A DNA stretch of 33,888 bases from Lysobacteraceae bacterium (GTDB taxonomy: Bacteria > Pseudomonadota > Gammaproteobacteria > Xanthomonadales > Ahniellaceae): the NCBI GenBank assembly GCA_021299185.1, contig JAJTHZ010000078.1, positions 1-33,888 of the forward strand, in the 5' to 3' direction. Numbering within the stretch: position 1 is the stretch's first letter; each line of letters starts with the position of its first letter. Both the position numbers and the translations under genes were made by a program. Positions 1 through 33,888 of the stretch are shown here, piece after piece. The notes below the pieces were generated by a model. It saw only the letters and a list, made by a program, of their open reading frames with translations. It had not been told where the DNA came from and did not search any database.

Positions 1-1
1 C

Positions 2-1222
2 ACCGCGCTGTACGACGACACGCTCGATGGCGCGGCGCTGGCGCGACTGCGCGCCGATGCCGCGCGCCGGCTCGAGCCTGCGGCCGGCTGCGGCCCGCCG
101 ACGCCGCGTGCGCCCCTCGACGGCCGTCGCCTGCGCGTCGGCCTGCTCTCGCCCGACCTGCGCGACCACCCGATGGGCCGTTTCGCCGCGCCGCTGCTTT
201 CCCACCTCGACCGCGCGCGCTTCGAGGTCTTCGCCTATGCGCGGGTGGCGACACCCGATGCGGTGACCGCGCGCTTGCGCGGCCTGCCCGGCGTGCACTG
301 GCGCGACACCCATGCGCTCGACGACGCGGCCGTGCACGCGCTGGTGCAGGCGGACGCGATCGACGTGCTGCTCGACCTCGCCGGCCACACCGCTGGCGGT
401 CGACCGCGCCTGCTCGCCGCGCGCGCCGCACCGGTCCAGCTCGCCTGGCTCGGCGACCCGCACCCGACCGGGATCCCGAACGTGGACGGCTGGATCGGCG
501 ATGCCGCGCTGGTGCCCGCCGGCCACGAACCGGCCGGCCTGGAACCCGTGCTGCGGATTGCCGGGGCCGCGCTGTGCCTGCCGCCCGATCCCGAGGCACC
601 GCCGGTGGCCGCTGCGGCATCGACGCGCGGCGAGCCGTTCACCTTCGCCTCCTTCAACCACCTCGCGAAACTCTCCGCGGCGACCATCGCCCTGTGGTGC
701 CGGCTGCTGGCTGCGCTGCCGGAATCGCGCCTCGCGCTGTGCGCGATCCCGCTGCAGGACCCGGCGGTGCGTGCGGCGGTGGCGGCGCGTTTCGCCGCCG
801 CCGGGCTCGATCCGCGGCGCCTCGTGCTGCTGCCGCCGCGGCGTCCGCTGGCGGCCTTCCTCGCCCAGTACGGCGCGGTCGACGTGGCGCTCGATCCACT
901 GCCGTTCCACGGCGGCACCACCACCTGGCAGGCGCTGTGGCAGGGCGTGCCGGTGCTCTCGCTGGCCGGCGACGCGCCGCAGCGGCGCCTCGGCGCGAGC
1001 CTGCTCGCGGTCGCGGGCCTCGCCGGCGACTGCCTGGCGCGGGATGGCGAGGATTTCGTCGCGATGGGCCTCGCGCTGGCGCGCAATACCGCGCTGCGTG
1101 TGGCGTTGCGCGTCGAGCTGCGCGAGCGGCTGGCGGCGGCGGCCGACGCCGCCGGCTTTGCGCATCGTTTCGGTGCGGTGCTCGAACGGGCCGTGCGAGG
1201 ATGGCCGGATGTCCACGCTTGA
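2..1222 (+). CDS. SPINDLY/O-GlcNAc-transferase-like protein, C-terminal part (5' truncated by window edge)
   Basis: The reading frame is open from the first complete codon, so the N-terminus, probably a TPR array, lies outside the window. The visible part matches the catalytic C-terminal region of bacterial Glyco_transf_41 proteins. It has an RVGLLSPDLRDHPMGRF segment like the family's first conserved block, a FNHLAKLS block, and the donor-binding block LDPLPFHGGTTTWQALW followed by GVPVLSLAGD and GASLLAVAGL. Family members transfer a sugar from a UDP-sugar to protein Ser/Thr; the bacterial substrates are mostly unknown and nothing here identifies one. The stop overlaps the start of the next gene by 14 nt, so the two are probably translated together. 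The family is confident; the substrate and activity are not. Confidence 0.85.
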   Translation, partial: TALYDDTLDGAALARLRADAARRLEPAAGCGPPTPRAPLDGRRLRVGLLSPDLRDHPMGRFAAPLLSHLDRARFEVFAYARVATPDAVTARLRGLPGVHWRDTHALDDAAVHALVQADAIDVLLDLAGHTAGGRPRLLAARAAPVQLAWLGDPHPTGIPNVDGWIGDAALVPAGHEPAGLEPVLRIAGAALCLPPDPEAPPVAAAASTRGEPFTFASFNHLAKLSAATIALWCRLLAALPESRLALCAIPLQDPAVRAAVAARFAAAGLDPRRLVLLPPRRPLAAFLAQYGAVDVALDPLPFHGGTTTWQALWQGVPVLSLAGDAPQRRLGASLLAVAGLAGDCLARDGEDFVAMGLALARNTALRVALRVELRERLAAAADAAGFAHRFGAVLERAVRGWPDVHA

Positions 1223-2084
1223 ACATCGCGGGCACCGGATCCACTGGCAGGCCTTCGGCGATGGCCCGCCGGTCATGCTCGTGCACGGGCTCGGCTCCAG
1301 CGGCGCCGACTGGGCGTTCCAGATCCCGCCACTGGCCGCCAGTCGCCGGGTGATCGTGCCCGACCTGCGCGGCTCCGGCCGCAGCGCCCACGCCCCGGGA
1401 CCGTATTCGATCGCACGCTTCGCCGACGACCTGTGGGCGCTGGCCGATGCGCTGGCGATCGAACGCGTGGACTTGGTCGGCTTCTCGCTCGGTGGCGCGG
1501 TGGCGCTGGAGATGGCGCTGGCGCGGCCTGACCGCGTGCCACGTTTGTGCACCATCAACAGCCTGCCCAGCTACCGCGTCGACCACTGGCGCAAGTGGGT
1601 GGAGGTGCACGTGCAGGCCGCGCTGGTGCGCACGCTGGGCCTGCCGCGCGTCTCGCGCATGGTCTCCAAGCGCCTGTTCCCGCATCCGCACCAGGCCCCG
1701 ATGCGCGAGCGCGTGGTGGCGGTGCTGGGCGCCAACCCGGTGCGCGCCTACCTCGACACCGCCAACGCGCTGGCCGGCTGGTGCGCGGGCGAGCGCATCG
1801 GCGATCTTCGCGCGCGCACGCTGCTGGTGGCCGCCGAGCACGACTACACGCCGCTGGAGGAAAAGCGCGACTGGGCGCGGCGCATGAACGCGCGCTTCGC
1901 GGTGGTGCGCGGCTCGCGCCACGGCACGCCCTTCGATGCGATCGAGGCCACCAACGCCCTGCTCACCACCTTCCTCGCCGACGCGCCGCTGCCGGCCGAC
2001 GAGGCGCTGGCCATCGATCCGCCCGAGCGGATGCCGGGCGCGCCGCCGCCGGGGATCCTGGAGGCGTTCGCGGCCGAAGCGTGA
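1209..2084 (+). CDS. alpha/beta hydrolase
   Basis: A 291-residue protein with the complete alpha/beta-hydrolase layout. It has an HGLGSSG oxyanion-hole loop at about residues 26-32, a GFSLGG nucleophile elbow with Ser93, an acid residue in EHDYTP near residue 212, and a catalytic His near 238 in SRHGTP. There is no signal peptide, so it is probably cytoplasmic. The frame is open far upstream, but the ATG at 1209 is chosen because the conserved fold begins just after it (strand, then HG motif) and everything upstream reads as the glycosyltransferase in another frame. The substrate cannot be read from the sequence; small esters or lactones are typical of this class. It overlaps the preceding gene by 14 nt and converges on the next gene with only 9 nt between stops. 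Confidence 0.85.
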   Translation: MSTLEHRGHRIHWQAFGDGPPVMLVHGLGSSGADWAFQIPPLAASRRVIVPDLRGSGRSAHAPGPYSIARFADDLWALADALAIERVDLVGFSLGGAVALEMALARPDRVPRLCTINSLPSYRVDHWRKWVEVHVQAALVRTLGLPRVSRMVSKRLFPHPHQAPMRERVVAVLGANPVRAYLDTANALAGWCAGERIGDLRARTLLVAAEHDYTPLEEKRDWARRMNARFAVVRGSRHGTPFDAIEATNALLTTFLADAPLPADEALAIDPPERMPGAPPPGILEAFAAEA

Positions 2085-2093
2085 CGCCTTGCG

Positions 2094-3416
2094 TCAGAAG
2101 CGCACGCGGAACACCGCGCGCTGTGGATTCGTGGTGTCGCGCATCGGCAGCGACAGCGTGCGTGCGGCGGGATCAACCATGATTTCACCGCGGATCGCGG
2201 CGAATTCATCCGGCCAGACCGGAACCGAGCCGGTCATCGAGCCGGGCTGTGCCCGCCACCAGCGCACCGCGCGCGCGAGGGCGAGGCGATGATCGAAGTC
2301 GCGCAGGCGCGTCGCATAGGACTGCGAGACCGCCGGAGTGGGTCCCGACTGCGCGCTGAGCTGGCATCCGGCCGGGTTGAACAGCTGCTCCGGCGCGACG
2401 CAGGCAGGATCGCCGACGTCGGGCAGACTGGCGCACAGCGGCCGGTAGATCGCCGTGAGGCGGGCCAGCGTGTGTTCGCGGTGCAGCAGGCGGCCGAACG
2501 GGCCGCGCCCGGTACCGGGCAGGGCGGCCGCCTCGACGTATTGCGCGGCCAGCGCGAACTCGCCGCGCGCGGCGTTGCACTGGTCGAGTTCGGCGGCCGA
2601 CAGCGGAGCGATCAGCGCGTCGCAGGCTTGCGGCCACGGCGTGTCCGCGGGTGCCGTGGCATGGATCGCCAATGCCTGCTGCACGGCCACCGTCGCGTAC
2701 GCGATCCCGACCATGTCGGTCACCAAGGTATCGGCGCCGGCGCGAAAGCGACGCCAGGTCGTGCCCATGCGGCACAGATCGGCCAGCGCACCGGGCACGT
2801 CGCCGTCATGCGCGCGCAGCGCCGCAGCATTGAGCGCGATGCGGCCCCAGTCGCCCAGGCCGGGCAGAGGGCCGGCGATGTGCGGCGGGAACGGGCTGCG
2901 CACGTGGCTGGATTGGTCGAGCAAGGCGGCCAGTGCGACCGAGTCGGCGACGCCGGCCAGGGCTGCGCGCGCGGCGTCCGGATCGTTGGCTACGGCAGCA
3001 ACGCAGTCGGCGTCCCACTCGGTGTTGCACAGCCACGGCTGCCCGTCCGGCAGCGACGCCCGGCGCCCGTAGCGTTCGACGGCGATGCTGCCGAAGAGTT
3101 TTGGCCCCTCACGGGTGTCCCCGCCGTCGTCACGCGGCGCCCGGTAATGCGCGTCCCAGGCGAGCGCCCATGCATCGAAACGAGCGAGGTCTTCCGCGAG
3201 GATCGCCGCTTCCCGCCCCGGCGGCACGGCCCACGGCTGCGCCCAGAGCAGCGCGAATGCATTCCGGCCGGGCGGTGGAGGCGGCATCTCGCGCAGGAAC
3301 GCCAGCGCCGCGCGCTGCTCCGGGGTGACGCGCGGCAGCACGCCGCTCCAGACGATGCCGAGCCAGGCGATCGCGACCGCGGCGACGACGAGCAGGGCGC
3401 GGAGGATCCAACGCAT
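2094..3416 (-). CDS. membrane-anchored protein of unknown function
   Basis: A 440-residue protein I do not recognise. The N-terminus (MRWILRALLVVAAVAIAW) is a basic residue stretch followed by one hydrophobic helix, consistent with a signal anchor. The rest is soluble, rich in Ala, Arg and Trp, and has a few scattered Cys residues that could form periplasmic disulfides. A longer frame runs upstream to 3560, but the ATG at 3416 has a good ribosome site (AAGGA about 8 nt ahead) and immediately precedes the membrane helix. It converges with the alpha/beta hydrolase, leaving 9 nt between the two stops and no room for a terminator. Its coding bias (high GC third positions) and a continuous frame support it as real. 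No catalytic motif stands out. Confidence 0.7.
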   Translation of the reverse strand: MRWILRALLVVAAVAIAWLGIVWSGVLPRVTPEQRAALAFLREMPPPPPGRNAFALLWAQPWAVPPGREAAILAEDLARFDAWALAWDAHYRAPRDDGGDTREGPKLFGSIAVERYGRRASLPDGQPWLCNTEWDADCVAAVANDPDAARAALAGVADSVALAALLDQSSHVRSPFPPHIAGPLPGLGDWGRIALNAAALRAHDGDVPGALADLCRMGTTWRRFRAGADTLVTDMVGIAYATVAVQQALAIHATAPADTPWPQACDALIAPLSAAELDQCNAARGEFALAAQYVEAAALPGTGRGPFGRLLHREHTLARLTAIYRPLCASLPDVGDPACVAPEQLFNPAGCQLSAQSGPTPAVSQSYATRLRDFDHRLALARAVRWWRAQPGSMTGSVPVWPDEFAAIRGEIMVDPAARTLSLPMRDTTNPQRAVFRVRF

Positions 3417-3540
3417 GGGGCGTCCTTGCGTTGCGGGTCGGGGCCCATGAAGCATGCCGGCATCACGGCGGCGCCGGCAACTGCGACCCGTGACGATCAA
3501 TCGGTGGGGCGCAGTGGCCTCATGACACGGGTCGCGTCGC

Positions 3541-3637
3541 GACCCTGTGGGAGCGAGCACCGCTCGCGACCGTCACTTCCGTCGCCGTCGCAGGGCCCGA
3601 GGTCGCGGTCGCGAGCGGTGCTCGCTCCCACAGGGTC
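3541..3637. repeat. REP inverted pair (type A: GAGC stem)
   Basis: Two perfect 31-nt inverted arms at 3541-3571 and 3607-3637 are separated by 35 nt. Each arm contains the element GTGGGAGC-GAGC-ACC-GCTC-GCGACC, which can also fold on itself. The pair lies between the start of the unknown membrane protein and the end of glnA, in a 366-nt gap that otherwise holds only a terminator-like hairpin. A partial third copy (CGTCGCTCCCAC) lies near 3684-3693. The structure matches the REP doublets found in Pseudomonas and xanthomonads. Confidence 0.85.
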
Positions 3638-3709
3638 GATGGTGGCACTCGCCGTCGTGGGCGCAGGCGACTTGAAGGCGCGCGTCGCTCCCACGAAACC
3701 TCCCGAACG

Positions 3710-3736
3710 CGAAGGGCCGGCATGGCCGGCCCTTCG
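3710..3736 (-). terminator. hairpin downstream of glnA
   Basis: A perfect 12-bp GC-rich stem (CGAAGGGCCGGC paired with GCCGGCCCTTCG) closes a 3-nt loop 46 nt after the glnA stop. No U-run follows on the minus strand, so it may work with Rho or only as a 3'-end stabiliser. Its position at the end of a highly expressed gene supports a termination role. Confidence 0.5.
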
Positions 3737-3782
3737 GATCACGCGGTGGCGCGCGACGAGTCGCCGCGCGCCGGATGCAGCG

Positions 3783-5192
3783 TCAGATCGAGTAGTACAT
3801 CTGGAACTCGAGCGGGTGGGTGGCCGCGCGGAACTTGGTCACCTCCTGCATCTTGAGTTCGATGTAGCCGTCGATCAGGTCGTCGCTGAACACGCCGCCG
3901 GCCTTGAGGAACTCGCGGTCCTTGTCGAGGGCCTCGAGCGCCATGTCCAGCGAGTGGCAGACCTTCGGGACCAGCTTGTCTTCCTCGGGCGGCAGGTCGT
4001 AGAGGTCCTTGTCCATCGGCGAGCCCGGGTCGATCTTGTTCTTGATGCCGTCGAGGCCCGCCATCATCAACGCGGTGAAGGTCAGGTACCCGGAGTTCAC
4101 CGGATCCGGGAAGCGCACCTCGATGCGACGCGCCTTCGGGCTCGACACCCACGGGATGCGGCACGACGCCGAGCGGTTGCGCGCCGAGTAGGCGAGCATC
4201 ACCGGTGCTTCGAAGCCCGGCACCAGGCGCTTGTACGAGTTGGTGGTCGAGTTCGAGAAGGCGTTGATCGCACGCGCGTGCTTGAAGATGCCGCCGATGT
4301 ACCACAGCGCGAGCTGGCTCAGGCCGCCGTAGCCGTCGCCGGCAAACAGATTGGTGCCGCCCTTGGCCAGCGACTGGTGCACGTGCATGCCCGAGCCGTT
4401 GTCGCCGACGAGAGGTTTCGGCATGAAGGTCGCGGTCTTGCCGTGGCGGTGGGCGACGTTCTTGACGATGTACTTCAGGATCAGCAGTTCATCGGCCTTG
4501 CGCACCAGCGTGTTGAAGCGGGTGCCGATCTCGCACTGGCCGGCGGTGGCGACCTCGTGGTGGTGCACTTCCACCGGCACGCCCATCGCCTCCAGCGTCT
4601 TGCACATCTCGCTGCGGATGTCCTGGAAGGAATCCACCGGCGGCACCGGGAAGTAGCCGCCCTTGTTGGCCGGGCGATGGCCGGTGTTGCCCTGCTCGAA
4701 CTTCTTGTTCGACGACCAGAAGCCTTCCTCGGAGTCGATCTCGAAGCCGGTGGCCTGCATGGTGTTCTGCCAGCGCACGGAGTCGAAGATGAAGAACTCC
4801 GGCTCCGGACCGAAGAACGCCGCATCGGCGATGCCGGAGGCCTTGAGGTAGGCCTCGGCGCGCTTGGCGGCCGAGCGCGGGTCGCGCGAATAGCCCTGCA
4901 TGGTGCTGGGCTCCAGCACGTCGCAGGTCAGGATCAGGGTGGTGTCCTCGGCGAAGGGATCGAGCACCGCGGTGGCGGCGTCGGGCAGCAGCACCATGTC
5001 GGACTCGTTGATGCCCTTCCAGCCCGAGATCGACGAGCCGTCGAACATCTTGCCGTCCTCGAAGGTCGAAGCGTCGATCTGCTTGGCGGGGAAGGTCACG
5101 TGGTGCTGCTTGCCGAGCATGTCGGCGAAGCGGAGGTCGACGAACTCGACCTCGTTGTCCTTGATCATCTTCAGCGCGTTTTCGACGGACAT
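3783..5192 (-). CDS. glnA: type I glutamine synthetase
   Basis: Makes glutamine from glutamate, ammonia and ATP; the protein is expected to form a cytoplasmic dodecamer. It is 469 residues, the usual length of GSI-beta enzymes. Visible signatures are [11 protein letters not shown] at 51-61, the [14 protein letters not shown] metal/nucleotide region near 210-223, [11 protein letters not shown] near 265-275, NRSASCRIP near 339-347, and the adenylylation segment DLYDLPPEE with Tyr398. This indicates control by GlnE-type adenylylation as in E. coli. The ATG at 5192 is chosen over an upstream in-frame ATG because it has GGAG about 8 nt ahead and starts the conserved protein. Upstream lie a sigma-54 promoter and an NtrC-type palindrome. 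It ends in a hairpin at 3710-3736. No ntrBC genes lie next to it in this window. Confidence 0.98.
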
Positions 5193-5241
5193 GGAGATCT
5201 CCGGTGGAAGGGGTGGAACGGAATCGTCCGCACCTTCCATC

Positions 5242-5256
5242 GCAACCGGCGTGCCA
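5242..5256 (-). promoter_or_regulatory. sigma-54 promoter of glnA
   Basis: On the minus strand the sequence TGGCACGCCGGTTGC matches the sigma-54 consensus TGGCACG-N4-TTGC, with the required GG-N10-GC spacing. Transcription should start near 5230, giving a leader of about 38 nt to the glnA ATG. Such promoters need an activator ATPase such as NtrC. Confidence 0.85.
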
Positions 5257-5329
5257 TCGGCGAGCGCGGCGCCAAGTCCTTGTTGCGCCGCAAAAAAATG
5301 GCAGGGCCTTGGGCTGATCCCGCGTCGAA

Positions 5330-5346
5330 TGCACGCTTTCGGTGCA
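5330..5346. promoter_or_regulatory. NtrC-type binding site upstream of glnA
   Basis: TGCAC-N7-GTGCA is a perfect 5-7-5 palindrome matching the NtrC consensus. Its centre lies about 108 bp upstream of the predicted sigma-54 start, close to the position of a known NtrC site at E. coli glnA. I do not see a second strong copy nearby. Confidence 0.75.
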
Positions 5347-5395
5347 AGACTGGGGCCCGGTTTTCCCGCTCACGGGGCGAACCCGGTCGGTCCGA

Positions 5396-6202
5396 TCAGT
5401 TCCGGGACAGGTAGAGCGCCACGATCGCCCCGGCAAACAGCAGGCGGTAGATCGCGAAGGGCGCGGCCCCGATGCGCCCGATGTGGCGCAGGAAGAAGTG
5501 GATCACCACGAAGGCGAACACCGCGGAGAGCACCGCGCCGGTGAGGAAGGTGTCCAGCGGCACGTCGCTGGCGCCAGTGATGACTTCCATCGCGCCGTGC
5601 GCGGAGGCCAGCGCGGTGACCGGCACCGAGACCAGGAAGGACATGCGTGCCGCGGCCGTGCGGTTGAGGCCCACGAACAGCGCGGCCGTCATGGTGATGC
5701 CCGAGCGCGACACGCCAGGCACCAGGGCCAGCGCCTGCATGCAGCCGATGAACAGCGCCTGCGGCAGGGTGACGTCGTACTCGCTGCGCGCGCCGCGGCG
5801 CCGCGCATCGGCCCACCACAGCACGAGGCCGAACACCGCGAGGTTGGCGGCGATCAGCAGCGGGTGGCGCAGTGCGGTGGCACCCGCGTCGCCGAGCGCG
5901 AGGCCCACGATGCCCGCAGGGATCGTGGCGATCACGATGCCGATGCCGAGTCGCTGGTCCGGGTTGAGCGCCACGCCCGTCCGGATGCGCAGGCATTCGC
6001 GCGCGATCTTGATCAACTCGTCGCGGAAGTAGGTCGCCACCGCGATGAAGGTGCCGCAGTGCAGCGCCAGGTCCACCACCAGGCCCTGGTAGTCCCAGCC
6101 GAGGAAGAACCCCGCCAGCGCGAGGTGGCCCGACGACGAGATCGGCAGGAACTCGGTGAGCGCCTGGATCAGGGCGAGGATGATGAGCTGGAGGATGTCC
6201 AT
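5396..6202 (-). CDS. uppP: undecaprenyl-diphosphatase (BacA/UppP family)
   Basis: Recycles undecaprenyl diphosphate to undecaprenyl phosphate, the lipid carrier of peptidoglycan and O-antigen synthesis, at the inner membrane. The 268-residue protein is nearly all hydrophobic helices and has both family motifs: the N-terminal Glu-rich ALTEFLPISSSGH segment (catalytic Glu near residue 17) and PGVSRSGIT at about 162-170. The length matches the family. The ATG at 6202 begins directly at the first helix. It is upstream of glnA on the same strand, but glnA has its own promoter in the 203-nt gap. It is separated from the PEBP gene by a 272-nt repeat-bearing gap. Raised copy number of this family is known to give bacitracin resistance. 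Confidence 0.95.
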   Translation of the reverse strand: MDILQLIILALIQALTEFLPISSSGHLALAGFFLGWDYQGLVVDLALHCGTFIAVATYFRDELIKIARECLRIRTGVALNPDQRLGIGIVIATIPAGIVGLALGDAGATALRHPLLIAANLAVFGLVLWWADARRRGARSEYDVTLPQALFIGCMQALALVPGVSRSGITMTAALFVGLNRTAAARMSFLVSVPVTALASAHGAMEVITGASDVPLDTFLTGAVLSAVFAFVVIHFFLRHIGRIGAAPFAIYRLLFAGAIVALYLSRN

Positions 6203-6308
6203 GCAGCCCGCGATGGTCGGGGGCAGGCGGGGCCGGGGTCAAGGCGCGGGCCCGGATTGCCCGCGGATGGCCCGCGTCGGCTGGGCGCCGGGCGTTGTGG
6301 CCGACTGC

Positions 6309-6425
6309 AGGAGCGCTGCGTGCAGCGCCACCCTCCTCGCAGCAAGCTGTAGGAGCGCTGCGTGCAGAGCGACCCTCCTCGCAGCAATGCGCCAAAGCAT
6401 CGCGGCGCACGCGCCGCTCCCACAA
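6309..6425. repeat. tandem 42-bp REP-like repeat plus one reversed REP
   Basis: Two 42-bp units begin at 6309 and 6351 with AGGAGCGCTGCGTGCAG and share CCCTCCTCGCAGCAA; the second differs mainly at its end. They carry the GCTGC..GCAGC stem of the type C element but have AGGAGC in place of GTGGGAGC. A reversed type E element (GCGGCGCACGCGCCGCTCCCAC) follows at about 6401-6422. The rest of the 272-nt gap (6203-6474) holds no gene I can support. Near 6448-6478 there is a short GGGCCCTCAGCCCTC stretch related to the large palindrome at 25058-25145. Confidence 0.65.
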
Positions 6426-6474
6426 AGTTCCTGCCCCGCTGACCTCAAGGCCCTATACCCTGGGCCCTCAGCCC

Positions 6475-7095
6475 TCACCCCTCCCGCAACAACGCCGCAT
6501 TCAACGTGTAAGTCCCATACACCGACGCCTCATCCAGCACGTGCCCGCGCATCGCGCGATGCAGGTCGGCGGCGGTGAACGCGGTCGGCAGGTCGAGGCG
6601 TGCCACGTCGAGCGCGAACAGGCGGAAGTGGTAGCGGTGCACCAGCGCATCGTTCCACGGCGGGCAGGGGCCGTCGTAGCCGAAGTACGTGCCGTCGCCC
6701 ATGAAGCTGCCATAGTCGTTCACGCCCTGGCGTACGCCGCCGGGGCCCGGCAGATCCTTGCGGCCGCCCTTGACCACGCCGTCGGCACAGGCGCCGGCGG
6801 CGATCTCCGTCACGTGCGCGGGGATGTCGGCCATCACCCAGTGGATGAATTCCTGCCGCGGCATGTCGGCGGGCAGGGTGTGGCCGGCCTGGTTGATGTG
6901 GTCGAACACGGTGGGCACGTCGGAGTCGACGCACAGCAGCGCGAACGACTTCGTGCCGGCCGGCGCGTCGGACCACGCGAGGTGCGGATTGCGGTTGTCG
7001 GACAGCGCCATCGGGGCGCCCTCGCCGGGGCGACCGAAGGCGAACTCGGCGGGGATGGGCTGGCCGTGGGCGAACGAGGTGCTGTGGATCTTCAT
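6475..7095 (-). CDS. YbhB/YbcL-type PEBP family protein
   Basis: A 206-residue member of the phosphatidylethanolamine-binding protein superfamily, known in bacteria as YbhB/YbcL and labelled Raf-kinase-inhibitor-like. Visible family features are the N-terminal HLAWSDAPAGTKSFAL strand, the VDSD anion-site loop, FIHWVMADIP, and YDGPCPPWND followed by HRYHFRLFALD. There is no signal peptide, so it is probably cytoplasmic, unlike secreted YbcL proteins. Bacterial ligands are not known. The start has GGAG about 7 nt ahead. It follows the TPR gene by only 15 nt on the same strand, so the two are probably co-transcribed; the reason for the pairing is not clear. Confidence 0.9.
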   Translation of the reverse strand: MKIHSTSFAHGQPIPAEFAFGRPGEGAPMALSDNRNPHLAWSDAPAGTKSFALLCVDSDVPTVFDHINQAGHTLPADMPRQEFIHWVMADIPAHVTEIAAGACADGVVKGGRKDLPGPGGVRQGVNDYGSFMGDGTYFGYDGPCPPWNDALVHRYHFRLFALDVARLDLPTAFTAADLHRAMRGHVLDEASVYGTYTLNAALLREG

Positions 7096-7110
7096 CGGCA
7101 GGCTCCGGGC

Positions 7111-9210
7111 TCAGGTCAGGGCATCGAACGCGGCGCCGAGGGCGCCGCCATAGGCGAGGTGGCGGCCCGCGGGCAGGCAGCGCGGCAGGCCACCGAGTCC
7201 CACCTCGCGCACCGCCGCCGTGGCCTCGGCCACCGGCGCGGGCTCGCCGAGGAAGGCCGCGAGGGACGCCAGCACCGCGGCCGGATCGCTGACCGCCGCA
7301 TCGCCGGACACCACCAGCACGTCGTCGGCGCCGAGCGCGGCAGCGGCGGCATCGAGGTGGGCACGCAGCCGCGCCAGGCGCTGGGCCGCGCCTTCGAGGT
7401 CGCCGTCGGCGCAGCGCCAGCCCGGCGCGCAGCCGAACGCCAGCCAGTTGAGGAAGCCGTCGCGCGGCTCGCGCCGCACCACGATCGCGCGCACGCGGCC
7501 GAAGGCGGCCAGCGCGTGCGGCAGCGCGCGCGCGTCGAGCGCCGGCAGCCAGTCGACCAGCCGCGCGTCGGCCGGCACGTTGGCGCGCTCCAGCGGGCGG
7601 GCGTACTTGCGCGCGAACAGGCGCGCGAGGTCGGCATCGACGCCGCCGCGGGCCTCGTCCGGCGTGAAGCCGTCGGTGCGCGGCGTGCCGCCGATGCGGT
7701 CGGACAGCAGGCGCACGCCCGGCAGCAGGCCGAGCAGGCGCGCGACGCTCTCCACGCCGTCGCCCGGTGCGCCGAGCAGCAGCGCGGCCGGCGCCCGCGC
7801 GCCGGCCACCGGCGTGATTTGGCGCGCGCGCGCGGCCTCGTCGACGATCGCCGCGGCGATAGGCATCGGCAGGTCGGGCAGCGGGCCCGCGCCGGCCTCG
7901 CGGTGGCCGTCACGCCACGCGTCGACCGCGGCCGAGGTTTCGCCCACTGCGTCGTGCGCGGTGCCCAGCGCCATCGCGCGCAGGCGCTTCTGCGCGGGAT
8001 TGAGCGTGGCCGGATCGAGTGCCTGCGCCTGCGCGATCGCCTCGCGCGGCGCGCCCTCGCGCAGCGCGGCGCGCGCCAGCATGAGGCGCGCACCGGGGTG
8101 CTGAGGGTCCTTGCCGCGCAGGATCTCGGCCTCGGCCTTGGCGTCGTCGTGGCGGCCGATCAGTTCCAGCAGGGCCGCCAGCCCGGCGCGCGCCGCGCGA
8201 TCCTCGGGATTGCGGTACAGCACGAAGCGCCACGCCTCGCGCGCCTCGTCGGCCAGCCCGGCCTCGGCGCAGCAGGTGGCGAGGCTGTGGCGCGCCTCGA
8301 GGTCGTCGGGCGCCAGCCGCACGGCCTCGCGCCAGGCGCCGATCGCCTCGCGCAGCAGGCGCAGGCGCGTCAGGCACCAGGCCAGGGCGGCGACCACGCG
8401 CGGCTGGCCCGCGCGGGCTTCCAGTGAATCGCGGTAGAAGGTGGTGGCGCGGCCGAGGTCGCCGCGCGCGCGGAACACGTCGCCCATCATCGCCAGCGCG
8501 GGCGCACGCTGCTCGGGCACGGCGAGCAGCACCTTGAGGTGCTCCTGCGCCTCGTCGAAGCGCTTGCCGTACATCAGCGCCTCGGCCAGAACGATGCGCG
8601 CGGCGTGGAAGTCCGGCTTGAGCCGCAGCGCGTTGCCGAGCGCCTGCTCGGCGAAGGCCGTCATGCCCTTGGACAGATAGGCACGACCGAGGCTGGCCTG
8701 CGGCGCGGGATCGGCGGGGAACAGTTCGGCGGCGCGCGTGAGGTACTTGATCGCGCCGTCGGTGTCGCCGCGGGTGAGCAGCAGGTTGCCCTGGCCGACC
8801 AGCACGTCGACGCGCTCGCCGCCGGCACGGCCGGCCAGCTTGAACTGCTCGTCGGCGCGCGCCGTGTCGCCCTGCATCAGGGCGATCTGCGCCAGCGCGC
8901 CGTAGGCGCCGGTCAGGTTGGGGTCGAGGCGCAGGGCGGTCTCGAAATCCGCGCGCGCGGCGTCCAGCATGCGCGCGTGCAGTTCGATCCCGCCGAGGGT
9001 CATGTAGTAGGGCGCGCGGTCGGGCGCGAGCTCGATCGCACGCCGCACCAGTTCCACCGCCTCACGCGCATCGCCGCGCTGGCGGCGCACCATGCCCAGC
9101 AGGTGCAGGGTCTCGGGATCGTCCGGGTTGAAGGTCAGCAGCTCGCGGTAGCGCTGCTCGGCCTCTTCCAGCCGGCCCTGTTTGTGCAGTTCGAGGATCT
9201 CTTCCAGCAT
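7111..9210 (-). CDS. TPR protein with degenerate sulfotransferase-like C-terminal domain
   Basis: A 699-residue protein. Residues 1 to about 430 are a series of tetratricopeptide-like helix pairs (for example A..Y..LL...PDDPETLHLLG and A..LGRAYLSKG...A). The last 250 residues resemble the sulfotransferase domain of TPR-sulfotransferases. A strand-loop-helix (LLLGAPGDGVESVARLL, near 477-493) sits where the PAPS 5'-phosphate loop should be, and RREPRDGFLNWLAFG (near 579-593) sits where the 3'-phosphate RDPRD segment should be. The loop lacks the usual R-S-G-T/S-T residues, so PAPS binding is doubtful. The start is uncertain: the frame is open to 9360, but the TPR region begins at the ATG at 9210, which has no clear ribosome site. 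It is divergent from the small secreted protein gene and upstream of the PEBP gene. Confidence 0.8.
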   Translation of the reverse strand: MLEEILELHKQGRLEEAEQRYRELLTFNPDDPETLHLLGMVRRQRGDAREAVELVRRAIELAPDRAPYYMTLGGIELHARMLDAARADFETALRLDPNLTGAYGALAQIALMQGDTARADEQFKLAGRAGGERVDVLVGQGNLLLTRGDTDGAIKYLTRAAELFPADPAPQASLGRAYLSKGMTAFAEQALGNALRLKPDFHAARIVLAEALMYGKRFDEAQEHLKVLLAVPEQRAPALAMMGDVFRARGDLGRATTFYRDSLEARAGQPRVVAALAWCLTRLRLLREAIGAWREAVRLAPDDLEARHSLATCCAEAGLADEAREAWRFVLYRNPEDRAARAGLAALLELIGRHDDAKAEAEILRGKDPQHPGARLMLARAALREGAPREAIAQAQALDPATLNPAQKRLRAMALGTAHDAVGETSAAVDAWRDGHREAGAGPLPDLPMPIAAAIVDEAARARQITPVAGARAPAALLLGAPGDGVESVARLLGLLPGVRLLSDRIGGTPRTDGFTPDEARGGVDADLARLFARKYARPLERANVPADARLVDWLPALDARALPHALAAFGRVRAIVVRREPRDGFLNWLAFGCAPGWRCADGDLEGAAQRLARLRAHLDAAAAALGADDVLVVSGDAAVSDPAAVLASLAAFLGEPAPVAEATAAVREVGLGGLPRCLPAGRHLAYGGALGAAFDALT

Positions 9211-9371
9211 GGCGGCGGCGGCGCGGCGCGGGTCCGCGGTCTCGAAAAAGGGGCCGGCATTGTGCCAGTTCCGGCTGCTGAACGCCGGGCAACGGGCGCC
9301 GAACGCCGGGTCGGCGCGGCGCCTGGCCGCGCGTTGGAGCGTGGGCAACCCCCCAACCACGGAGCCCCGCC

Positions 9372-9695
9372 ATGAAGACCCTCGCCGCCACCCTGCTCGC
9401 CCTCGCCGCGCTGGCCGCCGTTGCGCCCGCCGCCGCCCACCCGCATGCGCGCGGCATCGACGCCCGCCAGCACGTGCAGGCGCAGCGCATCGGTGCCGGC
9501 GTGGTGCAGGGCCGGCTCACGCGCTGCGAGGCCGCCCGGCTGGGCCACCGCGCCGCGCGCATCGAAGGACGCGAGCGCGCCTATCGCGCGAGTTGGGGCC
9601 TGCAGCCGGTGGAGCGCCGCGACCTCAACCGGCGCCTCGATGCCCTATCGCACGACATCCGCGAGCAGCGGATCGATGGCAACGGGTGTTTCTGA
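9372..9695 (+). CDS. small secreted protein, 107 residues
   Basis: An N-terminal signal peptide (MKTLAATLLALAALAAVAPAAA, cleavage probably before HPHARG) leads to a mature protein of about 84 residues. The mature part has a repeated pattern: RQHVQAQRIGAGVVQGRLTRCEAARLGHRAARI, then E..Y.ASWGLQPVERRDLNRRLDALSHDIREQRID. This resembles a family of short proteobacterial periplasmic proteins with two EF-hand-like helix-loop-helix halves of the form G-x-LT-x-x-E-x-x-RL. The calcium-loop Asp residues are poorly kept, so metal binding is doubtful. GGAG lies about 7 nt before the ATG. A REP pair follows its stop and probably ends transcription. Confidence 0.8.
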   Translation: MKTLAATLLALAALAAVAPAAAHPHARGIDARQHVQAQRIGAGVVQGRLTRCEAARLGHRAARIEGRERAYRASWGLQPVERRDLNRRLDALSHDIREQRIDGNGCF

Positions 9696-9723
9696 AGCGG
9701 GAACGACGCGGCACAAGGGTTTT

Positions 9724-9793
9724 TGTGGGAGCCGCTTCAGCGGCGACTGCGGCATCGCCCAGCGCCGCAGTCGCCGCTGAAGCGGCTCCCACA
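9724..9793. repeat. REP inverted pair (type B), probable bidirectional terminator
   Basis: Perfect 30-nt arms at 9724-9753 and 9764-9793 flank a 10-nt loop. Each arm holds GTGGGAGC-CGCTTCAGCG-GCGACTGCGGC. It lies between two convergent stop codons (9695 and 9808), where a long hairpin could end transcription from both sides. The same type recurs at 16568-16635. Confidence 0.85.
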
Positions 9794-9807
9794 CGCGCCG
9801 GTGCGCC

Positions 9808-11382
9808 TTACGGCGACACCGGCGGATACACGTAGCTCGAGCCCGGGCCCAGCGGCAGTTCCAGCGCCATGTAGCCGGCGAGGAACAGCGACCACAGCAC
9901 CAGGAACGAGATCGAGAACGGGATCATCAGCGCCACCACGGTGCCGATGCCGGTGTTGCGCACGTACTTCTGGCAGAACACCACCACCAGCGGGAAGTAG
10001 GGCATCAGCGGGGTGATGATGTTGGTGCTGGAGTCGCCGATGCGGTACGCGGCCTGCGTCAGGTCGGGCGAAATGCCGAGCTGCATCAGCATCGGCACGA
10101 AGATCGGCGCCAGCAGCGTCCACTTGGCCGATGCCGAGCCGATCAGGATGTTCACGGTGGTGGTCAGCAGGGTGATGCCGAGCAAGGTCACCGGCACCGG
10201 AAGGCTGGCGGCCTTGAGGAACTCCGCGCCCTCCACCGCCAGCAGCACGCCGAGGTTCGACCGGCTGAACAGCCAGATGAACTGCGCGCAGAAGAACACC
10301 AGCACCAGGTAGTAGCCCATCCCGGACATCGCCTTGCTCATGCCCGCGATCACGTCCTTGTGCGTCTTCACGGTGCCGGCGGCGATGCCGTAGGTCACTC
10401 CGGGGACCAGGAACAGGATGAAGATCAGGGGCACGATCGACTTCATCAGCGCCGCGTCGTTGGCGGTCAGCGAGCCGTCGGTGCCGCGCCACACCGAATC
10501 GCCCGGCAGCGCGGCGAGCGTGAACACGGCCGCAGCGAGCACCATCGCGCCGAGCGCGAGCCACATTGCGCGGCGCTCGACGGGCTTCAGCGGCTCGAAG
10601 GTCGGCATCTGCGAGGTATCGCCGTCGACCGCGGTCGAGCGCACCAGGCGCGGCTCGATCACGCGATCGGTGAGCACCCAGACCACCACCACCACCAGGA
10701 TCGACGACGAGGCCGTGAACCAGAGGTTGTTGACCGGGCTGACCTGGTGCGCGGGATCGAGGATCTGCGCGGCCGCCATCGTGATGTTGCTGAGCATCGG
10801 GTCGAGGCTGGTCGGCACGATGAAGGTCGCGCTGTAGGCGCCCGACACCGCGGCGAACGCGGCCGCGATGCCGGCCAGCGGATGGCGTCCTGCGGCATAG
10901 AAGATCACGCCGGCGAGCGGGATCACCAGCACGTAACCGGCGTCCACCGCGTAGTGCGAGAGGATGGCCACGAAGGCCACCATCGGGGTCAGCATCGACT
11001 TCACCGTGACCTGCATCAGCGCGCGCAGAACCGCGTTGATGAAGCCGGTGTGCTCGGCGATGCCAAGCCCCAGCATCGAGACCAGCACCACGCCCAGCGG
11101 CGCGAAGGTCACGAAGGTGTTGACCATCGCCGAGAAGAATGCGGTGATCGACTCGCCGTCGAGCAGGTTGTTGATCACCAGCGGCGCCTTGCTGCGCGGG
11201 TCGATCACCTCCCAGGTGACGCCCGACAGCGCCCACGACAGCACCGCGACGACGCCCATCAGCAGCACGAACAGCAGCGCGGGGTCGGGCAGCTTGTTGC
11301 CCACGCGCTCGATCCAGTCGAGCACGCGTTGCAGGCGGGTGGGGCCGGCGGACGCGGCGACGTCGGAGGGGGTTGCGCTCAT
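9808..11382 (-). CDS. AbgT-family transporter
   Basis: A 524-residue inner-membrane protein with about a dozen hydrophobic helices, the size of AbgT/MtrF proteins. Family signatures are the N-terminal ERVGNKLPDPALLFVLLM, HYAVDAGYVLVIPLAG, AAVSGAYSATFIVPTSLDP and the late STNIITPLMPYFPL. E. coli AbgT takes up p-aminobenzoyl-glutamate and related family members export sulfonamides, so either folate-breakdown uptake or antimetabolite efflux is possible; no abgAB genes lie nearby. The start at 11382 (MSATPSDV) is chosen because it precedes the conserved LQRVLDWIERVG segment; the open frame farther upstream is a low-complexity Arg/Ala stretch. The ribosome site is weak. It is divergent from the SRPBCC gene. 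Confidence 0.93.
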   Translation of the reverse strand: MSATPSDVAASAGPTRLQRVLDWIERVGNKLPDPALLFVLLMGVVAVLSWALSGVTWEVIDPRSKAPLVINNLLDGESITAFFSAMVNTFVTFAPLGVVLVSMLGLGIAEHTGFINAVLRALMQVTVKSMLTPMVAFVAILSHYAVDAGYVLVIPLAGVIFYAAGRHPLAGIAAAFAAVSGAYSATFIVPTSLDPMLSNITMAAAQILDPAHQVSPVNNLWFTASSSILVVVVVWVLTDRVIEPRLVRSTAVDGDTSQMPTFEPLKPVERRAMWLALGAMVLAAAVFTLAALPGDSVWRGTDGSLTANDAALMKSIVPLIFILFLVPGVTYGIAAGTVKTHKDVIAGMSKAMSGMGYYLVLVFFCAQFIWLFSRSNLGVLLAVEGAEFLKAASLPVPVTLLGITLLTTTVNILIGSASAKWTLLAPIFVPMLMQLGISPDLTQAAYRIGDSSTNIITPLMPYFPLVVVFCQKYVRNTGIGTVVALMIPFSISFLVLWSLFLAGYMALELPLGPGSSYVYPPVSP

Positions 11383-11744
11383 GGGGGCTCGCGGGGCTGT
11401 GGGCGGCGGGGTAACCCGTCCGGAGGCGCGACGTTCCGCACGCGGGCGTGACGATTTCGTGAGGCCGCTGCGCCGCGCAGGCGCTGGCGCCCTCACGGCG
11501 GGCCCGCCGACGCGCCGGTCCAAGACCTGCGCGAGCACCGACCTGGGCCGCGCGGCGGCACGACCGGCAGGGCGACCGGCGGCCCGGGCATCGGGCCCCC
11601 GCATGCCGGTGCGGCGTCTGTTTCGCGGGTTCGCCAGCGCGCCTCGGCGCTGCCGCCGCCATCGCCCGCGGGCGCGGCCCATGCGCGGCCTCGGCGCCGG
11701 CGCTAGCATCCGCCGCGCAGGGGTCCACACCGGGAGGGTGCGCC
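11383..11744. promoter_or_regulatory. divergent intergenic region between AbgT-type and SRPBCC genes
   Basis: This 362-nt GC-rich gap should hold promoters for both flanking genes. On the + strand TAGCAT at 11704-11709 is a plausible -10 element for the gene starting at 11745, with GGGAGG as ribosome site just before the ATG. I cannot name a convincing -35. Open frames through the gap are Arg/Ala-rich and look non-coding. No repeat element is seen. Confidence 0.3.
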
Positions 11745-12785
11745 ATGCGTCTGCTCAAGGTCCTGTTTTTCGGCGTGGCGGCGCTGCTGGTCGCGGCGAT
11801 CGGCACCGCTTTCTTCCTGCCCGCCCAGGTGGCGACCGAACGCAGCATCGTGATCGACCGCGCGCCCTCGATGGTGCACGCGGTGGTCGACTCGTTCGCG
11901 CTGTTCAACCGCTGGTCGCCGTGGGCCGAGCTCGACCCGAACACGCGCTACACCTTCGAGGGCCCGGAGCGCGGCGTGGGCGCGTCGATGTCCTGGGCCA
12001 GCGACGATCCCAGCGTGGGCAGCGGCACGCAGACGATCACCGCCTCGACGCCCGGCGAGCGGGTCGAGACCGCACTCGACTTCGGCGACTTCGGCACCTC
12101 CCGCGCCGTGCTGTCGATCGCGCCGGAAGGCGAGGGCAGCAAGGTCACCTGGCGCTTCGAGACCGAGCTGCCGATCACCTTCGACGGCAAGTTCTTCTTC
12201 GGCGTGCTCGGCCGCTGGTTCGGCCTGACCATGGCCGAGGCGATCGGCAGGGACTACGACAAGGGTCTCGGCAAGCTCAAGGCCCTGCTGGAGGGCATGC
12301 CGCGCGCCGACATCGCCGGCCTGGAAGCGGTGGTGCTCGACGTCGCCGCCCAGCCCGCCTACGTGGTGCCGGGCCTGTCCTCGGGCACCGACAGCGCGTC
12401 GTCCAGCCCGGTCCTGGGCGCAGCCTACGGCGAGATCGTGGCGCTGGCGCAGGCCAGCAACATCAAGCTCGCCGGCCCGCCCTACACGGTCATCCGCGGG
12501 CACTCGGGCGACCAGTGGCAGTACGACGCCGGCATCCCGGTCGACCGCAACGACGTGCCGCCGACCGGTCGCATCACGGCCACCCGGACCCATGCCGGCA
12601 AGGTGGTCGATTTCCGCCATCTGGGCGCGTACGACACGCTCGATGCCACCCATGCCAAGGCCGAGGCCTGGCTCGCCACGCGCGGGCTCACCGCGGGCGA
12701 ACCACGGATGGAGATCTACGTCAGCGACCCGGTCAGCACGCCGGCCGCCGAGGTGGTGACCCTGGTGCGCATCCCGGTGCGCTGA
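11745..12785 (+). CDS. membrane-anchored SRPBCC (START-like) protein with GyrI-like C-terminus
   Basis: A 346-residue protein. Residues 1-24 form a hydrophobic N-terminal segment (signal anchor). About 30-180 is an SRPBCC/polyketide-cyclase-like domain (IVIDRAPSMVHAVVDSFALFNRWSPW, later VTWRFETELP and GRWFGLTMAEAIGRDYDKGLGKLKALLEG). About 190-346 resembles the GyrI/AraC-effector-binding fold (PAYVVPGLS, AYGEIVALAQASNIKLAGPPYTVI, ending VVTLVRIPVR). The pair of domains suggests binding of a small hydrophobic or cationic ligand at the inner membrane; the ligand is unknown. GGGAGG lies 7 nt before the ATG. Its last 53 nt overlap the convergent DUF559 gene. Confidence 0.85.
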   Translation: MRLLKVLFFGVAALLVAAIGTAFFLPAQVATERSIVIDRAPSMVHAVVDSFALFNRWSPWAELDPNTRYTFEGPERGVGASMSWASDDPSVGSGTQTITASTPGERVETALDFGDFGTSRAVLSIAPEGEGSKVTWRFETELPITFDGKFFFGVLGRWFGLTMAEAIGRDYDKGLGKLKALLEGMPRADIAGLEAVVLDVAAQPAYVVPGLSSGTDSASSSPVLGAAYGEIVALAQASNIKLAGPPYTVIRGHSGDQWQYDAGIPVDRNDVPPTGRITATRTHAGKVVDFRHLGAYDTLDATHAKAEAWLATRGLTAGEPRMEIYVSDPVSTPAAEVVTLVRIPVR

Positions 12786-13122
12786 GGCGGGCTGCGGCGA
12801 GGATCGCCGCCAGCGCGGCCGCGCGCTGGAGCAGGACCTCGCGATCCCAAAGCCGAAACACGCGCAGTCCGTGCCGTTCCAGGAACGCGGTGCGTGCCGC
12901 ATCGTAGCGGTGCGCGTCGAGATGCTGGCCGCCGTCGAGCTCGACGACCAGCCGGCATTCGATGCAGGCAAAGTCAACCGTGTAGCGCCCGATGGCATGC
13001 TGGCGCCGGAACTTGAGGCCCGCGAGTCGGCGGTTGCGCAGGTGGAACCACAGCGCGTGCTCGGCATCCGTGCTGTCGCGACGGAGCAGGCGTGCGAATT
13101 CGCGCGGTGGAAGACGATGCAT
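12733..13122 (-). CDS. DUF559 family protein (Vsr/PD-(D/E)XK-like nuclease)
   Basis: A 129-residue protein with the DUF559 pattern: ARLLRRDSTDAEHALWFHLRNRRL, then GLKFRRQHAIGRYTVDFAC, and the core VVELDGGQH. Asp50, Glu61 and Asp63 are the likely metal-binding residues of a PD-(D/E)XK or very-short-patch-repair-like fold. Family members are predicted DNA endonucleases; few have been tested. An in-frame ATG lies 10 codons upstream, but the start at 13122 has AAAGGAA at good spacing. Its 3' end overlaps the convergent SRPBCC gene by 53 nt, and both proteins look intact through the overlap. Upstream is the 172-bp repeat element. Confidence 0.85.
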   Translation of the reverse strand: MHRLPPREFARLLRRDSTDAEHALWFHLRNRRLAGLKFRRQHAIGRYTVDFACIECRLVVELDGGQHLDAHRYDAARTAFLERHGLRVFRLWDREVLLQRAAALAAILAAARLSAPGCAPGSPPRRPAC

Positions 13123-13188
13123 GGCGATTCCTTTCACTGGGGCCGGCGGCACTCCTGGCCACGGTTCGCGGAGTCCAGCGCGGGTTCG

Positions 13189-13360
13189 CCCCTCACCCCT
13201 TCCCCCTCCCCGCTGCGCAGGGCGAGGGGTTCAGTGCGCCCGGGCGCCGTGGTCTCGGGCGCGCGCCAATGGGCGCCAGGGGCGACCCGAACGTGCGGGC
13301 CCCATCAACCTGAAGGATCCCCTCTCCCCGCGCAGCGGGGAGAGGGGCAGGGGTGAGGGG
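13189..13360. repeat. 172-bp palindromic element with 12-bp terminal inverted repeats
   Basis: The element begins CCCCTCACCCCT and ends AGGGGTGAGGGG, a perfect 12-bp terminal inverted pair. Inside each end is a further palindrome (CCCCGCTGCGCAGGGCGAGGGG on the left and CTCTCCCCGCGCAGCGGGGAGAG on the right). The middle is unique sequence with no open frame of note. It resembles the CCCTCTCCC-type repeats common between xanthomonad genes and could be a non-autonomous mobile element or a paired REP. It fills the gap between the DUF559 and BNR-protein genes. Confidence 0.6.
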
Positions 13361-13407
13361 CGGACGTGCCGCATCCCCGATTGCCGCGACCCGCAGCGCC
13401 GGCGCGA

Positions 13408-16400
13408 TCAGCCCTTGGGCTTGCGGTTGGCCCGCGCACGCGGCGCGGGCTCGACCACCGCCGGCGTGCCGGCCCAGCCGTGCTTGCCGCGCACCTTCGG
13501 CGGTGCCTTGGCGCGTGGCTTGCGCGGCTCGGGGGCCTTGATCTCGAGCGCGGTCTCGGCCTTCGCATCGTCCATCGCGACCACGATCGTGTACTTGCCC
13601 GGCAGCGCGTACAGGCGATGCCCGAGGCGCACCGACTCCGCGTACGGCGTGCGCGCGAGTTCGCCCTCGGTGGCGGCGGGCGTCTTGGCGTCCTTGGCGC
13701 GCTTGTCGTTGGCGAACGTCTCGGCCGCCAGCGCCAGTTGCTGGTCGACCAGCACGTCCCAGGCGTAGGCGTTCACCCCGGCCTTCGCATCGAGCGCGAT
13801 CTCGCGCAACGGCTGCGCGTTCTCGTCGAGCACGCGCAAGGTGGCCTTGCCGTCGGCCTTGGCCCAGAACGTGCCCGCGACCTCGGGGCGATAGGCCGCG
13901 TCGTCGTACCACCACACCGGCTTGCTGCGCCAGCCACGGTCGGCCTGCAGCGGGGTCAGCGGGAACACGTGCACGGCCTTGCCGCGCACCTCGGCCGTGA
14001 GGTCCTGCACCGGCAGCACGTCGACGATCCAGGCGCTGCGGCCGTGGGTGCCGATGACCAGCTCGCGCTCGCGCGGGTGCACGATCATGTCGTGCACCGG
14101 CACGTTGGGCAGGTTCTGCTGCAGGCTCAGCCAGTTCGCACCGCGGTCGAGCGAGACGTACACGCCGCGATCGGTGCCGACGTACAGCACCTCGGCGTTC
14201 TGCGGGTCCTCGCGCACCACGTTGATCGGGCTCGGCGGCAGGCCGCGACCGATCTCGCGCCAGGTCTTGCCGGCATCGTCGGTGGCGTACAGGTACGGCG
14301 CGATGTCGTCCTGGCGATACCCGTTGAGCGACACGTAGGCGCGCTTCACATCCACGCGCGAGGCCTCGACCCGCGTGACCCAGCGCCCGGCCGGCAGGCG
14401 CGCGTCCACGCGCCGCCACTCCACGCCGCCGTCGTCGGTGAACCACACGTGGCCGTCGTCGGTGCCGGCCCAGATCGTGCCGAAGGCGAGCGGCGACTCG
14501 CTGAAGGTGGTGATGGTGGCGAACGGCACGTCGCCGCGCTGCGTCGCGGTGGTCAGGTCGGGGCTGATCGGCGTCCAGGTCTCGCCGCGGTCCATCGAGC
14601 GGAACAGGCGGTTGGCGCCGAAGTAGACGATGTCCGGGTTGTGCTCGGACAGGCGCACGGGCGTGGCCCAGTTGTAGCGCAGCGGCGCATCCTCGATCGA
14701 CGGCCGCGGGCGCACTTCCTGGCCGTCGCTGCGCCGGTACCAGCCGAACTGGTAGCCGGTGTAGACGGTCTTGTTGTCGCGCGGGTCGACCGCGACGTAC
14801 ATGCCGTCGCCGCCGCCGATGGTGCGCCAGTCCTGGCCGCGCTCCCAGTCGGTCTTCGACGAGCCGACCATGGTGCCGTTGTCCTGCAGGCCGCCGTAGA
14901 CGTTGTAGGGCTCCGCACCGTCGACCATGATCGTGTAGAACTGCCCGACCGGCTGCGCGTCGAGCTTGAGCCAGGTCTTGCCGCCGTCGTAGCTGACGTC
15001 CACGCCGCCGTCGTTGCCGACGATCATGCGCTGCGGGTACGCGGGGTCGATCCAGTGCGCGTGGTAGTCGACGTGCACGTCCTCGTCGTGATTGCCGACC
15101 CAGGTCCTGCCGCCGTCGTCGGAGCGCACCATCGGCACGCCGACGATGAACACCCGCTCCGGGTCGTCGGGCGCGACGCGGATGGTGCCGAAGTAGTAGC
15201 CGTAGGTGAAGGTCACCTCGGTGATCGGCTGCTCGTGGGTGCGCCGCCAGGTGGCGCCGGCGTCGTCCGAGCGCCACACCTCGAGGCCGCGGATGTCGGT
15301 GTCGAACAGGTTGGCGTTGCCGTCGGTGAGGCGCGCGACCAGTTGCGCGATGGTGATCTCGTCGTTCTTCACCATCTCGACCAGCTTCTTCGCATCGAGG
15401 CTGTTGTCGAGGTCGGAGGAGCGGATGAAGGTCTCGATCTCCTCCGGGTCCTGGCGCAGGAACTCCTCCTTGCTCATCCGGCGCAGGCGCTTGGGCGACA
15501 GCGGGCGCTCGCCGAGGTCCTGCAGGGCCTCGGGCAGCGGGCCCTGGTGGTCGATCGAGGCGTAGATCGTGCGCGGCTGGCTCGGCGAGACGCTGAGCCC
15601 GATGCGGCCGATCTCCGCGCCGCGCGGGAAGCCCTCGAGGCGCGTCCAGTTGCGGCCGCCGTCGGTCGACTTCCACAACCCGGAGCCGACGCCGCCCTCG
15701 ACGAAGTTCCACGGGGTGCGCGAGCGCTCCCAGGTCGCGGCGTAGAGCACGTCGGGTTCCGACGGCGCGGACGCGATTTCGATCGCGCCGGTCCATTCGT
15801 TCTCGCCCTTCAGCGTGTGCTCCCACTTCGCACCACCGTCCCAGGTGCAGAACACGCCGCGCTGGCCGCCGGTGGTGTACTGCTTGCCGAGCGCGGCCAC
15901 GCACAGGTGCTCGCCGTTGGTCGGGTTCACCCACACGTTGCCAATGCGGTCGGTGTCGGCCAGCCCGACGTGGCGGAAGGTCTTGCCGCCGTCGTCGGAG
16001 CGGAACAGGCCCAGCCCGCCGTAGTTGGAGCGCGCCGAGTTCGGCTCGCCGGTGCCCACCCACAGCCGCTGCGGGTTGTTCGGATCGACCGCGATGTCGC
16101 CGATCACCGTGGTCGGCAGGTAGTCCGTCAGCGGTTCGAAGGTGACGCCGTTGTTGGTGGTCTTCCACACCCCGCCGGTGGCGTAGGCGACGTAGAAGCC
16201 ATACGGCTGGCCGGGGATGTTCTCGACGTCGACCACGCGGCCGCCCTGGCCGGTGGGCCCGATCGAGCGCCACTGCAGGCCGTGGAAGGGCGAAGCATCG
16301 CGCAATGCCTCGTGCTGGCGCACCGCCGCCCAGCGCTGGGCGTCGGTGGCCGGGTCCTGCGGCTTCGGCCGCGCCTGCGCGGCGCCGGCGCCGAGCGCGC

Positions 16401-16443
16401 CGAGGATGGCCAGGACGATGAGCGGACGGGCGCGTGGCGCCAT
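13408..16443 (-). CDS. secreted BNR/sortilin-type beta-propeller protein (annotated as glycosyl hydrolase in relatives)
   Basis: A 1011-residue protein with a signal peptide (MAPRARPLIVLAILGALGAGAAQA) and many BNR/VPS10-like repeats of the form S.DGG..W, for example ATGGVWKTTNNG, FRSDDGGKTF, WKSTDGGRNWTRL, WRSDDAGATWRR, VRSDDGGRTW and TDDAGKTWREI. These would fold as one or two beta-propellers. The C-terminal 250 residues form a separate beta-rich region, and the end is basic (EPRKPRAKAPPKV, then RARANRKPKG). Proteins like this are common in Xanthomonadales and Bacteroidetes and are usually labelled glycosyl hydrolase or sortilin-like without proof; I see no catalytic signature that would settle it. 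GGAGGAA precedes the ATG. It is probably transcribed alone, with REP-type elements on both sides. Confidence 0.85.
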   Translation of the reverse strand: MAPRARPLIVLAILGALGAGAAQARPKPQDPATDAQRWAAVRQHEALRDASPFHGLQWRSIGPTGQGGRVVDVENIPGQPYGFYVAYATGGVWKTTNNGVTFEPLTDYLPTTVIGDIAVDPNNPQRLWVGTGEPNSARSNYGGLGLFRSDDGGKTFRHVGLADTDRIGNVWVNPTNGEHLCVAALGKQYTTGGQRGVFCTWDGGAKWEHTLKGENEWTGAIEIASAPSEPDVLYAATWERSRTPWNFVEGGVGSGLWKSTDGGRNWTRLEGFPRGAEIGRIGLSVSPSQPRTIYASIDHQGPLPEALQDLGERPLSPKRLRRMSKEEFLRQDPEEIETFIRSSDLDNSLDAKKLVEMVKNDEITIAQLVARLTDGNANLFDTDIRGLEVWRSDDAGATWRRTHEQPITEVTFTYGYYFGTIRVAPDDPERVFIVGVPMVRSDDGGRTWVGNHDEDVHVDYHAHWIDPAYPQRMIVGNDGGVDVSYDGGKTWLKLDAQPVGQFYTIMVDGAEPYNVYGGLQDNGTMVGSSKTDWERGQDWRTIGGGDGMYVAVDPRDNKTVYTGYQFGWYRRSDGQEVRPRPSIEDAPLRYNWATPVRLSEHNPDIVYFGANRLFRSMDRGETWTPISPDLTTATQRGDVPFATITTFSESPLAFGTIWAGTDDGHVWFTDDGGVEWRRVDARLPAGRWVTRVEASRVDVKRAYVSLNGYRQDDIAPYLYATDDAGKTWREIGRGLPPSPINVVREDPQNAEVLYVGTDRGVYVSLDRGANWLSLQQNLPNVPVHDMIVHPRERELVIGTHGRSAWIVDVLPVQDLTAEVRGKAVHVFPLTPLQADRGWRSKPVWWYDDAAYRPEVAGTFWAKADGKATLRVLDENAQPLREIALDAKAGVNAYAWDVLVDQQLALAAETFANDKRAKDAKTPAATEGELARTPYAESVRLGHRLYALPGKYTIVVAMDDAKAETALEIKAPEPRKPRAKAPPKVRGKHGWAGTPAVVEPAPRARANRKPKG

Positions 16444-16567
16444 GGTGGATTCCTCCCCGGGGAAAGGCGCCGAACATAACCCGCCGCCGGGGCCGGATGC
16501 CATGCGACGGATGGCAGGGCGGTGCGCCGCGGGAGCTCCTCGTGCGGCGCCAGATCGGGTCACCGGG

Positions 16568-16635
16568 GTGGGAGCCGCTTCAGCGGCGACTGCGGCACCC
16601 CGGCACGCTGCAGTCGCCGCTGAAGCGGCTCCCAC
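16568..16635. repeat. REP inverted pair (type B)
   Basis: Perfect 26-nt arms at 16568-16593 and 16610-16635 flank 16 nt. The arms hold the same GTGGGAGC-CGCTTCAGCG-GCGACTGC element as at 9724-9793, with a different loop. It lies between kefB and the BNR-protein gene, downstream of the kefB stop. Confidence 0.85.
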
Positions 16636-16693
16636 ACAAGGGCGCCCCCGGTGCGCCGCGGGAGCGGCGCGCGGCCGGTGCCGCGTCCGCGAA

Positions 16694-18499
16694 TCAGGAC
16701 TTGCCCGTCGGCGCCCCTGCCGCGTCGCGGTCGCCCTCGAACAGTCGGGCCAGCTCGGCGCGCGCCTCGGCCGCGCTCTGGATCAGCGCGCTCTCGTCGT
16801 CGTGGATCAGGTACTGCTCGCGCAGCATCGCCTCGTCGTGCTCGCGGAAGCGCTCGATGCGGGCCGCGGCCGTCGCCTCGTCGACGCCGAGCCCTTCCAG
16901 CGTCTTGCGGGTCAGCAGCAGGCTGGAATGGAAGGTCTCGCGCACCACGCAGTCGACGCCGAGGTCCATCAGCTTGAACACGTGCTGGCGGTTGCGCGCG
17001 CGGGTGAGGATCTTGAGGTGCGGGAACAGCCGCTTGGCGATGCGCGCGGTGCGCACCGACAGCTCGGGATCGTCGATCGCCACCACCAGCACCTGCGCGC
17101 GGTCGGCGCGCGCGGCGCGCAGCAGTTCGGGCCGGCTCGGGTCGCCGAAATAGATCTCGGCGCCGAAGCGGCGCGAGAAATCGACCTGCTCGACCTTCGG
17201 CTCCAGCACGGTGTGCGGGATGCCCTGGGCCGAGAGCACGCGGGCCACGATCTGCCCCACGCGGCCGAAGCCGGCGACGATCACCCTCGGGTCGGTGTCG
17301 GGCATCGCGTCGAAAGGTCGCGTCTCGCGGCGCGCCATCCCGCGGCCCAGCGCCGCGGCGGCCAGCACCGCCAGCGGCGTCAGCGCCATCGACACGCCGA
17401 CCACCGCCAGCGACAGGCCGAAGGTGGTCTCGTCGAGCAGCCCGGCCTTGCGGCCCTCGCTGAGCACCACGAAGGCGAACTCGCCGCACTGGCCGATCAG
17501 CGCGCTGAGCAGCAGCGCCTGCGGCGTGGGCAGGCGGCCGATGGTGCGCCCGACCGCGAAGATGATCGGCGACTTGATGGCGAACACCGCCAGCACCGCC
17601 ACCGCTACCACCAGCGGGTGCTGGCGGATCAGGTCGATGTCGATGCTCATCCCGACCGCCATGAAGAACAGCCCGAGCAGCAGGCCCTTGAACGGCTGGA
17701 TGTGTGATTCGATCTCGTGGCGGAACTCGCTGTTGGCCAGCAGCACGCCGGCGAGGAAGGCGCCGAGCGTCACCGACAGGCCGGCCAGCTGCATGATCGC
17801 CGCGGTGCCGATCACCACCAGCAGCGCGGCGGCGGAGAACACCTCCACGCTGCCGGCGCGCGAGATGGCGCGGAACAGCGGCGGCAGCAGCAGGCGGCCA
17901 CCGATGATGACCGCCACGATGGTGCCGACCGCCTTGCCGAACGCGATCCACTCCGCGCCGGCCGATGGTGCATCGCCGGCACCGGCGGCGAGCAGCGGGA
18001 TCAGGGCCAGCACCGGGATCGCCATCACGTCCTGGAACAGCGAGATGCCGAACGCCTGCTGGCCGTGCTCGGCGCCGACCTCCTTGCGCTCGCCGAGGAC
18101 CTGCAGCGCGATCGCGGTCGACGACTGCGCGAGCGCGATGCCCAGCACCAGCGCGGCGCGCCAGTCCGGCACCACCAGGTACACCAGGCCCGCGCCGACC
18201 GCGATGGTGATGCCGAGCTGCGCCCCGCCCTCGCCGAACACCACCCGCCGCATCACCCACAGGCGCTGCGGCGACAGCTCGAGGCCGAGCAGGAACAGCA
18301 GGAACACCACGCCCAGCTCGGCCACCCGCAGGGTGTCCTCCGAGTCGGTGACGAAGGCCAGCCCGTCGGGCCCGATCACGACGCCGGCGACCAGGAACCC
18401 GAGCACCGCGCCGAGCCCGAGGCGATTGAACACGGGAACCGCGATGACCGCCGCGACCAGGAAGACCAGCGCGGTTTCGATGAAGCCTTCAGGACTCAT
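16694..18499 (-). CDS. kefB: KefB-type glutathione-regulated K+ efflux / H+ antiporter (CPA2)
   Basis: A 601-residue CPA2 antiporter, the length of E. coli KefB. Residues 1-385 are membrane helices with GxxLGxxxAGxxIGP near the start, the LGLELSP segment, the FQD ion-site motif near 155-157, and EIESHIQPFKGLLLGLFFMAVGMSID near 262-287, very like Kef proteins. Residues from about 404 form a Rossmann KTN/TrkA-N domain (VIVAGFGRVG near 407-415) that in Kef binds glutathione and its adducts. It should export K+ and acidify the cytoplasm during electrophile stress. No KefF/KefG-type ancillary oxidoreductase is adjacent. GGAGG lies 5 nt before the ATG at 18499, chosen over an upstream in-frame ATG at 18553. 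KefC is the other possible name. Confidence 0.9.
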   Translation of the reverse strand: MSPEGFIETALVFLVAAVIAVPVFNRLGLGAVLGFLVAGVVIGPDGLAFVTDSEDTLRVAELGVVFLLFLLGLELSPQRLWVMRRVVFGEGGAQLGITIAVGAGLVYLVVPDWRAALVLGIALAQSSTAIALQVLGERKEVGAEHGQQAFGISLFQDVMAIPVLALIPLLAAGAGDAPSAGAEWIAFGKAVGTIVAVIIGGRLLLPPLFRAISRAGSVEVFSAAALLVVIGTAAIMQLAGLSVTLGAFLAGVLLANSEFRHEIESHIQPFKGLLLGLFFMAVGMSIDIDLIRQHPLVVAVAVLAVFAIKSPIIFAVGRTIGRLPTPQALLLSALIGQCGEFAFVVLSEGRKAGLLDETTFGLSLAVVGVSMALTPLAVLAAAALGRGMARRETRPFDAMPDTDPRVIVAGFGRVGQIVARVLSAQGIPHTVLEPKVEQVDFSRRFGAEIYFGDPSRPELLRAARADRAQVLVVAIDDPELSVRTARIAKRLFPHLKILTRARNRQHVFKLMDLGVDCVVRETFHSSLLLTRKTLEGLGVDEATAAARIERFREHDEAMLREQYLIHDDESALIQSAAEARAELARLFEGDRDAAGAPTGKS

Positions 18500-18601
18500 G
18501 GGACCTCCGGTGTCGGCGGCATGATGCCGTGCGCAGCACGCTGCGCATAGCATCGGCGGTGCAGGCGGGTGGCGGCGCCCTGGTGATGGTGCCGCGCCGT
18601 C

Positions 18602-18763
18602 GTGGGAGCACTGCGTGCAGCGCGATCAGGGTGCGGCGAGCTTGAACCGCTCGCGGCGCACGCGCCGCTCCCACAAATCGCGGCTGGCTTGTGGGAGCGC
18701 TGCGTGCAGCGCGATCAGCGTGTGGCGAGACTGAACAGCTCGCGACGCACGCGCCGCTCCCAC
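18602..18763. repeat. tandem pair of hybrid REP doublets, 89-bp period
   Basis: Two 73-bp units at 18602-18674 and 18691-18763 each start with a type C element (GTGGGAGC-.CTGCGTGCAG.-GCGATC) and end with a reversed type E element (GCG.CGCACGCGCCGCTCCCAC). The two halves of each doublet are therefore of different stem types. Mismatches between units are scattered. The 340-nt gap upstream of kefB also has two ACAACCGCCTGC.ACAACC short repeats at about 18762-18790 and no gene I can support. Confidence 0.75.
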
Positions 18764-18839
18764 AACCGCCTGCCACAACCGCCTGCTACAACCCGCCTTC
18801 AACGACGCCGTACCCGCAGCACCGCGCCCACCGGGCCAT

Positions 18840-19898
18840 TCAGACGAGTTCGTTGGCGATGCGCGCCAGTGCCGGCATGGCGACCAGCCGCCGCGCCAGC
18901 GCGATGCCGGATTCGATCTCGGCGCCGAAGCGGCGCTGCGATTCGGCGAGATCGGCAGCGCGATCGACCGCCGAATAGGCGTGCTCGGTGGCCTTGGCGT
19001 AGCGACCCAGCTCGGCAGCGCAGGCCGCGTTCAGCGACGCGACGGGTGCCTCGATCCCCAGGTGCGCCGCGACGCGCGCCAGCACGCCACGCGGATCCGC
19101 CAGCAGGGCCTCGAAGTCCAGCCGCAGCAGGCGCGGTGCGATGCCCGCATCGGCGGCGAGGTTGGCCATCCGCGCGCATTCGCCGATCCAGCCCAGCGCC
19201 AGCACCTCGCCGAGCCCATGCTCGTGCAGGCGCAGGTCGTCGCGACCGAGGATGGTGTGCAGCGCGGCCAGCCGCGACGGCGCGAAGCGCAGGGCATCGG
19301 CTGTCGCATCGGGCGACTTGAGGATCGTCGCCAGCCAGGCGCGCAGCGGGATGTGCATCGCCACCGCGCGCGCTTCGGAAAATCGCAGCAGCCAGGGCGC
19401 GACGAGCGCGTTGCAGGAACTGGTGGCCTTCACCACCACGTGGCGCGTGTCCTCGAACCGCCGGTCGAGCAGGCCGAGCATCGACGCCAGCGCGCGGTCG
19501 ACCTGCGCGGGCGACCAGGCCGTGGTCGGCAGGTGCTGCGTTTCGTACGCCTTGGCGAGCACGCGCAGCACCAGCGGCTCGCGCAGGCCGAGCGTGCCGG
19601 GCAGATGGTCGAGCAGGCGCGAGAGCAGGGTGGAACCGCAGTGCCCGATGTGGAAGATCGCCTGCGGCGCGCGGCCGGCCAGCGCGTCGCCCTGGGCGAG
19701 GACCGAATCCAGGGGCAACCAACCCCCGTCGCGGCGCGCGCCGCCGAGCGCGCGCTGGTCGAGGAAACTCGCGCGGCGCAGTTCGGCCTCGGGCAGGTCG
19801 ACCAGCAGCGCGCGGCGCCCCGGCAGGTCGACCTGGTGCAGGAACACGCCCGGTTCGCTGGCGAGGCGCGTGGTACGGCCGAGGAAATCGCTGCTCAT
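18840..19898 (-). CDS. sulfotransferase family protein
   Basis: A 352-residue protein with a convincing sulfotransferase fold. The 5'-phosphosulfate loop is IFHIGHCGSTLLSRLL at about 81-96, keeping the G..GSTLL core. A substrate-side REPLVLR follows at about 106-112, then VVVKATSSCNAL, and the C-terminal LLRLDFEALLADPRGVLARVAAHLGI matches the usual YEDLLADP...FLGL segment. It should transfer sulfate from PAPS, but the acceptor is unknown and no glycan or carrier genes lie next to it. There is no signal peptide or membrane helix. The start at 19898 has no clear ribosome site; an in-frame ATG at 19925 is the alternative. The gene stands alone between repeat-bearing gaps. Confidence 0.82.
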   Translation of the reverse strand: MSSDFLGRTTRLASEPGVFLHQVDLPGRRALLVDLPEAELRRASFLDQRALGGARRDGGWLPLDSVLAQGDALAGRAPQAIFHIGHCGSTLLSRLLDHLPGTLGLREPLVLRVLAKAYETQHLPTTAWSPAQVDRALASMLGLLDRRFEDTRHVVVKATSSCNALVAPWLLRFSEARAVAMHIPLRAWLATILKSPDATADALRFAPSRLAALHTILGRDDLRLHEHGLGEVLALGWIGECARMANLAADAGIAPRLLRLDFEALLADPRGVLARVAAHLGIEAPVASLNAACAAELGRYAKATEHAYSAVDRAADLAESQRRFGAEIESGIALARRLVAMPALARIANELV

Positions 19899-19941
19899 CG
19901 GCGCATGATGCCGCGCCCCCGTCAACGCGCAAAGCGGCGGC

Positions 19942-20001
19942 GCGGGCGAACGCGCGTGGGAGCGGGTGAACGCGCGTGGATGCGGGCGAACGCGGCGATG
20001 G
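19942..20001. repeat. three tandem 20-bp repeats
   Basis: Three consecutive 20-bp units start at 19942, 19962 and 19982 with GCGGG(C/T)GAACGCG; the first two differ at two positions and the third diverges at its end. They lie in the 192-nt gap between hrpB and the sulfotransferase gene. Further right, at 20052-20082, a reversed GGTCGCG..AAGCGCGCTCCTGC fragment looks like a decayed REP. Confidence 0.6.
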
Positions 20002-20090
20002 CGGTCTCGGCGACCGCGGCGATGGGGGTCACGGCGAGCGTTGAGGTGGCGGTCGCGCGCAAGCGCGCTCCTGCGGCCGTGGCGTTCCGC

Positions 20091-22568
20091 TCAGGTGCCA
20101 CGCGGCTTCGCGCGGTGCGTGGCCGGCGCATTCCACGGATCGTCCGGCCACGGATGGCGCGGGTAGCGGCCCTTGAGTTCCTTCTTGACCTCGGGATAGG
20201 TGCGCTCCCAGAACCCGCGCAGGTCCTGCGTGACCTGGATCGGCCGCTGCGCCGGCGAGAGCAGGTGCAGGGTCACCGGCACGCGGCCCTTGGCCACGCG
20301 CGGGGTGTCGGCCGCGCCGAACATCTCCTGCAGCTTCACCGCCAGCACCGGCGGGGCACCGGGCGCATAGTCGAGACGCAGGCTGCGCCCGCTGGGCACC
20401 TCGATCGCCACCGGCGCCTGCTCGTCGAGCAGCCGGCGCTGCGCGTGGTCCAACTGCGCCGACAGCGCGTCGCCGAGTGCCGCGGGGCCGAGGTCGGCGA
20501 GCTTGCTCGCACCATCCAGCCAGGGGCCGAGCCAGTCCTCGAGCCGCGCCAGCAAGCCTGCGTCGCTGAAATCCGGCAGTCCGGCATCCGGCAGCCAGCC
20601 GCGCAGGCATTCGACCCGCGTGCGCCACTGGCGCTGCGCATCCGTCCAGGGCAGTGCGTCGATGCCGAGCCGGCGGATGCCTTCGACCAGCAGCGCCGTG
20701 GCGGCGGCGTCCTTCGGCACCGGCACCCGGCGGCGCGCGAGCACCAGCGCGTCGTAGCGCTCGACCTCGTTCGCCTCCAGCGCGCGGCTGGCGTCGTTGA
20801 ACGCGAGTTCGGTGGCGCGCACGAAGCGCCCCGCATCAGCCTCTCGCAAGTGCGCCTCGTCGACCGGGGCGCCGCGCTGGATCATCGCGTCGCGCTCGTC
20901 GTAGCGCAGCTCGCTGGCGACGAGCCACGCCGCCCCGTACAGCCGCGAGTCGTCGAACAGCCGCGCGCCGCGGCCGTTGGCCAGCGTGTAGCGGCGCGGG
21001 TTCGCGGGATCCTGGCGCGCCACGCGGTCCGGATAGGCCAGCGCCAGCACCTCGCCGGCGGCGTGCGGATCGTCGTGCTGGCGTTCGCGTTCGACGCCGG
21101 CGCGGCGGCGCAGGTCTGCCGCGACCTGCGCCACCTGCGCCAGCGCGCCGGCATCGGCATCGGCGGGCGCGCGGCGGTCGGCGCGCCAGCGGGCCAGCGC
21201 TTCCAGCCGCGTGCGCACGTCGTCGCCACGGCGCGCTTCGCCGCGCAGCACGTCGCGCGCCTCGACCAGCGCGGCGAGATCGCAGGCCAGGCCGCGCAGC
21301 GCCGCCGGTGCCGCCAGGATGGCGTGCGCCAGCCGCGGATGGGTGGGCAGCCGCGCCAGCGCGCGGCCGTGCGCGGTGATGCGCCCCGCGGCGTCGATCG
21401 CGCCCACGCCGCGCAGGCGATCGCGCGCCTCCGCCAGCGGCCCCGGCGGCGGCGCATCGAGCCAGCGCAGGTCGGCGTCCCCCCAGGCCGCGAGTTCCAG
21501 CGCCAGCGGGGTGAGTTCCACCTGCATGAGTTCCGGGCGGATGCCGGGATCGAGGCGCTGGCTTTCCGGCCACAGGCGCAGGCAGAGTCCTTCCGCCACG
21601 CGGCCGGCGCGGCCGGCGCGCTGGTCGGCCGAGGCCTTCGAGATCGACACCGTTTCCAGCCGCGACATGCTGCTGGCCGGATCGAAGCGCGGCTCCCGGG
21701 CCAGACCGGTGTCGACCACCGCGCGCACCGCGGGCAGGGTCACGCTGGATTCGGCGACGTTGGTGGCCAGCACGATCCGGCGTTCGCCTTCGGCCGGCGG
21801 CGACAGTGGGAGCTGCTGCGCGGCCGGATCGAGCTCGCCGTGCAGCGGCAGGATCGTCGCCGCGATGCCGGCGAGCGCGCGCGACAGCTGGTCGATCTCG
21901 CGCTTGCCAGGCAGGAAGACCAGCACGTCGCTGGCGGTGTCGTCGAAGGCCGCCCGCACCGCGCGGCGCGCGTGCGCAAGCCAGTCCTCGGGCGCCTTCG
22001 CGGGCAGGTGGCGGATCGCGACCGGAAAGCCGCGACCCTCCGAGCGCAACCGCGGCGCGTCGAGGAAGCGCGCGAGGCGCTCGCCCTCCAGGGTGGCCGA
22101 CATCACCACGATGCGCAGGTCCTCGCGCAGGTTGGCCTGGGCATCGAGCGCCAGCGCCAGCCCCAGGTCGGAGTGCAGGTTGCGTTCGTGGAACTCGTCG
22201 AACAGCACGGCACCCACGCCCTCGAGCGCCGGATCGTCCTGCAACATGCGGGTGAGGATCGCCTCGGTGACGACCTCGACCCGCGTCTGCGGCCCGACCT
22301 TCGATTCACCGCGGATGCGGAAGCCGATCGTCCCGCCCACCGCCTCGCCGCGCTGGCGCGCCATGAAGGTCGCTGCCGCGCGCGCGGCGATGCGGCGCGG
22401 CTCCAGCATCAGCACCTTGCCGGCGAGCCACGACGCGTCGAGCAACGCCAGCGGCACCTGGGTGGTCTTGCCCGCGCCGGGCGGGGCTTCGAGCACGAGA
22501 CGATTGCCGCGCGCCAGCGCATCGACCAGCGCCGGCAACAGCGGCGCGATGGGCAGGTCGGCGCGCAT
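20091..22568 (-). CDS. hrpB: ATP-dependent DEAH-box RNA helicase HrpB
   Basis: An 825-residue helicase of the usual HrpB length. It has Walker A (APPGAGKTT, 28-36), the family-specific DEFHERN box II at 124-130, SATLEG box III near 157-162, and the QRAGRAGRV box VI region. The C-terminal HrpB domain ends with LRGFWERTYPEVKKELKGRYPRHPWPDDPW, which is typical. HrpB proteins are cytoplasmic NTP-driven helicases whose physiological RNA is poorly defined; in Borrelia and Xanthomonas, family members affect gene regulation. It is not related to the HrpB proteins of type III secretion. The ATG at 22568 starts the conserved N-terminus; an open frame upstream runs through REP elements and is not coding. 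Confidence 0.95.
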   Translation of the reverse strand: MRADLPIAPLLPALVDALARGNRLVLEAPPGAGKTTQVPLALLDASWLAGKVLMLEPRRIAARAAATFMARQRGEAVGGTIGFRIRGESKVGPQTRVEVVTEAILTRMLQDDPALEGVGAVLFDEFHERNLHSDLGLALALDAQANLREDLRIVVMSATLEGERLARFLDAPRLRSEGRGFPVAIRHLPAKAPEDWLAHARRAVRAAFDDTASDVLVFLPGKREIDQLSRALAGIAATILPLHGELDPAAQQLPLSPPAEGERRIVLATNVAESSVTLPAVRAVVDTGLAREPRFDPASSMSRLETVSISKASADQRAGRAGRVAEGLCLRLWPESQRLDPGIRPELMQVELTPLALELAAWGDADLRWLDAPPPGPLAEARDRLRGVGAIDAAGRITAHGRALARLPTHPRLAHAILAAPAALRGLACDLAALVEARDVLRGEARRGDDVRTRLEALARWRADRRAPADADAGALAQVAQVAADLRRRAGVERERQHDDPHAAGEVLALAYPDRVARQDPANPRRYTLANGRGARLFDDSRLYGAAWLVASELRYDERDAMIQRGAPVDEAHLREADAGRFVRATELAFNDASRALEANEVERYDALVLARRRVPVPKDAAATALLVEGIRRLGIDALPWTDAQRQWRTRVECLRGWLPDAGLPDFSDAGLLARLEDWLGPWLDGASKLADLGPAALGDALSAQLDHAQRRLLDEQAPVAIEVPSGRSLRLDYAPGAPPVLAVKLQEMFGAADTPRVAKGRVPVTLHLLSPAQRPIQVTQDLRGFWERTYPEVKKELKGRYPRHPWPDDPWNAPATHRAKPRGT

Positions 22569-22664
22569 GGCGCGGGAGTGTGGGGGTGGGGGCACCCGGC
22601 CGCAAGCCGGATCGCCGGGGTCAGGGGACGCGACGCGCTCGCGTGCGCACCTGGACATGCCCGT

Positions 22665-22751
22665 TGTGGGAGCGAGCAGCGCTCGCGACCGCAAGCCCGT
22701 TGCCACCGCGCCATCGTAGGCTTGCGGTCGCGAGCGCTGCTCGCTCCCACA
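22665..22751. repeat. REP inverted pair (type A)
   Basis: Perfect 33-nt arms at 22665-22697 and 22719-22751 flank 21 nt. The element is GTGGGAGC-GAGC-AGC-GCTC-GCGACCGCAAGCC. It lies upstream of hrpB in a 459-nt gap (22569-23027) made largely of repeats, with no gene I can support. Confidence 0.85.
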
Positions 22752-22851
22752 CCGGTTTTCGGGTTCTCCGACGGCAGCGGCGTGCGCCGATCGCCCGCGC
22801 CGCTCCCAAAGGGTCTCCGGCTTGCCGCTGCACTTCGACGATGCGGGCTGG

Positions 22852-22971
22852 GTGGGAGCCGGTTTCACCGGCGATCGCCCTGCCGAATCCCTACCGCGGG
22901 CCCTCGCCGGTGGAACCGGCTCCCACAAGGGACACGCGTGCCTGCTGTGGGAGCGCTGCGTGCAGCGCGAT
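22852..22971. repeat. REP inverted pair (type D) plus a single type C element
   Basis: At 22852-22926 an inverted pair has GTGGGAGC-CGGTTTCACCG-GCGATCGCC on the left and the matching ..GCCGGTGGAACCGGCTCCCAC on the right; the two sides differ by a compensating loop change (TTTC versus TTCC). At 22947-22971 there is one unpaired type C copy, GTGGGAGC-GCTGCGTGCAGC-GCGAT. Confidence 0.75.
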
Positions 22972-23027
22972 GGGGCCGCTGCAAGCCACCCAGGCGCGCA
23001 GCGCGGGCGCCGCGGTTGCCCGGTGCC

Positions 23028-24110
23028 TCAGGGCGCCTTCGCGACGTCCTCGGCCCGCGCCTTCATGCCCGCCAGCACCTGCGGCAGTTCCGCGGCCAGC
23101 GCGCGGATGTCGAGGCCGGTGCGGGCCTGCGCTTCGTCCAGCGTCAGGCCGGGCGGCAGCAAGCCATCGGCGGCGGCGAGCCGCTGCGACAGGCCGACGG
23201 CCGGTCCGGCCAGCGCCTTGCCGTCGTCGGCGGACGCCGGGCCGACGCCGGTCTGCGCGTAGGTCTTGCTCGCGCTGCGGAAGCCACGCACCGGGTAGAA
23301 GGGGCCACGCTCCGGATTGCCGCCCTCGCGGAAGATGCTCATCACGCCGTCGAACTGGTCGATCCCGGCGTTGACGAAGTAGGCGAAATACGTCGCGCTG
23401 GAGGAAAACGTGCCAGGGATGTCCTTCACCACGATCAGGGTCTCGCGCGTGCCGGCGTTGAAGTACCCGGCCACGTCGTGGTCGCGGCGCGCGATGCTGT
23501 TGCAGCGCGTCTCGGTGTCCTCCGGCCGGCAGCCGAGGAACTGCGGCGGATTGCGCGTGCGGTCGATGCCGTCGATCAGCAGCACGTCGCCGAAGTACGG
23601 ATAGTCGCGGAACGGCCACTCGCTGGTGTTGCCGCGGGTGCGGAAGTCGATCACCGCCTGCCATTCGCCCTGCATGCGCGCGGTGCGATCGCCGATCGCG
23701 GAAAAGCGCTCGATCGGGATGGTCTGGCCGCCCCAGGTCAGGTTGGCCTCGGTCTCGGTGCGGAAGTCGATGCGCACCGGGCCGGCGGCGCCGGGTTGGG
23801 ACACCGGGGCGCGGTACGGGCAGCCCAGGCATTGGCCGCCGCTGAAGGTGTTGAGCTGCCCGGTGTAGACCACGGTCTGCAGGGCACCCTGGCTGTTGTA
23901 CGTGTAGACCAATGGCCCCGCGCTGTTGACCCACAGCGGCGCACCGTCGGCGCGGAACAGGTAGCCGGTCACGATCAGGACGTTGTCCTGCACTTCGAGG
24001 GTGAGGCCGCGGCCGTTTTCGGCAGGGTTCCACCACAGGCCGCCTTCGGGGACGAAGGCGGAGGCGGGCGTTGCGGTGACGGCGAGCAGCAGGGCGGCAA
24101 GGCGGCGCAT
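23028..24110 (-). CDS. secreted protein of unknown function
   Basis: A 360-residue protein with a signal peptide (MRRLAALLLAVTATPASA, mature from FVPEGG). The mature N-terminus has GLWWNPAENGRGLTLEVQDN then VTGYLF.ADG.PLWV, a segment I recognise from many secreted proteobacterial proteins of unknown role. A Cys pair in GGQCLGCPYRAP and another in LGCRPEDTETRCNS could form disulfides. The middle is beta-rich, and the C-terminal 80 residues are helical and Ala-rich. No enzyme motif is evident. The ATG at 24110 is 115 nt from the divergent tatD start. It is followed by the repeat-rich gap before hrpB. Confidence 0.75.
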   Translation of the reverse strand: MRRLAALLLAVTATPASAFVPEGGLWWNPAENGRGLTLEVQDNVLIVTGYLFRADGAPLWVNSAGPLVYTYNSQGALQTVVYTGQLNTFSGGQCLGCPYRAPVSQPGAAGPVRIDFRTETEANLTWGGQTIPIERFSAIGDRTARMQGEWQAVIDFRTRGNTSEWPFRDYPYFGDVLLIDGIDRTRNPPQFLGCRPEDTETRCNSIARRDHDVAGYFNAGTRETLIVVKDIPGTFSSSATYFAYFVNAGIDQFDGVMSIFREGGNPERGPFYPVRGFRSASKTYAQTGVGPASADDGKALAGPAVGLSQRLAAADGLLPPGLTLDEAQARTGLDIRALAAELPQVLAGMKARAEDVAKAP

Positions 24111-24189
24111 GGCTGGGTCCCGGGAAGCGGATGGGGCAGGCTCACAGGCTGCGGCCTGCGCGCTGAATCGGGTTTGAACTCCGCCCCGC

Positions 24190-24195
24190 TATGAT
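24190..24195 (+). promoter_or_regulatory. probable -10 element of tatD
   Basis: TATGAT is one mismatch from the TATAAT consensus in an otherwise GC-rich gap. It would start transcription about 24 nt before the tatD ATG. No good -35 is seen at 16-18 nt spacing. Confidence 0.4.
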
Positions 24196-24224
24196 CGCGC
24201 GCCCCGCGTTGCCCGTCAGCCCCC

Positions 24225-25019
24225 ATGCTCCTCGTCGACATCGGCGCCAACCTCACCCACGAAAGCTTCCGCCACGACCTGGACGCCGTGCTCGAACGGG
24301 CGCGCGAGGCCGGCGTCGCCCGGATGGTGGTCACCGGCGCCAGCGCGCAGGGCTCGGAGGACGCGCTGGCGCTCGCGCGCCGCCACCCGGGGCTGCTGTA
24401 CGCCACCGCCGGCGTGCACCCGCACCACGCCGGCGACTACAGCGCCGACACCGACACCCTGCTGCGCACGCTGGCACGCGAGCCCGAGGTGCGCGCGGTA
24501 GGCGAAGCGGGCCTCGATTACTTCCGCGACTATTCGCCGCGCGCGGCGCAGCAGTTCGCCTTCGAGCGCCAACTCGGCATCGCACTGGAGACCGGCAAGC
24601 CGCTGTTCGCCCACCAGCGCGACGCGCACGATGATTTCATGGCCATCCTGCGCCCGCTGCGCGACCGTCTGTCGCGGGTGGTGGTGCACTGCTTCACCGG
24701 CGGCCAGCGCGAGCTGTTCGAGTGCCTCGACCTCGACTGCGACATCGGCATCACCGGCTGGATCTGCGACGAGCGCCGCGGCACCCACCTGAAGGAACTC
24801 GTGCGCAACGTCCCCCCGCATCGACTGATGGTGGAGACCGACGCGCCCTACCTGCTGCCGCGCGACCTGCCGCACAAGCCGAGCCACCGGCGCAACGAGC
24901 CGATGTACTTGCCGCATGTGGCGAGGGCGGTGGCCCACGCTCGCGGAGAGGCGCTGGAAACGTTGGCGGCAACGACGACGGCGACGGCGAGGGCGTTCTT
25001 CTCGCTGCCCGAGGTCTGA
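24225..25019 (+). CDS. tatD: TatD-family metal-dependent DNase
   Basis: A 264-residue TIM-barrel hydrolase very like E. coli TatD. Matching blocks are DIGANLT at the N-terminus, TAGVHPHHAG, GEAGLDYFRDYS, FAHQRDAHDDF, VVHCFTGG, GITGWICDERRG and ETDAPYLLPRDLPHKPSHRRNEP. As in E. coli TatD, the first strand has DIGxNL instead of the HxH pair found in the YcfH and YjjV relatives. TatD is a 3'-5' exonuclease linked to DNA repair and, despite its name, is not needed for twin-arginine export; no tatABC genes are adjacent. The ATG at 24225 has no clear ribosome site but is supported by the conserved N-terminus. It ends ahead of a large palindrome at 25058-25145. Confidence 0.93.
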   Translation: MLLVDIGANLTHESFRHDLDAVLERAREAGVARMVVTGASAQGSEDALALARRHPGLLYATAGVHPHHAGDYSADTDTLLRTLAREPEVRAVGEAGLDYFRDYSPRAAQQFAFERQLGIALETGKPLFAHQRDAHDDFMAILRPLRDRLSRVVVHCFTGGQRELFECLDLDCDIGITGWICDERRGTHLKELVRNVPPHRLMVETDAPYLLPRDLPHKPSHRRNEPMYLPHVARAVAHARGEALETLAATTTATARAFFSLPEV

Positions 25020-25057
25020 GGCGGGTTCCGTGCGTGCGGCACAGTCGGACTGCTTGA

Positions 25058-25145
25058 GCGGGCCCAGGGCCCAGGGCTCAGGGCCCAGAAAAGCGCGCTT
25101 CGTAGCAGCTCTTACTGGGCCCTGAGCCCTGGGCCCTGGGCCCGC
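25058..25145. terminator. perfect 31-bp inverted repeat between convergent genes
   Basis: Arms at 25058-25088 and 25115-25145 are perfectly complementary and flank a 26-nt loop. Each arm is itself built from GGGCCCA-type heptamers (GGGCCCA, GGGCCCA, GGGCTCA, GGGCCCA). It lies between the stops of tatD (25019) and yadH (25191), the position of a bidirectional terminator. It is not of the GTGGGAGC class. Confidence 0.7.
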
Positions 25146-25190
25146 TGGAACTGCAACGGGCGCACCGAGCGCAGTGACACAGCCCGTCGC

Positions 25191-25964
25191 TCAGGACCGC
25201 ATCCCGACACCCTTGGTCAGCAACCGCAACGACACGAACGCCAGCACGACCGTGAACCCCACCATCACCGCATAGGCGATGCGCAGGTCGACGTCGGTGG
25301 TGCCCAGCAGGCCGTAGCGGAAGGCGTTGACCATGTACAGGATCGGGTTGGCGTGGCTCACCGCCTCCCAGAAGTCCGGCAGCAGGTCGACCGAATAGAA
25401 CACGCCCCCGAGGTAGGTCAGCGGGGTCAGCACGAAGGTGGGCACGATCGAGATGTCGTCGAACTTCTTCGCGTAGACCGCGTTGATGAAGCCAGCCAGC
25501 GCGAACACCGTGGCGGTGAGCACGAAGGTCGACAGCGTGATCCAGACGTGGTGGATCTGGATCCGGGTGAAGAACATCGCGATCACCAGCACGATCGCGC
25601 CCACCATCAGGCCGCGTGCCAGCGCGCCCAGCACGTAGCCGGTGAGGATCACCCACGGCGGCATCGGCGAGACCAGCATCTCCTCGACGTAGCGGCCGAA
25701 CTTGGAGCCAAAGAACGACGACACGATGTTGCCGTAGCTGTTCTGGATCACGCTCATCATGATCAGGCCCGGCACGATGTAGTCGATGTAGCGCATGCCG
25801 CCCATCTCGCCGATGCGGCTGCCGACCAGGTTGCCGAAGATCACGAAGTACAACAGCATGGTGATCGCGGGCGGGACCAGGGTCTGGCCCCAGATGCGCA
25901 TGATGCGGCGGATCTCGCGCGAGAGGATGGTGTGCAGCGCGTGCAGCCGGGCCGATGCGTGCAT
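25191..25964 (-). CDS. yadH: YadH-type ABC-2 transporter permease
   Basis: A 257-residue membrane protein with six hydrophobic helices. It matches E. coli YadH across its length: REIRRIMRIWGQTLVPPAIT, YFVIFGNLVGSRIG, YIVPGLIMMSVI, ALARGLMVG, KKFDDISIVPTFVLTPLTYL and GGVFYSVDLLP. It forms the membrane part of the exporter whose ATPase is encoded just upstream. The substrate of YadGH is not established. Its ATG lies 2 nt after the yadG stop, so the two are translationally coupled. It converges with tatD. Confidence 0.93.
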   Translation of the reverse strand: MHASARLHALHTILSREIRRIMRIWGQTLVPPAITMLLYFVIFGNLVGSRIGEMGGMRYIDYIVPGLIMMSVIQNSYGNIVSSFFGSKFGRYVEEMLVSPMPPWVILTGYVLGALARGLMVGAIVLVIAMFFTRIQIHHVWITLSTFVLTATVFALAGFINAVYAKKFDDISIVPTFVLTPLTYLGGVFYSVDLLPDFWEAVSHANPILYMVNAFRYGLLGTTDVDLRIAYAVMVGFTVVLAFVSLRLLTKGVGMRS

Positions 25965-25966
25965 GG

Positions 25967-26896
25967 TCAGGCCGCCTTGTTGCCTTCGACCAGGCGCACG
26001 AACAGCTCCTCGAGGCGGTTGGCCTTGTTGCGCATGGAGTTGATCGTGATGCCGGCGCCGGTGAGCGCGGCGAACACCGAATTGAGGTCGTGCGCGCGGC
26101 CCATGGTGGCCTCGAAGGTGCTGCCGTCGACCCGCGCCAGCGCCACGCCGGGGATCTCCGGCAGTGCGGCCGGCAGTTCCGCGGCGGCGTCGAACACGAA
26201 GGTCTCGACGTCGAGCTTAGCGATCAGCTGCTTGACCGTGGTGTGCTCGACGATCCGCCCGCGGTCGATGATCGCCACGTTGCGGCACAGCTGCTCGGCT
26301 TCCTCCAGGTAGTGGGTGGTGAGGATCACCGTGGTGCCGGCGGCGTTGATGGCGCTGACGAACTTCCACATCGAGCGGCGGATCTCGATGTCGACGCCCG
26401 CGGTGGGTTCGTCGAGGATCAGCAGCCGCGGCTCGTTGACCATCGCGCGCGCGATCATCAGGCGCCGCTTCATGCCGCCCGACAGGGTGCGCGAGGGCAC
26501 CGCGTGCTTGTCCCACAACTGCAGTTCGCGCAGGTACTTCTCCGCGCGCTCGCGGGCCAGCTTGCGCGGGATGCCGTGGAAGCCGGCCTGGTTGACCAGG
26601 ATCTCCAGCGGCGTCTCGAACTGGTTGAAGTTGAACTCCTGCGGCACCACGCCGAGCAGCGCCAGCGCGCGCTCGCGGTCGCGCTGCACGCAGTGCCCGA
26701 ACACCTCGACCCAGCCGGCGCTGGGGTTGACCAGGGTGGTGGTGATGCCGATCAGGGTCGACTTGCCCGCGCCGTTCGGCCCCAGCAGGGCGAAGAAATC
26801 GCCTTCGGCGACCTCGAGCTCGATGCCCTTCAGCGCCGCGACCCCGTTGGCATACGTCTTCTGCAAGTCGCGGACGGCGAGGGCGGGTACGGCCAT
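25967..26896 (-). CDS. yadG: YadG-type ABC transporter ATPase
   Basis: A 309-residue ATPase, one residue longer than E. coli YadG. It has Walker A GPNGAGKST (39-47), signature LSGGM (138-142), Walker B LLILDEPTAG (158-167) and an H-loop in TTHYLEEAEQLC. The last 90 residues form the small C-terminal domain typical of ABC-2 exporters. It drives YadH, encoded directly downstream. The start at 26896 (MAVPALAVRDLQKTY) is fixed by the family N-terminus; the open frame upstream is non-coding and crosses the divergent reductase gene. GGAG lies somewhat far, about 13 nt, ahead of the ATG. Confidence 0.93.
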   Translation of the reverse strand: MAVPALAVRDLQKTYANGVAALKGIELEVAEGDFFALLGPNGAGKSTLIGITTTLVNPSAGWVEVFGHCVQRDRERALALLGVVPQEFNFNQFETPLEILVNQAGFHGIPRKLARERAEKYLRELQLWDKHAVPSRTLSGGMKRRLMIARAMVNEPRLLILDEPTAGVDIEIRRSMWKFVSAINAAGTTVILTTHYLEEAEQLCRNVAIIDRGRIVEHTTVKQLIAKLDVETFVFDAAAELPAALPEIPGVALARVDGSTFEATMGRAHDLNSVFAALTGAGITINSMRNKANRLEELFVRLVEGNKAA

Positions 26897-26959
26897 GGAC
26901 GGGGGCGGCTCCGGGCGGGCGGGGCGGCCGGCGACGACGCGCCGGCCACGCGGGGCGCG

Positions 26960-26965
26960 TAGTAT
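26960..26965 (+). promoter_or_regulatory. probable -10 element of fpr
   Basis: TAGTAT is followed by AC in a GC-rich 96-nt divergent gap between yadG and fpr. It would place the transcript start about 20 nt before the fpr ATG. No convincing -35 is visible. Confidence 0.35.
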
Positions 26966-26992
26966 ACGCGGCCCCCGCACGCGCCCCGCCCC

Positions 26993-27763
26993 ATGTCCGA
27001 ACACTTCACCCTGCGCCTGGTCCGCAGCCACATGCTGGCGCCGAGCGTGCGCCACATGGCGTTCGCGCGCACCGACGGCGCGCCGCTGCGCTTCATCCCG
27101 GGGCAGTTCCTGCAGATCCACTTCGAGGACGGCGGGCGCACGCTCAAGCGCAGCTACTCGATCGCGACCTTCCATGACGACCCGGCCAATCCCGAGGGGC
27201 TGGTCGAGATCGCCGTGTCCTACGTCGAAGGCGGGGCGGCGACCCGGCTGCTGTCCGGCCTCGAGGTCGGCGGCGAGATCGCCGCCAGCGGGCCCTACGG
27301 GCGGTTCTGCCTGCACGACGCCGATGCCAACGGCCGCTACCTGCTGATCGCCACCGGCACCGGTGTCACCCCCTATCGCGCGATGCGCCCGCTGCTCGAG
27401 CAGCAGGTCGCGCAGCGCGGGATCGAGGTCGTGGTGCTGTTCGGCGCGCGCAATCCCGGCGAGGTGCTGTACGGCGCCGAGTTCCGCGCGCTGGCCGAGC
27501 GCGTGCCCGGCGTGCGCTTCATGCCCTGCCTGTCGCGCGAAGGCAGCGCCACCCCGCACCCGGACGAGCGCCGCGGCTACGTGCAGGCCGCCCTGGCCGC
27601 GCTGGCCCCGGACCCGGCGCGCGACATCGCCTACCTGTGCGGCAACCCGAACATGGTGGATGCCTGCTTCGAGGCCCTGAAGGGCCACGGCCTGCCGATC
27701 CCGCACATCCGCCGCGAAAAATACGTCTCCCCGCCCGACCCCAAGCGCGCAGCGGCGACCTGA
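26993..27763 (+). CDS. fpr: ferredoxin/flavodoxin--NADP+ reductase
   Basis: A 256-residue FAD enzyme of the bacterial FNR type. Visible are the FAD-binding RSYSIA near 53-58, the glycine-rich ASGPYGRF near 98-105, the NADP-binding GTGVTPYRAM near 122-131, and CGNPNMVD near the end. It finishes with the EKYVSP-type tail that characterises subclass I bacterial FPRs. It exchanges electrons between NADPH and ferredoxin or flavodoxin and in related bacteria supports oxidative-stress defence and Fe-S biosynthesis. A TAGTAT -10 candidate lies upstream. It is divergent from yadGH and followed by a tandem array of REP elements; it appears monocistronic. Confidence 0.9.
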   Translation: MSEHFTLRLVRSHMLAPSVRHMAFARTDGAPLRFIPGQFLQIHFEDGGRTLKRSYSIATFHDDPANPEGLVEIAVSYVEGGAATRLLSGLEVGGEIAASGPYGRFCLHDADANGRYLLIATGTGVTPYRAMRPLLEQQVAQRGIEVVVLFGARNPGEVLYGAEFRALAERVPGVRFMPCLSREGSATPHPDERRGYVQAALAALAPDPARDIAYLCGNPNMVDACFEALKGHGLPIPHIRREKYVSPPDPKRAAAT

Positions 27764-27801
27764 AGCGGCGGGCCGCGAGTACTCCGGACTTGCGGTAGGT
27801 C

Positions 27802-28125
27802 CATCGCGCTGCACGCAGCGCTCCCACAGAAAGCGCGCGCGGGCGGGGTGGGAGCCGATTCCACCGGCGACAGCCCTGCGACAAGACCACGGCCCTGTGG
27901 GAGCGGCGCGAGCGGCGCGAGCTTTTCGGGCTTGCGGCACGCCCATCGCGCTGCACGCAGCGCTCCTACAGAAAGCGTGCGCGGGCGGGGTGGGAGCCGG
28001 TTCCACCGGCGACAGCCCTGCGACAAGACCGCGCTCCCTGTGGGAGCGGCGCGTGCGCCGCGAGCTTTTCGGGCTTGCGGCACGCCCATCGCGCTGCACG
28101 CAGCGCTCCTACAGAAAGCGCGCAT
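27802..28125. repeat. 142-bp tandem array of mixed REP elements (2.3 copies)
   Basis: Units start at 27802, 27944 and 28087 with CATCGCGCTGCACGCAGCGCTCC. Each full unit holds a reversed type C element, a type D element (GTGGGAGCCG.TTCCACCGGCGAC) and a type E element (GTGGGAGCGGCGCG.GCG..GCGAGC), then TTTTCGGGCTTGCGGCACGCC. The two full units differ at scattered single positions; the third stops after 39 nt. A weaker start (ACTTGCGGTAGGTC) just left of 27802 suggests an older unit. No gene is supported in 27764-28221. Confidence 0.8.
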
Positions 28126-28148
28126 GGTGGGGCGTTCACCACGGGGAT

Positions 28149-28172
28149 TTCACGTGACTTCCGGCCCGTGAA
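28149..28172. promoter_or_regulatory. candidate operator 1 (TTCACG-N12-CGTGAA)
   Basis: A perfect 6-12-6 inverted repeat. An overlapping weaker copy, TTCACC-N12-CGTGAC, occupies 28135-28158. Together with operator 2 it sits directly upstream of the winged-helix regulator, so it is a candidate autoregulatory site. The binding protein is inferred, not shown. Confidence 0.55.
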
Positions 28173-28188
28173 CCCGTGCCTTGCAATG

Positions 28189-28212
28189 TTCACGATTGAT
28201 GCGTACCGTGAA
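28189..28212. promoter_or_regulatory. candidate operator 2 (TTCACG-N12-CGTGAA) overlapping the promoter
   Basis: A second perfect 6-12-6 inverted repeat with the same half-sites as operator 1, starting 40 bp after it. It ends 9 nt before the regulator's ATG and overlaps the likely -10 region (GAATAAT at 28210-28216), so occupancy would block transcription. No ribosome site fits between it and the ATG; a leaderless transcript is possible. Confidence 0.6.
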
Positions 28213-28221
28213 TAATCACCG

Positions 28222-28977
28222 ATGAGCCGAATCACCACCCACCGCCCCGCCGCGCCGCCGATCCCGACCGAACGGTTCATCGGGCCGGAGGAACTGCGCC
28301 TGCTGGCCGACCCCGTGCGCGAGCACCTCGTCAACGCGCTGGTGCCGCGCGCGCGCACCGTGGCCGAGGTCGCCGAGGGCCTGGGCTGCGCGCCGACCCG
28401 CCTGTATCGCCACGTGCAATTGCTGCTCGACGCCGGCCTGCTGGTGGTCGAGCGCGAGGTGAAGGTGCGCGGCGTGGTCGAGCGCCACTACCGCGCGGCG
28501 GCGCGCACCCTGCGCCTGCGGCGCCCGCAGTTCGCCGCTGCCGCCGGGGATGCGGGCATCGAGGCGATCCTGGCCTACGCGCTCGACCAGTCGCGGCGCG
28601 ACATCGCCGGCGCGGTCGCCGCGGGCCACATCGACCCCCTGCACCGCCATCCCGATCCGCGCGCCGTGCTGGCCTGGCGCTGCGTGGCCCGCGTCACCGC
28701 CGCCGAGCATGCGCGCCTGCAGAAGCGCGCCCTCGCGCTGTACAACGAAGTCGAACGCCTCGGTCGCCGCGCGGCGCCGCAGGGCGCCCTGTTCGCGCTG
28801 TCGGTCGCGCTGTTCCCCTGCGACCCGGTGGGGCAGCGCGCGCGCCGCGTCGCGAAGGCGCCCTCGGCCGGCGATCGACCGCGGGCGCGCGCCCGCGGTC
28901 CCGGCGGGAGTGGCCCGGCCACCGTCGCGCAACGCACCGTCCGCCGCACCAGCCGACACCCGAAGGAGAGCCGCTGA
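28222..28977 (+). CDS. winged-helix (ArsR-like) transcriptional regulator
   Basis: A 251-residue protein. Residues about 20-95 form an ArsR/HTH_20-type winged helix: ELRLLADPVREHLVNAL, then TVAEVAEGLGCAPTRLYRHVQLLLDAGLL with the recognition helix, and a wing ending VVERHYRAAARTL. The metal-binding Cys motif of ArsR is absent. Residues 100-200 are helical and could be the dimer or effector region. The last 40 residues are Arg/Pro-rich and look disordered. The ATG at 28222 has no Shine-Dalgarno sequence and lies just after two identical inverted repeats, suggesting autoregulation. Its stop overlaps the next start by 1 nt (TGATG), so it is translated with the M50 protease, whose level or activity it may control. 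Confidence 0.85.
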   Translation: MSRITTHRPAAPPIPTERFIGPEELRLLADPVREHLVNALVPRARTVAEVAEGLGCAPTRLYRHVQLLLDAGLLVVEREVKVRGVVERHYRAAARTLRLRRPQFAAAAGDAGIEAILAYALDQSRRDIAGAVAAGHIDPLHRHPDPRAVLAWRCVARVTAAEHARLQKRALALYNEVERLGRRAAPQGALFALSVALFPCDPVGQRARRVAKAPSAGDRPRARARGPGGSGPATVAQRTVRRTSRHPKESR

Positions 28978-30185
28978 TGGACCCGACCCCGTTTCCCGAT
29001 CCGCCGCGCGCGGACGCCGTGCCCCTGCTCAAGCGCAAGGTCACCTGGCGCGAGCTTGCCATGACCCTGGTCGGGGCCGCGCTCGGGGCCGCACTCGGCT
29101 ACGCCGGCGTCCACGCCGGCCGCGCGCTCGGCGGCGTGGAACTGAAGACGCATTTCGACCTCGACCTGCTGACCCTGCTGCTGGTGCCCGCGATGTGGCT
29201 GGTGGTGGTGATGGCCCACGAGTTCGGCCACCTGCTGGGCGGCCGGCTCGGGGGCATGCGCCCGCTGATGCTGTTCGCGGGCCCCCTGCACTTCGAGTTC
29301 GGCGCCGACGGCCGCACGCGCCTCAAGCGCAACCGCGTGCAGTCCTCGTTCGGCGGGCTGGCGGCCTGCGCACCGCGCGCGGACTCCGGGCGCGGCCAGT
29401 TCGCGCTGCTGGTCGCCGGGGGTCCGCTGGCGAGCTTCGCGCTGGCCGCCCTGCTGTGGCCGCCCGCGTTCGCGCTCGGCGGCTGGTGGGGTGGTTTGCT
29501 GCTCGCGACCGCCGGCCTGTCGGCGCTGATCGGCATCCTGACCCTGGTGCCGCTGCGCGCCGGCGGCTTCACCAGCGACGGCGGCCAGTTGCTGGGGCTG
29601 GCGCGCAACGACGCCGAGACGCTGCGCAACCTCGCGATGGCGCCGCTGCTCGCGCAGTCCTACGCCGGCGTGCGCCCGCGCGACTGGAACCCGGGCCTGC
29701 TCGACGCGGCGACCGGTGAGTCGAAGGACCCCACGCAGCGTCGCCTCGCGCAGCTGCTGCGCGCAGGCGTGGCCGAGGACCGCGGCGACTTCGAACAGGC
29801 CGACGCGCTGTGGCGCACGATCGCCGCCGGCTTCTCCGAACCCGACAGCGAAAAGGTCGCACCGGCCATGCGCGGTGCGATGGCGCTCGGCGTGGCGGCG
29901 TGGCTGGCGCACCGGCGCCGCGACGGCGCGGTCGCGCGGCGCTGGCTCGACGCGGGGCGTCGCGGCTTCAACGATCCATCCGTGCTCGCCTTCACCGAAG
30001 GCGCGGTGGCCTGGGCCGAAGGCGATGCGGCGACCGCACGGACCAAACTCGCGGAATCGCGCGCCCTGCTGCCGCGGCTGGCCGACCGGGGTGGCGCCGT
30101 GGTGCTCGCCGAGTCGATCGACGACATCGCGCGCGCGCTTGACGCGAAGATCACGCCCGCGGGGCCGGCGGCTGCACCAGCATGA
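28977..30185 (+). CDS. membrane-embedded M50 (site-2-protease-like) metalloprotease with helical C-terminal domain
   Basis: A 402-residue protein. Membrane helices lie at about 28-46, 63-80, 141-162 and 170-192. The zinc motif HEFGH is at 81-85 at the end of the second helix. GGPLASF at 148-154 resembles the AGPxxN segment of S2P proteins, and SDGGQLL at 200-206 resembles the NPxDGG segment with the third zinc ligand, Asp201. Residues from about 235 are soluble and helical with a TPR-like spacing (AGVAEDRGDFEQADALWRTI, then AMRGAMALGVAAWLAHRR and GAVAWAEGDAATARTKLAES). No PDZ domain is seen, unlike RseP. AAGGAG precedes the ATG. It probably cleaves membrane-bound proteins or peptides; the substrate is unknown. 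Confidence 0.85.
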   Translation: MDPTPFPDPPRADAVPLLKRKVTWRELAMTLVGAALGAALGYAGVHAGRALGGVELKTHFDLDLLTLLLVPAMWLVVVMAHEFGHLLGGRLGGMRPLMLFAGPLHFEFGADGRTRLKRNRVQSSFGGLAACAPRADSGRGQFALLVAGGPLASFALAALLWPPAFALGGWWGGLLLATAGLSALIGILTLVPLRAGGFTSDGGQLLGLARNDAETLRNLAMAPLLAQSYAGVRPRDWNPGLLDAATGESKDPTQRRLAQLLRAGVAEDRGDFEQADALWRTIAAGFSEPDSEKVAPAMRGAMALGVAAWLAHRRRDGAVARRWLDAGRRGFNDPSVLAFTEGAVAWAEGDAATARTKLAESRALLPRLADRGGAVVLAESIDDIARALDAKITPAGPAAAPA

Positions 30186-30279
30186 CTTCAGGCCCGCGCA
30201 TGCCACCGCATCCGTGGCACCCTGTGCACGCCGACCCTGGACGGGACGGCATCCATCCGACCGTGGGGAAGACACGATC

Positions 30280-31749
30280 ATGAGAACCTTGCTTGGTGCG
30301 GCCACGCTGCTGCTGGCCGCCGGCGCCGTCGCGCCCGCGACCGCGCGCACGCTCGGCAGCCTGGAGTTCGAGCCCTGCGGGCTCAGGTCTCCCGGCCTGC
30401 CGGTCAACATCGATGCCCAGTGCACGACACTGAAGGTGCCCGAGGACGCCTCGAAGCCCGACGGCCGGCAGATCGAACTGGCGATCGCCTGGGTGCCGAG
30501 CCGCGCCGACGAGGCGCTGCCCGACCCGGTGTTCATGCTCGCCGGCGGCCCCGGCCAGAGCGCGCGCGAGGCCTATCCGGGCGCCGCCGCCGCGTTCCGC
30601 GACCTGCGCGCGCGCCGGCACGTGATCCTGGTCGACCAGCGCGGCACCGGCGGCAGCAACCGCCTGTCGTGCACGCCGACCGAAGCCGAACTGCAGGGCG
30701 ACGCGATGGAATCGCCGGACGCGATGCGCGCGTTCGCCGCGCGCTGCCGCGAGTCGCTGTCCGACCGCGCCGACCTGCGCTTCTACACCACGTCCGAGGC
30801 GGTGGCCGACCTCGACCGCGTGCGCGCGGCGATCGGCGCCGAGCAGATCAACCTGGTCGGCATCTCCTACGGCACGCGGGTCGGGCTCGAGTACCTGCGC
30901 CGCTTCCCGGAGCGCACCCGCACCCTGGTGATCGACGGCGTGGTGCCGCCGGAACTGTTCCTCGGCAACGACCACGCGAAGAACCTAGAGGCCGCGCTGG
31001 CGCAGCACTTCGAGCGCTGCGCCAAGGACGCGACCTGCAGCGAGCGCTACGGCACGCCGCAGCGCACCCTGCAGGACCTGTTCGCGAAACTGCGCGAAGC
31101 ACCGGTCGAGGTCACCGCGCGCGACCCGGTCACCGGCGTGATGTCGACGCGCGCCTTCGGGCCCACCGAGCTGACCACCGTGGTGCGGCTGTTCTCGTAC
31201 TCACCGGGCATGGCCGCGATGCTGCCGCTGGGCCTCGCCGAGGCCGCCGCCGGCCGCTTCGACACCCTGCTCGCGCAGTCGCGCATGGTCGGCGAGGTGA
31301 TGGGCGAGACGATCTCGCTCGGCATGCATTTCTCGGTCAGTTGCGCCGAGGACGTCGACGGCCTGGTCGCCGATCCGACCGATGCCGGCACCACGCTGGG
31401 CAACGCGCTGGTCGAGGGCATCAAGGCCGCCTGCGAGGAATGGCCGCGCGGCACCACGCCCGCCGACTTCCACGCGCCGGTGAAGAGCGACGTGCCGGTG
31501 CTGCTGCTGTCGGGCGAACTCGACCCGGTGACGCCGCCGCGCTACGGCGAGCAGGTCGTCTCCCACCTGCCGAACGGCCGCCACCTCGTCGCCCGCGGCA
31601 CCGGCCACAACGCGATGCCGGCCGGCTGCATGCCCAAGCTGGTGAGCCTGTTCGTGCAGGACGCCAATGCGAAGGACCTCGACGCATCCTGCCTCGAGCG
31701 CCTCGTCGACACCCCGCCGTTCGGCGGTTTCCACGGCTGGGAGCCCTGA
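30280..31749 (+). CDS. secreted S33-family alpha/beta-hydrolase peptidase (tripeptidyl-aminopeptidase-like)
   Basis: A 489-residue protein with a signal peptide (MRTLLGAATLLLAAGAVAPATA). The hydrolase fold has an AGGPGQSA oxyanion loop near 88-95, DQRGTGGSN near 119-126, the nucleophile elbow GISYGTR with Ser196, the acid in GELDPVTPP and the His in GTGHNAMP, followed by the TAP-like C-terminal domain. Several Cys residues fit a periplasmic location. Relatives remove short N-terminal peptides or act on proline-containing peptides. The frame is open upstream, but the ATG at 30280 is chosen for its signal peptide and nearby GGGGAAG. It ends 1 nt before natA, which argues that peptide cleavage and the exporter are expressed together; a 94-nt gap separates it from the M50 gene. 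Confidence 0.9.
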   Translation: MRTLLGAATLLLAAGAVAPATARTLGSLEFEPCGLRSPGLPVNIDAQCTTLKVPEDASKPDGRQIELAIAWVPSRADEALPDPVFMLAGGPGQSAREAYPGAAAAFRDLRARRHVILVDQRGTGGSNRLSCTPTEAELQGDAMESPDAMRAFAARCRESLSDRADLRFYTTSEAVADLDRVRAAIGAEQINLVGISYGTRVGLEYLRRFPERTRTLVIDGVVPPELFLGNDHAKNLEAALAQHFERCAKDATCSERYGTPQRTLQDLFAKLREAPVEVTARDPVTGVMSTRAFGPTELTTVVRLFSYSPGMAAMLPLGLAEAAAGRFDTLLAQSRMVGEVMGETISLGMHFSVSCAEDVDGLVADPTDAGTTLGNALVEGIKAACEEWPRGTTPADFHAPVKSDVPVLLLSGELDPVTPPRYGEQVVSHLPNGRHLVARGTGHNAMPAGCMPKLVSLFVQDANAKDLDASCLERLVDTPPFGGFHGWEP

Positions 31750-31750
31750 C

Positions 31751-32497
31751 ATGATCGAAGTCCAGGACCTGCGCAAGACGTTCAAGACCAAGGCCGGCGT
31801 GGTCAAGGCGGTCGACGGCGTGTCGTTCACCGCCCGCGACGGCCAGATCACCGGCCTGCTGGGACCCAACGGGGCGGGCAAGACCACCACCATGCGCATG
31901 CTCTACACGCTGATGGCGCCCGAGACCGGCCGCGTGCTGGTCGACGGCCACGACGCCACCCGCGACCCGACCGCCGTGCGCCGCGTGCTCGGCGTGCTGC
32001 CGGACGCGCGCGGCATCTACAAGCGCTTCAGCGCGCGCGAGAACATCGCCTACTTCGGCCAGCTGCACGGGCTCGACGAGGCGACCATCCGCGCGCGCAC
32101 CGACGGCCTGGTGTCGGCGCTCGACATGGCCGACTTCGCCGACCGCCGTTCGGAAGGCTATTCGCAGGGCCAGCGCACCAAGACCGCGATCGCGCGCGCG
32201 ATGGTGCACGACCCGAAGAACGTGGTGCTCGACGAGCCCACCAACGGCCTCGACGTGATGACCACCCGCGCGATGCGCGGCTACCTGCAACGCCTGCGCG
32301 CGGAGGGCCGCTGCGTGCTGTTCTCCAGCCACATCATGCAGGAGGTGGCCGCGCTCTGCGACCACATCGTGGTGATCGCCAAGGGCCACGTGGTGGCGCA
32401 GGGCAGCGCGGACGAACTGCGCGAGCGGACCGGGTTGCCGAACCTCGAGGACGCTTTCGTGAAGATCATCGGCAGCGACGAGGGGCTGTTCGCATGA
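31751..32497 (+). CDS. natA: NatA-type ABC transporter ATPase
   Basis: A 248-residue ATPase with Walker A GPNGAGKTT (38-46), a variant signature YSQGQ (137-141), Walker B NVVLDEPTNG near 157-166 and an H-loop in SSHIMQEV. VLPDARGIYKRFSARENI is typical of the NatA group, which with NatB exports Na+ in Bacillus. In proteobacteria the substrate is generally unproven. The ATG lies 1 nt after the S33 peptidase stop, and its end overlaps natB by 4 nt (ATGA), so the three genes are translationally linked. Its true substrate could be peptides or other ions. Confidence 0.88.
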   Translation: MIEVQDLRKTFKTKAGVVKAVDGVSFTARDGQITGLLGPNGAGKTTTMRMLYTLMAPETGRVLVDGHDATRDPTAVRRVLGVLPDARGIYKRFSARENIAYFGQLHGLDEATIRARTDGLVSALDMADFADRRSEGYSQGQRTKTAIARAMVHDPKNVVLDEPTNGLDVMTTRAMRGYLQRLRAEGRCVLFSSHIMQEVAALCDHIVVIAKGHVVAQGSADELRERTGLPNLEDAFVKIIGSDEGLFA

Positions 32498-33669
32498 ACA
32501 CCGTGTTCACCGTGTTCCGCAAGGAACTGACCGACGCCTTCCGCGACCGCCGCATGGTGATGGTCAACTTCCTCCTCATCCCGCTGCTGATCCCGATCGT
32601 GTTCGGCACGCTCACCTCGGTCGGCGCCAAGCAGCAGCGCGAGCGCCTCGAACAGGCGCTGGAGCTGCCGGTGGTCGGCGCCGAGCGCGCGCCGAACCTC
32701 GTCGCCTGGCTGCGCGCCAACAACGTCGACGTCAAGCCGGTCGAAGGCGGCCTCGACGAGGCGATCCGCGCGCAGACCTACGACGTTGGACTGACCGTGC
32801 CCGAGTCGTTCCCCGAGGAGTGGCGCGAGAGCCGCCCGGCCGAGCTGCAGCTCACTTACGACGGCTCGCGGCCCAACCAGACCGGGCCGTCGATCCAGCG
32901 CATCCAGGGCCTGCTCGCTGCCTACGGCAGCGAACTGGGCTCGCTGCGCCTGGTCGCGCGCGGCGTCCATCCCGGCGTGGCTTCGCCGGTGCTGGTCACC
33001 AACCGCGACCTCGCCACCCCGAAGGCCAATCCGCTCACGGCGTTCTTCGTCGCCTACCTGCTGCTGATGCTGTCCTTCATCGGCGGCATGCATCTCGCGA
33101 TGGACTCCACCGCCGGCGAGCGCGAGCGGCAGTCGCTGGAGCCGCTGCTCGCCACGCCGGTCACCCGCGAGGGCATCGCCAGCGGCAAGATCCTGGCCAC
33201 CGCCGCGTTCGCCATCGCGAGCATCGTCACCACCGGCCTGTTCTACAAGTACGGCTTCGGCTTCTTCGCCGAGGAAGGCTCGCGCTCGATCATCGACACC
33301 TCGGCCGCGCTGCTGGGCCAGTTGTTCCTGGTGATCCTGCCGGTAGTGCTGCTGGGCGCGGTGTTCACCACGGTGCTCGCCGCGCAAGCCAAGAGCTACC
33401 GCGAGGCCGGCAGCTTCGTCTCGCTGCTGATGTTCATCCCCATGGTGCCGGTGTTCGCCGGCCAGTTCCTGGTGGTGAAGGAAAAGCTGTGGATGTTCGC
33501 CGTGCCGCTGTTCGCGCAGAACCAGATGATCACCCGCCTGGTGCGCGGCGAAACACTGACCGCGCCGGAGTGGGCGCTCGGCATGGGCACCGGCCTGGCG
33601 CTGGTGGTCCTGTCCTGGCTGGTGGCGGCGCGGCTGTACAAGCGCGAGCAGCTCGCGATCTCGGGCTGA
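32494..33669 (+). CDS. natB: NatB-type ABC-2 transporter permease
   Basis: A 391-residue permease. One helix near 22-42 is followed by a soluble extracytoplasmic region of about 130 residues (VVGAERAPNLVAWLRANNVDV, then YDVGLTVPESF), then a cluster of five to six helices from about residue 175 onward. The ERERQSLEPLLATPV cytoplasmic coupling segment is typical of NatB/ABC-2 permeases. It partners NatA and starts inside the natA stop. It ends the five-gene array and is followed by a 12-bp-stem hairpin. The name rests on family resemblance; Na+ export has not been shown for this type. Confidence 0.87.
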   Translation: MNTVFTVFRKELTDAFRDRRMVMVNFLLIPLLIPIVFGTLTSVGAKQQRERLEQALELPVVGAERAPNLVAWLRANNVDVKPVEGGLDEAIRAQTYDVGLTVPESFPEEWRESRPAELQLTYDGSRPNQTGPSIQRIQGLLAAYGSELGSLRLVARGVHPGVASPVLVTNRDLATPKANPLTAFFVAYLLLMLSFIGGMHLAMDSTAGERERQSLEPLLATPVTREGIASGKILATAAFAIASIVTTGLFYKYGFGFFAEEGSRSIIDTSAALLGQLFLVILPVVLLGAVFTTVLAAQAKSYREAGSFVSLLMFIPMVPVFAGQFLVVKEKLWMFAVPLFAQNQMITRLVRGETLTAPEWALGMGTGLALVVLSWLVAARLYKREQLAISG

Positions 33670-33680
33670 GCGACCGATCG

Positions 33681-33707
33681 GCGCCGCGAGCGAACCGCTC
33701 GCGGCGC
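33681..33707 (+). terminator. hairpin after natB
   Basis: A perfect 12-bp stem (GCGCCGCGAGCG with CGCTCGCGGCGC) closes a 3-nt loop 11 nt after the natB stop. No U-run follows, so Rho-independent termination is uncertain, but the position fits the end of the operon. Confidence 0.5.
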
Positions 33708-33746
33708 CAGTGCCCCGACGGCAGGCACGCATCGCCCGGCAGTCCT

Positions 33747-33834
33747 TGTGGGAGCGAGCATCGCTCGCGACCGCGGACGCCGGGACTTCGGCAGGCCCCA
33801 CAGGTGCCGGTCGCGAGCGATGCTCGCTCCCACA
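33747..33834. repeat. REP inverted pair (type A)
   Basis: Perfect 26-nt arms at 33747-33772 and 33809-33834 flank 36 nt. The element is TGTGGGAGC-GAGC-ATC-GCTC-GCGACC, differing from the other type A pairs in the middle loop base. The remaining sequence to the window end shows no gene I can support. Confidence 0.85.
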
Positions 33835-33888
33835 ACCGTCCTGCGGCCCCGATCACTGCCGCAAACGCCGGCCTCACCCCTCGCCGGA

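Follow-up and report, generated by a model that had tools for sequence, protein, structure and literature searches.

The window, by which we mean the whole 33,888-nucleotide stretch of DNA analysed, carries a gene for a winged-helix regulator followed by genes for a predicted M50-type membrane metalloprotease, an alpha/beta hydrolase, an ABC transporter ATPase and an ABC-2 type permease, and preceded by two copies of the inverted repeat TTCACG-N12-CGTGAA (Table 1). As a previous sequence-only reading of this DNA had reported, both copies are perfect, their 12-nt spacers are unlike each other (33% identity), and the second copy ends 9 nt before the ATG of the regulator gene. The first T of each TTCA or TGAA lies at 28149, 28169, 28189 and 28209, in alternating orientation and exact 20-bp steps, with N16 within each site and also N16 between sites 1 and 2. 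A hidden partner spaced by N7 or N8 was sought for each half-site of the window and none was found, only k=16 being present. The weaker third repeat of the same reading does exist, but with its two mismatches and its bases in common with site 1, it is at most a possible functional element. The intergenic DNA at 27785-28123 consists of a tandem array with a 142-bp unit (2.4 copies, 93%); this unit belongs to a dispersed intergenic repeat, for which the genome gave 88 matches.

Table 1. Features of the window around the inverted repeats.
Feature	Position	Strand	Evidence or remark
Ferredoxin-NADP reductase-like (FNR) gene, synteny anchor upstream	26993-27763	+	Pfam FAD_binding_6 / NAD_binding_1
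Weak third repeat, TTCACC-N12-CGTGAC, TTCACCACGGGGATTTCACGTGAC	28135-28158		2 mismatches; overlaps site 1
Candidate operator site 1, TTCACG-N12-CGTGAA (= TTCA-N16-TGAA), TTCACGTGACTTCCGGCCCGTGAA	28149-28172	.	exact
Candidate operator site 2, TTCACG-N12-CGTGAA, TTCACGATTGATGCGTACCGTGAA	28189-28212	.	exact; overlaps promoter
Array of 4 alternating TTCA/TGAA half-sites	28149-28212	.	sequence
Promoter, candidate (predicted)	28181-28216	+	two alternative readings
Promoter reading 1, TTCACG / AATAAT	28189-28194 / 28211-28216		promoter match inside site 2
Promoter reading 2, TTGCAA / TACCGT	28181-28186 / 28204-28209		comparison with L035, L036, L061
Regulator, 251 aa, winged helix (HTH_20)	28222-28977	+	Pfam HTH_20 35.6 bits
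M50-type membrane metalloprotease (predicted), 402 aa, HEFGH	28977-30185	+	orthologues pass Pfam
Alpha/beta hydrolase, TAP-like C-terminus	30280-31749	+	Pfam Abhydrolase_1 / Abhydrolase_4
ABC transporter ATPase	31745-32497	+	Pfam ABC_tran
ABC-2 type permease	32494-33669	+	Pfam ABC2_membrane_3

The ATG of the M50 gene overlaps the stop codon of the regulator gene (TGATG). The M50 protein of the window scored below the Pfam cut-off (12.5 vs 27.2 bits) and contains HEFGH, an HExxH zinc motif, and its orthologues at L033, L034, L037 and L042 (L numbers denote the loci compared) pass the M50 cut-off; the motif in the window and the profile match in four orthologues place it among the M50 (site-2) proteases. 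The hydrolase gene stands in the same order at L035, L036, L040 and L042, and the hydrolase, ABC ATPase and ABC-2 permease genes likely belong to the same operon as the regulator-M50 pair. The FNR-like upstream neighbour is conserved at L033, L035, L036, L040, L061, L066 and L067. Within 28050-28300, TTCACG-16-AATAAT at 28189-28216 was the sole sigma-70-like promoter match, which agrees with the promoter that had been suspected under the second site; the alternative TTGCAA/TACCGT resembles the TTGCCG..TATCAT promoter of orthologous loci. The AATAAT reading would put the transcription start at about the ATG, and as no Shine-Dalgarno sequence is visible before the regulator ATG, the regulator mRNA may be leaderless.

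The regulator matched Pfam HTH_20 (PF12840, ArsR-like winged helix) over residues 28-77, above the cut-off of 27 bits. Its AlphaFold2 model has an overall pLDDT of 83.8, with a confident winged helix at residues about 11-100 (pLDDT about 92-98 by block), and the recognition helix is predicted at residues 59-70 (28396-28431, TRLYRHVQLLLD), with R63 within TRLYRH. The nearest solved structures, by sequence as well as by fold, were 4G6Q (the best) and 1ULY; SmtB, CzrA and BigR came further down the fold-match list, and the NCBIfam HTH_metalloreg profile gave 30 bits, under its cut-off of 55. The regulator had been described as an ArsR-like protein lacking metal-binding cysteines, which holds for the HTH_20 winged helix and for the motif, no ELCVC-type metal-binding motif being present in the protein and no CxC in the helix preceding the recognition helix; the protein is not cysteine-free, however, as it contains C56, C154 and C200.

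Relatives of the regulator were collected by protein and profile searches of the order and class, plus a scan of 84,980 genomes, and were found in Lysobacterales, elsewhere in the same class, and in Chloroflexota, Thermomicrobia and Actinomycetota, the closest being about 43% identical to the window regulator. No relative was obtained from the single-protein scan of genome contigs or from the viral contigs scanned, and the regulator is absent from the other members of the host's own family. At the syntenic loci L033, L035, L036 and L040, a regulator occupies the same place as in the window, between the FNR-like gene and the M50/hydrolase genes, so that FNR, regulator, M50 and/or hydrolase follow in the window order; no M50 match was detected at L040. 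Phylogenetically, the regulator of the window forms the sister lineage of the M50-clade regulators, six of which were tested (support 98/96); L007-L012 and L081 make up a second, separate clade (100/100). Of the seven members of this second clade, six (L007-L010, L012 and L081) have a CPBP/Rce1-like protease gene divergent from the regulator, its identity being confirmed by Pfam for the L008 copy and read from sequence similarity for the others, and L011 has a beta-lactamase-like serine hydrolase in its place. Regulators of this HTH_20 group adjoin M50 or CPBP membrane metalloproteases, and our literature search found no paper on ArsR regulators linked to M50 or CPBP. Just before the recognition helix, in GC[AP][PT]TRLY, lies C56 (28387-28389), which six of the seven readable M50-clade regulators share, the window included, and which the CPBP clade lacks; it is a possible redox or ligand contact.

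Upstream of the related regulators from other genomes, a TTCA-N7/8-TGAA palindrome was observed within 90 bp in 22 of 24 cases (at L040 the distance was counted from a small gene preceding the regulator), compared with 0.13 on average and at most 3 in shuffled upstream regions. In the M50 clade each orthologue has a single palindrome resembling CATTCAA-N5/6-TTGAATG, which at L033, L035, L036 and L040 reads CATTCAA-N5-TTGAATG and precedes the regulator or its operon; in the CPBP clade, two TTCAC-N6-GTGAA palindromes are the usual arrangement. At L061, L066 and L067, where no regulator lies between the FNR and M50 genes, no TTCA-Nk-TGAA with k below 25 was found there, and the regulator-less L061 has kept the promoter-like sequence that L035 and L036 also have. 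The palindrome is thus tied to the regulator, since it is found family-wide upstream and is missing where the regulator gene is missing. At L040 a 61-residue ORF (L040:2835-3017) comes right after the palindrome and before the regulator, and therefore the operon under an operator there would include this additional small gene.

The window shares the upstream TTCA/TGAA palindrome with these 22 of 24 relatives and departs from them in spacing, being the sole locus among those compared with N16, at both its sites, vs N7/N8 in the relatives, so that its half-sites are 20 bp apart vs 11-12 bp. Conservation among orthologues, on which the sequence-only reading had rested its case, was therefore found for the TTCA/TGAA palindrome, at the same place in all syntenic orthologues, but not for TTCACG-N12-CGTGAA itself. 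Rather than the new operator then proposed, we see a diverged, re-spaced form of an existing family whose orthologues carry CATTCAA-N5-TTGAATG. Across the loci compared, the half-site is ancient and the spacing new, the 20-bp spacing being natural and fixed at two sites of one genome. In a third HTH_20 subfamily, with the recognition helix PADGLYYHL, nine of 11 loci (L015, L018, L019, L020, L021, L022, L023, L028 and L095) have TTGAA-N14/15-TTCAA (24/25 bp) upstream, of the same length as the window site and of opposite polarity, and at L013, L016, L017 and L103, TTATCA..TGATAA-like palindromes resembling the LugJ operator lie upstream of HTH_20 regulators.

Half-sites also vary in their fifth base together with residue 63, which lies within the recognition helix of the structure model. 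Regulators with Arg63 (the window, and L007-L012 with L081) mostly have TTCAC, and those with Tyr63 or His63 elsewhere mostly TTCAA, the few exceptions including L038 (Tyr, with one TTCAC half) and L007, L009 and L012 (Arg, with one TTCAT half each). As the Arg groups are separate on the tree, the link between Arg63 and TTCAC has either originated two or more times or undergone several losses. The pattern is suggestive of residue 63 setting the fifth half-site base, with about two independent clades or events, and it is drawn within this subfamily alone, with no significance figure claimed; the LugJ-like subfamily, which has LYRH with TTATCA-type sites, falls outside the correlation.

With regard to rarity, the two window sites are the only exact copies of TTCACG-N12-CGTGAA in the 4,839,407-base (4.84-Mb) genome, TTCAC-N14-GTGAA occurs there three times (the two window sites and one within a coding region), and the whole-genome pattern search found TTCAC-N6-GTGAA to be absent. 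The exact pattern did not appear in shuffles of the window. When the test was relaxed to any 6-mer half-site with at least three A/T and any spacer of 4-20, a pair with the same half and the same spacer no more than 100 bp apart was present once in the window, and none of 1000 dinucleotide shuffles contained one; in 28100-28221 alone, with any half-site, such a pair arose in 2 of 20,000 shuffles. The composition filter was picked after the unfiltered any-half-site test had proved uninformative, and the A/T content of the half-site matters because GC-only half-sites often yield such pairs by chance when the filter is left out. Sites with up to two mismatches number 82 per strand genome-wide vs 55 for a control pattern. 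A regulon beyond the locus was considered and set aside, as the number of sites with one or two mismatches exceeds the control only modestly and the one TTCAC-N14-GTGAA outside this locus falls in coding sequence; we therefore claim no further target.

Our data indicate with good probability that the repeats serve the neighbouring ArsR-like (HTH_20) regulator as its autoregulatory operator. The earlier idea of protein-contact sites for this regulator in front of a regulator-M50 operon is very probably right, because the palindrome is present in 22 of 24 relatives and absent from three regulator-less loci. Since the operator overlaps the promoter of the regulator-M50-hydrolase-ABC operon, autorepression is suggested, in which the regulator would act on its own operon. 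In the mechanism that we infer, the regulator, most likely as a dimer, would read the TTCACG half-sites through its recognition helix (TRLYRH); at site 2 it would cover the core promoter and block RNA polymerase, site 1 would help site 2 to shut off the operon, and its release would come from a signal, which may be a peptide or a small hydrophobic ligand. The 20-bp steps would put all four half-sites on roughly the same helix face, and the four half-sites that sites 1 and 2 give in register suggest cooperative binding. More tentatively, one orthologous clade may have passed from a one-turn (11-12 bp) operator to a two-turn (20 bp) array of four half-sites, with Arg63 switching the fifth base, a scenario we consider possible while leaning against it; if true, the regulator would have rearranged its two DNA-binding domains, or its dimers.

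The counterpoint to the operator reading is that the wide spacing comes from a single genome and that the operators of the relatives, with half-sites 11-12 bp apart, offer no structural precedent for 20 bp; another protein might also bind here, in which case operator and regulator would not belong together. It is rather unlikely that the regulator binds but that the 24-bp unit is not its dimer site. The dimer site would then be the outward GTGAA-N16-TTCAC between the repeats (28168-28193), or each half-site would take its own dimer, with a tetramer or two dimers on the four-half-site array. In favour of this, half-sites come every 20 bp, which makes inward and outward pairs equal in spacing, the PADGLYYHL subfamily shows the outward polarity, for Rv2034, an ArsR protein, one half-site is enough for binding and doubling the spacer is tolerated (PMC3338718), and a second shifted band of LugJ was read as a possible tetramer (PMC11980582). 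The simplest repeat, however, is a duplicated 24-bp unit with identical ends, and the TTCAA relatives display inward polarity, often in a single palindrome.

We regard as improbable that the sites belong to another transcription factor for which the adjacent gene is merely a target. TTCAC/GTGAA half-sites are short and common to several families, which counts for such a factor, but the palindrome is missing where the regulator gene is missing, its fifth base tracks the recognition helix of the adjacent regulator, and a global regulator is unlikely because the genome holds just these two copies. Their place just before the start codon would suit RNA hairpins, whether as an attenuator or a translational element, yet this is very improbable, since 6-bp stems with 12-nt loops are weak, hairpins do not need identical half-sites between copies, a terminator scan found none, and site 2 is probably largely untranscribed because it overlaps the likely -35/-10. 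Chance similarity, or derivation from the repetitive intergenic DNA directly upstream, has a practically negligible probability; that adjoining stretch is a tandem array with many dispersed copies, but it stops at 28123, before the sites, which are unique in the genome and are not reproduced by shuffles.

If the repeats are the regulator's operator, they matter in several respects. Operators of dimeric repressors usually keep their spacing tight, and the window offers a natural, near two-turn case in a one-turn family. Residue 63 is a clear candidate for half-site specificity, so operator evolution could be put to a direct test with a single residue swap and a change of one spacer. Moreover, for a group of regulators that is uncharacterised and adjoins intramembrane-type metalloproteases (M50 or CPBP), the palindromes supply candidate operators.

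ArsR-like autorepression, TTC..GAA palindromes, altered spacers tolerated in vitro and variable natural spacers are already known. A close likeness is with the HTH_20 regulators of L007-L010, L012 and L081, which have the TTCAC half-site, the helix T[RK]LYRH (PRLYRH in L012), mostly two tandem palindromes and, in several, a GTGAATAATCA flank; they differ from the window in half-sites 12 bp apart vs 20 bp and in a divergent CPBP protease vs an M50 operon. LugJ of Staphylococcus lugdunensis is a winged-helix regulator, with a dimer modelled on 4G6Q, that represses from a 26-bp palindrome and is released by its ligand, a peptide antibiotic exported by the products of genes under LugJ control (PMC11980582). 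It is like the window protein in that 4G6Q is the latter's best sequence and fold match, and in being a dimeric repressor on a long palindrome beside export/immunity genes; by analogy, a LugJ-like role would fit the transporter and peptidase-like genes of the window operon. Compared by description, LugJ differs in its TTATCA-type half-site, its 26-bp near-perfect palindrome and its known ligand, and its gene is divergent from the target operon, unlike that of the window.

The ArsR-family proteins SqrR/YgaV bind ATTC-N8-GAAT sites (PMC9774250), and share with the window the winged-helix fold and an inward TTC..GAA palindrome over an RNA polymerase site, with TTC-N8-GAA vs TTC-N18-GAA in the window; cysteine-based sulfide sensing is a trait of SqrR/YgaV. 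Rv2034 of Mycobacterium tuberculosis is an ArsR-like autorepressor that tolerates a doubled spacer and a single half-site in vitro and binds more strongly with both half-sites and the native spacer (PMC3338718). Its autoregulation via an inverted repeat near the start codon resembles what is proposed for the window, and it differs in having another half-site and in that its wider spacer is artificial. CcpA is a member of the LacI family. Its cre-var sites are inverted repeats with a natural spacer that is highly variable (PMC5263246), whereas the spacing in the window is fixed, twice at one promoter.
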